Below, piece by piece: positions 1-64,000 of a stretch of 64,000 nucleotides of DNA. Position numbers and translations under genes: made by a program. The stretch spans positions 124,001-188,000 of the forward strand of contig JAPJBO010000371.1 of NCBI GenBank assembly GCA_030068145.1. Reading direction: 5' to 3'. The DNA is from Diplonema papillatum (Eukaryota > Euglenozoa > Diplonemea > Diplonemida > Diplonemidae). Position 1 is the first letter of the stretch. Each line of letters opens with the position of its first letter. The notes below the pieces were generated by a model. The model was given only the letters and a program-made list of their open reading frames with translations, ran no database searches and was not told the origin of the DNA.

Positions 1-1550
1 GCAGCAGCACGTAGCAGCGTATACTGTATCCTCTACACGACACGAAAGAGCAACCTCCCTCTTTCTCTTCTCAAAGCATTTGCAAAATAACACGAAAAGC
101 CTCTAGGCAAAACCCCCGTTTTCACATCTCTTCGTCGGCATCTTTTGCGGTTGGCGAGGGGTGTGCTGTCATTTACTCTTTCGTTTGCAGCATGGGAATA
201 TAAACTGCTGCAGGGTATGTCGCCCTGAGAGGTCACCAGCTATAGATCCGACGGGCCAGATTTGCGAAGGCGGGTATAAAGCGCGCGCCTGCCAAACCAT
301 CGATTCGAAGCCACGGCTTCTGAATCCATTGGCGAACAGCGCACGAAACAAAAAACACTTATGGCAAACTCAGCCCGAACCTTCCCCCGCTTCGAATGTA
401 CGCAAACCTTAACTCCAGCACAAAGATATTCCCTCAGTTTGCGCTTACGATGGACCGCCTTGCGTGTCCGTGGTTTAAAGGACCGAAACACCGTGCAGAT
501 TGGACCAGTACGGTGTTGAGCACACTATCATTCCAAGCACGTTATTCCAAACCCCCTCCGCCCCATTTATGCCAAGCAACGTCAAGTTCCGAGTTCAGCT
601 TTCCTACCTGAGCCCCCTCATTTCCGAGGTTGTGCAAAAACGTGAAGGGCCATTTTCCCCAGTTAGCATGTTTTTTTTTGCGGCGAAATAAGTATCTTTT
701 TTTGACTGAGAGGCTGTGAAAGGAAAGCGCACCTCCATACAACCTGTCCCCCGCCCACACCCCCCCTTCTCCCTGTATCGAGTTAACACTCGAAAAGCGG
801 AGAAGAGGAAGATACACACAGCCCGGCTATTGTTCCACGTCCAAGACAAGGGCGTCTGCAAACATCACCCCATCCCACTCGCTCAGTGTGGGTACAACTT
901 GAAAACTTGAACCCTGACGCAAAAATGCATCAGTGCAGTGCGGACTTGCGCGTCCCCGCCATTTGCAACATAGGCACTTGTTCCTTCCGTGGCAGCACCC
1001 CGCATTCCAGTACAAAAAACTGCCGAATTACTGCCGGCTGTCGGCAGTTTCTCTCACGAAAGCTTCTGTGTACATTGTGATCTGCAGTCTCAGCCGTGCC
1101 GTGTTGTGCAGAAGCGCGGTCTCGGGACTCCATCACTTTCGTATGCACCGCCGAGGCGGCCGAACTACTTACTCAGCTGTCGTGACCGAAGGTGAGACAC
1201 CGCTATTCATTGCGCGGGAGTACCTGAAGTTACCCCGGCGAACATAGCAACGGGATGAGAGGCACCGAGAGACTGAGACGAGGAGGCACTCGACCTCCGT
1301 CCCTCCCGCATGCTAGTTTTTTACCATTTTCCAGTCAGCCAAACAGCTCAACGTGCACTTTTGTGAGTGTGCGTCGCAGGTGTATGATACCAGGCAAAAC
1401 AGCTCGTAGGGTCCGCGGAGCCCCAGCTGCATATGTAGGTTCCCGTAATTCCAGCCTGATGCAGCTGGATGCCTAACCGTAGACCTAGCCGTAGCGTATT
1501 CGTATGCAAGTTTGGGCACATACGCCTATGCAGTGTGCAAACCAACGTAA
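1..1550. other. Gene-free region with dispersed repeats
   Basis: No coding region is supported here; the open frames are short and overlap on both strands. About 75-145 is a copy of a dispersed repeat (core AACACGAAAAGCCTCTAGGC) that recurs at 8296-8372 and 19055-19120. About 471-560 is a diverged copy of the repeat found at 43400-43556, 46805-46938 and 48359-48516 (core GGCTTAAAGGACCGAAACAC). The rest shows nothing I can name. Confidence 0.5.
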
Positions 1551-2561
1551 CCCTAGGCATACATCCGATCCGACTCGTATGCGAGAATGATTCTCGCATT
1601 CTCGCATGAAATTCTCGCATATTCTCGCATGCGAGAATGATACGAGTGAAAAACGAGAATGTGTAAACCACTCAAGAACCATGTATTTGACCCGTATTCG
1701 AGGCTCCGACAGGAATACCAAGTGAAGATAGCAAAAGAACGAAATAAGGCTATGCCAACTGCAGCTTTGTAGCTGGCATTGTGTCCTGCTTTCAAGACAA
1801 GGACACCTCAACACACTATGTTGTCAACAACAACTCTGGTTGCTCCATGGTATTGCTTTCAATGCTTGAATAATGGTCGAAACCATGCTTCACAACAAGT
1901 GCTCCGTCCGCCACCGTGCCTGCAACTTCTCCGCTGCGGCTTCTTGTGTTTTCTTCTACGATTTCCTCTGCCACAGCTCGTTTCGTGAAGCTGGCGGGTA
2001 CCATTCAGTTGCCGCTGACTTAGGAGGCACCGGCTTTTTGAATATTGGCCTCGGGGCCGTTTGCAGGTGCATTATTAGGTTGCAGGCTCTCTGGATGGCA
2101 ACGGTCCGCAGGTACGTCCGCGAGCCCTTGGCATCTAGCGAGCCCAGCGACAGCGAGTCAAGGAGACCTAATCCTCAAATAACGCTAAAAGCACAAGCAA
2201 ATTCGGTTCCCGAGTTCATAAACAGCTTGAAAGCCTGCATCCACGAACACACGAAACGAACTGTGGCAGTGAAGGCAGAGGAGGAAAGGAAAGTTCACTA
2301 CACAGAGAAAGCAGCAGCTTGAGAAGTTCGGAGGCCCAGTGGCGGCAAAATATGCCGCAGAAGCCTCGGAGATGACCTAAAACGTTGATTCCTGCCGGTT
2401 TCTCATGCATGCTGTACTGTGAGTTATCTCATTCTCGCATACGTGCGAGAATATGCGAGAATCATGCGAGAATTGCGAGAATTTTGCGAGAATTGGGGCC
2501 GCGACCCCCCAAAATACGAGAATATGCGAGAAAACGAGTCGTATCGGATGTATGCCTAGGG
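1551..2561. mobile_element. 1.0-kb terminal-inverted-repeat element (non-autonomous DNA transposon candidate)
   Basis: The two ends are inverted copies: 1551-1578 matches the reverse complement of 2534-2561 over 28 bp with one mismatch (both begin CCCTAGGCATACATCCGAT). Inside each end lies a cluster of the 9-mer TGCGAGAAT in both orientations: about six copies at 1577-1650 and about seven at 2430-2535. Adjacent copies form palindromes. This layout of terminal inverted repeats plus subterminal iterons is typical of DNA transposons and MITEs. The only internal frame of note is 75 codons (2097-2322), so the element is probably non-autonomous. I could not find a clear target-site duplication, so the outer ends may be a few bases off. 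Confidence 0.6.
2097..2322 (+). CDS. Small ORF inside the TIR element, unknown product
   Basis: A 75-codon frame from an ATG at 2097 sits in the middle of the TIR element. The predicted protein is hydrophilic, with a lysine/glutamate-rich C-terminal third ending in KAAA. It may be a relic of a transposase or cargo exon, or an open frame by chance. No domain is recognised. I list it because it is the only candidate coding region in the element. Confidence 0.2.
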
Positions 2562-3572
2562 GTTGGGATGTCAAATGTATGCCGCCGGGTCGTGTTTTGA
2601 GGGACGTATCTCCAACATGACAGACCCGATTGCCCGAACTACCCGAAGCAGAAGCGACTACTGTCTCCGAGGAGGTGCCAGCTCTTTCAATCGCAGCTCT
2701 TCCGCGTCTTCTAGGGTACTAGCCACCCACTGCTCTGTCGCAAACCCAAGGGGGTTTGACCCTACCCCGGCATTGTGCCACTTAGCGGTGGCTTGCAAAC
2801 AGATGCTCTCCCTTCTGTGAGTTTGCATACCGTACGTGAGCAAGACGGATGCCGTGCAAAGTCTTGTATTTATCTGTGAAACGTAGTCCCGCGAACACCA
2901 GGAAGGTCGTAAGCCAAGCTGTACAGGATCGACGGTATATCAGTATAACAGAAATCTCGATCGCGTTCGTCTGTCCCATCCTCCGAGCCTCCCAGCTCAT
3001 TGTCTCCTCACTACTGTATAGGCCCGCCGAACAGCGGGATTTGTAGCGGCACGGTCGCGAGAAAAAGAAAACTAGTTCCTGTCCTCGCTCTGTCCATTTT
3101 CGGTCATTCTAGCCAACACGACGCACTTGTGCTCTCGCATGCGCCTGCACAGCTTGGTCCTCAGGCTTCACTCGAGCGTGCACACGTCAAAGCTCCTTCC
3201 TTCAAAGGGCTCTCGCAGAGAGCGCTTTGAAGGTATATTCATTCATGATTTATTCGACGAACAACGTTCGCTCAGTACTATTCTTCATCCAAAGCACTGG
3301 CCCGCCCGCGCCCTTGACACGAGGCGGATTAGGCGACTTCAGTGGCACCTCCCCTACTTAGGACTCGCACATGCGGGTAGCCACTCAAGCTGTGTTTCGC
3401 CGGATGGGTAATATTCACGTATCCCGTCGCCATGTGTCCAGTATAGCGGGTACAAAGCAGCCGTGTTCTGAAAAGCAAATTGTGTTTTTTTTTTTGGGCT
3501 TTCCATAGCCTTCAATTCCTTCAAAGCCCAACCGAAAGGTTTCAGGAGGAAGCGGCTCAGGAAGCAACAAAA
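2562..3572. other. Gene-free spacer upstream of the small basic protein gene
   Basis: No supported coding region. The last 100 bases lead into the 3573 start codon and probably hold its promoter and 5' UTR, including a T-run at about 3483-3496. I recognise no promoter motif. Confidence 0.4.
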
Positions 3573-4272
3573 ATGGGTAAGTCGAAGAAGGGCTTCGCGA
3601 AAATCAACGGCAGGAAGAAGGCGAGGCTGGCGCGTCTCGACACCAAGAAGCGGAAGCTGCTGTCCAAGAAAGAAACACGGATCACCGTCAAGGATGAACC
3701 TGCCGTGACGGAAGTCGTGAAGCAATTCAACGAGCTGGAGGTTGAGCAGTGGGAAGATGTCTGCACAGTGACCACGCAGGCAGCCGACGGGCTCAGCATG
3801 GCCACGTCCAACACCCGAAGGAAAGAAAAGCTGCTGACGCGAAGACAGAAGGAACGCAAGGTATGTGTGGCACCACGTGAACATTCAGCGTATTGGTCAT
3901 GCAGAGCCAGTGATTCGTCGCAGCAGATGTAACTGGGGTGGCTGCACTTAGAAAACACAACCGGAGACCAATAATACCGAGTAGTCGGGGCTTGGTGCGG
4001 CATCTCTCCGGCACTGAGCAGCTGTCGCCCCTCAACACTGCCGTTTACAACGGAGTCGACTGTTTCCCCATGAGCAACACACGTCGCCAGTTTTGTTCGT
4101 GCCACGGCCCCTAGCTACCCTGCACCTAACACAGGATCAGAAGCAATCGCGAGGAGAACGCTACGCGCAGCGGCTTCTGCAGGAGGCCCGGTTCGCGGCG
4201 GCGAAGAGATCGCGCCAGAAGCTTGCGAGCAAGGCATTCAAAGCCGATCTTCAGACTGACCGCGTGAACTAG
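3573..4272 (+). CDS. Small lysine/arginine-rich protein, two exons (putative nucleolar/ribosome-biogenesis type)
   Basis: Exons 3573-3860 and 4135-4272 are joined across a GT-AG intron (donor AAG|GTATGT, acceptor CACAG|GAT) that falls between codons. The product is 141 residues. The start ATG follows CAACAAAA, much like the IST1 start in this window, and begins MGKSKKGFAK. The N-terminal 35 residues are strongly basic (many KK/RK pairs), as in nucleolar localisation signals. Residues 40-75 are acidic and neutral, and 80-135 form a basic, probably helical tail. Size and composition fit small ribosome-biogenesis factors, but I cannot assign a family. The single-exon reading would run into intron sequence and stop at 3932; the spliced form keeps the basic character throughout, which supports the intron. 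Confidence 0.65.
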
Positions 4273-4985
4273 CCAGGGCCTCGGCGCTCTGCTCCCGCCG
4301 CAAGCGATCCCCCATCACGAAGACGCCCGGTCGCACCAAGCCTCGCCCGCTCGAGTTGCCGGTGAACGCGCAACGTGAAGAAGCGTGCCTGACAACAGGT
4401 GGGGACCGGCCTGAGAAAAGGGCCTGGTCTAGAAGCGGCTCAAACTTCAACACAGCGAAGCTAGCCTTCTAAACAGGTAGCCGCTCCTCTGATCTTCTCT
4501 CAGCGAGCCTAGCCTTGCAGGACGCGCCGACTAGCTGGGCTGACGACTGCATTTGGCTTCGCTGACGGGATGCGGAACCTTTCTTCACAAAAGTGCCTTT
4601 TCTGGAGGGTCGCTGGTCGAAAACGCGTTTTTTTTGTGGCTGTGCTCCGTCGGCTTTGTCGGCACCGCCCTGTCTCGTCGTCGGTCGGTGAGCCATCCAG
4701 CCGATTGGAACTGGCTGCTTGCAGCCACTGCGACATCTGACATCGACGAAGCGTTTACAACACACGTATTGATGCAAAACTTGATCAGACTCTAGACGAC
4801 CCATTCGTCTTGTGGCCGCAACAACTCGACGATATCCAGCTAAGGCGTGATAATGCCTTCCTGGCGCATGGTGTCCATCCAGTCCTGCACCGCCTCCTCT
4901 TTTTCTGCACCCTTCCTTGCCTTCGCATCCTTCCATTAGTTCTAGCCCACGTCATCACTTCTTCGGTACCACCAATCAAGTGTGG

Positions 4986-5393
4986 TCAATGCTTCCCCGA
5001 GCCTCTCGGTGTTTGCTGTGAGGTGCCAGCGGCGATATAAGGTAGGCGTTCCTGAGAAAGAAGGCGGCGTTTGCGTGACTCAGGACCCTGCAAGGAATCC
5101 TCGAGCCTCAGTAGCTGCTTTGACCTGCACCGCCACTGTCCTGCACCGGAGACTCGCGGTGGACTCCCCACCGGATGGGGGTTTGCGGTCATTTGTGTGG
5201 TCAGGTGGGAGTCCCACTCCCGCACTTTTTCACTCGCATTCCCAAACTTACTTTGCGTGATGAGCTTGGCCTGACTGGCTGTTCCAAACTCCCGGTGCAA
5301 GCTCCTGTAGTGGTCGGCGTACACCTCTGGGTCACAGTTGAACTGTCTCCAGCGAAGTGCAATGCTGACGGTGTGCACGGCGGGCTCCCCCAC
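4986..5393 (-). pseudogene. Possible gag-like fragment
   Basis: An open frame of 135 codons without an ATG start (it opens at GTG). Its first 50 residues look protein-like: aromatic and acidic residues are spaced as in retrotransposon capsid proteins (WRQFNCDPEVYADHYRSLHR). After that the frame becomes arginine/serine-rich and looks non-coding. Part of the same coding sequence (SQAKLITQ) appears on the opposite strand at 5429-5460, because the DNA is an inverted duplication. I read this as a broken mobile-element relic. The family is not proven. Confidence 0.2.
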
Positions 5394-5459
5394 AAGTTGG
5401 GGGAGTGACAGCCAGTTTTGTTGGCCAGTCAGGCCAAGCTCATCACGCAGAGAGAGTTT
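5245..5459. repeat. Inverted repeat pair, about 34 bp arms
   Basis: 5245-5279 and 5426-5459 are near-perfect reverse complements (shared core GCCAAGCTCATCACGCA), separated by about 146 bp. The arms carry the same short peptide-coding stretch in opposite directions, so this is an inverted duplication and not a random palindrome. Confidence 0.6.
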
Positions 5460-5764
5460 GCCACCTGGTTGAGATGCGCCGCCTGTGCAAAGATATATTC
5501 ATTGTTGTTGCGACGGGGGCGAAACCCGCCGCGCAGCGAACACCGAATCGAGGCCCCGGCCGCGAGGACAACCCGAGGGAGAAGGAAGTGCGCTGACTCA
5601 GATGGGTCCTTGGGGTCGTCAGACTCCACAGCGGACGTAAGGCGCGCACCGAAACAAGCGACTGAAGCATGACACGCCGGCTTGTGCAGTCACAGGTTGT
5701 TGCTGCATGACAAATTCAAAACCACTACTTTGTACGTTTGACCAAGCTCACACGAAGCTGGAGA

Positions 5765-6072
<308 letters not shown>

Positions 6073-6688
6073 GACGTACGTCTTTTTAGACTTACCTATC
6101 CAAGCAGCTCGGAGCAAGGAAAGGGAGGCAAAAGACTGAAAGGAAACCATCCGAACCGCAGAAAGAAGAAGGCCCGGCGAGCCAAAGGGAGCCCCCAGGC
6201 TCGGCTTCTTTCCCGGGTCATTTTGGCGCGTCGAAAGCCCCCCCTTTTGGCTGTAACAAAGTAATACACACACCTTACACACACACCCACACGCGGACCC
6301 ACCCCCCGCCGCCTTCCCCTTCCCCACGCACGAAGCCGCGAACCTGAGATTGTCTCTCGAGCGCTCCCCACCCTTCGTTCTCTCTCCCCCGGTTCCTCTC
6401 TGCTGTCTCCTCCGCGCGCCCACCGGCGCCAAAACCCCGTAACGATACCCGCGCCGCGTTGTACGATGCATGCAGGGAGGCGGTGAACAACCGAACGGGC
6501 TCCCCACACGATCGGTTCGAGCCCGGCGGCCCGCCGGTCGGTGGGGGGGCGCTCCTGCCCGCCTTCACGCGTGAAGGAGCCGTGCGTGCGGCAGCCCCGG
6601 GGAGGGGTGCAACAGCGGCGCGACGCTGAAGAGAAAGAAGGCGAAGAGAGACAGGCGGCACCTGCCGGCGTTAGGCGCCGCGCCCGCC

Positions 6689-7836
6689 ATGCCGCGCAGC
6701 CCGCGATCGGACGACCCGTTTTACGCGCACGAGCTGCCGAACCTCGACGGGCTCAATGCCGTCAATGCGAACTGCAAGCACGAAGCGAGTGTGTACAAGT
6801 ACATCGAGGAGCAAGGGATGAACTCCTGCGCGAAGGTCGTCTACATCCTGCAAAAGGGCTCCGACGGGCAGCGGATGACCGTCCTCGAGCACCTCCACGT
6901 CAGCCTCAGCGACTGCACCGATGACGAAGTGTCGACCGTCACCCACGAACTCAATGAATGCATGTGGCAGCTCGTAACTCCCCTGCAGGTGGCTGGCGCG
7001 GATGCGGTGAAGAAGTGCGTCGGCGTCGTGAGCCCCGCGCGGGCGGTCGAGTTCATCGAGCTGATCGAGACGATGCTGCAGCTGAAGGAGGACAAGGTGA
7101 TGGAGGCGTGGGACGAGGTCTACCTCGAGGTGCTCAAGCACGCGCCGGAGCCGTTCTTGAAGGGAAAAATGGTCGAGATCGTCCTCAAGAAGGGCGAACT
7201 CTCCGAGCTCGCCACGTCGCGCGCCCTCTGCTGCCGCATGATCGGCGCCTTCTGCGACAGGACCCGCGACGCCGACGCCGTCACCCGCTTCTTGGACAAA
7301 GCCAGCGCGCTCTGCCAAGACATCGACTGGTCGGTCCGATCCGCCATGTGCTGCCAGTTGAATGCGCTTGCCCGGTGCGTCGTCGCCGTCGATCCGGCAG
7401 CATCGGATTTGATTGTCAAGGAGCTGACGGAGCTGCTAGATGACGAGGAGGGTGAAGTCCTGAAGACTGCGTTTGGGACCCTGCTTGACCTGACCGAGTG
7501 CCTCGGCCCGGCGTTCAAGAAAAAGTACGCGTACCCGCTCATCCGGAAGTACCTGACCAACCCGCCGCCCGCCATCCAGCCGGTGCTGACGGCGTCGTTC
7601 GGCCGCTGCCTGTGCGCGGTACAGAACGAGGTCGTCGCCGCCGGCAGCGACGACGCGATGCTGTTCGTCCGCTACTTCACGCAGTGCGCCGCGGTGCAAG
7701 ACCCGGCCGTCCGCCAGTCGTGCGCGTACAACCTCCCCGCCGTCTGCGCGTCGCTCCCCACGCAGTGCTACGCCAACCACCTGCACCCCATACTCAAAGC
7801 ACTGTCTGAGGACGCTTGCTGCGACACTCGCATCAG
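6689..7836 (+). CDS. PPP4R4: PPP4R4, exon 1: HEAT-repeat regulatory subunit of protein phosphatase 4
   Basis: First coding exon, 382 codons plus two bases. The ATG at 6689 is the first in frame after a GC-rich leader. The product is an all-helical HEAT-repeat scaffold. Recognisable blocks shared with animal PPP4R4 include ALCQDIDWSVRSAMCCQL (about residues 208-225) and SCAYNLPAV (about 347-355). In animals the protein binds the catalytic subunit PPP4C in the cytosol. The donor at 7837 (ATCAG|GTTCGC) leaves AG, which the C at 14314 completes as serine, followed by IAAGLHELAKL. The frame runs only seven codons into the intron. The whole gene (exons 1-5) codes for about 771 residues, close to the human protein (about 870). 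The family assignment is firm; the exact start is likely. Confidence 0.9.
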
Positions 7837-7842
7837 GTTCGC

Positions 7843-8131
7843 TTTTTTTTTTACATAAGCGCCAGCTTGAAAGGAAATGCTCGACGATGCTGCCCGACAA
7901 AGAACAGAAGGGATCCAAAGTGCTGTAACTACCGAACCACGTGTTGAACGGACGTGAGGTCATGCGTACACGACAAATCACACAAACACAACAGGTCAAA
8001 GTCCTGAGTTAGAAAACAACACACGGTGGTGTAAGCGAAGAACAAATCAGATTGTGTTTGTATTGTATTTGCCCCTTACCTCTATATTTCCCCCCTTCCA
8101 TTCGGAGTCGAAGCAGCTACGTCGAGTATTG
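7843..8131 (+). repeat. Uninterrupted copy of the sequence into which the YR retroelement inserted
   Basis: 7843-8046 recurs almost exactly at 9723-9930, and 8027-8131 recurs at 14034-14137. In this copy the two halves are joined; in the downstream copy they are separated by the 4.1-kb element at 9931-14033. This copy therefore records the pre-insertion state. The joining point is the 20-mer at 8027-8046. Confidence 0.85.
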
Positions 8132-8137
8132 CAGCAC

Positions 8138-8262
8138 CTGCTTTGTAGGAAATGCTTGAGGAGACTGCCAGTCGCGATAGATCAAAGGAGGTAAATGCTG
8201 TAGCCCACACGAAACACAGGTAAATCTGGGTTTAGTGGCGGGCGTAAGCGTTCAACAAAAGT
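8138..8262 (+). repeat. Dispersed repeat family, about 125 bp
   Basis: Copies at 8138-8262, 19311-19437, 37222-37412 and, more diverged, 19560-19680. The shared ends are CACCTGCTTTGTAGGAA and GGCGTAAGCGTTCAAC. The 37-kb copy has about 65 extra bases in the middle. In the later copies a T-run and TTTGTAT precede the repeat. Confidence 0.8.
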
Positions 8263-8295
8263 TGTCGACAAAGAAACACGTGAAAGAGTAAAGCA

Positions 8296-8372
8296 AACTT
8301 ACGCATTTCTTCATCTGCAGAATAACACGAAAAGCTTCCAGGCAAACCCCCGTTTTCACACTTCTTCTTGCA
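8296..8372 (+). repeat. Dispersed repeat family, AACACGAAAAGC core
   Basis: Copies at about 75-145, 8296-8372 and 19055-19120, with a diverged one near 18770-18800. All share AACACGAAAAGCnTCnAGGCA followed by a CCCGTTTTCACA block. In the 8.2-kb and 19-kb regions it lies near members of the 8138-8262 family, so the two may be parts of one longer element. Confidence 0.75.
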
Positions 8373-9057
8373 AGCATGCTGATGCTGCAGGGAATCGTTG
8401 ACGTCTTGAGTTTGTGATACTCACTATCGCGGGAGTCGGAGAACGTAACGTAACCTAAACCAGGGCCGGCCCCAATTTCATGAGAAAGGGTGGGGAAAGG
8501 TAGCTGTTTATTCACTGTGGATAATAGAGGAAAAACCACCCCCTCACTTGCGACGGAAACCCAAGGGGACTTCACAGTCCGAGCCCAGACAGGAATTTGC
8601 CCAGCACGTACCTGGCGCGCCTGACCCAGCGAGCTACGAGGGTCTCAACAAAAAAATATCAAGTTCCCAATTACTTCCAACTTTCTCCTTTACCTTGCAT
8701 CAAATAGGTGTCACGGCAAGTTTTGGCAGCCGCTGCTCAACAAAATTTGACGTGGGCGGCTTTAGATCTACATCTGAATGACACCTCAACCACAATATGT
8801 TGTTGCCAACAAACAAGTAAAAGAAGAAAACAAAACTACGCATTGCTTTCCGTATCCCGAAGCGCCACGATGCTTGTGCCGTGTTCGTAGTGTGTTCCGT
8901 ACGTGGCCTGCAAATCCACTCCCCCTAACTAAGATTTTCCCCCCCGCACGCCAAGTCCGCCCTTCGATAGAAGTTCGTTCGGGGCTTCTCCTACTTCCCC
9001 GTCGGTCACAGGAGTCTTTTTTTGGCTAGCCAAAGTGAGAAAAAGACAGGCGCTTCG

Positions 9058-9225
9058 TTTTGTTTGTGCGTGCCGGTTGATCGTTTTCCCACTTGTATTT
9101 ACCCTGTGTATATTCAGGTAAGGAATTCTGATCAACCACCAAACACGCTGCCTACGTCTTTTTAGCCTGCACAATACATTGAAGGGCAACCCACAAGATT
9201 GTTAGTACTAAAAAGAGTGAAAGAG
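9058..9225 (+). repeat. Dispersed repeat, about 160 bp, shared by two introns
   Basis: Nearly identical to 51319-51478. Both start TTTGTTTGTGCGTGCCGG and run through ACAATACATTGAAGGGC. One copy lies in PPP4R4 intron 1 and the other in the CobW-NTMT intron. A diverged copy starts near 19780. The high identity suggests recent transposition. Confidence 0.85.
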
Positions 9226-9700
9226 TACGTCCAGTAGTGAGTAGAGAAGAGAACGAGTGTAAAAGAAGTTGGCGGTTAGCACAAACTACCGGGCCAGCGG
9301 AGACCACCGCAAAAAATATTTCTTACTTTTCCTTATCCCTCAAAACCAGCACCAATAACAAGGACCCCGCACTCCGCCCTTCGATAGAAGTCGTTCGGGG
9401 CTTCTCCTACTTCCCTGTCGGTCACAGGAGTTTTTTTCTCACTTTGGCGTCGTCCCCACTAACGCAACAAGACGACGCCAAAGTGAGAAAAAGAGTGAAA
9501 GAGTACGTACAGTAGTGAGTAGAGACGAGAACGAGTGTAAAAAAAGTTGGCGGTTAGCACAAACTACCGGGCCAGCGGAGACCACCGCAAAAGTATTTCT
9601 TACTTTTCCTCATCCCTCAAAACCAGCACCAATAACAAAGGACCCCGCACTCCGCCCTTCGATAGAAGTTCGTTCGGGGCTTCTCCCACTTCGTTGCGAA
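9211..9700 (+). repeat. Tandem duplication, unit about 278 bp
   Basis: The block starting AAAAGAGTGAAAGAGTACGT at 9211 is repeated from 9489 with a few substitutions, including the stretch GGCGGTTAGCACAAACTACC and the block CGCCCTTCGATAGAAG. A third, partial copy of the last block lies at about 8949-9010. Non-coding. Confidence 0.85.
9434..9495. repeat. Perfect inverted repeat, 21-bp arms
   Basis: TTTTCTCACTTTGGCGTCGT and its exact reverse complement are separated by about 16 bases. It sits exactly at the junction between the two 278-bp tandem units, so it is either the terminus of a small element or a by-product of the duplication. Confidence 0.75.
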
Positions 9701-9910
9701 AATTTAGCTCCCTCTCTTTTCTCTTACATAAGCGCCAGCTTGAAAGGAAATGCTCGACGATGCTGCCCGACAAAGAGCAGAAGGGATCCAAAGTGCTGTA
9801 ACTACCGAACCACGTGTTGAACGGACGTGAGGTCATGCGGGTCTTCCCCTACACGACAAATCACACAAACACAACAGGTCAAAAGTCCTGAGTGAGAAAA
9901 CAACACACGG

Positions 9911-9930
9911 TGGTGTAAGCGAAGAACAAA
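9911..9930 (+). repeat. 20-bp direct repeat at the left edge of the YR retroelement
   Basis: TGGTGTAAGCGAAGAACAAA is identical at 9911-9930 and 14034-14053, directly outside both ends of the retroelement, and occurs once at 8027-8046 in the empty site. It is either a target-site duplication or the crossover core of a site-specific integration. Confidence 0.85.
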
Positions 9931-9935
9931 AAGGG

Positions 9936-10109
9936 ATGAAGTGGAGCAGGGAGGCCGCGGTGGAGTGGGTGAAGCAGGCTACGGGGCTCCAAGTTCCGTC
10001 CGCTTTCCATTTTCGTCCGGACAATGGTCGGCTGCGGCCGATTATCCGGTTGGCGGGGGATGCCGGCGCTTCCGCGGACGCGTACCTCCGCGCGTGCCCA
10101 CTCGCGTGA
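9936..10109 (+). pseudogene. N-terminal fragment of the retroelement gag
   Basis: A 57-codon plus-strand frame opening with ATG five bases inside the element (MKWSREAAVEWVKQATGLQV). The composition is protein-like up to about codon 53, near 10095, where the inversion breakpoint should lie; the few codons after it are foreign. The missing continuation is the minus-strand gag that starts abruptly near 13510. That frame opens with no convincing start of its own, opposite the RNase H coding sequence. Confidence 0.55.
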
Positions 10110-11478
10110 CCCACCGGTTCTCCCCGATGGTCGCCGTGAGGCTTTCAACTTCGCGGGCTGTCGACGCCGGAACGTTCACCGGCACGTCCCATGCCTGCAG
10201 ACCTCCCACCGACAGTCGTGAGGAGAGTCTCTGCACGAACGAAAGAGCGCACCGGGCGTACGCCAAGGGAAAACGCGTTGTGTACGCGAACCACACCAGA
10301 GCGCCGAACAGCCTGTAGAACGCCCGGGGAGAAACGACTCCGCCCCGGAAAACGGCGAGTTCGGAAGACCGCAGCAGCTTCTCAACCCAAGCAGTGGCCA
10401 TACTGTACCGAGGTGGGCTGCTGGCCAGATCGAACCGCAGCCCCAAAAGGTCGAACTGCGTGAGGGGGATCCCGTACTGGCCTTCGTCGTCGTTGAGGAC
10501 GCAGTTCACCTCACGACATCGCCGGGCGAAACGTGTGAATCTCTCTTCCGCCTCGGCCAAAGAATCGCCCACGATGACAAAATTGTCAACCCACGGGAGA
10601 CCGTCAGTCTCCGGCAGGATGACGCGAGAAGCTCTCTGTGCTATCGCCGGAGCCCAGCTCCAGCCCATGCACATCGCCCTTAAACGGGCTCTGACGAAAC
10701 TCCCACGTGGGCCCGCAAGGTTCATGCCGAAATACCCGCGGACGCCCTCATCCAGTTCGAACTGGTAGAAGTAGCTCTTCGCATCCGCCAGGTAGACGAC
10801 CGCCGAGCTTAGCACCCGATCGATCACGTCGGGCATGGAGGGCAGGAGCATCGGAGGCGGTCGGGGCATGACAGCGTTCAGCTTTCGTCCATCGCACACG
10901 AACCTCTCCCCCCCGCTCTTCTTGGGAACCGTGAATGCGGGGAGCACGACTCTCGGATGCTCGTGTGCTACCTCCGCGACACCGTACTTCAGCAGGTCCG
11001 GAAGGTGGTGTAGCATCCGCCTCGAGGTCCCGCGCGCTATGGCCTCTGAGTGCCAAGAGGAGGCGTCGCGGACTAGTGCGGACTCGAGAGACTCACGCGA
11101 CCTGATAACGTCCAACACGCCTCCGAGTAGGCCGTGTGTATCCATGGCAAGGAGCCTGTCGAGATCCATGAAGGAGGACGTGATGGGCGCTAAATACCCC
11201 TCCGAGCTGCGCTGCGCCGGAGGAGCGGCAAGCTCGTTGACGATGAGGTCGCCCCCGTAGGCGACGGTGACGAAAGGCGTAAAATCCGACGGCGGGGCAT
11301 CGCCGATGCCCCCATGGTGCCGGATCGCTTCCAAAAACGCCGGGGGGGGTACATCCTGCGACAAAGCATCGGGTCCAGGATAGCACTTGGACAGGGGGTT
11401 ACGAGGAGCTCTCTTCGGCGGCCTGTATGGGAAAACCGGTTCCAAAGGGATGCTTACAGGAGGGTTGCCGACGCGCAT
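10042..11478 (-). CDS. Reverse transcriptase of the YR retroelement
   Basis: 478 codons from an ATG at 11478 that overlaps the end of the recombinase frame by about 25 bp. The RT fold is recognisable by its motifs: the fingers block VVLPAFTVPKKSGGERFV, motif A in YLADAKSYFYQFELDE (first catalytic Asp), motif B in AMCMGWSWAPA, and motif C in LPWVDNFVIVGD. Motif C reads VDN where most RTs have xDD, so the second aspartate of the catalytic pair is Asn. That is either lineage-specific or inactivating. LLGLRFD (motif E) and a thumb-like region follow. The last 20-25 codons (below about 10110) are arginine/proline-rich and probably lie past the inversion breakpoint. The RNase H that should follow is on the other strand at 13.5-14.0 kb. 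Confidence 0.85.
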   Translation of the reverse strand: MRVGNPPVSIPLEPVFPYRPPKRAPRNPLSKCYPGPDALSQDVPPPAFLEAIRHHGGIGDAPPSDFTPFVTVAYGGDLIVNELAAPPAQRSSEGYLAPITSSFMDLDRLLAMDTHGLLGGVLDVIRSRESLESALVRDASSWHSEAIARGTSRRMLHHLPDLLKYGVAEVAHEHPRVVLPAFTVPKKSGGERFVCDGRKLNAVMPRPPPMLLPSMPDVIDRVLSSAVVYLADAKSYFYQFELDEGVRGYFGMNLAGPRGSFVRARLRAMCMGWSWAPAIAQRASRVILPETDGLPWVDNFVIVGDSLAEAEERFTRFARRCREVNCVLNDDEGQYGIPLTQFDLLGLRFDLASSPPRYSMATAWVEKLLRSSELAVFRGGVVSPRAFYRLFGALVWFAYTTRFPLAYARCALSFVQRLSSRLSVGGLQAWDVPVNVPASTAREVESLTATIGENRWVTRVGTRGGTRPRKRRHPPPTG

Positions 11479-12686
11479 GCCGTCTCCCGGACGAGGGGCA
11501 CCTCCGCCTCCGGGAGGTAGCGTACCAAAGCGTCCTGGGTCGCGTGGCGGGACACCCTTTGGAGCGTGTCGAGGTCGACGCCCATTTTTAGGAGGCGAAA
11601 CAGCGCCCCCCGGCGGAGAGAGTGCCCCGTCAGGGCCTGATTCGACCTCTTCAACGCCGCTACGACGCGGCGAAACGTCACGCCCGCGAAAATGCGCTGA
11701 CCCGGGCGTGCGGAGCGGAGGAGAGATCGGAGAGTCTCGTCCTCCTCCGGTGGAAGGACCACGCCGGTCACTTGTCCCAAACGGAAGGGGTCCGACTTCG
11801 AACCGACCCAGTTCACGGACCAGAAGTCGGGGCTCTCGGTCACGTTCCGGGCCTCCCTGGTGAGAACGTCGTCCACCCGGGCTGCTCCCTGCCACGCGAG
11901 AGTGATGGCCAGACGCATCACGGGATCCGTCTCGAGGCGCACGGCGCGCGCCACATCCTCTTTCGTCGCCGGAACTGCCTGCTTGGCGGGACGCAAGGCA
12001 CCCGCCCTCTTCAGGGATCGGATGAAGTCTCGAACCAGCTGGCTCTCTATGGGCCGACCGAGTCGCCTCTCCGCGGACTGTATGTTGACCACATACTGTA
12101 CCGCGGTGGATGTCGAGATGCTGTTGGGCTCGCGCGACAAGAGACGCGTCACGAACAGAACGACCGCCGTCGGAACGTCCAACGGCGTACCGAATCGCGT
12201 CTCCCAGTGACGGCGGAACTCTAGGAAACGCCGGTATACCGAATGAACGCCGCGTCGCGTCGACAACGCCAGCGCGTCGCCGATGTACGAGTTGGCCTTG
12301 CCAACAAGTCTCTCCCGCTCGCCGTTCGACAGCGGAGGTTCCAACAAGAGCGCCCGACCACCGGATGTCGCGCGCGGAGGTGGGGGGAACCGGTCCAAGA
12401 CACTCACCGAGACCCCTTCCTCCTGCTGCCGGCGCGTGCCCCGTCCGCCTGAGGAGGGGGGGCTGCGCTGTGGGGAGGGGCAGCGCGGTGCAGGGTGCTC
12501 TCCGCGAGCCGCACCATCCCCTCTTGGTCGGAGGTGTCGTCCATCAGATGTAGGATGCACGAGAGGTGGTGGAGGAGGTGCTGCCCGTCGTTCGCCAGGG
12601 CCTGCGACCCATTTAGGACTTCCGCAAAAATATCGCGGATGTGGACGAGGAGCAGCGACTTCTCGACCGGCCCGTAGGACAGCCAC
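11454..12686 (-). CDS. Tyrosine recombinase of the YR retroelement
   Basis: The C-terminal 300 residues form a phage-integrase-type tyrosine recombinase. It has an N-terminal SAM-like core-binding region (from about LSNGERERLVGKA). The catalytic domain has all expected residues: Arg in GAARVDDVL, HxxR in TGHSLRRGA, His in VSRHATQD and the nucleophile Tyr in ALVRYLPE. It would cut and join the circular cDNA at the target. The first 90-100 codons of the open frame overlap the end of gag in another frame and look proline/arginine-rich, so the true start is uncertain. Translation may come from a -1 frameshift or reinitiation near the gag stop at 12404. All catalytic residues are intact, so the enzyme could be active. 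Confidence 0.85.
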   Translation of the reverse strand: MAVLRAGREVAAPRPHPRYFCGSPKWVAGPGERRAAPPPPPLVHPTSDGRHLRPRGDGAARGEHPAPRCPSPQRSPPSSGGRGTRRQQEEGVSVSVLDRFPPPPRATSGGRALLLEPPLSNGERERLVGKANSYIGDALALSTRRGVHSVYRRFLEFRRHWETRFGTPLDVPTAVVLFVTRLLSREPNSISTSTAVQYVVNIQSAERRLGRPIESQLVRDFIRSLKRAGALRPAKQAVPATKEDVARAVRLETDPVMRLAITLAWQGAARVDDVLTREARNVTESPDFWSVNWVGSKSDPFRLGQVTGVVLPPEEDETLRSLLRSARPGQRIFAGVTFRRVVAALKRSNQALTGHSLRRGALFRLLKMGVDLDTLQRVSRHATQDALVRYLPEAEVPLVRETACASATLL

Positions 12687-13630
12687 ACGCGGGGGTCGAG
12701 GAGCCCGGGGCCCGGGGTGATCAGCGCTGGTTGGGATTGAACGGACCCGCGCTCCAGCGCGTCGAGCGGGTCCTGCTGAAAAACCTCCGTCTGGGAGGGT
12801 GCCGAGAAATGTTGCCCCGCGAAGGGGTTCTCCTGAGCCGGTAGGGAGGGCTGCGTCGGCGCCGGAACGGGAGCCGGCGGCTGGGGGGCAGAGAAGGGCG
12901 CCGGAGTATGGCCTGCCCCCGCGTGGTGAGACCCGAACGGGACGCGCGAGGCATCGACGAGGGGAGGCGGAGGCGGCACCTCCATGCCGCGCTGGACAGA
13001 TGGACGCTGAGGGGCTGGGGGCGAGGAGCGTTCCACGAGCGCCAGCACCATCGCGGTGAGGCGCTCCACCTGGCTCTCCAGGCGCCGGATGTCGTCCGGG
13101 CGTTCCGCAAACGTCACCCGCCTCGCGGGTGTGTCCTGCACGTCGACCTGCAGGGCCCGGGCGACCTCTTCGTCCCCCTCCGGTGTTCCCGGGAGCGGAA
13201 TCCCCGAGGGGGTGCGCGGAGCAGCAGCGGAAGACGAGGCGGCGGAGGGGTCGGCCGCGGCAGCAGCAGCAGAGGTGGCGGCAGTCGAGGAGGCGTGGGC
13301 CGCCGCTGCGGCCGCGGCGGCGGAGAAAGCGGCGTAATCCGCCGAGTCCGAGTGCGCGGCGTCAGCGGAGCGGCCAGGCAGCCGAGGGGAGGGGCCTTCG
13401 TGGTGGGCCGGCGACACTGAGTGTACCAGCTCTTCGAAGTCCGCAGGGGTGGCCGTGGGCGCGGACGCGCACGCCAACCAAGCCAACACCCACTGCGCCG
13501 TCCCGCTCGGCGGCTCCTCGCCCCCCAGGGCCCCTAACAGAGACCTCGGGGCAGTCGATCCGACTATGGTCCGACGCCTCCTCAAAAGAATGGGCGGCGC
13601 TGCTCGAGGGTGAACCCGAACGGGTGTCAC
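12404..13630 (-). CDS. Gag-like protein of the YR retroelement (5' end cut by inversion)
   Basis: A long minus-strand frame. The genuine part starts near 13510 (AQWVLAWLACASAPTATPAD) and ends at the stop at 12404. It contains an alanine-rich low-complexity stretch, a short coiled coil (RRLESQVERLTAMVLALVER), a proline-rich linker and a helical C-terminal domain (about 130 residues) with a basic tail. I infer gag from its position, its size and the absence of enzymatic motifs. The first 35-40 codons run antisense to RNase H and are not real gag; the true N-terminus is on the plus strand at 9936. The stop overlaps the recombinase frame. Confidence 0.6.
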   Translation of the reverse strand: MTPVRVHPRAAPPILLRRRRTIVGSTAPRSLLGALGGEEPPSGTAQWVLAWLACASAPTATPADFEELVHSVSPAHHEGPSPRLPGRSADAAHSDSADYAAFSAAAAAAAAHASSTAATSAAAAAADPSAASSSAAAPRTPSGIPLPGTPEGDEEVARALQVDVQDTPARRVTFAERPDDIRRLESQVERLTAMVLALVERSSPPAPQRPSVQRGMEVPPPPPLVDASRVPFGSHHAGAGHTPAPFSAPQPPAPVPAPTQPSLPAQENPFAGQHFSAPSQTEVFQQDPLDALERGSVQSQPALITPGPGLLDPRVWLSYGPVEKSLLLVHIRDIFAEVLNGSQALANDGQHLLHHLSCILHLMDDTSDQEGMVRLAESTLHRAAPPHSAAPPPQADGARAGSRRKGSR

Positions 13631-14001
13631 AGGGTATTTTCTTTGGTCACTTCGCAGAAAAGCACATTTTTTTGAAAGAGCTTTTCGCAGTGTTGAAAGG
13701 CCTCGAGCTAGCCGTTAGAACACACCGTGGAGTGTCCGTAGAGCTGATGGTAGACAACCTACCGGCGGTTCATTGCCTGAACAAGGGCCACTCGAAGAAT
13801 TACGCGGCGAACATAATACTGTCGCGCATTTTCGATCTGGCCCGAGAGTACGGACTTGAGCTCACGGCTACGTGGGTGCCGACCCACGAACAGAGGGCGG
13901 ACGAGTACACCCGGGGTACCCAGGCGAAAGAAAACGCGACGCCTGGATGGTGGTTACCGAAGGAGGAAGATCTCTCGCCTCCTCCGGATCTGACTACTTG
14001 A
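13504..14001 (+). CDS. RNase H domain of the YR retroelement, on the opposite strand to RT
   Basis: The plus-strand frame contains a complete DIRS-type RNase H. The four acidic residues are Asp in IRLWSDASSKEW, Glu in FLKELFAVLKG, Asp in VELMVDNLPAVHCLNKGHS and Asp in EQRADEYTRG. It ends with TGA at 13999-14001. The frame is open upstream of 13504, but there it runs antisense to gag. The domain has no start codon of its own and should be fused to the C-terminus of RT; its orientation is the main evidence that the middle of the element was inverted. As it stands it is unlikely to be translated. Confidence 0.8.
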   Translation, partial: RSAAPRPPGPLTETSGQSIRLWSDASSKEWAALLEGEPERVSQGIFFGHFAEKHIFLKELFAVLKGLELAVRTHRGVSVELMVDNLPAVHCLNKGHSKNYAANIILSRIFDLAREYGLELTATWVPTHEQRADEYTRGTQAKENATPGWWLPKEEDLSPPPDLTT

Positions 14002-14033
14002 AAGGCCACGGCGTGGTCCCTGGGGGTCCTGGA

Positions 14034-14137
14034 TGGTGTAAGCGAAGAACAAATCAGATTGTGTTTGTATTGTATTTGCCCCTTACCTCTATATTTCCCC
14101 CCTTCCATTCGGAGTCGAAGCAGCTACGTCGAGTATT
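14034..14137 (+). repeat. Right half of the interrupted target repeat, beginning with the 20-bp duplication
   Basis: Matches 8027-8131 base for base or nearly so. 14034-14053 is the right copy of the 20-bp direct repeat. After 14137 the sequence diverges into a (TC)n run, so the repeat ends here. Confidence 0.85.
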
Positions 14138-14313
14138 TTGTCTCTCTCTCTCTCTCTCTCGCGCTGACTTCATTGTTGCTCGCTTGCCGTTAAAAAAAAA
14201 ACGTGCCGGTGGGCAGCATTCCCGAGACAACCTCGTCCTTAAGCGGAACAACCAACAAGTTCCATTCGTCCTTCTCCCCCCTTCCGCGACTAAGATTTCC
14301 CCCCCCTGCACAG

Positions 14314-17158
14314 CATCGCCGCCGGACTCCACGAATTGGCCAAATTGATGGGCTCGCGCTCGTTCAGTTTGTTCAAGGGGGTGTTCATGACGCTCCTGCA
14401 GGACAAGGACCCCGCGGTGCAGGACAAGCTGATCCAGAACATGAGCACGCTGCTGAACATGTTCAGCGAACAGGCGCCGACCCCCGACGAGAAGGAGCGG
14501 TACTTCTCGCAGCTGGTGCCCCCGCTGCTGCAGTGGTGGGAGAACAGCGCCGTGAAGTCCACGTGGCGGATGGAGAACATCCACCGGCACCTCGAAGACT
14601 TCCCGGACTACTTCACGCAGGCGCAGCTGCACACCACGTTCATCCCCCTCCTCCTCAAGCAGCTCAGCACCGGCCCGCGTGCCTTGGTGCCCCGCAGCTC
14701 GCGCATGTTGATGCTCTTCTGTCGCCGGCTGTCCAGCGCTCCGCAGGAAGACACCGTGTTCTCGAAGTTGGTTTCCGACTTTGCCAAGAGCCCGTATGTA
14801 TCCTCCCCCCCATGCGTTCCTTCCCTCGTTCCAATTGGAATCGGTAGAATCATCTCACAGAGCTTGGGTTAGAATGCAAGGAATCTGTGGCGATAATCTG
14901 CATCGCCGGCGTCGCGGTTATCTCTTCGCACGTGATGTGTCATGCTTTCTTCACAGAGAGTTGCGTTCGCGGGAACGGGTTTGCCACTTGTTCGTTTTCC
15001 AAGCTGCTGCAAGCGAGTCCCTGCCAACGCTGGAGCGTCCCAAAAGTTTTCTGGCTCGAAAGAATTGCCGGCCCGAACCTATTCCGGTCCAGAAATATTG
15101 TCGTTTGGGATGGTTTGAATCCAATCCCAGTGGTTCATGTACGCGATAGATCTCGAAGCTCACCAACTACAACTACCGTGAACAAGCAGGTCGTATTGGA
15201 ATCGCCTCGCTTTCATCGAGGTGTGCCACAGCGCTCTGGAGTTCTACAGCAAGAAGTCTTTCAGAGACCGGCTTCTTCCATCGGCACTCGAGCTGGCCAA
15301 CGACCCCGTCAGCGCTGTTCGACGGCGACTGTGCATGCTGCTGTCGAGCATCAAACGCGTTCTGCTGCCGCCGGCCGGAGTCGACCATCTAACAAGTCTT
15401 ATTCAGGTAGCGCCCCGTTCTTGTTGCCGTGTAACCCGGCTTCTCGGCTGCTCCCCTACCGGCGATAAATTTCCGGGCAGGCGTGCACGATCAGCATAAG
15501 GCGAACTTTGAGTGCGTAGCCCCTCCGAAGAAAGGTGTTACTTGCACGATCAGTGCAAGAGAACTGCGAAACAAGGGATAGAGTATGAGCCAACCGGGGC
15601 TTGCTCCGTGCGTTCTCCTTGAGCCCGCAAGGCGGGGATGTGTTTCAGTGGCACATATGCTCAGGAGCCAGCCTAGAAAAGGTTTGCACATGCGTAGCAA
15701 CATTTTGAGACGTAGAACACCGTGTGTTGCCATTGTATGACATTGCGCTGATATCGTACGCCGTAGAACTTTGTGCAGCATCGTATCATCATGTTGCCAT
15801 CGTATCGATATCTCGATATCGTAGAACATTGTGTAGCATCGTATCATCATGTTGCCATCGTTTCGATATCTCGATATCGTAGAACATTGTGTAGCATCGT
15901 ATCATCATGTTGCCATTGTATGCCAGCATTAAAGCATCGTGGTCAGACCACCGTCTTGAAAACGGACGCGATCCCATTCAGCTGCGAACTGCACAGGTTG
16001 TATCGACGCTGCGACTGGACAGCAACACGGAAGTTCTGGAGGCAATTCAACCCGCAAGCGAGGAAATTGACCGAATAGACAAACGGTTACGTTCGGCTCA
16101 AATCGAGGTCGACGCCTCCGACGCCGCTAAAGAAGCTGAGGAGCTTGCCTTGAGGGACGCCGCTCTCGAGCAGGTAGACCCTTTTGTTTTTAGTAATAAG
16201 ACGCCTGTGTTGCGGTGAATGCAGCCACGCGGCCTTGCCCACCCATTGCAGACCCTATTCACGTCTCCATCAAGCGACTTCGGTGAAGATACGGCTCGTG
16301 ATACGGGATGGTCACCGTCTTGCGAATGGGTGCAAACGCCTCGGTGAGCACCTGCGTTCCGCTTCGAGCAATGGCTCCTCGTTTCTCCAGCAGTTGCCCA
16401 GTGCTGCTTCCACCGATGACTCCGTCACTGACTTCTTGTCTCGTTCTATCGTCTTGATGCTTGCGATACGTCATCGATCTTACAAGCTGAGGGCCTGCTC
16501 GCCTGCTACTATTTGTGTATCTAACGTCCACCGGGCGACTTTGGCACTGACATGGCATGTTCACAGTCTTGCGAGTGGATGTAAACGCCTCGGTGAGAGC
16601 AATGGCTCCTCGTTTTCTCGCAGTTGCCCAGTGCTGCTTCCACCGATACGACCCCATCTCTGACCGATTTCTTGTCTCGTTCTATCGTCTTGATGCTTGC
16701 GATACGTCATCGGTCTCACAAGCTGAGGGCCTGCTCGCCTGCTCACTATTCGTGTGTTCAATTGAGCGAGGCGGCTCCCTGTACACCAACTCGTATCTCT
16801 CTCGCTCTCTCTGTAATTATGTTGTGGCCTTGCACCGGTAAGCAACCCTCTCTCTCACGCACAGGACAAGCTGGAGCGCCGCCAGAAGATACGCGACATG
16901 CTGCAGAACGATCGCCTGGAGAAAGAGAAGAATTTCCAGGAGGGCAGGCGCAACGGCAAGCGCAACTCGAGCGACTCGACTACTCGGCTCCCGCCAGCCC
17001 CGTCTGGTTCCGTCGTTCGGCAGCCCGTAGGCGGCATAGCCGTCTCGCAGCGTCTGACGGGTCGAACGAGCTCCGAGAAGAAGAGGTATGCGTGGAGTGT
17101 CGCGTTCGGCCGGGTGGTTGCTCATGAACACGAACGTCGTCGCAAGTACCGTAAATAG
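14314..17158 (+). CDS. PPP4R4: PPP4R4, exons 2-5
   Basis: Exons 14314-14793, 15190-15406, 15997-16173 and 16865-17158, all GT-AG with consistent phase (14794 GTATGT, 15407 GTAGCG, 16174 GTAGAC; acceptors CAG/ACAG). Exon 2 carries further HEAT repeats (LFKGVFMTLLQDKDPAVQDK). The exon 2/3 junction gives SYWNRLAFIEVC, which is conserved in animal PPP4R4, followed by SALELANDPVSAVRRRLCML. Exon 4 is a charged helix. Exon 5 begins with a basic coiled coil (DKLERRQKIRDMLQNDRLEK) and ends in a low-complexity tail, as in the animal protein. In exon 5, AAGAG|GTATGC at about 17086 could be a further donor, so the last 24 codons may not be the true C-terminus. Total about 771 residues. Confidence 0.88.
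14864..14970 (+). repeat. Dispersed repeat shared with 20513-20632
   Basis: The two copies share TTAGAATGCAA, then AATCTGCATCGCCGGCG and CTCTTCGCACG, with about 85% identity by eye. This one is in PPP4R4 intron 2 and the other in the gene-free 20-kb region. Confidence 0.75.
15781..15916 (+). repeat. Tandem repeat, 58-bp unit, about 2.4 copies
   Basis: The unit begins TCGTATCATCATGTTGCCAT and contains the palindrome ATCGATATCTCGATAT. It starts at 15781, 15839 and 15897. It lies in PPP4R4 intron 3, with a weaker partial unit upstream at about 15725-15780. Confidence 0.9.
16319..16745 (+). repeat. Tandem duplication of about 245 bp in PPP4R4 intron 4
   Basis: The block starting TCTTGCGAATGGGTG at 16319 returns at 16567. 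The two share GCAGTTGCCCAGTGCTGCTT and CTTGATGCTTGCGATACGTC, with small indels between copies. Non-coding. Confidence 0.85.
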
Positions 17159-17481
17159 GTTTATTAGTGAAGCCTCAGGGGCTTTATTCGTGAGCGGTCA
17201 TATGAGTGAAGTTTTCAACTCATAGTTAGTGAACATTCGACCGTTCACTAATCAAAACGGGCCTTCTGAGTGCGCTTGGCATACCGGAGAGCAAGGCCCT
17301 GGCATCTTTCACAACCACTTGGGTGTGTATTACTGACAAGAAACTGGCCATGGAGTGGGAACGCTACCCCGACTAGCACGAAGGCGCAGAGGACCCCGTT
17401 TTTATTAGTGAGCGATCAAATTAGCGAAGTTTTTGGCTGAGTTTGGCGTTCAGGTACACGAGGACCTACGACCTACTTGTT

Positions 17482-17815
17482 ATGAAATAGCAAGTGGGTT
17501 CACACGATGTAATGATAGCATGTGATCACCTGGGGTTGACCGCATCTAAAGGTGGTCACATGCAGTAGTGAAGTGGGTCGTGTAGATCCTCGGGAGGACA
17601 CGAAACACGAAACTCACCGGAGCACTACTGGTGCACTGTATGAAATAGCAAGTGGGTTCACACGATGTAATGATAACATGTGATCACATGGGGTTGACCG
17701 AATTTAAAGGTGATCACATGCTATGTCACATGTCCTGTCTCATATGAAGTGGTCGTGAAGATCCTCGGGAGGACACGGAACACGAAACTCACCGGAGCAG
17801 TACTGGTGCCCTGGA
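17482..17815 (+). repeat. Tandem duplication, units of about 159 and 175 bp
   Basis: Both units begin TGAAATAGCAAGTGGGTTCA (17482 and 17641) and end with the block GATCCTCGGGAGGACACG followed by ACGAAACTCACCGGAGCA. Each contains near-palindromic CATGTGATCACATG-type sequence. Confidence 0.88.
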
Positions 17816-18543
17816 CAAGATAACACGGAGCAGAGCGCTTGAGGACGCAGCACAGCCCGATCCTGATTTAGGCGGCGTCCGCAGTGCCCTCCCCTGCATT
17901 TCGCGTTCCTGTAGTGAAACGAACCGACAGCAAAACCCGCAGGAACAGCCACGCACCCCGCACACCGTCAGCGAAGCGGTAGCCTCGATGTGCTCGAGCC
18001 ACGGTTCCCAAGACATGCCCACGCGCCGACACGCCGGCGGCACCACGCTTTGCTTGCCGTCGCCCGCATTCACGAAGACAAGATACAGCGCTCTCCCTGT
18101 TCGCGACGGTGGCTATTGACGTCGCGTGATACCACCAACTAGTTCGAGGTCGTCTGGGCACAAATGGTACCTTCGGGTCGAACCGGCGACCAAAACGAAG
18201 ATCATTCGCCGCAAGAACGATTCCGCAAGGACGTCGTTCTCCCCGTTTTTTTTTCTCGTGAACCAGCGTACATATGGTCGCGACCGCACGTTTAGCCGGT
18301 CAGTTTGAGTCCTTCTGGTCAATGACCGCAACTTGGCTGGCAGGGTTTTGGCGGCCAGGAGGTGCGGCCGATGGCCGCGCCCCCGCACATGATCGTTCCA
18401 CTGTGTATCCCGCGGTCGGTACAAGTGGTGGTAGCTGGTCTCGGGAGCTCAAGATCATCCTCCAACCTAAATCGGTCATGCATCCGAATCACGTAGGGGA
18501 TGCTTCGGCACAACCCTGCTGAGGGAACTCACGCGCAGTCAGC

Positions 18544-18604
18544 CTCTGCTCTGCTCTGCTCTGCTCTGCTCTGCTCTGCTCTGCTCTGCTCTGCTCTGCT
18601 CTGT
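18544..18604 (+). repeat. (CTCTG)n pentanucleotide microsatellite
   Basis: About 12 perfect copies of the 5-mer with a short degenerate end. Confidence 0.95.
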
Positions 18605-19894
18605 CTCCTGCCTCATCATCGGTCAGCTTCCGAATCTCGTCGGCAGAAAGGACCGTTGTTTCGGCAGCCGGCTGGCTCTCATCTTCGACTGACACCAATT
18701 TCGCACTTAAGCATAGTTGACACGTACGAAAACGTGGACGTTAATAATAGTTATAGTTAACAGCACCTGCAGAATACCACGAAAATCCTCGGTTCCGCCC
18801 GCGTTCTTTCCCATGAAAAGCAATCGAAAATAAAACAAAAGAGCGTTTTACCACCTTGCGCGGTGTCACGGGATGTTTGGCAGCCGCTGCTAAATATAGT
18901 GCATGCTAATCCATGTGGTTCATGTACTTAAAAGAACTCAATGCTAAACAAACATAACGTGGGCGGCGCCGAAGCTTTACCAGCTTCGGCTGACACCATT
19001 TGCGCACTTAACGATGGTTAAGAAGACGACTGATTGCACAGACACAAGATAGCTCAAAGCATTTGCAAAATAACACGAAAAGCCTCTAGGCAGAAACCCG
19101 TTTTCACATTTCTTCGTTTTGCCCCGAATGAGTCTGAAGTCTTTGAGCGCCGCAAGCTGTTCTTTTTGGAACCCTTTTTGCAAGTACGCTATTACTTCAG
19201 GGAATAGGTGACTGGACCTCTTGTGCTGACCGCGATTTGGGGAGTCGGGAGAACCTACAAAGCCAAAAGCAGGGCGTGCATTCTAACGCTTTGCCGTGTT
19301 TTTTTGTATACGCACCTGCTTTGTAGGAAATACTTGAGGAGGCTGCCAGCTGCAAACGAGGAGGTAAATGTGCTGTAGACCACATGAAACACAGTCGAAT
19401 CTGGGTTCAGTGGCGGGCGCAAGCGTTCAACAAAGTGCCACAGGCGCGGTATGGGTGTGCGGGTCTTGGTTTATGTACGTCTTGGGTTTCCTACTTTCCC
19501 GATGTTCACAAGCCAGCAACCGCATAAAGTAAGAGCCAGACGAAGGTCCTTTTTTGTATAAACACCTGCGTTGTAAGAACATTCGCGGGGGCCTGCCTGT
19601 TGCAGAGGAAACGTGCTGTGACCCACTCGAAGAAACACAGAAATATATTCAGTGTCGGGCGTAAGCATTCAACAAGATGCCGAGGCAATTCCTGGGCGAC
19701 GAGGGTGGTCGGGATTGAGGTCCTTCCTTTACCTCTGAAACGTAAGCGAAGTTCGACAAAAAAGAGAATAGGCGTGTGTTTGTTTGTACGTGCCGGGGGA
19801 GGATTAGCCTGTTCGTGATTGATAGTGAATATGATCGTTAGGCGAATCTTCTCCCAAACACGCTGCCAGCGTTCTCTTTCGTGTTTACAAAGCT

Positions 19895-19980
19895 TTGTTG
19901 GTGTGTGCGAAGGACCTGTTTTGTATCTTTACATGGCAGGTTCCAACGCTGCCAACTTTCTTTTTTGTACTGACATGTCC
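19895..19980 (+). repeat. Dispersed repeat with an inverted copy at 63098-63180
   Basis: CTTTACATGGCAGGTTCCAA here appears as the reverse-complement version at about 63135-63155 (TTGGAACCTGCCGTGTAAAG), and homology extends about 40 bp on either side with scattered differences. Confidence 0.7.
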
Positions 19981-22134
19981 AGCGTGGTATGTTGTTCCAA
20001 AAAAGACTCGCTTCTTGGCAGCTGCAGTGGTTCCCTCCACCGGGCATCCCTCGCGTATTTTTCCCACAGGTTTCGGTGTGTGCCGGACTCCCAGTCGTCC
20101 CTTAGCCGCGCCACCACCAGTCCACTCCTTCACCAAATAGCACCCGCCACGCACATCCCTGCAGGCGTGCCGCAACTTTTCAGCTTTGTCTTGGAAGAAG
20201 TTCTACCCTATCCCTTTAGTTTACGAGTACAACCCGGTTGTCACGTCGAAGAAGACCGTCCGAAGCGTTTGGGAAACTGTGTAAACATAGTCCCAGGCGA
20301 ATAAACAACCCGCTTGTTCGGACAAGTTAAGTTCGGGACGGCACTTCTGTTCGCTGAACAAATGGGATCACGCATACACCTGTTTTCGACTCACTGGATC
20401 ACTGGATGGTATAACGTCGTCAAGGACAGGCGTACAAAGTGAGCCTCATGATGGACATTTTTGATACGAACGGCCCGCGTGACGCTTGTCCACCAGAGCC
20501 GAGCCGTGCTGATAGTTTGGATTAGAATGCAAAGAAACTGTGGCGGTAATCTGCATCGCCGGCGTTGCGGTTACCTCTTCGCACGCGATGTGACATGCTT
20601 TCGCCTCCTTCAACTGATCGTCGCGTTCAGGTGCGCGCTGGGTGGTTCGTTTCACCTTCGACTGCCCGTCCGGCTTCATCGGCTGGCTGCCTTTTTACGG
20701 TGTTTGACGTCTTCTGTGGACCTGCCGAGGTCGATCGTCGCTTCTTCGTCTTCGCTCTTGAGACCGGATTTCGCACTTCTGTGCCTTCCACGTCGTCATA
20801 GACTGTGTTAGACAGCAGCAGGCAATTCGATGCAGATGCGCTCGGGGTGGAAGAATTAGTCCAATACCAGAACACTGCCTCTCGTGCATTTTTGTTGCTG
20901 GCATCATCTGTCTAAAGTCAAACCCTCGAAACTGCGGCCAGGCAGCCAAGACAGGGTCTAAACAGGAAGGAGAGAAGCAGGGACGAGGTCACGTACCTTA
21001 CGTCCGAGTAAGAAGGAAGTATAAAGCAACCAAATCAACGGAGGGCGCAGCCGCTCGATGCGTCTTGAACTGTTTTAAGGACTCAGGCAAGTGCAAGCTG
21101 GAACTGCGTGCGCCTGCGGATGCTTCAGGCGAGAGATACGATATTCTGCGCTGGAGTCGGAGCCTGCGGTACTCTGCGATTAACCGCTTTTTTTGGCTTC
21201 CTCGGCGATCAAACCGCACCTACAGTACAGTCTGATTCAGGCGTACGGTCGCGCGGTTTTGGTTGGTGCCCGAACGGCCCATCTGGCAGTGGAGATACGA
21301 AGGGGGCTTAACTTGGCATCGTCGTCAGCCGGGCGGCCTGGGAGGGGTACCCGCCCCCACACGCACCCAGGGTGAAAAGCTTCGTTTTCGGCCTCCAGCT
21401 TAGTTTCAGCACTGCCATCTCGGTCAGGAAAAGACAGTTATGGCACCCCGTGTCCCGCTATCCTGTTTCCAGCGAACGTCATACCTGGGGCTGCCACCTG
21501 CTATAGACCCTCTGATGATGATCATTGGTTGCCACCTTAAAAGCCCCATCCCCACCCCAGGACTTATAGATCCCGAGTGTGGCACGGTTCGCGAAAACAG
21601 TAATTCCCCCTTTCATCGTCCTTTTCCTGTGTTTTTTTTTGTTTTTTTTTTTTTCCTTCTTGCGTTTCCAGCGTTTTCCTTTTTGCTGTCCCGAAGCTGT
21701 GCTTTTTATCCTGGAGCTCCGGGGGTGCGGGAGGGGGGCGCGGGGTTCATATAGGCGGGAATCCCTTTGTTTTTAGCCCCACCCAAGCCGTTCCAATTTT
21801 GTTGGATGCACGCATATCCGCCACCTGCGGTCTTCCCGTCGGATTTCTTCCACCCGCGCGGCCACGGCAGTACTGTGCACTCACAGTTCTCCCACAAAGT
21901 GGTTAGAATAGCCATAACATTTTACCCAGGGATGAGAATTTGTGGCCATTGTAGAATATCGTTCTCCACGACCCAGGGAATTTGGAGTCCAATATCGCAC
22001 GATACGCGGGAAAAAGTTCGTGTCGGCGGAATTGGTTTCAGCCCTGGGCATTGATTATTGCCCTTTTCAATGGGCCACAAAGGAAAGGAATTCTAGCCAC
22101 AACAGCCACAAGGCATTGTGGGTAAATGTTGCGG

Positions 22135-22350
22135 CTAATCTAAGCTGGGTACAGGGGCGAAACACCCATAGAACCATCTAGTAGCTGGTTCACTCCGAAG
22201 TTTCCCTCAGGATAGCTAGAACCAAAACAGGAGTTACGCCAGGTAAAGCGAATGATTGGAGGCATTTGGAGAAATTGCTTCCTCGACCTATTCTCAAACT
22301 TTAAATGGGCGTGAGCTCCGGGTTACTTCATTGAACCCTGACGTGGCGGG
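22135..22350 (+). rRNA. Nuclear 28S (LSU) rRNA fragment, 5'/domain II region
   Basis: Contains the conserved LSU stretches CAGGGGCGAAA, GAACCATCTAGTAGCTGGTT, CCGAAGTTTCCCTCAGGATAG, GGTAAAGCGAATGATTGGAG and GACCTATTCTCAAACTTTAA in the correct order and spacing. These are the eukaryotic cytosolic versions, not organellar ones. Sequence on both sides is unrelated to rRNA, so this is an isolated piece of about 215 bp and presumably a pseudogene. Several conserved positions are altered. Confidence 0.8.
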
Positions 22351-24387
22351 TGACGTTGTGAGAAGGTTGTGGGTGCACAGTGCTGGCCACGGTTGAATGT
22401 TTTTTCCGACAACGCTCGCTCGAGTCCCGGAGTTTGCGATTTTCGCTTGCGTAGTACCCAGGCCTTACGTTCAGCATGCTGAATGTACGGATTCCAGCAC
22501 GTCAATTTTCTTAGTTTCTTTTGTACACATGCTGAAATCAGTACGTTATCAGCACGTACTATCTTTTCTGCAGATTCATCTGGGGAATCAACCGCAGTAA
22601 CGGCAAATCCTGCTGTTGCTTACCACAGCGACACTGGAGTGTTGAGGCCGTGGAGGAGGCAGAGGCAAAGACATGCAACACTGGCAGGTGAGCCCCCTAT
22701 GCTCTATTTCTTTTTTGCCTGACCCTACGTACTGATTTTCAGTAGGTATTTAGCTCCAAGACAAAACCCCGGATCCCTGAGCGAACTTGCACTCTACAAA
22801 AGAGTTGCGTAAGCCCTGGTAGTACCCGCCTTGTGGACAACTGGCTGCGGTGTGTTTGGACTGGACTGTATGAGCTCCGCTGCATGATTCTCTTGAGAAC
22901 TCTTGTAGTCGGATGTGGCTTGCCGTCTCTGCAGTGACGCGCTTTGTTGTTCGACGTGGCGTGCTGCAGCGGGATCCGGTCCGAGGCGGCTCGATTTCCA
23001 ACGGAAGTTTTTTATGGTAACAAGCTTGCTTGTCTATATCAAAAAGTGTCGGCTGGTAGCGTGCTGTGCTAAATCACTCGGAACAGGGTTTACACACGTA
23101 CGCACAAAAAATATGCCGGCTGTGCCTACCCTAGAACGAATGGACCTACCGAACGTAGATTGGGATACCATCCCAGCCGTACTATTTCCGGCGAGCAGCC
23201 CGTCGGCTGTGGGACGGAGACAATGCGTTTTTGTCCCATCATGCGATACCGCCCATGATGTCGCCAACGGACGACACTGTTCACGTTGTGGCGGTGTTTG
23301 CATCGCCTCATGCCTGCGGTCCCGGCTCAGGGGCAGGGACAATCGCGACAGATTCGCCTTGCCAGATTTTTTCTGGTCAGGTCTCGATGAATTGTTTTGA
23401 TAGTGCGCAGGCGCTTCTGGGTTGCTTTCGATAACGAACGAGACCTTGACCATCAGGCGTACTCATTGCCTAGAGGGGGGTTTGGCAGCTTGCTTCTCCC
23501 CCAAGATGCGAAGTACTGATTCGACCTACAAGCGCTACTCTCGCTTGCGAAAACAGCAAGCCGCCCCACCCAGATGAGTGCCTACGAGTCTCCTGCTAGT
23601 CACATGTACAGAATCCCAGTACACGATACCTTAAAGGAACCTTTACGACAATGGTCACCCGGAGACTATAAAACCCCGGATCTCTAAGTGAACTTACACT
23701 CTAAAAGTAAAGTCCCGCCCACTTTACTAATGATGAAAGACTGCACGTGCACGTCGGGATGGATCGCCAGCTTGCTTAGCTGCAGTGCTACCATCGTCCC
23801 GACGCAAAGACGCTCGGAGACCCATGAGGCACGGCCATCTTCAGCTAAGGAGTCCAGTACGCGTGCGAGGCTTAGGGTGTGCAATTCACATGTACTGAAA
23901 AGGTGATGTGTCAATCCTTGCACAGCCCGATCCTGATTACCGGAAAGGGGGTTGAGGTCAATTAGTGTGTTTGTGCACTTGCCGGGGCCCGAAGGCTGGT
24001 GGACTATGTCTGGATGGGACGAAAGCCGGGAATCCCTGGTGGAGGTCCGTTGCGGTGTTGCCATGTAAATCGCTCGTGTCAAAGCTGGGTGATGCATGGC
24101 AGACACGGACGTTGCGTCCTTTCAACCTTTTCTTCCGTGCCCGCTTTTGCCCACCATTCGTGCTCTCTGCACACTGCACTTTCCAGCGCCCGGGCTTCTC
24201 TTGTTTTCCGCGTTCTGGTCCGTTCTGTATGCTACCTTCTCAATCCCGATCTCGCCCTTCGTCTTACTTTCCTTGCGCTTCCGCGAAAAATAAGAAGGGG
24301 AAAAAACGCAACAAAGAGAAAAGTCGAAACCTTGCGCGACCAAATAAATGAAGCTTCTTCGTCCTCTTTCATTCGCGATGTACACGA

Positions 24388-24490
24388 TTTTGTTTGTGCG
24401 CACTAGCGGAACTCACCTGCTTTGGTAAGTTTCATGTAGTAAGCTGCCAACTACTAATTCTTAGTACCGACAATGCATTGTTAACACAAG
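24388..24490 (-). repeat. Dispersed repeat, about 100 bp, three copies
   Basis: The reverse complement of this stretch matches 63310-63410 closely and 56748-56835 less well. The ends are GCATTGTTGGTAC and TTTGTGCGCA, and the middle is GTAGTTGGCAGCGTACTACA. Related ends (ACAATGTATTGCG) lie at 24630 and 36810. It looks like a short non-autonomous element. Confidence 0.75.
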
Positions 24491-24726
24491 AAAAAGGACG
24501 CCAACCCAAACAACTTCCGCCGGTAGAGTAATCTTGCCTAAAGAAATCAACTGCCTTCGGGTAGGCTAGTCTGACACTAGTTGTCGTTGGGGGAAAAAAA
24601 AACGTAGCTATCTTGCGTGCCAACCCGCTACAATGTATTGCGAGGACTAAAAAGACACGTGTTTCGTGTGACATTGACACAACTTGGGTCTGCGGGGCTA
24701 AGGGAACACCACAAGCAACAACAAAA

Positions 24727-25278
24727 ATGTTCGGTCTCTTCTCGGGGAACAAAGAGTCGTTCAACAAGCAGAAGTTGAAGGCGTCGCTGAAGATGGCGGT
24801 CACGCGCATGCGGATGCAGCAGAACAAGCGGCAGAATGGGATAAAGGTGCAGAGAGCGGAGATCGCGAAGCTGGTCCGTGAGGAAAAGTTCGAAAGTGCG
24901 CGGATCAAGGTAGAGCAGGTTATCCGCGACGAGTACTACATAGAAGCCATCGACCTGATCATGCTGCTCTGCGACTTGCTCAGCTCTCGGTTTGCGCTCA
25001 TTCTCGAATCGACGACGTGTCCAGCCGACTTGAAAGAAGCCCTCAGCACCGTCGTGTGGGCATGCCCGCGTACCGACGGTTGTAACGAGCTGCAAGACAT
25101 CCGGAAACAGATCACGCTCAAGTACGGCAAGCAATGGACGGAAATCGCGAGGGACAACAGCGAAATGGCGGTCAATCAGAAGGTGTACGACAAGCTGTCG
25201 TTGCTAGTCCCGGAGCCGGGACTCTGCCTGGACTATCTGAAGGGAATCTGCGACGAGTACGAGCTGGACTGGGAACCC
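24727..25278 (+). CDS. IST1: IST1 homologue, first coding exon (ESCRT-III regulator)
   Basis: 184 codons from an ATG (context CAACAAAAATG) to a donor ACCC|GTAAGC between codons. This covers essentially the whole Ist1 domain: N-terminal basic helix (KLKASLKMAVTRMRMQQNKR), then KLVREEKFESARIKVEQVIR and DEYYIEAIDLIMLLCDLLSSR, the core signature of the family, and ending DYLKGICDEYELDWEP, which corresponds to the end of the domain. IST1 is an ESCRT-III-like protein that controls VPS4 in multivesicular-body sorting and cytokinesis. The C-terminal exon(s), expected to carry the MIT-interacting motif, are not resolved. An acceptor at 26055-26057 followed by a 74-codon frame (26058-26282) is in phase but is not recognisable. 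Read without splicing, the frame continues to a stop at 25554 with unconvincing sequence. Confidence 0.88.
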
Positions 25279-25689
25279 GTAAGCGCCGCCCTGCACTCTT
25301 CGCAGCTGGTTTCATCAACGTTACCCGCCTATCCTACGACAACCGAGCAACCGTGCTGCGGGTGCCAGTCGACGAAGCGCCCTGCAGAATACCCTCCTCC
25401 GGTATGCGAAGGTTTTGTGCGAACACGTGTCAGAACAGAGGGCAATCGTCAGGGCGCAAAAAAAAAAAAAAAAGATGAAAAGGTTTTCCCACAACCCCGC
25501 CAGGTCACGCCACCCGTTGCAGTGCCAATGTGCTGCACGGGTATCAGGTGGTAACCGTAGGAACCGGCCATAAGGCTCAACCCTCGGAACAACAACGCTC
25601 AACAGTGCGTTACGCCCGCGGTCCATTCAGACTTGTTTAGACCGGTCGGAGACACGGGGTCTGGATGTGAATTTGGTTACCGTTCGCCG

Positions 25690-25925
25690 AAGCTAGTCGT
25701 GGCCCGATAAATCCTACAGTACTGTAGGTGCCCTGAGTAACTCGGTTGTGGCTTAGAGGCGTCCAGTGGTGGCATCACGGCACTGTCCGATAAACAACCG
25801 TAGATACCCAAGACTAGAAACGGAGTTCCTCTCGTACTACCCCGTATTGCCGTCGGACTGCGCTGGCCCGATGGGCTCTCTCTCCATCAGTAGGGGAAAG
25901 TCGCATTAGGTCGACCCCGGTTGCC
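25690..25925 (-). rRNA. Nuclear 28S (LSU) rRNA fragment, 3'/domain VI region, antisense
   Basis: On the minus strand the conserved 28S elements appear in order: CCCCTACTGATGG (25882-25895), TAGTACGAGAGGAAC (25825-25839), then GATGCCACC and GACGCCTCTAAG (about 25750-25765). The order and spacing match the 3' part of LSU rRNA next to the sarcin-ricin region. Homology may extend to about 25500, but I cannot confirm it. It is an isolated fragment downstream of, or within an intron of, IST1. Confidence 0.75.
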
Positions 25926-28845
25926 GCGTGCACGGTTGAGACAACACACACTTCACAGCCCGGCCCGAGCGACTTTCCGCCTCCCACGGAAGCAGTTGCC
26001 CATGACTACAACGACCTTGAGGTGTGCCCTTTTCCTTAACACGCTCGACATTCGCAGATGGGGCTCCCCCGGAGTACGAAGGCAGTCGCCAGACGGTGGA
26101 AAGAACACGTTGCGGATAAGCCTGCGAGGTTTCCGTGTCAACAGCAATTGGACATGGGTCAGTCGTCTAAGGCAAGGTGTAATTCCGAGCAACCCGGAGC
26201 TCCATGCGAGCGTTTACGTAAAAAGAACCTGTCAGCCAAAAAGCGAACCCGTAACCCCAACAGGCTCGCCTCGAGGCACTGAAGCGCCAGTAGTCGTTGC
26301 TGGGTCGGAAACGAAGGTGCTGACTTCTTGCGTAAACACCTTGCGTCTGCTGGTCCAACGATGCGCACGCATGCAGGGTTGATCTGAAGAGATACCGCCC
26401 CTCAATGCATGAGAGGCACAGTGCCCAAACAGTACACTAACATTTTTGCTTTGTAGCACAGTACTGCACTGTTGTACTGAAAGGAACTTTTCCGGAACAG
26501 TGGCTGCGCGTGTGAGGAATGAACCCCGCAAGACCTGAGCACCGCAAGTAGTCCCCCCTTGTTCACCCGACGAACCAGGTTGACCTGTCTCAGGTTCCAC
26601 GCTGCAGCGTATCGTGGACCGAAGGACCCAAGCACAAGGGCAGATATCATACGGTGTTGAACACATGCCAAGTCCACGTTTCTCCACACTCGCATTTTTG
26701 CAAGCCTTTTGCCCCGTGTCAATCCAACCAACAACAACCGTGCATGTTGTTGCCAGTTTCGAACCCAAAAAAGAGACCCGTCACTCGTCCACTTTACCAC
26801 AGCGAAAGCTATGCCGCAAAAGCATGCGTAGTACATGCGCCTTCCTCGCGCTCTCCTTAACTCCCGGCTAACCACGTGCCACAGTTTTATTCGCTCAACT
26901 CCAAATAGTGCTCTCGTTGTCCGCAGAGTCGTCGAGAGCATTGTAGTAATACGTTGCGAGGACTATGAAAAAGAAAGGAACCCAAGCAAAACCACGCATT
27001 GCTCTGCGTTGGTGGAAGGGGGATGGTGGTGGCGAGCCTTACATTTCTAGCACTTCGACGAGTAGCGCTGCTTCCATCGCGATTGACTTGCCTGGCCGAG
27101 GAGCTCTGCCTCCGTGGTCTGCGGTACTTGCACATGGCAGGATGAGCACACCACCCAATCTAGCATCAATCATGCGTGAAAGGCACGAAACATTAAACTT
27201 CGATTTCCCCCCCTCCAAAGACTCACATCGCTCCTGATGAAGATCCGCCTAGTGTGTCTGAACGCGTCGTGCGAAGTACGAGCGCAGCGATGCCTTTTGT
27301 CTCGGAGACCGAGTGTTTTTCTCTGTTTTTGCGCTCAGCCAAGATCAGATTGCCTGCCTCCACGAACCCGCAATGGACCCACACCAGGCTTCGACCTATC
27401 CAGGCATCGTTCACCAATGCGAGCCCGACCTGGCTGATACCGACCAGTTAGTGGCGCTGGCCGCGGAGGTGATCCTCATCTTCGACCCACGAGGGCAGTG
27501 TTGCACCGTGACTGGTCAGTGGGCTGGCAATGTTGCCGTCGGCGATATAGAGTCGTTCAGCTGTTGGGCTTAGACTCGCGGTGGCGGCTGATCCGTTTTG
27601 GCTACGTTGCCTACGTGCTCGTGTTCTTTCCCGAATTCCCGTGTCTTCCCCCTTGCTCGTTTTCTGTCTTTCCGTTCCGTGCCTTCTTCGTTCTCCATCC
27701 TCACGAGGAAGCCGCGCGCATGGCGTTTCTCGATATGCCTGCTCTCTCTTCCGCTCGCCGCCCTGGCGTCGTCTAGCCCGCAACCCCTTTTCCCCCCGTT
27801 CCCCGACACAACCTTGCCTGAGTTCCGGCCTTCCTGCTTGCTCTCGTCGATTTGCAGACACAAAAGAGCCGCGCCCGAATCACACAGGGCCGGGGAAAGG
27901 AGGAGGAAGCAGGTGCGACCCGGGCGGTAAGAAACATAGCGGTACACTGTGTACAAGCGCTGCATGCGTACGTACGACGCCAGTACCTGAGTATACGGGG
28001 AGGCAAGACCAACGCAGTTGCTGGTTGCCACGCACGTCCTGGCGTGTATTGTGGAACGTACCGCTACAGGGTCCGAATTTGAGTTCTAGGAGGCAACAGA
28101 GTGCGGCGACGAAGTGCTGCGGAATGAAGAAGAGGCAAGCAGCCCCGACCGTAGCGGAAGAACCAAACGAGATACAAGGAAACGGGCGCGGGCGACCCAA
28201 AAGAAGGAGACGGACGTAGGGACCCGGGCTGAAAGTACTAGATTTCTACTTGGCAGCAGGACGGTGGCCATGGAAGTCGACATCCGATAATGAGTGTAAC
28301 AACTAACCTGCCGAATGTACCGGGCTCGAAAAGGATGACGCTCGAGCGATCTACCCATAGTTAGCCGCGTACTGGTATCGCAAAGCCAGGCCTCTCTGCC
28401 GCAACCTTTCTACCTGCCCGGCGCCAGCCGGCTTGGCTCGTCCTTCCCTCGAAGTTTGCGGCACAATTGCTGGTATGCCCCAGCACTGCAGTTTTCCGCT
28501 GACCTTTTGTGGTACAACTTGCCGCGGCATGCCCACCACTAGTTCTACTGAAAGGCTGACACGAAGCCTCTGGCCGACAGAACAATGTAGGTACGGGAAG
28601 TCGGCAAACTGGATCCGTAACTTCGGGAAAAGGATTGGCTCTGAGGACACATGCGGGAGTTTGTCAGTGCGGGTTTAGGTCTGGGCTCAGATGGAAGGTG
28701 CTGTGAGTGGCGCTCTCGGGTGCTACCCGCGGCTCCTGATTTCTTCCAGGCCTTCTTGCATGTTGTGCCCGCGATGAAGGGTCAGCTTGGAACTGTTACG
28801 AACCAGAGGAACGCCCGCATTGTGCACAGGCGTGCGGATAAGTCG
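25926..28845. other. Gene-poor region with three candidate exons
   Basis: 26058-26282: a 74-codon basic frame after a good acceptor, possibly the last IST1 exon. 27346-27573: a frame following CTCAG with protein-like sequence ending QLVALAAEVILIFDPRGQCCTV, which resembles the start of a PAS domain. 28124-28219: a 31-codon frame ending in an AT-hook-like GRGRPKRRRR. None has enough support to be called a gene. 26590-26690 is a diverged copy of the 43400-43556 repeat. Confidence 0.3.
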
Positions 28846-31800
28846 AGTCGGACAAAGGCCCATGATAAGCGATCAGTCGGACAAAGGCCCATGATAAGCG
28901 ATCAGTCGGACAAAGGCCCATGATAAGCGATCAGTCGGACAAAGGCCCATGATAAGCGATCAGTCGGACAAAGGCCCATGATAAGCGATCAGTCGGACAA
29001 AGGCCCATGATAAGCGATCAGTCGGACAAAGGCCCATGATAAGCGATCAGTCGGACAAAGGCCCATGATAAGCGATCAGTCGGACAAAGGCCCATGATAA
29101 GCGATCAGTCGGACAAAGGCCCATGATAAGCGATCAGTCGGACAAAGGCCCATGATAAGCGATCAGTCGGACAAAGGCCCATGATAAGCGATCAGTCGGA
29201 CAAAGGCCCATGATAAGCGATCAGTCGGACAAAGGCCCATGATAAGCGATCAGTCGGACAAAGGCCCATGATAAGCGATCAGTCGGACAAAGGCCCATGA
29301 TAAGCGATCAGTCGGACAAAGGCCCATGATAAGCGATCAGTCGGACAAAGGCCCATGATAAGCGATCAGTCGGACAAAGGCCCATGATAAGCGATCAGTC
29401 GGACAAAGGCCCATGATAAGCGATCAGTCGGACAAAGGCCCATGATAAGCGATCAGTCGGACAAAGGCCCATGATAAGCGATCAGTCGGACAAAGGCCCA
29501 TGATAAGCGATCAGTCGGACAAAGGCCCATGATAAGCGATCAGTCGGACAAAGGCCCATGATAAGCGATCAGTCGGACAAAGGCCCATGATAAGCGATCA
29601 GTCGGACAAAGGCCCATGATAAGCGATCAGTCGGACAAAGGCCCATGATAAGCGATCAGTCGGACAAAGGCCCATGATAAGCGATCAGTCGGACAAAGGC
29701 CCATGATAAGCGATCAGTCGGACAAAGGCCCATGATAAGCGATCAGTCGGACAAAGGCCCATGATAAGCGATCAGTCGGACAAAGGCCCATGATAAGCGA
29801 TCAGTCGGACAAAGGCCCATGATAAGCGATCAGTCGGACAAAGGCCCATGATAAGCGATCAGTCGGACAAAGGCCCATGATAAGCGATCAGTCGGACAAA
29901 GGCCCATGATAAGCGATCAGTCGGACAAAGGCCCATGATAAGCGATCAGTCGGACAAAGGCCCATGATAAGCGATCAGTCGGACAAAGGCCCATGATAAG
30001 CGATCAGTCGGACAAAGGCCCATGATAAGCGATCAGTCGGACAAAGGCCCATGATAAGCGATCAGTCGGACAAAGGCCCATGATAAGCGATCAGTCGGAC
30101 AAAGGCCCATGATAAGCGATCAGTCGGACAAAGGCCCATGATAAGCGATCAGTCGGACAAAGGCCCATGATAAGCGATCAGTCGGACAAAGGCCCATGAT
30201 AAGCGATCAGTCGGACAAAGGCCCATGATAAGCGATCAGTCGGACAAAGGCCCATGATAAGCGATCAGTCGGACAAAGGCCCATGATAAGCGATCAGTCG
30301 GACAAAGGCCCATGATAAGCGATCAGTCGGACAAAGGCCCATGATAAGCGATCAGTCGGACAAAGGCCCATGATAAGCGATCAGTCGGACAAAGGCCCAT
30401 GATAAGCGATCAGTCGGACAAAGGCCCATGATAAGCGATCAGTCGGACAAAGGCCCATGATAAGCGATCAGTCGGACAAAGGCCCATGATAAGCGATCAG
30501 TCGGACAAAGGCCCATGATAAGCGATCAGTCGGACAAAGGCCCATGATAAGCGATCAGTCGGACAAAGGCCCATGATAAGCGATCAGTCGGACAAAGGCC
30601 CATGATAAGCGATCAGTCGGACAAAGGCCCATGATAAGCGATCAGTCGGACAAAGGCCCATGATAAGCGATCAGTCGGACAAAGGCCCATGATAAGCGAT
30701 CAGTCGGACAAAGGCCCATGATAAGCGATCAGTCGGACAAAGGCCCATGATAAGCGATCAGTCGGACAAAGGCCCATGATAAGCGATCAGTCGGACAAAG
30801 GCCCATGATAAGCGATCAGTCGGACAAAGGCCCATGATAAGCGATCAGTCGGACAAAGGCCCATGATAAGCGATCAGTCGGACAAAGGCCCATGATAAGC
30901 GATCAGTCGGACAAAGGCCCATGATAAGCGATCAGTCGGACAAAGGCCCATGATAAGCGATCAGTCGGACAAAGGCCCATGATAAGCGATCAGTCGGACA
31001 AAGGCCCATGATAAGCGATCAGTCGGACAAAGGCCCATGATAAGCGATCAGTCGGACAAAGGCCCATGATAAGCGATCAGTCGGACAAAGGCCCATGATA
31101 AGCGATCAGTCGGACAAAGGCCCATGATAAGCGATCAGTCGGACAAAGGCCCATGATAAGCGATCAGTCGGACAAAGGCCCATGATAAGCGATCAGTCGG
31201 ACAAAGGCCCATGATAAGCGATCAGTCGGACAAAGGCCCATGATAAGCGATCAGTCGGACAAAGGCCCATGATAAGCGATCAGTCGGACAAAGGCCCATG
31301 ATAAGCGATCAGTCGGACAAAGGCCCATGATAAGCGATCAGTCGGACAAAGGCCCATGATAAGCGATCAGTCGGACAAAGGCCCATGATAAGCGATCAGT
31401 CGGACAAAGGCCCATGATAAGCGATCAGTCGGACAAAGGCCCATGATAAGCGATCAGTCGGACAAAGGCCCATGATAAGCGATCAGTCGGACAAAGGCCC
31501 ATGATAAGCGATCAGTCGGACAAAGGCCCATGATAAGCGATCAGTCGGACAAAGGCCCATGATAAGCGATCAGTCGGACAAAGGCCCATGATAAGCGATC
31601 AGTCGGACAAAGGCCCATGATAAGCGATCAGTCGGACAAAGGCCCATGATAAGCGATCAGTCGGACAAAGGCCCATGATAAGCGATCAGTCGGACAAAGG
31701 CCCATGATAAGCGATCAGTCGGACAAAGGCCCATGATAAGCGATCAGTCGGACAAAGGCCCATGATAAGCGATCAGTCGGACAAAGGCCCATGATAAGCG

Positions 31801-31861
31801 ATCAGTCGGACAAAGGCCCATGATAAGCGATCACTCGGACAAAGGCCCATGATAAGCGATC
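28846..31861 (+). repeat. 29-bp satellite, about 104 near-identical tandem copies
   Basis: The unit is AGTCGGACAAAGGCCCATGA plus TAAGCGATC, 29 bp. 3,016 bp divided by 29 is almost exactly 104. By eye the array is uniform, and only the last one or two units at the 3' end differ (TCACTCGG, TCCCTCGG). The unit is not a multiple of three and contains TGATAA, so it is not coding. A possible seed for the array, GGATAAGTCGAGTCGGAC, lies just upstream of the first unit. Such homogeneity points to recent expansion or strong homogenisation. The copy number in the assembly may be a minimum. Confidence 0.97.
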
Positions 31862-32787
31862 CCTCGGACACCCTCGGTCAACTCTCGGTTCATCCCGCGT
31901 CGCCAGTCCTGCTGACCTTTTCTCATGACACGACACACTTTTTCGTAGGTAGGGCTCTGCCGCAGGTGACGCCAATTATTATTCCACGCGGTAGTGTCCA
32001 GCCCAGGGGACTTCAGCGCTTTGTCTGACCGAGCAAAAAAGCCGGTTTCAGCCAAAACCCCGGTTTTGGGGCTCTGCGGTGCCTGTGGGTGTCTGAGTGC
32101 CTGGAACTGTCGCCCCGCGCACGTAAACAAGGGAACGGAGGGGGGTGGTGAGATTTAAGCTTGCAGTGGTGGTGTGCACATCTATCAAACTACGGAGGCG
32201 GTAAGTGAAAAGCTTCGAATTGCAGTGACACACCGCGACGCGCCACGTAACTGCAGTACCGTACAGTACAGGGGGCCACTTGAAATCACAACATATAAAA
32301 TTGTTTTTGTTTTTTGAAAACCGAAACCGGAAAAACCCGGTTTATGAAAAAGGAAACCGGGTTTCCAAAGTTCCCTGGTCCAGCCTCGGAGAAGTAGAAA
32401 GCGGGGCTGCTACCACCACCCTTCGGCAGGCTTCTTCGGGCCGTTCCCAGGTGGCACTTTCTTCCGTTTGTTTCCTCAAAGCGCTTCGTCGAGCAAACCA
32501 CACCAACTCTACAACCAGGGGGAGCAAAAGAAGGCCACCCAAGTCGAACAGAAAAACACACAGCCGCAGACAACGATAAATCGAGAAAAAGAAAGAAGTC
32601 CGAAGCAAAACCCCAAAAAAAAGAGTCGGCACCACAGACAGCCCAAAAAAAAGAAAAGCGAAGAAGAAAAAAAAAAAGAAAAACAGAAACAGTAGGAACA
32701 AACAAGCTACGGTAGGTGGTAACCCGCCCTACCGGAGGTTCTAGCGAAGCCCGGAGTTTCCAGCGGCCAACTAAAGAAGAAAGCAAC
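31862..32787. other. Spacer and 5' region of the MGCC gene
   Basis: No supported gene. 32500-32700 is very purine-rich on the plus strand (A/G runs), which leaves long but meaningless open frames on both strands. It probably includes the promoter and 5' UTR of the gene starting at 32788. Confidence 0.4.
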
Positions 32788-33597
32788 ATGGGCTGCTGCG
32801 CGGCGAAGGTGGAGTCACCCGAGCGCGCGTCCATAGCGCCGACTAGGAAGAGGGTCGCTTTCTCAACCAACGAGAGCCAGGGATCGAGGGGCGTTCTGAA
32901 GGAGCTGGAGAGCGACAATGGGTCGGGCAGCACGCTGCACGAGGAGTCTTCGGCGCTTCGGCAGCGGAAGCCTTCCTTCGACAACGAGGACCTGGACCGG
33001 AAGCTTGTCAGGGTGGCTTCCGACGCAACGGAACCCCAGAATGACGTCGAACGTCTCGCGACACAGCAAACGACTATGTTTGATCTGTCGGGCACCATCG
33101 GCAGGTTCGTCGACCAGCAAATCACCTCCGAAGCCTGCTCCGAAGCATCCGAGACCAGCGCTTGGAACCCGAAGGGCAACAAGCGGGCGACCGTTGCGCC
33201 TCCCTCCAGGTACGCCCCCGTGAAGTCGATCTACGCCACTGCCGCGAAGAGCTCGCACTCGCTCTGCCTCTCTGCCGACACCGTGTGCCACCCGGCCTTT
33301 TTCTCCAACGATTCGTTCTGCGTCTCTTTGCCGTCGACGTCGACCATGCGCATGGACCGTCCGCGGCCCACAAACATGCCCCCCGCCATCGAAGTCCCGT
33401 CCAACGACGACTTGCTGCAAAGCTCGATCCCGCCCTTCCGCTACCAACGCAGCTTCTCGTCCATGTCCCCGTCTCCCGACGCGTCTTCAGCGTCCATCCC
33501 ATTCAACTCGCCAGCCCTGCCCACGACACCGCCGCCCAAGAACCAGCACATCCCCCGCCTTTCCTTGGAAAAAGTCAGAGCCCAGCCGACAGCGTGA
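32788..33597 (+). CDS. MGCC N-terminus protein, probable acylated membrane-anchored disordered protein
   Basis: 269 codons from ATG 32788 (context AAGCAACATGG). The protein begins MGCCAAK: Gly2 fits N-myristoylation and Cys3/Cys4 fit palmitoylation, so it is probably tethered to a membrane. The remainder is rich in Ser, Pro, Thr and charged residues with several RKR/RRS-type phosphorylation-like sites and no folded domain that I recognise. The stop at 33597 may not be natural. Protein-like sequence continues in another frame from about 33570 to 33690 and then back in the original frame to 34164 (see next entry). The family is unknown. Calcium/lipid signalling or inner-membrane-complex proteins often start this way, but that is only an analogy. 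Confidence 0.65.
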   Translation: MGCCAAKVESPERASIAPTRKRVAFSTNESQGSRGVLKELESDNGSGSTLHEESSALRQRKPSFDNEDLDRKLVRVASDATEPQNDVERLATQQTTMFDLSGTIGRFVDQQITSEACSEASETSAWNPKGNKRATVAPPSRYAPVKSIYATAAKSSHSLCLSADTVCHPAFFSNDSFCVSLPSTSTMRMDRPRPTNMPPAIEVPSNDDLLQSSIPPFRYQRSFSSMSPSPDASSASIPFNSPALPTTPPPKNQHIPRLSLEKVRAQPTA

Positions 33598-34164
33598 TGC
33601 CGCTGCAAGTGAGCGACTGCGGTGAGGCCGCTCCTTCGCAGAACCGGGCGGAAACAACCTTCGCCCGCCCAGCTGCCGAAGTGCCGCCTCCTCTCGTTTT
33701 CGCTGCGCGAAGGCTCTATCCCGTCCTCCCGCGAACCCGCAACGCGTCCCCAGCAGGCGCTCGAGTCGAGGGACGCAGCGCCCCTCGGCTCGGCAAGCCA
33801 AGACATATCGGAAGCCGGAGAGGTCGACAATGGCAACAGAGAAGTTGGGGGAGTGGGGGCTCAGGGAGCGACGCGCCCTCGCCACCCGCAGGCGGAAGCA
33901 CCGACAGGAGACCCTGAGGATTACCCAGAACACCCCGACCGCTCCCCGATTGACGCGATGAGAAGCCCCGCAGACACGGCGGGGCCAGCAGAGGCAACGG
34001 CCAGCGAAGGCCACAGCCCCGTCGTGACCGCGCCAAAGGCCACAACGCAGAGCACACCCCAACGCACGAGCGAGACCGAGGATGGGCACGGGCCAGCGAA
34101 CAGTGGGACCATCGACGAGGGGCCGAGCTCCGCCTGCGCCTGTTCCCTTCAACTCGCGTGTTGA
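33598..34164 (+). pseudogene. Probable continuation of the MGCC gene, out of frame
   Basis: After the 33597 stop, protein-like sequence (PADSVMPLQVSDCGEAAPSQ) is found in the frame one base behind. From about 33695 the best sequence is again in the first frame (ALESRDAAPLGSASQDISEA...), ending at 34164 with CACSLQLAC. A one-base loss near the A-run at 33567-33573 and a one-base gain near the T-run at about 33696 would restore one frame of about 458 codons. The breaks could be assembly errors in homopolymers, true mutations, or an unrecognised intron. The acidic/Pro/Ser composition matches the upstream part. Confidence 0.4.
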
Positions 34165-34355
34165 ATCCAGTCCCTGTGCCTGCTCGGGACCGTTCTCAAG
34201 GGGGGAAAATCTTCGTGTTAATAAAAAAGAGCGCGGTGCTTGCACCAGTGGAGGCGCCGTGCTTCGCGGATTCGGGAGACGGTCAACAACACGGGGGAGA
34301 GGGCCGTCCGACCACGCGCACGGTGAGGTCCAGCCTCAGAAGCTGGAGTTAAATA

Positions 34356-34450
34356 GGGTGTGCCCGAGGCACACCCGAAAAGCGGGTGTGCTGCAGCCAA
34401 AACCGCGTGTAAATCCACACCCGAAACGCGGGTGTGGCACCGCTTTTTTT
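34356..34450 (+). other. Cluster of three hairpins followed by a T-run
   Basis: Three strong inverted repeats lie side by side: GGGTGTGCC/GGCACACCC (34356-34376), CACACCCG/CGGGTGTG (34370-34390) and CCACACCCG/CGGGTGTGG (34415-34437), followed by a run of T at about 34443-34450. The first two share bases and are mutually exclusive. The ACACCCG/CGGGTGT arms are related, so they can also pair with one another. It lies about 190 bp after the MGCC gene and may be a structured 3' UTR, a small RNA, or a repeat relic. Confidence 0.45.
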
Positions 34451-34699
34451 GACTCCGGCTTCGGGGAAGTGTGACTGACATTCTTTGATCCTGTCGGTTC
34501 GGGCTAGTCCAGGAGTGCTACCTTTTACCGGAATCTTACGAGTAGAAGCCAGCTCCACCCCGAGTTCTCCTGGTGTGTCGATTTCGACGCGGTCGTGCTC
34601 ATCTGGCCATGCGTCTTGCTCCTATTCCCTCGGTAAACTGCAAGACTCCACCGTGCGGAGCGGCTGCGGGTGTACGCCTTTGCCCCGCTCCGAGACCCT

Positions 34700-35165
34700 C
34701 CACCGCCCGGGTCAGACTCTGGGGATGGCTTGTTCGGGACGTCTGGTCAGACCCTGACTCTGCCTCCCAAACCACCTTCAAATCCCGTGCTGCGAGTCTG
34801 TGTGCGCCCGTAACCCGCCCGAGTCAGACTGGGGATGGCTTGTTCCGGACGCTCTGGTCCGACCCTGACTCTGCCTCCCGCCCCAAACCACCTTCAAATC
34901 CCCGTGCTGCGAGTCTGTGTGCGCCCGTAACCCGCCCGTGTCAGACTCTGGGGATGGCTTGTTCGGGACGTCTGGTCAGACCCTGACTCTGCCTCCCAAA
35001 CCACCTTCAAATCCGTGCTGCGAGTCTGTGTGCGCCCGTAACCCGCCCGAGTCAGACTGGGGATGGCTTGTTCCGGACGCTCTGGTCCGACCCTGACTCT
35101 GCCTCCCGCCCCAAACCACCTTCAAATCCCCGTGCTGCGAGTCTGCGTGCGCCCGTAACCCGGGG
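34700..35165 (+). repeat. Tandem repeat of about 115 bp with alternating unit types
   Basis: GGGGATGGCTTGTT occurs at about 34720, 34830, 34951 and 35060, so units alternate near 110 and 121 bp. Units 1 and 3 share TTCGGGACGTCTGGTCAGAC, and units 2 and 4 share TTCCGGACGCTCTGGTCCGA. The array is therefore a two-fold higher-order repeat of about 231 bp. Confidence 0.9.
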
Positions 35166-36889
35166 CAGGCTTGTACTCAGTTTTCAGCGGTGATCAGGCA
35201 CCGCGGGGTCCGCTGCCGCAGCCGATCGCCCGTCTCCGGATCGAGGGAAGTCGTTGCGGCTCCCAGCTTTCTGTCCACGGCCGTCCGCGAACGAGAGACC
35301 GAAGCTTTAGTCGCCCGGCGTCTCTTTGCCGTCCACACCTAAACGTCTGGACCGCGTTACCCATGCTGACGCATGAGGACCGGTGCTTCAAAACTGAGCC
35401 CTTTTCGAATAGGAGCTCTTTTTACGCGAATCGTCGACATAATGCCGTGCGCGTCTTCCGCGAGCATGATGTGTAGCCCGTAGAGTGAAGCACGTTGCAG
35501 GACGTTGCCCGAGACTGTGGTTGACCGAGGGTTCACTGGGTTGGTCGTCCGTGTGGCAATGTGAACCGGCATCTCGGCTCACTTTTTGACTACGTATTGC
35601 CGTTCTGCAAGGCACGGATGCTCCCGGTGTAGGGCGTGCTTGACGCACTCGTTGTGACGTGACAATATACGCCTGATAGCGCGGACCGTGGTCACGCCCG
35701 TCCTGCCACGCGCTGTTGCTTCTGGTGTAGAGCGTGCTTGTCGCACTGGTTATGACAAGACATATCCGCAGCACGTTCTTGCTTTGTCCTCTTATAGCGC
35801 GGACCGGTGCTTTGGTTGGTCTCGCCCGTCCTGCCACGCGCTGTTGCTTTCGGTGTAGAGCTTGTCGCACTGGCTATGACGAGACATATCCGCAGCACGT
35901 TCTTGCTTTGCCAACAGGCTGTCCTCTGATAGCGCGAACGGTGCTTTGGCTGGTCACGCCTGTCCTGCGGGGCGCTGATGCGTCCGGCGTTGGTTGTGAC
36001 GAGTCCGCGCTTTTCGTGCACAGCGAGTGCAATGCGCTTTGCCAGGGTGAGCCCGTGATACGGTCTTTGGATGGGATCCATTCGCAATCACCTTTCTTCA
36101 GTGAGTGCGGTGCTTTGATCGAGTGAACCGGTTGGTGCCTCCCTTTCCAGAAACGAGCCCGCATCTGGCTGAGTCGCAGTATTTTGCGCCGAAGGAAACC
36201 CCGTGCCGAGTGCGCAACAAGCCAAGTCCGCAAGAAGCAGAGCGTCGCGCCAAAGCTTCCTGGCCTTTTACGCCGCGGAGAAGAACCACCGTCCCCAAAA
36301 CGCGACCGTGATTACGATTCACGACGGAGTGAACCGAGCATTGCCCTCCCTCCTTTCTTTCCCTCACCCCGAAGCCCTCGGCCGGTCACCCGGCGACTGC
36401 AAAAGCGTCGGCCTTCCAAACCTCAGAGAAGAACGCTACAGACCTCCGCTCTAAAACCAACTCCTGTTTTGTCGGGAGGGGGGATATATAGCTGTTTATC
36501 ATGCTCTGCCAGTTTTTCGCGTTTTTTTTTTTTTTTTTTTTTTTTTTTGACCTGCCCAAAAAAGGAAGTAGTTTCTGCGCGCCGGCTCTCCCTCGTTTCC
36601 GCTGAAAAAAAAAAGCAACGCGCCGCAAGAGAACCAAACCAAAGTAATATGAACCCCAAGGGTAGACAACACACGCACCAGAAATGGTAGCTCGGTCGTC
36701 CGAGCCTCCGCTTTCGGTCTCCCCTCGGCTGCTACCCTTCCCCCCCGTGCGTGATCCGTACATCCTTTGTCTTGTGAGTGCCTACATTCTTTAATCGCGG
36801 GTTCCCCTACAATGTATTGCGGGCAGCGTGCTTCGGTGGTTGACCATCGAAGAAACAGTCGATCAGCCGCACACGCGCAAGACTAGTTG

Positions 36890-37100
36890 TATCGCCCGCC
36901 GATTCTTGTTGTTTTTAGAAGCACCAGTTGTACCGACAAGGGACCATTTCTGGAACAACGGTCACACACTTGAACCGTTAGACGAAGCCAACGGAAAAAA
37001 AGTGCTGCGACAAGGGGTTGTACCCCTGTACACACGAAGAACGTATATGATTTGCCTTAGTTTCTTTCATGGCAGTCAAGACCCAACTCCGGAAATGCTC
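36890..37100 (+). repeat. Dispersed repeat related to 62580-62760
   Basis: Both copies have TTTCCGGAACAACG, then GAAGCCAA and a GTGAAGAACAAG/CACGAAGAACGT block in the same order. The similarity is moderate. Both lie near ends of the GCATTGT family. Confidence 0.55.
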
Positions 37101-37453
37101 TTCGTTTCTTTTTTAAATTCACTTTACCAGTCGACCCGAGCGAATGAACTTCGCGATTACTTGCGTACTTGAGAACCAGAGATAGCCGATGGATTGTTCT
37201 TCCGTTTTTTTTTTTTGTATGCGCACCTGCTTTGTAGGAAGTACTTGAGGAGACTGCCAGTTGCGAAATCGCAAAGACATAGTGTGGTACTCATCGGCAT
37301 GTCGATGACTCCCCAATATTGCAACAATATTCCAATCGCAAAAGAGGTAAATGTGCTGTAGCCCACACGAAACTCAGGTAAATCTGGGTTTAGTGGCGGC
37401 GTAAGCGTTCAACCAAAAAGACCCACTTTGCAGTTGCATTGTTTTCTCCCCCT

Positions 37454-37625
37454 CTAGCCTCCGTCGAAATGAGCACAAGGCAGTTCCTAATCTTGCGGAA
37501 ACGAGAACTTCAGTCATTATTTGCTTCCCCCTCCTCTAGCCTCCGTCGAAATGAGCACAAGGCAGTCCCTAATCTTGCGGAAACGAGAACTTCAGTCATT
37601 ATTTGCTTCCCCCTCCTCTAGCCTC
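37454..37625 (+). repeat. Tandem repeat, 82-bp unit, two full copies plus a partial third
   Basis: CTAGCCTCCGTCGAAATGAG starts at 37454 and 37536, with a third start at 37618 that diverges after CTAGCCTCCGT. Units are almost identical (TTCCTAA versus TCCCTAA). Confidence 0.92.
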
Positions 37626-40600
37626 CGTGGCGCCTCCGAGTGTATCCCTGTTGTACAAGCTCCTGGGATGCGAGACCGACATACATTGTCCCATGACGAG
37701 GGGAGGCAAGCCAGACATGCAAGCCACGCTGTTGCGGGGGGCGGGGAAGCTGCATCTCTCTTGGATATTCCCTGTTTGTAGCGACACGTACACCTGTGAA
37801 AATAAAAGATGAGGGCAGGCGGTGGTGCTCCAATTGTTTTAACTGTGCAGCGAGAACCCTGTGCGTGACGCGGGTATTTTGGGCGTATCGCTCAGCATGA
37901 ACGTCAAGGACGCTCAACGAAGCCTATGGAGGGGCTCGCATCTGATCCAAAATGCTGGCATAGTGACACAGGTTGATCTTGCTGACTGGCTCGACAGGTA
38001 CTCCTGCGTTGCAAAGTGCAGCTTCCTTTCAACCCTTCAAAGATAGGACAAAGCACGCGCACAAGAGACAACCAATAGCCATTTTCCCCTCCCCCATCCC
38101 TCCTCCTGCCTTTGGTCGCTTGTCCACAGGCCGGAAATAATCAACGCACGAAGAACGGGAGGGACCGCCTTTCCCCGGTTCCAGCAGCTCTTTCTGTAGT
38201 GTTCGAGAAAGACAGCTGCAGGTGAAAGCACTGGGGCAAAGACAGCACAAAACACAACTCCGGAGTTTCAAGCGAACTTTTACTCCAAAACAGATACAGT
38301 CTAAAACGCGAAGAAAGCGTAATGAAAGAGTCTGGCACACCGTCTCGGCTCGAATCGGCACCACAGTCCTCGTCCTTTGCCGCAGAGCAGATTTGCTCAT
38401 CGCGTAACAGAATAGATAGAGGATCTTCAAAAACGCCAAAAGCTGAAAGTTTAGCGGTCGGGCCAACCTCCGCAAATACGTTTCTCGTGAATGGGCAGAC
38501 CGCCACCTCATGCAGAGAAGACCGCACACGGAAGGCATGCAGATAACGGTCGAATCCGCGAACAAACGACTCTACAAAGGTACCCGGCACTCTCCGCGCG
38601 TCGCGAAGAGAGATACCAGATACACTTCCAAGCTCTCAAGTTCAAGTACCGCGTGAAAGTGGGCAGTTTACCATTTCAATGCCATGGTAATCGATGGTAA
38701 TCGCGAGTCACGTAAATCTTCCCAACTGCATACTAGCCGAGGTAAACCATATGGAAAAAGCAGGGGCGTGGCTTGTGCAGCCAAACTCGGTCAGCCTGAC
38801 CGAGGTGGACCGCTCCGGGCAAAGCTGGGAAAAATAAAAAGTGTACGTCGGGGAAAATTTGTCCGTTTTTCAGTGTACAGTGCGAAGAAATACGAGGGAA
38901 TTGGTGGCTGCATCGCAGCAAGGCAGGCGCATACCAAAACCCATTTTCTGAGCGAAACGTCTGATGATCAAGCTAAACCATTATACAACGACCCCCCCCC
39001 CCCCCAAAAAAAAAAAAGAGGAAAAATCTCCGATTCGACTGATTGTTTTGGGGCTTTCATCAAACGGAGGAAAAATGTGGTCGAAAAAGCTAAAGCCTTC
39101 TGCGTTTCGTGAAGGTTCGTTGCCATCGAGTATCCGTGTGCGTTCCGCAAGCGGCCTTACGATCGCCGGAAGGGGCTAGTAAAAGGTGGCTTTGCACCCG
39201 GGCGGCGCAAATGCCGTGAAAAGAAAAAAATTTTTGACGGCAACACAAAATGCGCCGTATTCATGTTGGCGATTGGGCTTGGTCAAGGGAGTTCCGGTTC
39301 AGGATTATTCCGGATGCGGTGAATGGAAGAAGACAACAGATCGGACAAATCTGTCAATGTGCCCCGAGTGCAAGTGGGCCGCCCGAGCAGGACCCTCTGA
39401 TGATGATCACATCACCTGCCGCCTGAAACCACATCCGGTATTTGATTTTAGGGTAGTGCAGTAAACGGGAAACTCTAGTTTTCGGTTGTTCATTCTCCTA
39501 CTACCTGCGGCGTACGGTTGTCATGTATGTGTTTGTACACACGATACACCTTGTTGCGAAGACGCCAGGTTGCTGCAGAAGATCTCCCCCCGCTCATCTC
39601 GTGGCAGCTTCACTGTTGCTGAGAACCAAGGGGGGGCGCAGCCAGTATCAGGATAATTTCCTCCAAAAGGCCCCACCGCACCGTCGCTTCCCTCCCTTTC
39701 GTTTCCCCGCCAGGAAAAAAAATCAGGCGCTCTGCCTTTCGTTTTTCGGCGTGCCGAGGGGAGAAACAATGCCATCCCTTCTCGCAACTAGGAAACAAAC
39801 ACGACATCCTGAAGCCCCCACCCGACCGTACCCTATGTACCTAGGTACGAGTATCAAGTCGTGCACCCCACAGCTGGGTCTACCTGTCAGGTGGACCTTG
39901 GGCCAGGGACTTTCTCCGGCTCGAACTCACCCAATCCCCGGGAAACTCGACCAATTCGCCCAAGAGTCTCCACCCCATCCTAAGGAAACCGCACTGTGCG
40001 GGATTAAGGTAAGCGGTGGGTCTGATTGATTGAGCGGGACCTCCTAACAGTAAGTGCGGTCACCACGCCCCCAGCCCCAAGAACACCTTTCTTTCCTTTG
40101 CCGTCGTGCCCTTATTTTTCCTGATGCTTGCTTCGAAGCTCCCGAACAATTCCGCTGAATTGGAGGGATTTCGAGGACAATATGATAAGCGCGTCTTATA
40201 GAACGATGCAACAGTTTTACCACCGAGTGGAAGTGTGAGTAGGAATTGGCAGCTAGCTTCCGACCTTACCGCACTCGGTCATCTTCAGTCTTCGGCGTTG
40301 CACTCAGGTTTTGGTATTCGATCTCGTCACGCCGTCTGAAGTAATTAATTATCCACCATTGGAAGGGAAGGAAAGAGAGAAGTGAGACAAAACCCTGATA
40401 ACTATCTCACTGGCGAATGGAATAGAGAGTGTGCCTGTTGACCATGCCAATGGGCCAACCAGACAAGATCACGTTCCATCTACAAGAATAAAACCAGTCT
40501 TAGAAGACCGTCTCTACCCACCCGAATTCTTCTGTTGTAGGCTCATCCTGCCATGTGCTTTGCTCCAGTTCCTACCGTTTACTAAAGAAGTTGTTTAAAG

Positions 40601-41361
40601 TTGGTATGAGCGGCGTCCGTACGTCAACTCTCTTCCCTGGACCATCACTTCGGATGGCATGGCGAATTACGTGCGGTCAAATGCCCGAGCCAAGACCTGA
40701 GCGCGATGCGGCCAGAAGCCAGCTGTCATTCCTACTCCCACTGTTGCTGCACCAGGTTCAACCCACTACTGCTATAGAACACATTGAAACGAGCAATACT
40801 TTTGCTCCCTCATCCTACCCAAACCTCTGCGGTCAACCGGGCCCCGACCGTTTGAACCACTATTAATGGTATACGAGGTAAACCCCTCCAGCGATGCAAA
40901 ACCGCATGCACCTAATAGGGAATCTCGGCTCAACCCTCTCAGCGTTGAAAGTTCCCTATGGCCTCAATCACGGGAGACGTGACGGGTTATTCCCTTGTAT
41001 GGTCTGGCCGACATATTTTCTCTCTTCGTGTGGCTACCAGCGAACAAAGCAACGCGAACATACCGGATATACACCGGTCTACTGCAGAATGTCACCCGGT
41101 GTCCTCTAAACCCCCGGAGTTTCATGCGTTCATGTCCTTCTGTCCCCTGCCTTGCGTGTGCGCTTGCCTCAAATCAGGCCAAATGCTCCTATATTCTATT
41201 CAAAGAACAACAGCACCTCAAAAAAAAATAAAATAAAACGAAAAGTCTGAAACTCGCTGTCGTCAAGGTTAATTTGACACCTTGCTTACGGCAGCAGTCT
41301 GCACTTGACCATTCCGCGGACACGTAACTCGGTCAGGTCCACAAAGAGAAAACATGCAAAG

Positions 41362-41456
41362 CATACCTACTACCCTCATACCACCCGCCTCACAGCCTCA
41401 ATGGTCAACCGGAGACCCTAAAACACCGAACCTCTAAACCACAATAAACGCTAGAA
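41362..41456 (+). repeat. Dispersed repeat, about 90 bp, second copy at 51549-51637
   Basis: Both copies contain CGCCTCACAGCCTCAATGGT and ACACCGAACCTCTAAACCAC. Diverged relatives with the GGAGACnCTAAAAnnCCGGA core lie at 22757, 23652, 41566-41610 (inverted) and 45510. The copy at 51.6 kb is inside the CobW-NTMT intron. Confidence 0.85.
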
Positions 41457-41473
41457 AACTATACATGCCGGGT

Positions 41474-41838
41474 TTTACTCAGTGTGTCTGCGTGTGTGAA
41501 GCCGTCCTCAAGTTTTCAGTGGCATTCCCAGCGAAGAGAAAACTATACATGCCGGGTTTTAGAGTTAAAGTTCGCTTGAAATTCCGGGGGTTTTAGGGTC
41601 TCCGTGTGACCGTTCATGAATGGGTTCTCTTAGAGCAAGAAAGGGCTATGTGGTTACGGGTTGTATATTGCGTGCACGCTTTCGTTATGGGTTATGGCTA
41701 GCCATGTCCGGGACTGTTTGTGACCGACACCAAGTACATTCCTTCGTGGAGTGTAGTCTTGGGCCCCCCACGTTTTACTTAGTGTGTCTGCGTGTGTGAA
41801 GCCGTCCTCAAGTTTTCAGTGGCATTCACAGCAAAAGC
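41474..41838 (+). repeat. Direct repeat, about 62 bp, spaced 300 bp
   Basis: GTGTGTCTGCGTGTGTGAAG, continuing through CCTCAAGTTTTCAGTGGCAT, occurs at about 41482 and 41782 with two or three differences. The spacer contains an inverted relative of the 41362-41456 family. Confidence 0.85.
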
Positions 41839-42700
41839 TTACACGCCTGGCGTTAATATTGTCGTCAGGTTTAGGTTTGTCAGGGACTATCCACTCATCT
41901 GCAGACAGCCTAGTACTGGGCGTCGTGGGCGTATTTTTTCAATGCCAGTTAATTCGCGAAACCATGGTCCTAAGGTTTTTGGCACCTGTGACGCCAGGAA
42001 AAAATGCATTGAGTGGATTCTATTTCCACGTTCTGAAGATTCCTATCCATACAAGCGACGGTTGCAACGTACCAAACTGTACCACCAAGAAATTTCACTA
42101 CTCTAAAAAAAGCCGCGCGATTGTTTCCGCAGCCTTATGACAACTTTTAGTTTGAAAGTCGTATCATGCAGTGATTCCCTCGACAGCTGCATTTCGGCCA
42201 TTTCCAGAGCTGACGGAAAACATCCGGGGTTTCACTGCGGGCAAGGAAATCCACGCGTTCAAGTGTACCCGCCGGCAGAAGGCTATTTTTGGCAAACTTA
42301 CCCTGGGGGGCTCAGGTCCAAGGCGTCCTGTCCCCCCGTTTATTGCGCACAGGTCGAGGAAAGCATGCTACACGGGCTAAAAGCTACGCCTTGATGCTTT
42401 GGCTGTTATATAAATTGGTAGACACTTGACTCGCTTGGCCCGTCTGTATTACAGCCGAACACATGAAGCTTGCGTCTTTTACCCGCGTCAGTTTGTCGGC
42501 AGTTCTCCGTGGAAACCGGGAAGACTCACTACTCCCGCGCTACTTATACGACTGACCCTTTTCAAACCTGGCAATCTAACTTAGTCGTTCTGCTCGTTCT
42601 TGAGACCGGGATTTCACCCCCGACCCCAGTCCAATGGTCAACTGGAAGTGGGGGTCTCGAGTACGCAAAATCATCAATCAAATTTGGGAAACGTGCCTGA

Positions 42701-43270
42701 GGGGACTAGTCCCCGTGGGAAATGTGCCCAGCGGGGACTAGTCCCCATTTTGCATTCCTGGTAAGAATTTGCAAAAAAGTTGCTCAGTGACAGTGCATTT
42801 CCCAGTTCTTCCCAATGAAAATGCCCAACGGGGACGAGTCCCCGTTGGGCATATTTTCATTGGCAATTTCCAACCGATCTATTTGGAAATCTCCAAAGTT
42901 TGCTCAAAATTTGCTGAGTGCATTTCCCTGACAAAAGTCGAGGAACCAATTTCCGACGGGACTAGTCCCCGTGGGAAATGTGCCCAGCGGGGACTAGTCC
43001 CCATTTTGCATTACAATTCCTGGTAAGAATATGCAAAAAAGTTGCTCAGTGACAGTGCATTTCCCAGTTCTTTCCAATGAAAATGCCCAACGGGGACGAG
43101 TCCCCGTTGGGCATATTTTCATTGGCAATTTCCAACCGATTTAATTGGAAATTTCCAAAGTTTGCTCAAAATTTGCTGAGTGCATTTCCCTGACAAAAGT
43201 CGAGGTACCAATTTCCGACGGGACTAGTCCCCGTGGGAAATGTGCCCAACGGGGACTTGTCCCCTAAGGC
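42701..43270 (+). repeat. Tandem repeat of 256-262 bp with large palindromes, 2.1 copies
   Basis: The GGGACTAGTCCCCGTGGGAA block starts at about 42702, 42958 and 43220. Each unit carries the palindrome GGGGACTAGTCCCC and a 50-bp hairpin: 42813-42862 and 43075-43124, with arms of about 22 bp around GGGGACGAGTCCCC. Arms and loop are conserved between units. Non-coding. Confidence 0.92.
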
Positions 43271-43399
43271 ACCTTACCCATCAAATATTTTGCACCGCCG
43301 CATTCGCATGCGCCGATAATGGTCAACTAGGAGGTTTTCTTCAGATACAAAGCGCCCCTCCCCCCAGCCTAGCTACGAACAGCCGCCTGACAAACCAGA

Positions 43400-43556
43400 C
43401 TCACCCGCTGTCCTGTCTGCAGACACTCAGGTTCCGCGCTGGTGATGGTCCGCCTTATGTGTCCGTGGCTTAAAGGACCGAAACACGGCGCAGACGGGAC
43501 CAGTGCGGTGTTGGGCACATACCCATTCCAAGCACGTTCTTGCAATCCCCCCAGCC
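43400..43556 (+). repeat. Dispersed repeat, about 155 bp
   Basis: Copies at 43400-43556, 46805-46938 and 48359-48516, with partial copies at 471-560, about 26600-26690 and 54898-54960. Shared blocks are GCTGTCCTGTCTGCAGACAC, TCAGGTTCCGCGCTGGTG, GGCTTAAAGGACCGAAACAC and CCATTCCAAGCACGTTCTTG. Confidence 0.88.
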
Positions 43557-43589
43557 TAGACACCATCTTCCTCGAAGCTAACATCAACC

Positions 43590-43815
43590 ATTCATGAGAG
43601 GCAGTGCTCTGCCTAAACATTCCCTCAGATTTTCCCCCCGGGTGTTTCGGCAAGGCTCTGCCTGAACACCCAACTAAGATGTTCCCCCGCTGGTATCAAC
43701 CATCACACGCATGAGAGGCGCAGCTTCTGCCCAATCATTAAGCTTTCCCGCCCGCTGGCGTCAAACATGCGCGAGAGGCAGCTCTGCCTCCTTACTTTTG
43801 ACCTTCCCACCCTCC
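43590..43815 (+). repeat. Four copies of a hairpin plus C-tract motif
   Basis: Each copy has GAGGCAG, a 3-4 base loop and CTGCCT, then about 11 bases ending CTAAG or similar, then T-runs and a run of C. They begin near 43594, 43649, 43707 and 43770. Better copies lie at 46462-46510 and 48090-48140. Weaker ones lie near 26405, 27173 and 60246. Only the CTAAGATTTCCCCCC part is found at 8927 and 14288. Confidence 0.65.
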
Positions 43816-46800
43816 GTGAGGAAAGGGCGAAGAATGTAGATGGGGTGGCCCCATTGTAGCCAATATAATGTTTTTTTCCCCCCCATCCCCCAAGTACCCG
43901 CCCTTTGGCCCTTTGTTTCAATCACAGACTCTACTACGCGCCTCTGAAAGGCAGCCGCCTCCGCTTGTGGCCTCTCGTGAGGGGGGTCTCCTGTCTTCTT
44001 GCTTCCGTCCCTGGCCTAGTTGAAAGTAACCGGCCCCGGGAGTGCACGTTGACGGACGCCTCCCCGCCCCGGCTATCAGCGACCAAGAAAGAAGATGAAA
44101 TCCTCTCTGCTCGTCTGTAGTGCACTGTCTGACACAGCTGAGCCACACCTCACCCCTCCTCCTAGCAGGCCGTGGGGGACTTCCATATACCCCGCGGCTG
44201 ATGGTGGCAGGCAACTCGATACCGTTCCAAGGATGAGGGTGAACAGCGGCTCAACAGCGCGTTTCGAAGCACGACTCCTTTTTACCGCCCTCCACCTTTG
44301 TGTTATCGATTGTCATCCGGAGACACTGAAATCCGGCGTTTCAAGCATAAGCACCCAGTCAAAAAAAAAAAAAAAACGTGCTGCGGCTTTCCCACTACAC
44401 GCAAGGAAGGCGGGAAACAAGTCAAGCCGTTCATACAAGCCCCCCTCCAAGAAAGAAGCTCCACCCGAAAATCAGCCAACGATACCGTCTTCTCTTTTGC
44501 GTCCTATCTTTGCGGGCTTGCCGTTGCCTTGCACAACGAGCGGTTGTGGCAGCGCGCGGCTCTTGAGGGGCTGGCGCAACTGTTCTGCTCCTCGTGAGCA
44601 AACCGAACGAGCCTGCTGTCCTTTGCCACTAGGCGCAAAAAAGTACCTTTTTTTGCGTTCTTTACTGCCAACCTGTATCTTCCATCAAGGCAGACACACG
44701 AGAAATTATTGGGCAAACAACAAGCCTGTCGCGTGTGAGGAATACCCCACAAGAAGTACTTCCCAGCGCCCCGAGAACGGCAGGCAAAAGGAGTTTTTTT
44801 TTTTAGCCGGCTTCCTCGGGCGCTTCGGGTCGGCACAGCTTTCCCCCTTGCGGCTGCTGCTTTCAACTTTAATTCCGCAACACAAGTGGTACCCCCAAAA
44901 ACTGAAGTAACGAAGTACGCAAGAACTCCGCACAAACTACGCGGGTGTGATGGGCCGTTCTTCGGAGGGGCTCACGCACTCAAAGTTCGACTGATACGCG
45001 CAAACTACGCGGGAACTCCGCAATACGGGGTAGGGCTACAGTTTGATACTCCACATGCAGCTGGTGGCTAACAGAGTGTCTAAACGGTCCTGACAGGACT
45101 TATGCAACTTGCCACTGCGGCCAAAGAAAGTCCAGTACACTTATATAATGTAGCCCTCCGTTTCACAAACCCCGCACGAACTACGTAGGAAGCATGCAGG
45201 AACTACGCAACACGGGGGTTTCGGGGGTGCCAACGAGGATCCTGGGCGCCATCTCAAAGGCCCTCCTCCACAACCGGCCGCGGTTGCGCGATGGTCTGAA
45301 GCTGGAGCCAAAGCTCGGAGTTAAAAGGCCGGTCACCACCAATCCACATGGCTAGCCAGCAGTATTTTCGAAAGATTGGTGTCGGTCACAAATTGTTACG
45401 AACCTGGCTTGCCAAAAGCTAGCAAGTAAAGTGTACACGAAAGAAGCCATGCATGCACCCCCCCAAATCCACCCAGTACGTATTGGCTTTAAAGGAACCC
45501 ATTCGACGATGGTCACCCCGAGACTCTAAAATCCCGGATTCTCAAGCGAACTATAACTTTAAAACACACAGTACGTTCGAGAATGACAGAATGGCACAGG
45601 GATCACTGCAACCGCTTCTACTCGCCCTACAACGGTGTAAAAGAGCGGAGGTAACGCAAACCATCGCACCGACGAAGACCGCCGCCAAAAAGAATTTTCT
45701 CGCCTTTCCAAGTTTCCTGATAAACCAGCACCAGTAACAACGATCCCGCCTCACCGGTAAAAACACTAGCCGCTGCGCCGGAATTGACATCTGCTTCGCA
45801 GACTGCACAACAGCCTCGAAGGGTGTGTCCACATTTCGCGAGATTGAGTGCTGGCCGGCAAGCAACACAACAGCACCTTACCTCCCGACGGACGAGCTAT
45901 TCACACGCACGCGGGAGGGAGTCGCCGACCAAAGTGATGCTGACCAAAAACGACAAAGCGAAGTGAGCCGGTCCGTCCCTATCTCTTGACACTTCATCGA
46001 AGTGCCTGCGGCTGTTTATCACAGTGAATCACGGTCCACCACGGTCCTTCAAGTCCATCTCTAGTCCCTAGAGCTGCATCGAATTGCCCGGTGCTGTATC
46101 AATAGGGGATGGCTCAGAAAGCTAGTCAGCTGCCCTCCTGGAGCAATTGCCTCCTTTCAACGCAGTCTCGTCCTGCATCTTGCACACAAGTCGAATTTTG
46201 AGTGCGCGAGCCCCTCCGGAGAAAGGCCCATCGCACTTCCTGCAGTATGCGTAGCGAATCTCACCAGCGGCCGCAGGCGCAGTATCAAGCTGTGGAAGAA
46301 GCGCACTCGACTAACACGCGCCGCACCCGCATGATTCCTGTACAAGCGTGGTTGTTCTTGGTCGTCTTCCCCATCTAGACCAGAAACGACCAGTTCTGCT
46401 AGAAGCGGGTCCGAGGCTTTGGGACCAGGTCAAGCAACCAACTCGCGCCCCCCGCTGCTTGCGAGGCAGTGTTCTGTCTGAGCATTAAACTAAGATTTTT
46501 CCCCCCCGGGGACCACCCCACGCAAACACTTCCCATATTTCTATTGTTATATTCCTCCGCACGCTTTTCCCTTTAGTACTTCAACCGTTGTTACTGCATA
46601 TGGCAACCCCATGTTCACTGTGCTCTGCGGAGTTTACTCCGCAGATTGCCACCGTAAAAAGAAGACAGTAGGCGCGTTCCAGCGAGTTGCAGTCACAAGT
46701 AGGGCGGGTACCCAGTGTTTATTTTTCACTGATTGCACATGTCACCGCTGTAAGGACCTTCTCGCGTTGCAGTCACAAGTAGGGCGGGTACCCAGTGTTC

Positions 46801-47854
46801 ATTCAGACTCACTCCGCTGTCCTGTCTCCAGACACTCAGGTTCCGCGCTGGTGTTGGTCCGCCTTATGTGTCCGGCGCTTCAACACGGTGCAGATAGAGA
46901 ACATGTCCATTCCAAGCACGTTCTTGCAACCCCCCCCCCCCCCGTGCAACAGTTCAAAACAAAAAAACAGCTCCCCTCCACCATCCACAACCAACAGTGT
47001 CGTGACGTGATAGGCTCGGCTTTCGTCCCCTCTGCGCCACTTTGTACTCGATCCATCCCCCCTCTTTCATGCTGACAAGCTTCCGCGTTGAGCGGCTGCC
47101 CGGAAGCTGCCACACTGGATCGACGCCTGCAACCAAACACAAGTAAGTACCGACCCACCTTCTGCCTTTCTTTCTTCCGCTTTCTCTTTTTCTTCCTCTT
47201 TTGCAGCCTTCTCCCGCGTTCCTTTGCATTATTTAGTCCTCGCTTTTCTCCGCTTCTTCTTGCCGTCTTCGTTCTCTTTTGCTTTCTCTCTCGCTTTTCC
47301 TCGCCTAAAACCCAGCCCGTATGTGTGTGCATGTGGCGGTTCCGGGGCTGCCTAGGCGCGACAACCACTCTCGCAATACCCTGGATTATGGCTCCATCAT
47401 CTCCGCCAATTCTTGAAAACACAACGGTTGCTGGAACGGAATTTTGAGGTGAAGTGCACATGTTACGACCGGATCGGAATAGCTTATTTGCAACCCGGCT
47501 GAATACTCCTCCAGTGCTAACAATCTTGCGAGCTGCCGTACAATGGATCGTGAACAACAACAATAGAATCAGGCAGCATGTTTCGATGGCTGATCAGAGT
47601 TCCAACCAGAAGAAGAACCAGGGTATCAACAAGTCGGAAAGCGATCAACCAAACGAAAGCAAAGCGTCTGTATCCAGTATACCTCTCTCGTCACGGGAGT
47701 GCCCCTTTGGCGACAACAGACAACTACGTACCTCCCCAAGTCAGCGACAAGCTGCAGAACACATCCACCCTCAGGCGAAAGTGCACATAACATACGACCA
47801 CACCTTTGAGAGGTGTGATCCAGGGGGCGGGGGAGTGCCCGAAGGCTTTCCAGA
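43816..47854. other. 4-kb gene-free region
   Basis: No supported gene. 45100-45300 has short related GAACTACG-type blocks. 46685-46720 and 46770-46803 are a direct repeat (GTTGCAGTCACAAGTAGGGC). 46805-46938 is a copy of the 43400 family. A plus-strand frame at 47587-47873 opens at an ATG with polar, lysine-rich sequence and could be an upstream exon of the next gene, but I found no junction in phase. Confidence 0.5.
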
Positions 47855-49644
47855 ATGGCGGTGCGGAGATTAGAGCACCTCAGGATGGGGAAAAGCGGCC
47901 GAAGAAGCACCGGGTCCGACGACGCCCCGCCGCTTGACGAGAAGGGCAAGGACAACAGCATAGCTGACCTCGACACCGCACGGCATAAAGTATGACACTC
48001 TTTTTTTTTGTGTCTCTGTACAATGGCAGGCGGAAGGTTAGCCGCTGGTTGGTCAAAGGTAACGCCCTTTCCCCCGGGTTTCTAAAAAGGCTTATGCGAG
48101 GCAGTGTTCTGCCTAAACATTAAGCTAAGATTTCCCCCCCCCATCCACACGGTGGACCAGCCTCATAAGTTGGAGTTAAAAAGCGGGGGCCACATCTAGC
48201 ACCCTCAAGCTCGTCCACTACGTTCGCCAAGCCAATCCACCCGCTTCTGATAGGCCATGGTCTGTGCCGTGATGGACAGCTCCAAGCAGTTCGAGGACGC
48301 TCCAGAGGCGCACCGTTGCACTTTTTTGTGAAGGTAACCCGGAAACGTCCGCCACCAGACTCACACCGCTGTCGTGTCTGCAGGTCTCAGGTTTTCCGCG
48401 CTGATGATGTTCCGCCTACGCGCCCGTGGCTTAAAGGACCGAAACACGGCGCAGACGGGACCAGTTCAGGTGTTGAGTGCCTATCCATTCAAGCGCGTTC
48501 TTGCAATCCCCAACCAGGGCCACATTCATTGCGAATGTGCTGCGACCGACACCACGAAGAGCTTTTTTTTTTTGGCCAGCCAAAGTGAGAAAAAAGAGCG
48601 AAATATTACGTAAACAGTGTGTTTTTCACCCACCTCGTTTTCTGACAGGTGCGGTCGGTCGCCGAGCTGCTGGCAGCGCGCGACATCATGGGCAGGGTCG
48701 GGCAGTGGGACGAGGGCGGCGAGCGGATGTTCACCCGCGAGCGCCAGCAGCAGGCGACGATGGGCTTCTTCCAGCAGCTCTACCAGCTGCTCAAGTACTC
48801 GCCCGGACGGGACTACCAGCAGAAGCAGGAAGAAGGCGTCGACGCGGCGGCCGCGAAGCTGATGCCCACCGCGAGCGAGGGCACCACAGGCTCTGCCAAG
48901 AAGAAGAAACTCGGCGCCGCGAGCTTCGACATCCGCGAACTCTCCGCTGGCACCGTCGTCGAAGGCGCAGTGTACACCCGGCAGCAGCTGCAAGCCATGC
49001 GCAAGACCCACCCTTTGCTCCGGCACTCCCCCGTGCTCGGGCTCGTCAAAGCGCTCGACCTCCTCGACGACAGCCACAGCCACCAGCGCTTCCCGCCGGA
49101 GCCCGCCAAACAGCAAACCTCGGCACCACCGCCACCATCCTCACGGGTCCCGTCCCACTCCTTCCCGAAGCCGCCGGCAACCGGAACCTCGCCGGCCACG
49201 GAAGCCAGCGGTGTATCAATAGACGACCTCCCGGCGTCTACGCCCGTCAGTCACAGCACCGACGGGGCGAGGGATGTGGTGTGTAAGAAGGAGGCAGCGT
49301 CTGCCGCTCTGCCGAAGCTGGAGCTGGCGGACCCGTCTTATTCGTCGCTGATGATGCAGCTGAAGAAGACGAAGCGAGCCGTCGAAAGTCACGCCCAGTC
49401 GGTCAACACGGTGCAGGCGCTGTTGGACCTGGACAGCTCGCCGCAGCTGAAGAAGACGATCACGAAAATCTTCGCGAATCCGAAAGACGCGGCGGCCATC
49501 TCGCAGGCGGAGTGCAACCGCCGGCAGCAGTTGTACAACGTCGAACGCACCCGCCTCCAGCAGCAGCAGCAGCACGAGCTCAAGAACCAGCGGGCGGAAC
49601 TCGAGCGTGAGATAGGTCACCTTCTCACCCCTGGCACCTTGTGA
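47855..49644 (+). CDS. Coiled-coil protein, two exons, unknown function
   Basis: Exons 47855-47989 and 48649-49644 are joined by a phase-0 GT-AG intron (AAA|GTATGA ... CTGACAG|GTG), giving 376 residues. Exon 1 is polar and basic. Exon 2 starts VRSVAELLAARDIMGRVG and contains an amphipathic aromatic segment (ATMGFFQQLYQLLKYSPGRD), a proline/serine-rich linker (about residues 180-265) and a C-terminal coiled coil with a glutamine run (QQQQQHELKNQRAELEREI). I recognise no family. The intron holds a copy of the 43400-43556 repeat. The stop codon lies inside a 129-bp tandem duplication, so the C-terminal six or seven residues may be recent, and a donor-like GAGC|GTGAGA at about 49604 could splice further. 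The first ATG is preceded by CTTTCCAG, so an upstream exon is possible. Confidence 0.7.
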
Positions 49645-49868
49645 TCCGACTGGGCAAGGTCGCATGCAAGGGCGAACATGCCGTCGTCCTCGTGTGTGTT
49701 CTGCCTCTTTTATCACGTGTGTGGTAGCCGCTTCAGCGGAACTCGACACCTTCTCGCCCCTGGCACCTCGTGATCCGACTGGGCAAGTCGCATTCAAGGG
49801 CGAACGTGCCGTCGTCCTCGTGTGTGTTCTGCCTCTTTTATCACGTGTGCGGTGTCCGCTTCAGCTTG
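49618..49868 (+). repeat. 129-bp tandem duplication over the 3' end of the coiled-coil gene
   Basis: 49618-49746 and 49747-49868 both begin CACCTTCTC(A/G)CCCCTGGCACC and share GTCGTCCTCGTGTGTGTTCT. The first unit contains the TGA stop codon of the upstream gene. Confidence 0.92.
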
Positions 49869-50176
49869 TGCCCCTCCCAGAGGAGCGGGCTCATGCACTC
49901 AACACTTGACTTACACACCCTCAAAGCAACAGCCTCTGCCCAAAACGGCCGGTGTGGCGTCTCTCATCTCTCCTATACCGTGCACGGGGCCCAAACACTG
50001 CATTTCTTTCTGTCGCTCGCCAGCCCGTCATATTGCTAGCTCTCTTGCGGCGGCTTTCCAGTCAGTCGGCAAAGGTTACGCGTCGCTCTGATTCCTTTGT
50101 TGTTTCAAGGTCAGTCGACGTGCGGGATATCAATGCCCGAAAGAAGCAGCTGGTGTGAAAAGCACGCTCTCCACAG

Positions 50177-50416
50177 GGACTGTGCCAGATCTGCAAGAGT
50201 GCGTTATCAGCGCACCGTGACCAGAGAAGCCAGCAGTGCCTCTCCTGTGGACGCATCTTCTTCCGAGAGAGCTTGAAAGTACGTGTGCTGCCAACTTCAC
50301 GGTCCAAAAAACAATGTTTTATCACAGCGCATTTCAAGTATTCTCAGCTGGAGGCTTCCGAACCACTAAGAAGAAACAGTCCGAAAATAAAAACGCTAAA
50401 AAAACGAAAGGGCTGA
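50177..50416 (+). CDS. Putative small zinc-ribbon protein (3' exons only)
   Basis: Exon 50177-50278 (acceptor CCACAG|GGA, donor AAA|GTACGT) codes for 34 residues with two CxxC pairs 16 residues apart: GLCQICKSALSAHRDQRSQQ followed by CLSCGRIFFRESLK. This is the spacing of a zinc ribbon. A phase-0 acceptor at 50338 leads to a final basic exon (50339-50416, YSQLEASEPLRRNSPKIKTL...). An upstream exon at 50110-50152 ending ARKKQL is in phase, but would need an intron of only 24 bases, so the true upstream exons are unknown. They could belong to the coiled-coil gene or to a separate gene. No family assigned. Confidence 0.4.
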   Translation, partial: GLCQICKSALSAHRDQRSQQCLSCGRIFFRESLKVRVLPTSRSKKQCFITAHFKYSQLEASEPLRRNSPKIKTLKKRKG

Positions 50417-50697
50417 GCAAGAAAAGGGGAAGGGGGACGTCCCGCATGTTGGGGGGCGGCGGCGGGCACATCTACCCTTCCTGCTAGGGTGTTCTGTGAC
50501 GTAGCGCACCCGCTTCGCTCACGGCAATCGTTCGCGCCGTTCTGCAAACCCAAAAAAAAGTAAAACTGGCTCAAACCCCGGTTGATCGTCGGCAGCCCAC
50601 AACTGGAGCCAGCGGGGGGTAGCGGCGCGTTGGGGAACGGCGAGGCGACGACCGCCGGCAACGCACGCTGCGGCAGCCGAAAGGAGGAGCGGGATTG

Positions 50698-53600
50698 ATG
50701 CAGACCGTCGTCGTGACGGGGCTGTCGAAGAAGACTGCCGTGGCTGGGCTGCTCGACGTGCGGCACAAGGACAAGGGGCACAGGGGCCAAGAGGCCAGCG
50801 AGGTCGTGTACAACTACGCGCCCGATGGGGGAGAGGCATTGGATTTGGCATCCGGTGTGCCGCAACGGAGGTTGCCGCGTTGCGGTTGTTGCGTGGAGCC
50901 CGGGTGTTTGGACGCACTCCTCACTGACGACGGGCTCGGCTGCGGCAAAAAGCGGAGGATTGTGTTGACGAACCCGGTGGTAGACGTTGCGCAGCTGATC
51001 GAAACGAATCGCGTCCTATTCAGCAGCCCGGAGACGTTGATCGTCAACACGGTCGCCGCCCGCGATGTGCTCGAGTGCCTGTGGTGCGGGGCCACCGTCG
51101 AAGAGTGGCTCGGACCGAAGATAAAGTGTGATGGCGACGACGAGGTCGACTGCCGCCTGTTCGCTTCCATCATTCACGAGCACATCCAGCTCGCGCAAAT
51201 TGTGCACGTTCACGGTACGCCCCCTTCCCCGTCCTTTGGCGAGCTCCAATTTCGGGGTGGTCCGCGTTCACACCTAGTGTATCCGTGGCTTAAAGGTTTC
51301 GTGCGACCAAAATAATTTTGTTTGTGCGTGCCGGTTGATCGTTTTCCCACTTGTATTCACCTTGTGTCATTTTCAGGTAAGGAATTCTGATCAACCACCG
51401 AAACACGCTGCCTACGTCTTTTTAGCCTGCACAATACATTGAAGGGCAACCCGCAAGATTGTTCGTACTAAACCGTACTAAATCCAAAGCGAATTTCTTC
51501 TTGGTGTCGGTCGCAACACTTTCAAGCATGGCTAGCCGTAGTTAAAGTGTATAAGCATACCTACTACCCGCCTCACAGCCTCAATGGTTAACCGGAGACC
51601 CTAAAACACCGAACCTCTAAACCACAATAAACGCTAAAACGGATCATCGGAATTTTATTCTTCGCTTTTTCTCACAAACGGGGGGGGTCGGTCCTGCTTT
51701 TGGCTTTGTAGGTTCTCCCGACTCCCCTATTCGTGGTCAGCACAAACTCAAGAGGTCTAGTCAACTATTCCCTGCAGTATTGGCATACTTTCAAAAAAAC
51801 ACCGGAAAACAGGTCTCGACGAGCTCTGCGGCGAGAAGACCCGGTCGCTGGTCCTTGACATCGTGCGGTCTCTCAACCACCACGCCCCGGTAATAGGCGG
51901 CGGGCAGGTCGCGGACGTGTGGGAGTTCGCGGGGCCCGTCTACGGGTGCGCCGAGCTCGTCGTGCAGACGTCGGTCCTGCACCTGCTGCGCGCGAGCGCC
52001 GCGCAGCCCCAGCCCGCCCAGCCGCCCCACCGGAAGAAGCGGCGGAAGTCGAACAGCGCGCCGCAGCAGGCACCCGCGCCGCCGCCCGCCGCCGCCGCGC
52101 CGGGCACCGTCGCCGGGTGGGTATACCGGCGGCGCCTGCCGTTCAACGCGGCGAAGCTGCACAGGCTGTGCACGGGTGAGGACTCTCCCCTGCGCAGTGT
52201 GCCGTGCGTCGTGCACTTGGAAGGCACGCTGTGGGTCTTCGGCGACCCGAAGTACTCGTACGAGGCAAAGGCCTACGGGGCGACGCCCGTCTCGGTCCAA
52301 AAGGGCACGGCCTGGTGGGCCAGCGTCCCCGTCGTCGAATGGCCCGTGCGGATCTACAGCGGCATCGCGAACGACTGCGACGGGAAGGACATGGACCGCC
52401 GCCAGGAGATCGTCGTCTGCACGGCGGACAAAACCGCGCTGCCCGACGGCGGGCAGACCGCCCGAGAGTTCGTCGAAGGGCTCCTCGACGAGTGCTTGGT
52501 GAAGGACTACGACTTCGAAGCGTGCAGAGGCTCGCGGGAGAAGGAGAGGGAAGCCATGGATGAGGCTGAAAAAACGGCGCTTAAACGGCTCCGCGACCCG
52601 GACGGCGAGGCCGGAAAAGCGAAGAAACGAGCGAAGCAACGGGAAGAAGACGAGGAAAGCGAAGAAGGCGAAGAAGATGAAGAAGACGGCGAAGACGAAA
52701 CGAAGGAAGATGGGGAGGGGGGAGACGGCGGCAGCGACACGTCGGACACGCTGTTCCTCGCGTCGTCCACGTCGAGCAGCTTCTACGAAGAGAACGAGAC
52801 CTTCTTCAACGACGCGGCAGAACCGGCACTCCTCCTCGACAACGACCACCCTAACGACCCATACCCCGTCCTCTACGTGCCGACGGTGGACGCCCCTGCA
52901 GTGCCCGGCGGCTCCTCTCCGAAGGGGAAAAAGCCGCGGCGCCGGAAGCGGAAGCAGGTTGCGGCGGCGGGCTGCGCGGGGGAAGGCGGGGCGCGGCCGG
53001 AGGAGCGGCGGTCGTTCACGGCGGCGTGGCTGCGGGCGCAGGAGGACAAAGGGCTCGCTGCGAGCAAGGACGCGTGGTACGGCCGCGGGCGCGCGTACTG
53101 GCAGGGGCTGGTCGTCTCGCTGCGGGGCGTCGAGCTCGACGGCATGCACTGGTACGACGTGCGGCACAGCCGCCAGTTCTTCGACCGCTTCCGGCTGCAC
53201 GGCGCCATGGCCCTCGACCTGGCCGGCGGCATCGGCCGCTTCGTCGACGGCGTCCTCGCTGACCGCTACGCGTCGGTCCACTTGGTCGAAGGCGCATCGC
53301 AGCTCGCCGCCGCCGCCAAGCGCGGGCTGACCCGCGCCCGGTTCCAATACCGGCGGTGCACCGCCGTCTCCGTCGAGCAGGCCCAGCTGCAGAGCTGGGA
53401 GCCTTCGTACGCGCTGCGCGCGGCGGTGGACCTGGTCGCGATCACGTGGGTGCTGATGTTCTTCACGGACGACGACGTTCTCGCCCTCCTCCGGAAGGCG
53501 CGCTCGTGCCTGAGGCCCGGCGGCGGCGTCATCTACTGCAAGGAGAACACAGTTGAAGGGCTGCTCGCCGTCAACACCACGAACAGCTCGACCAATCGCT

Positions 53601-53725
53601 CGCCCCAGCACTTGAGGCTTCTCTTCGACGCCGCGGGGCTCGCCGTCCAACACGAGGAATTCATGCAGGACGTCCCTCCCAACGTTCATCAGCCCATCGC
53701 CTTCTTGCTAAAGGCAAAGTCTTAG
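50698..53725 (+). CDS. Fusion protein: degenerate CobW/ZNG1-type GTPase + NTMT1-type N-terminal methyltransferase
   Basis: Exons 50698-51214 and 51813-53725; the split codon G|GT gives Gly173. 809 residues. Residues 1-173 align with the COG0523/CobW GTPase domain, but the P-loop is reduced to TGLSKKTAV, the switch II/DTxG-like and NKxD motifs are gone, and only the metal-binding CGCC (62-65) is kept. Residues 174-405 continue with the family's LNHHAPVI block and a CobW C-terminal domain (GWVYRRRLPFNAAKLHRL, then MDRRQEIVVCTA and LLDECLVKDY). An acidic Glu/Asp linker (about 420-485) follows. Residues about 590-809 are an NTMT/METTL11 methyltransferase: AWYGRGRAYWQG, SAM motif I ALDLAGGIGRFVD, VAITWVLMFFTDDD, CLRPGGGVIYCKEN and NSSTNRSPQHLRLLF. 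Such enzymes methylate the alpha-amino group of X-Pro-Lys N-termini. No intron separates the two parts, and the frame is continuous. Confidence 0.88.
51319..51478 (+). repeat. Intronic copy of the 9058-9225 repeat
   Basis: Near-identical to 9058-9225, in the 598-bp intron of the CobW-NTMT gene. With the 51549-51637 copy of the 41-kb repeat, most of this intron is made of two mobile-repeat insertions. Confidence 0.85.
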
Positions 53726-54511
53726 TTGCTGATCCGCTCACCGCGGGATTGCATCGGAACGACACACCAGGCAATGAGGGGCAACTGCATAGCTCTCTCG
53801 CCGTAGATCGTGCAGGTTTGGAAGGTGGGCGGACGGTGTTGTCAGCCGACAATCGCGAATCCGTCATGCTTCTTCTTGCAAAGACACTGTGTGTGGCCGC
53901 CAAAATGTGGCCGCCGCCAAGCGCGGGCTGACCCGCGCCCGGTTCCAATACCGGCGGCGCGCCTCTGTCTCCGTCGAGCAGGCCCAGCTGCAGCGCTTGG
54001 AGCCTTCATACGCGCTGCGCGCGGCGGTGGACCTGGTCGCGATCACGTGGGTGCTGATGTTCTTCACGGACGACGACGTTCTCGCCCTCCTCCGGAAGGC
54101 GCGCTCGTGCCTGAGGCCCGGCGGCGGCGTCATCTACTGCAAGGAGAACACGGTTGAAGGGCTGCTCGCCGTCAACACCACGAACAGCTCGACCAATCGC
54201 TCGCCCCAGCACTTGAGGCTTCTCTTCGACGCCGCGGGGCTCGCCGTCCAACACGAGGAATTCATGCAGGACGTCCCTCCCAACGTTCATCAGCCCATCG
54301 CCTTCTTGCTAAATCCAAAGTCTTAGTTGCTGATCCGCTCACCGCGGGATTGCATCGGAACGACACACCAGGCGATGGGGGGCAACTGCATAGCTCTCTC
54401 GCCGTAGATCGTGCAGGTTTGGAAGGTGGGCGGACGGTGTTGTCAGCCGACAAGCGCGAATCCGTCATGCTTCTTCTTGCAAAGACACCGTGTGTGGCCG
54501 CCAAAATGTGG
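53310..54511 (+). repeat. 601-bp tandem duplication of the methyltransferase 3' end
   Basis: 53310-53910 and 53911-54511 match at a constant offset of 601 bp with only about a dozen differences by eye. The unit runs from CCGCCGCCAAGCGCGGGCTG to GCCGCCAAAATGTGG. It includes the last 416 bp of the CobW-NTMT coding sequence and 185 bp downstream. After 54511 the similarity stops. Confidence 0.95.
53911..54326 (+). pseudogene. Duplicated C-terminal part of the methyltransferase
   Basis: Second copy of the last 138 codons of the NTMT domain, still fully open, ending LLNPKS where the first copy ends LLKAKS. It lacks SAM motif I and any plausible start, so it is probably untranslated unless spliced as an alternative last exon. 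Because the frame is intact and the differences few, the duplication is recent. Confidence 0.7.
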
Positions 54512-55831
54512 ACGGACTCTAACCTTCGTAGAGCGGCACACATCTGCTTCTGGGTGCGTAGGCACTGCGAGCATCGAAGCTTCTCTACGGCCTGAAGAGC
54601 TCTCCGCCGCACGAGAAACTTGTGCAAGATGCCCAGATATCCGCCAGCTCATTGCCCTGTTAACGTAAAACCCGAGAAGCTGGACGCAATGCACTTACAG
54701 GAAGACCCCGCTTGCGTTTTGTGCGCTGATTGTCGTTTTGCGTCTTGCGTTTCTAGGGGGGGGGGTCCGTAGACGTCTTCGTCGGGAGCACCGGCCGCTT
54801 CGGCTGCCTTCCGCCACGCGTTCGCAGCGCGTTCCCCGTACACGGTCGAAGTATGCGCGCGGGCGTTTCGCCCCCCTCCCAGCTACGAACAGCCGGCTGA
54901 CCTTCCAGACCCACATCGCTGCCCTGTCTGTAGACTCTCGGAGCTGCGCCTCAGGAGCACCATACAATTCTGTGCATTTTCAGGAGATAAAGATGGACCT
55001 GATAGACCGTGGTGCACCGCGATAGGTATGCGGCGGGCATGCATGCGATGCAGTTCCAGGGATAGGGGCCGGAGCAGGATTCTGCGCGAGTATTGAACAT
55101 TTCCCTCCGAGCATTGCGCCACCGTTCATTGTAGTTGTCACCCAGTTTTGAAAAGGTTGGCCGTAACCGCAGCCTCGCCTCTTTTCTGGCCAGGGCCAGC
55201 GACAACACTGCCTCCCCCCCCTAACCCAAGAAACATTTTCCCCCTCGGCGTGCTTGCCTTCGGCCCACGCGGACTCACACGGACTTAACCCCGTCAATCA
55301 TACCCTCGGTGAGCCGCCTGCCGTTGACCGTTGCAAGCTAGCTTTACAACATCACTCACTTCGTGGCTCCACCCTCTCTCGTTTCTTCCCCCATGTTCTG
55401 AAGGCGGCAACGAGCAAAAGAGGAGAGCGGGCCACGCTCCTGCAGCGCACACGGAAGTACCAGACTTGGTAGCCCCCAGAGACTTACGCTCTCACTAGCA
55501 CTCAGGGCCAGACTTACTAGCTCCCATTGCCAGACTAGCTAGCTTCCATGGCCAGACTTGCTAGGTCCGTCCCCGCGCCAGACTTGCTAGCTTCCATGGC
55601 TAGGCTTGCTAGGTCCCAGTGCCGGACTCCAAAAGGTGGGTCCGGTGGTATCGCTTCGCGGCCGGAGCAGAACAGGCTGCGTTTACTGGAACAAAGCGTT
55701 TCAGCGCAAGAAGTAGAACCCCGAGGAATTCAGCCAAGGTAGCTGTCTCTCTCAAAACCCTTAACACTAAAAAAAAAAAGAAGTCCAGGAAAGGGGCCAA
55801 TTGGGCGCGTGCGGCGGGTTGACTCTCGCGA
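54512..55831. other. Spacer with repeats
   Basis: No gene is supported. 54898-54960 is a partial copy of the 43400 family. 55461-55626 is a short tandem array. A run of 11 A at about 55770 precedes the next gene. Confidence 0.5.
55461..55626 (+). repeat. Degenerate tandem array with GCCAGACTTGCTAGCTTCCA units
   Basis: About six imperfect units of 22-30 bp built from CCAGACTTGCTAG plus CTTCCATGG or GTCC, each with a GCTAGC-type palindrome. It lies 200 bp upstream of the start codon at 55832 and may be in its promoter. Confidence 0.75.
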
Positions 55832-56449
55832 ATGGAGCCGTTTCGCAAGGAGGAAGTCAAGGAACGAAAGGGCGAGTATGGTTTGACGCACTGCATCCCG
55901 GTGCGGGAGGTGCCGAGCTACGAGTTCCACGAAGCGAACTACGAGGCCGGGATGCAGACGTACCGTCAGATGATCGAGGTTGCCACGCAGGAGGATCCGC
56001 CGTTCCCTGTGGCGGTGGAAGAGGCGGCGTACTGGAAGTGGCAGAACCAGAAGGAATGGGCCTGGTGGGGCGGCGGCATCGCCGCCGGTGCCGGGGCAGG
56101 CGCCGCGGCAACGCCGTATCTGGTGCCGTCGTACGCGCTGCAAGCGGAGCGGTTGATGAAGCACCGGAGGCACATGTTCATGGCGGGCGGCGTCGCTGTG
56201 ACTTCATACGCCATCGAAACCCTGCGGCTCTTCGATTACCACGGACTGCTCTGCGAAGGGCTGCAGGCGAGGACGCCCCTCGGCGACTATGTCCGGGCGA
56301 CCTATGACCACAAGCTGTCCGCCGACCTGGGCAGTAAAGGGTTTGTCGGGAGTGTCTTCGGCGTCTTCCGTGATGCCCACAACTACTTGAGCGACCTGAC
56401 AGACTTTGCGGTCCCAGGTTCCCTCACCAACCTCTTGAGCAACGTGTAA
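55832..56449 (+). CDS. Unknown 205-residue protein, possibly membrane-associated
   Basis: Single-exon frame of 205 codons from ATG 55832, with coding-type GC-rich third positions unlike the spacer around it. Residues 1-65 are polar and charged. Residues about 66-100 are tryptophan then Gly/Ala-rich (EWAWWGGGIAAGAGAGAAAT) and could be a membrane segment or hairpin. A second hydrophobic stretch (MFMAGGVAVTSYAIETLRLF) lies at about 112-131. The C-terminal 70 residues are soluble-looking (GSKGFVGSVFGVFRDAHNYL). No family recognised. The two short hydrophobic segments would fit a small organellar membrane protein, but that is inference. Confidence 0.7.
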   Translation: MEPFRKEEVKERKGEYGLTHCIPVREVPSYEFHEANYEAGMQTYRQMIEVATQEDPPFPVAVEEAAYWKWQNQKEWAWWGGGIAAGAGAGAAATPYLVPSYALQAERLMKHRRHMFMAGGVAVTSYAIETLRLFDYHGLLCEGLQARTPLGDYVRATYDHKLSADLGSKGFVGSVFGVFRDAHNYLSDLTDFAVPGSLTNLLSNV

Positions 56450-58618
56450 CCCCACTCCGAGCACGCGTCGGGTCACACGCCTCCAATGTATTCAAAACCT
56501 CGTGAAGGTGACATGACAGATGCTTTGACTCGCCCGTGCTCCCTTCCTAGCCTCGTAAGCATCGTGCCTTCGTCCGAGCGGCGAGCTTGCGCACGTTTTT
56601 AACACCTTAGGCGTCTCGGCTGCACGGGCGCGACATGAAAGACGCTGCACCTAAGCAACGGCACGTGGAACCCTTGATCGAGCTCGCATCGAACGGCACA
56701 TGTTTCCGTCTGGCCACAAGATGGGACAACGTTTTCTTTTCATGCTAACAATGCATTGTTGGTACAAAGGGTAGTTGGCAGCGTACAACATGAAACTTGC
56801 CAACGCAGGCGAGTCCAGCTAGTGCGCACGAACAAACTACCAGGTATGGGAGTTTGACGCTACGAGAGGCCTCAGATCCAAATTGTGGGCAATTCTCACG
56901 TATCGTCTCGATCGATAAATGGTCAGCAAGCCAATCATAGTCGAAGCGGAAGTCGAGCGCAGTCCAGAGATTTGATTTTCAAGCGGCACCGCGCCCATCG
57001 AATGCGGTTGACGACCGGATGAGTCGCATGTTCCCTTTGACCTCGCCCGTCCTCGTGCGACTGCAGTTAAATTGAGGGGAGCAGTTGTTTTGCCTTTTCT
57101 CCGATGCTCGGCATTCTTGGGGTTCCTTCATGGCCGTGTTTGAATCCTACCGCCAATGCCGTCGACGACCTGCTTAGCCTCATGCCTTCCCTCGCGCGGC
57201 GTTGTTTTGTGCTAGGTTCTTTGACGAGCCTAAACGCCGCTCAGGGCAGGTGACGATGAGGCTCGCGCTTCTGGGTTCGGCAGCGTTACTCAGCGCAGCT
57301 GAACACCGGCGGCGCACTTCGCACACGGCTGACGGGTGCGCCTTATAGTGGTAACAGCATTACCGAGCCGGCCCCTTCCCGGTCCCGATGGCTGCATGGC
57401 CTGCTCGAACCGCGATCAGTTGCTGCTGGTCATGCCCGTCAGCGCAGGACAGTACTCTTGTTCTGATATTTTCTGCACCACGTGCTTATCAAACGAATGA
57501 CAGCACTTGAAGAAGCTAGACAAGTTCTGCTAAAGACGTGCCACGCGTATTGCAGTCTATGACAAAACGTTGTGTGAGGAAATCGGAAGTTTCGAAGGGG
57601 GTTTTGCGGCTTTTCCCCTTTGCGGGCCAGCTTCTTCTCATCAGCCAGTACAACGATCAGAAAGCCGTCAACGCCGCGACGTGTGGGCCAATACCACCGA
57701 GTACAAATGACTACCGGTTCCGCAAGCCAAGTCCGCCTTCGCATTGCAAGTTTGCTGGGGTCGTTTCTCGTTTTCTTCTTCTTTCCCCTGTTGCTTTTGC
57801 CTACGACCTATCGGTCGCTCCGTTTGGATTCTGTTTTTTTTTTTTTTTTTCTTTTTTGCCGTAACGTTCGGACTTTTGCCCCGCTTTTCGCGTTCCCGCG
57901 CCACGCTGAAGGGAAGCCCACGAAAGGCGGACGGTGCTCGCCGCCTGATGCCCTGGGCACCCCGCGGCTCCTGACAACGGGAGAGAAGGATTGCCGAGCG
58001 GGAGATCCGTCCCGAAATTCCGCTAGCGCCTCGTGGCCCGGGGACCAGTGGGGGGGGGGGGTAGGGGGTCCAATGGCAAGCCAAAAAAACGTGTTTTGCA
58101 TTTTTTCGAGCTCTGGCGGCAAAGTCGGTTGACTGCATGAGGTACCTCCCCCATACCGGCGCCTTCACACCAAAAAAATACCGAAAACTGCATCAAATAG
58201 CCACCTACCGCCCGCATTTGGTCGCAAATTCTCTTTTTTAGGGTTTTGAAAGTGTGGACAAAGTGTGGACACTTTGCACAATTCTCTCCTTTCAGCCGCC
58301 GGCGACAATAAAGTGCGACTCCGAGCTGAGTTTCAGCCAAGCATACCATCTTGCGGGTCATGTTGCCACTAAAAGATGTATCCGGGTGCATTTTGGACTC
58401 CAGAAGCGTTCAGAGACTGTGCAGCCTCACGTAAAAAAAGGTAGGACCAGCCGGAATGCTGCAACTTTTGTGAGAAACCCAGCTCACATGACCGCAGAGA
58501 GCTCTTGAACTGACGCAAACTGTGCAGACCTCGGCCTGTGACCGTACCATAGTGTCAACAGCAGGGTCAGTCGGTCAACAACAGGGCATTTTTTGACCAC
58601 TAAACCTCATGGATTGAT
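56450..58618. other. Gene-free region
   Basis: 56748-56835 is a copy of the GCATTGTTGGTAC repeat family. 57835-57852 is a T-run. The rest (56450-56740, 56840-58610) shows no supported coding region. Confidence 0.5.
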
Positions 58619-58696
58619 GTGTACACGGTGTGTACACGGTCTGTACACGGTCTGTACACGGTCTGTACACGGTGTGTACACGGTGTGTACACGGTA
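58619..58696 (+). repeat. 11-bp tandem repeat TGTACACGGT(G/C), about 7 copies
   Basis: Seven consecutive 11-mers, each with the palindrome TGTACA. The variable last base is C in the centre units and G in the outer ones. Confidence 0.93.
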
Positions 58697-58810
58697 CGCA
58701 ACTTCGTTTTTTCCAGACTTTCGGGGAGGTTAAGAAGGAAATACGACCTCGGGGGAGCGCCCAAACACCCCCCTGTGTCATCTTGCCGGACGAGCCGTAG
58801 CGGAGTGAAC

Positions 58811-60073
58811 TTAAAACGTGAACAAAAAGCTGAAAGCGCCCCCCTGGCGAGCGAAATGCGACTCAATGTTGCCGACGAGACAGTCGGACCGCGAACGAGC
58901 TGAAATTCTGAGCAGACTGGGATTGGTGGACCCTTCTGGCCTGCTCGGAAGGTTGGAAGCCCAGGCAGGCTCGTTTGTATGGCTCCTTGGCCACATTTTA
59001 CGGTGCCGACAGTCAGAACACCGCCTTACAGGATACTGTGCGCAGGCGAAACAGAAAGGCAAACAGCGTGAAGAAGAGCTCGAGGAGTTTCGAACGCCGA
59101 GAAGCGTTAAGTCGGGTCGCGGGTGGTCCCCAATAACGGTGCTGCTGCCAATGACACTCAGAGGTGCCGGCCTGGAGCAGACAGCGGTGAAAATAGTTTT
59201 GTTTGACTTTAAGCTGCTTCCAGACGTCGACTGTGAGCCTGCTCTGTCGTCTGCGGTTGAGAAATCAGTTGGCACCGTCATGACGTGCGGTGCATGTAGT
59301 TTCAACACGCAGGCCCATGGAATCCGCACCTGTTTGACCCAAATGCTCCAAATACCCCTGAATAGCTGCCTTCTGCCCTCAACACCCTTCATCCTCGTCG
59401 TCTCTCTCTCGCTCTTCCTTGCATACGGAATGCGGCATTTAAGAACTTTGGAAGCTCGGTCAGCTGCTTGGAAAGATACTTCAGAATACCAATGAATCCG
59501 GGCTAGCAAGCCCCAAAGGCAACTTGAGCTACCAATGACTGCCGCTTGAAGTGTTTTGGCAACTTGGCAACGCTGGAAACAGGCTCGAACCGACGTTCCA
59601 TCTTCAAAAGTTGACCTCCACAGCAAAACCTGGGTTCGCCGTCGAAAAGTGCCGCAACTGGGATGTGAGCTCGAAGTCGAAAACACGAGTTTTACGAAGG
59701 CAAGACAGGAGATGAAGTGGGAATCACGTAAGTCAATTCTCAGATGGGTCCACAAATATGGATTTTGCAGGAGGTGTGCGTCAGTTCTGCCGCAAACGAC
59801 CGCTGCAGAGTCGAAGGAACGTTTTGGTGATTTTTTTGGGGCTGCGGGAAACACGCCAAAACGGCCTGAAATCCATGTGTACGCATTTGCTGAGGGGGAA
59901 TACCGCACACACCCCGGTGTTTGATACCCCCCAGCATATTTCCAGCACCGTTCCAGGCCTCGAAGGGCGCTGTTTTGGCCTTTTCTTGCCTCCCGTTTGA
60001 ACACCACGTTTTTTCCATTGGACCCCCTAGGGGGGGGGGGTGGTAGATACCCGAAATCGCCTTGTGTTGTCAC
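58811..60073. other. Overlapping long open frames on both strands, coding status unclear
   Basis: The minus strand is open for 420 codons (60073 to 58811, no ATG at its 5' end). The plus strand is open for 225 codons (58818-59495; first in-frame ATG at about 58866) and 122 codons (59556-59924, TTG start). The plus-strand 58866-59130 part looks more protein-like (RERAEILSRLGLVDPSGLLG). The minus-strand product is Ser/Arg/Cys-rich, as in antisense shadows. Possibly a decayed gene or mobile element; no domain recognised. Confidence 0.25.
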
Positions 60074-60594
60074 ACCTGCTCGTGTGCTCGAATGCAGGCT
60101 TTTTGCCCCTTTCTGTCCGTGAAAGTCGAGTCTTGAGCGTGAGCCCCTCCGAGATTACCCTCTTCAGGTGACAGGTGCCACTACTGATTTACGTTTATCC
60201 ATACTTCAACTCTCCTATCGGGGCTTGATGCTAGCATCTAACATGATGAAAGACAGACAGTACTGAGGAAGCATTGAGCTAAGTTCTCCCCCCCTCTTCC
60301 TTGAGCACATTTCACTCCCACAGCTCCTGTTCATATCATCTTGTGCATCGTTTTTGACTCGCACAACACGAAGCGGTAACCAACAAATCCAGTGGCTCTT
60401 GGGGGGGAGGCGCCACGCAAAGGAAGAAGGCCGCCGTAGGGTGGCGGACCGTGCGAGGACGGGGGCCGGGCAAGAACCCACGAGCCTTGCCCAGCGGACT
60501 GTTCGGGCCTCCTCTTGTATCCGGCTCTTCCCCGCCGAGCACGCACGCGCGCTCGCATAGACGGGAGGAAGTGTAGCTATAGGCTGCGGCGCCC

Positions 60595-61851
60595 ATGTAT
60601 AAGTCATCGAGACGCGATGGCGACAGAAGGCGGAGCAGGAGCAGGAGCAGGTCGCGGAGTATCGACCCCAGGCTGAGAGGCGAGCTCGAGTTGATCCGGC
60701 AGAAGCAAGAGCAGGAGATCGCGCTGCAGGAGCACAGGCATCACCAGGAGATGCTCGACTTCAAGCTCCGCCGGGGCACCGACGATCCTCGGACCAGCCG
60801 CGCGTTCGACGGCAAGGACAAGGCACCGGAAGACAGGCTCACAGGCTTCTCTCGGTGCTCAAACGTCAACGGGAACTGGCCGTACAACACGGGGCTGGTC
60901 TCGCTCGACGACCTCATCATCAAGGGCACGTTCCACATCGTCGGCGTGAACTACGCCCGCTACGAAACCGCGAAGTCCAACCCGGAACTCATCTACAAGT
61001 TCCAAAAAGCGATCTGCCAAGACATCCTCGCGGAAGTCGGATCCGGAGCGGTCACGCAGGACGTCATCCTCAAGCTCACACCCGGGGCCATCGAAAACGT
61101 CGTCCTCAACTACAGCAAGAAGCCGACGCCGGACCTGCCGCTGCCGCCGAACCCGGAGCTGGCGGATGCTACGTGGCGCATAAAGGTGGACTACGTCATA
61201 AAAGCGCGGAACCACCGCGCGCAGCACAACATCGCGAGCGCCATGTTCAACGCACTGACGACCGAGTACAACATAGGCTCCCGCACGGGCGCTGCGTACG
61301 TCAGGTACTTGGACCCGACGCACAGCGCGGACGACGTGCAGATCGTCCTGCCGCCGGAGCACCTCAAGAAGCAGAAGGAAAGCAACGCCCCGCGCCTCGC
61401 GGCCCTGCCACCCGGCACCGGGTACGTGCCGGCCAGCGGCGGCGGGCTGCTGCCCATCGACCCCATCAACGCCTCCCTCCTGCCGCCGCAGCCGGGCGAG
61501 AGCAAGCAGATCGCCCCCCGGCGGTCGCCGCTGTCGCCGCAGGCCGCGAACGCTCCGTTCGGCGCAGCGCTGCCCGTCCCTTCACTGCCGGAGCACCCCC
61601 ACGGCTGGGCCGCCGTGTCCCCGCACATCCCGACGCCCGTCTACCCGGGCGTGCACCACTCCTCGCAAGCGACTGCCAGCTTCGCCGGGTCGTATCCCCA
61701 CCACGGCGACGCCGCGCGCGGGTACCGGCACCCGTCGTTCGACAACAGCACGCTCGCTAAGAAGGACCACCAGCTGCAAGCGCTCTCCCGCGAAATCGAA
61801 ACCGAGCGCAGGTACATCGCTGAGTCCCTCAACAGGAGGCCGGTCCATTGA
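60595..61851 (+). CDS. SR-rich, coiled-coil protein with an alveolate-type alpha/beta domain
   Basis: Single-exon frame, 418 residues, ATG at 60595. Residues 1-25 are Arg/Ser-rich (RRRSRSRSRSRSID), as in splicing-factor RS tails. Residues 28-60 form a charged coiled coil (ELELIRQKQEQEIALQEHRH). Residues about 105-235 form a folded region: KGTFHIVGVNYARYETAKSN, then FQKAICQDILAEVG and LKLTPG, with a second beta-alpha-like stretch WRIKVDYVIKARNHRAQHNI. The pattern of a GVxY strand, an F..AI helix and an LTPG turn resembles SEA-like domains that I associate with dinoflagellate proteins. Residues 255-385 are proline-rich, and a short C-terminal helix (HQLQALSREIETERRYIAES) closes the protein. Function unknown; RNA-related if the RS region is genuine. 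Confidence 0.75.
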   Translation: MYKSSRRDGDRRRSRSRSRSRSIDPRLRGELELIRQKQEQEIALQEHRHHQEMLDFKLRRGTDDPRTSRAFDGKDKAPEDRLTGFSRCSNVNGNWPYNTGLVSLDDLIIKGTFHIVGVNYARYETAKSNPELIYKFQKAICQDILAEVGSGAVTQDVILKLTPGAIENVVLNYSKKPTPDLPLPPNPELADATWRIKVDYVIKARNHRAQHNIASAMFNALTTEYNIGSRTGAAYVRYLDPTHSADDVQIVLPPEHLKKQKESNAPRLAALPPGTGYVPASGGGLLPIDPINASLLPPQPGESKQIAPRRSPLSPQAANAPFGAALPVPSLPEHPHGWAAVSPHIPTPVYPGVHHSSQATASFAGSYPHHGDAARGYRHPSFDNSTLAKKDHQLQALSREIETERRYIAESLNRRPVH

Positions 61852-64000
61852 GCGGGTAGGCCAAAGGCTGGTGCTCGGCCGAAGGTGCCACGCCCGTGTG
61901 TCGCTGTTGGCTCCTTCTTTTCCAGACGGTTGAACTACGACGAACGCATCATGTCGGTCGAAGTCACCGACTCGTAAGATTGTTAGCGATATTTGTGTGT
62001 GCGAACTACAAGAGCGGCAAGGTTTGATCCTCGGCGGTCGTCCCTCTCCCGCGAGCCTCATTCCCACGAAGGCCTGACGACGGGTCGTGATCCGGACCGT
62101 TCGCAGCTGGAAGTTGTGCGGAGTAGTGTCTATAGCACCTGCTACGGCGAACTTTCGCCCTGAAAAGGCCGTCCTCACCGAGGATGGATGTCTTCAGCCA
62201 GGACGCAGCATTCGTCGCGGAGGGGGCAAAGTGCGGGGCTCGTCCATACTCGGGGATAGAAGAGAGAAAAGTAGCCACACGAAAACAAGTGAAGATACTG
62301 AAGAAGAAAAAAATAGAGGGCCCCAGCTCCTCGTGGGTTCATTCCTTGCTTACGGAGTCCTGCACTCCCTTCTCTCCCCCTCTCTTTCTCTCGCTTTTGG
62401 GAGGGGGGGGGGGAGGAAGGGGTGGTGAGCAGACCGGAAGCTTACCGGGGGATATTAACTCAACACACACACTCTCTTTCTCCCTCTATCTCTTTTCTAG
62501 ATTGTTTTTCGTTTTCAAAACTTGATGTCATTAGCTGTACGCCATCCTCCTCCTTCCCCCCCCACTCCTGTTCTTCTTATTAGTACACTTGTACGGACGG
62601 GAACATTTCCGGAACAACGCTTGCACATGAAGGAGAAAACGAAGCCAAGGCAAGTGCTAGTACAGGAAACCCCCTCAGAGAGGTTTATACATTGTATACG
62701 TGAAGAACAAGAAATGGTTGCCTTATCAGTTTCATCATCTATGGTCAGTTGATGCTACTCGTCCAATTACTTCGTTTATCTGCTGTACTCCCCATTTATC
62801 TGCACCCCCAACTCCGGACATGTTCCTTTCGTGCGATCTGCTTCCTGGTTGGTCGCATTTTGTTAAACATCTCCGGCCTTGGCCCCTGTTCCTCTTGTTT
62901 CCGAGCATCCGTGCTCGAGGGTCGGGCAACCTCGACGGCGACCTCGCACGGAAGCTCGTTTTTCTTCATATTTTTCTTCTTTTTTCCAAGCATGCAATGT
63001 TGGAGGAAATATGAACGCGGCACAGGCCATCCACGGCGGCGTTTCCTTACGCCCTGTACCAAGAATCAAACGTCCAGGGCCAAGCGTTCAACGAAATGCA
63101 ATGTCAGTGCAAAAAAGAAAGTTGGCTGCGTTGGAACCTGCCGTGTAAAGATACAAACCAGGTCCATCGCACACGCAACGCCGGTCCCCTCGCCCGGCCA
63201 ACCCGAATGAGACGGACGGCAAACAATGGGTCCACTTCACCGCCCCGTCGGTTCTGTCCAGAGCACCCGTTCTTTGGGACGTGGTGCGTGTCCCGCGCGC
63301 CTTTTTTGTGTTAACCCTGCATTGTTGGTACTAGAATTAGTAGTTGGCAGCGTACTACATGAAACTTACCTAAGCAGGTGAGTTCCGCTATTGCGCACAA
63401 ACAAAATTGATGGGCGCGAAGCAGAACCTTCAGCCCCGAGGAGAAAAGAATACGCGCAGCAAACCGGACGTTGCCGACCGAGGCCGGCCTGAGTGGGGAC
63501 GGGACGGGCCGACCCGCCCCTATCCCGAACTGCATCGCATTGCCCGCCGCCGCCCCTCACGGCGCACCAGAAACACGGCTCGGTACGCACGAAGAGGTAG
63601 CCGCCTGAGGGGCTATTGCAGACCGTCGCTACCAATTCTCTGCATCATAACTCCAATTCACGGTATAATTGCCTCGGTATCACGGTCTATCGGGAGGGAA
63701 TGGACCGGCTTAGAATGGTGGGAAGTTGTTAAAGCGACGACAGGGATGCGGCGTGCAAGAAGTCAGCGCCAGGGGGTGGAATGGTGTGCGAAGATCATGT
63801 GAAGCCAGCTAGGGTGGTAGGGGGTCAGGGACGCGAAGATTCCAAGAAGGCCAACCTGCGAATCCGGAGGTAGGGACTCCCCGCTCTGTCCACCTACTTT
63901 GCTTGTGTTGCGGACAAGCCAGCAGAAAATGGTAGGCCAATTCAATGCGTCTGTTGTACATCAGTGGACTCCTTTCTATGCCACGCCTTCTCCCCCACAC
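61852..64000. other. Gene-free region of repeats to the window end
   Basis: 62580-62760 is related to 36890-37100. 63098-63180 is the inverted copy of 19895-19980. 63310-63410 is a copy of the GCATTGTTGGTAC family. 62340-62430 is strand-asymmetric (pyrimidine then G runs). 61852-62300 and 63420-64000 show nothing I can name. Confidence 0.5.

Follow-up and report, generated by a model that had tools for sequence, protein, structure and literature searches.

Does a single gene of Diplonema papillatum join a zinc-protein module to a module that modifies protein N-termini, and could the two halves still work as their relatives do? An initial annotation of one locus raised this question by describing a fusion of a ZNG1-type CobW metallochaperone to an N-terminal methyltransferase, and by proposing that it couples metal-dependent methionine excision to alpha-N-methylation, for example by docking on METAP1. 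The locus lies in the nuclear genome of this marine euglenozoan flagellate, and the window that we analyzed is a stretch of 64,000 nucleotides (contig C371, 124001-188000).

The proposed gene structure, with its start, splice sites, in-phase split codon and stop, was reproduced in full: exons 50698-51214 and 51813-53725, with ATG at 50698, GT at 51215, AG at 51811-51812 and the stop codon at 53723-53725, are spliced in frame to encode a fusion protein of 809 aa. The motifs pointed out earlier were also found in it (CGCC 62-65, LNHHAPV 193-199, DRRQE 367-371, LDECL 397-401 and DLAGGIGR 641-648). A protein search returned a public record, 'Alpha N-terminal protein methyltransferase 1 [Diplonema papillatum]', with the same 809 residues as our spliced model; its title covers the methyltransferase only, which makes the CobW half invisible to name searches. 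The remark that both halves sit mostly in one exon is right by length, as about 237 of the 409 residues of the CobW half are encoded by exon 2, but residues 1-172, including the CGCC site, come from exon 1 and thus rely on the intron; the CobW_C domain, the linker and the methyltransferase all lie within the single exon 2. The features of the locus are as follows.

50698..51214, + strand: exon 1, with the start codon and the first part of a degenerate CobW/COG0523 G-domain; GLSKKT at the Walker A place and CGCC at residues 62-65 (from motifs and the public protein)
51215..51812, + strand: intron of 598 bp, GT-AG, phase 1, with stops in all six frames and flat GC by codon position
51813..52522, + strand: first part of exon 2, with the end of the G-domain (HGLD at the NKxD place; LNHHAPVI), a basic/Pro-Ala insert and the ZigA-type CobW_C domain (272-409)
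52523..53050, + strand: linker, residues 410-585, an acidic stretch with a 9-bp repeat followed by the basic cluster KKPRRRKRK (545-553)
53051..53725, + strand: the methyltransferase domain, of the NTMT1/METTL11-like family PF05891, with residues 586-809 and the stop codon (592-799 in the Pfam match)
53910..54511, + strand: partial copy, in tandem, of the methyltransferase's 3' end with the flank that follows it; 602 nt aligned at 97.7%, SAM motif absent

An open frame alone is little proof of coding here, because the DNA is GC-rich and the antisense strand of exon 2 is likewise open, for 638 codons. In Markov simulations the linker was stop-free in 119 of 2000 runs, and the whole of exon 2 in none of 2000. 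Codon usage is better coding evidence for the fusion frame than its length: trained on 1850 codons from five gene pieces, mostly COG0523 paralogues, it ranked the annotated frame first of six in all six segments, both linker segments included, with a slightly negative score (under composition background) in segments 173-272 and 413-500. GC3 was 0.68-0.94 in the coding sequence of the fusion gene versus 0.45-0.49 in the intron. The identity of the spliced and public models counts as support rather than proof, since, according to a passage of PMC10161547, inaccurate structures were present in 125 of the 319 automatic D. papillatum gene models of three curated contigs.

In the part that it shares with the fusion gene's coding sequence, the tandem duplicate differs at nine codons, seven of them residue-changing; gene-adjacent partial repeats, mostly of 5' regions, are described for the D. 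papillatum genome in part of the same source (PMC10161547). A downstream 204-aa ORF (55835-56449) had no Pfam match at E up to 0.1, and four other ORFs of the window had no Pfam match. Elsewhere the window contains a lone 160-nt fragment of eukaryotic LSU rRNA (22201-22360, 93 bits), upstream of the fusion gene, 1.9 copies of a 128-bp unit (49618-49865), and an 11-bp unit, TGTGTACACGG, repeated about seven times (58618-58695).

Judged by its sequence, the N-terminal half is COG0523/CobW-related, nearer to ZigA than to ZNG1, and strongly degenerate. PF02492, by which the initial annotation expected the half to be recognized, had no match in the fusion protein at E up to 1. The CobW_C domain that had been placed at residues 270-405 is present: the NCBIfam ZigA model (NF038288) covers 272-409 with E 1.2e-8 and 34.3 bits, against an equivalog cut-off of 600 bits, and BLASTP against the organism's own ZigA-like protein (contig C408) aligns 272-407 with 27% identity and E 3e-12. 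On an HMM built from 11 COG0523 sequences, residues 269-412 scored 32.0 bits, while the best of 1000 shuffles scored 4.6. Pfam CobW_C matches 273-376 with 13.4 bits, under the curated cut-off of 22; by the comparisons above, the domain is real despite that score. The G-domain (1-225) reached 10.1 bits on the 11-sequence HMM, with 4.4 for the best of 1000 shuffles, and hhalign gave it a score of 34.2 (at a probability of only 37%, with the signal from residues ~146-202) versus 23.1 for the best of 100 shuffles, which points to a homology with COG0523 that is weak yet above chance. Against PDB sequences, the CobW half had no significant match (best E 0.69); the ZigA-like paralogue matched E. coli YjiA in the same kind of search. 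We assign the half to the ZigA rather than the ZNG1 type because both its best family model and its nearest CobW paralogue are of the ZigA type.

Of the motifs of this half, CxCC, the metal site that lies between Walker A and Walker B, is kept as CGCC, which aligns with CICC. The Walker A motif GxxxxGK[ST] is absent, with the shorter GLSKKT at residue 8; the Walker B-type motif E-x-[ST]-G is absent, its slot being LTDDGLG in the MAFFT alignment or LTNPVV by eye; and NKxD is absent, with HGLD in its slot. Among 12 comparison COG0523 rows, CxCC and the Walker B-type motif occur in all 12 and Walker A in 10 (the two misses have a cut or foreign N-terminus), and NK is found in all 12, once by alignment only, with the final D of NKxD in nine. 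The viral locus L049, with its foreign-looking N-terminus, was kept out of the HMM and in the motif count, and L002 was taken without its second exon. With Walker A, Walker B and NKxD gone, nucleotide binding by the CobW half is unlikely.

The C-terminal half, expected to match PF05891, does so with E 3e-23 and 82.8 bits, against a curated cut-off of 27. Its best solved relatives are the Leishmania protein 1xtp (E 9e-22) and human NTMT1, 2ex4 (E 6e-14). Aligned to these, it keeps the SAM motif DLAGGIGR and the equivalents of W136 and N168, and it differs from human NTMT1 by D177N, D180N and H140F, with the human positions assigned by counting. The equivalent of M30 is Val, as in 1xtp, which has Tyr at the place of residue 140 and keeps Asp at 177 and 180. 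A passage of PMC6214909 lists W136, N168, D177 and D180 as direct substrate-binding residues of NTMT1, and in part of PMC10166787 catalysis by METTL11A is inhibited by D180K or D180N, the D180K form still regulating METTL13. We infer that alpha-N-methylation by the fusion is weak or absent.

A PF02492 search of the D. papillatum genome found four other CobW loci (contigs C638, C1142, C408 and C883), and these separate CobW genes carry GTPase motifs. We take the C883 gene, with its GTPase motifs, to be ZNG1-like, a likeness judged by reading it against the general features of ZNG1 and not by a tree. In a contig scan the C408 ZigA-like protein (L003) had a sole relative, L011 from a Bacteroidetes MAG, to which it is 48% identical; its gene is a possible bacterial acquisition. 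A genome search found two further PF05891 genes, on contigs C152 (two exons) and C467. The C152 gene keeps a DDSS block with an Asp180-type residue; two acceptor sites fit, of which the first was used for the alignment, and the block is in the second exon either way. The stand-alone C467 paralogue (L006 1495-2274) has the top PF05891 score in the genome search, 160 bits, and it too is without the Asp180-type residue, having an RRRSAS block. A search of the genome with the fusion found it once in full and once as the tandem fragment; the C152 gene stayed below threshold, and the nearest paralogues were the C467 NTMT protein (31%) and the C408 ZigA-like protein (29%).

The earlier statement that no protein with this architecture has been described still holds among the database candidates and among the papers listed by our literature searches, the latter as judged by titles and the starts of abstracts. 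In searches of 5.8 billion proteins, in which the roughly 8000 candidates sharing most words with each query were scored (7984, 7995 and 7996), no second protein with the fusion architecture was found; the CobW half alone had one weak bacterial relative (E 6e-4) among its ~8000 scored candidates. Viral contigs contained no relative of the fusion protein and none of the C467 paralogue; the ZigA queries found three loci each, on the same three contigs, which served as comparison rows. Across 148 genomes from the phylum of genome G001, matches to PF05891 were weak (37 reached E<=1e-3 and 13 exceeded the cut-off). We rejected as a parallel a Streptomyces plasmid on which a class I methyltransferase comes after a ZigA-like gene, since that methyltransferase matches LCM and not PF05891. 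AlphaFold models of the fusion were poor, with a mean pLDDT of 39.7 for a four-row alignment (the fusion protein P0001, P0002 and translated loci L011 and L048) and 41.1 for a six-row alignment that also included L049 and L053. In summary, the spliced model, the PF05891 match and the CobW_C domain seen by the ZigA model bear out a one-gene fusion of a CobW/COG0523-related half and an NTMT-family methyltransferase; at the level of the gene model it is confirmed as a genuine domain fusion, with altered active sites and so far in one species.

The explanation that we favor, with a probability of about one in three, is that the fusion is a metal-binding regulatory partner without turnover of its own ('prozyme'), paired with the C152 NTMT protein and responsive to zinc. 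In broader terms, we favor a regulatory fusion that binds metal and is either non-catalytic or altered in specificity. The ZigA-type COG0523 half, which keeps CxCC and CobW_C and has lost its nucleotide-binding motifs, would be a pseudo-GTPase; we infer that metal would be bound at CGCC and that there would be no GTPase cycle. The NTMT-family domain, which keeps a SAM-binding motif and has lost residues used in alpha-amine methylation, would pair with the separate C152 protein, in which the Asp180-type residue is kept, and the CxCC/CobW_C arm would render this pairing, or the place where it occurs, zinc-responsive. We suggest this by analogy, because METTL11B and a T. brucei PRMT1 paralogue act in such a way on their partners: a passage of PMC10908127 describes METTL11B as an activator of METTL11A that need not be catalytic itself, and an inactive PRMT1 paralogue of T. 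brucei as a prozyme. The same passage reports that METTL11B D232N, equivalent to D177N, weakens binding to METTL11A, a result that speaks against an identical mode of pairing in the fusion, and it also counts against a C152 pairing that the fusion's methyltransferase is closer to the C467 protein than to the C152 protein. A regulatory role has a further precedent in the Chlamydomonas CobW/WW protein, a nuclear repressor according to part of PMC12891040, and the basic clusters 246-251 and 545-553 of the fusion could be nuclear signals. The more far-reaching idea, that a zinc-sensing pseudo-GTPase and a pseudo-methyltransferase (a 'metal-gated prozyme') tune N-terminal methylation by zinc status in diplonemids, is quite improbable.

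The fusion might instead be catalytically active on a different substrate: its NTMT-like domain would bind SAM and methylate something other than canonical X-Pro-Lys N-termini, and the degenerate CobW half would be no more than a docking or metal-binding scaffold. Some catalysis is possible, since the domain, recognized by PF05891 at E 3e-23, retains Asn168, Trp136 and the SAM motif; CobW_C is better kept than the G-domain. The loss of the Asp180-type residue may be diplonemid variation rather than inactivation, because the C467 paralogue is also without it yet has its high score, and the change may thus be tolerated in this family here. Set against this are the change of both substrate-binding residues, D177 and D180 (passage of PMC6214909), and the inhibition of METTL11A by D180N (part of PMC10166787), which leave the shifted-substrate explanation a tentative one, somewhat unlikely. 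That the gene is a young, decaying chimera with no selected function is less probable still: both active sites are eroded, no other full-length relative occurs among the ~8000 candidates scored per query, and a truncated tandem copy adjoins the gene, but the 809-codon frame is intact with its codon usage first in every segment, and neighboring motifs have been lost whereas the SAM motif and CxCC persist.

It is also rather improbable that the public model is over-joined and that spliced-leader trans-splicing within the linker produces a separate methyltransferase mRNA. D. papillatum does trans-splice a spliced leader, groups of its genes are probably transcribed together, and many automatic models were inaccurate, all as described in part of PMC10161547; Met421 lies just past CobW_C. 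However, CobW_C, linker and methyltransferase form one uninterrupted exon in one frame, the best of six through the linker, and the public model is identical to ours. Least probable by far is the coupling first proposed, a working ZNG1-like metallochaperone tied to alpha-N-methylation via METAP1. The domain fusion is as described and CxCC is present, but the coupling needs both halves to be active, one as GTPase and the other as NTMT, and the sequence speaks against each: the GTPase motifs are lost and the equivalents of D177, D180 and H140 are replaced. The assignment to ZNG1 does not stand beside the ZigA-type model and paralogue and the separate ZNG1-like gene. Docking on METAP1 finds no basis either, as the fusion starts at its first strand (MQTVVV) with no N-terminal extension, where vertebrate ZNG1 has its docking motif for METAP1; no in-frame Met precedes the start before a stop, and a further upstream exon is possible. 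Zinc transfer from ZNG1 to MetAP1 is itself GTP-dependent according to a passage of PMC10642216.

If expressed as annotated, the protein would carry a zinc-protein module and a module that modifies N-termini on the same chain, each with an altered active site, and would provide a natural test of COG0523 modules and NTMT-family domains as non-catalytic regulators. With the ZigA-type zinc metallochaperone GTPases (NF038288) it shares CxCC and a CobW_C domain in which the W-W and DRRQE/LDECL blocks are present, but it is without Walker A, Walker B and NKxD, scores 34 bits against the 600 required, and has a methyltransferase attached. ZNG1, the eukaryotic COG0523 zinc transferase for MetAP1, belongs to the same superfamily and has CxCC; the fusion, unlike it, is nearer ZigA and has neither GTPase motifs nor an N-terminal extension, and the genome has a ZNG1-like gene of its own. 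NTMT1/METTL11A and Leishmania 1xtp are of the same family by sequence (PF05891), with the SAM motif and the W136 and N168 equivalents in common, whereas D177N, D180N and H140F set the fusion apart from NTMT1/METTL11A, as does the position of its methyltransferase as the C-terminal part of a chimera. Like METTL11B and the T. brucei PRMT1 prozyme in the passage of PMC10908127, the fusion may be a non-catalytic regulatory paralogue beside one that keeps the residues, in a partnership that is here only presumed; neither of those proteins is fused to a CobW domain. Lastly, Chlamydomonas CBP1 (CobW, CobW_C and WW) likewise joins a eukaryotic COG0523 module to another domain and has a regulatory role according to part of PMC12891040, which also shows the difference: Walker A, Walker B and NKID are all retained in CBP1, whose partner domain is WW and not a methyltransferase.
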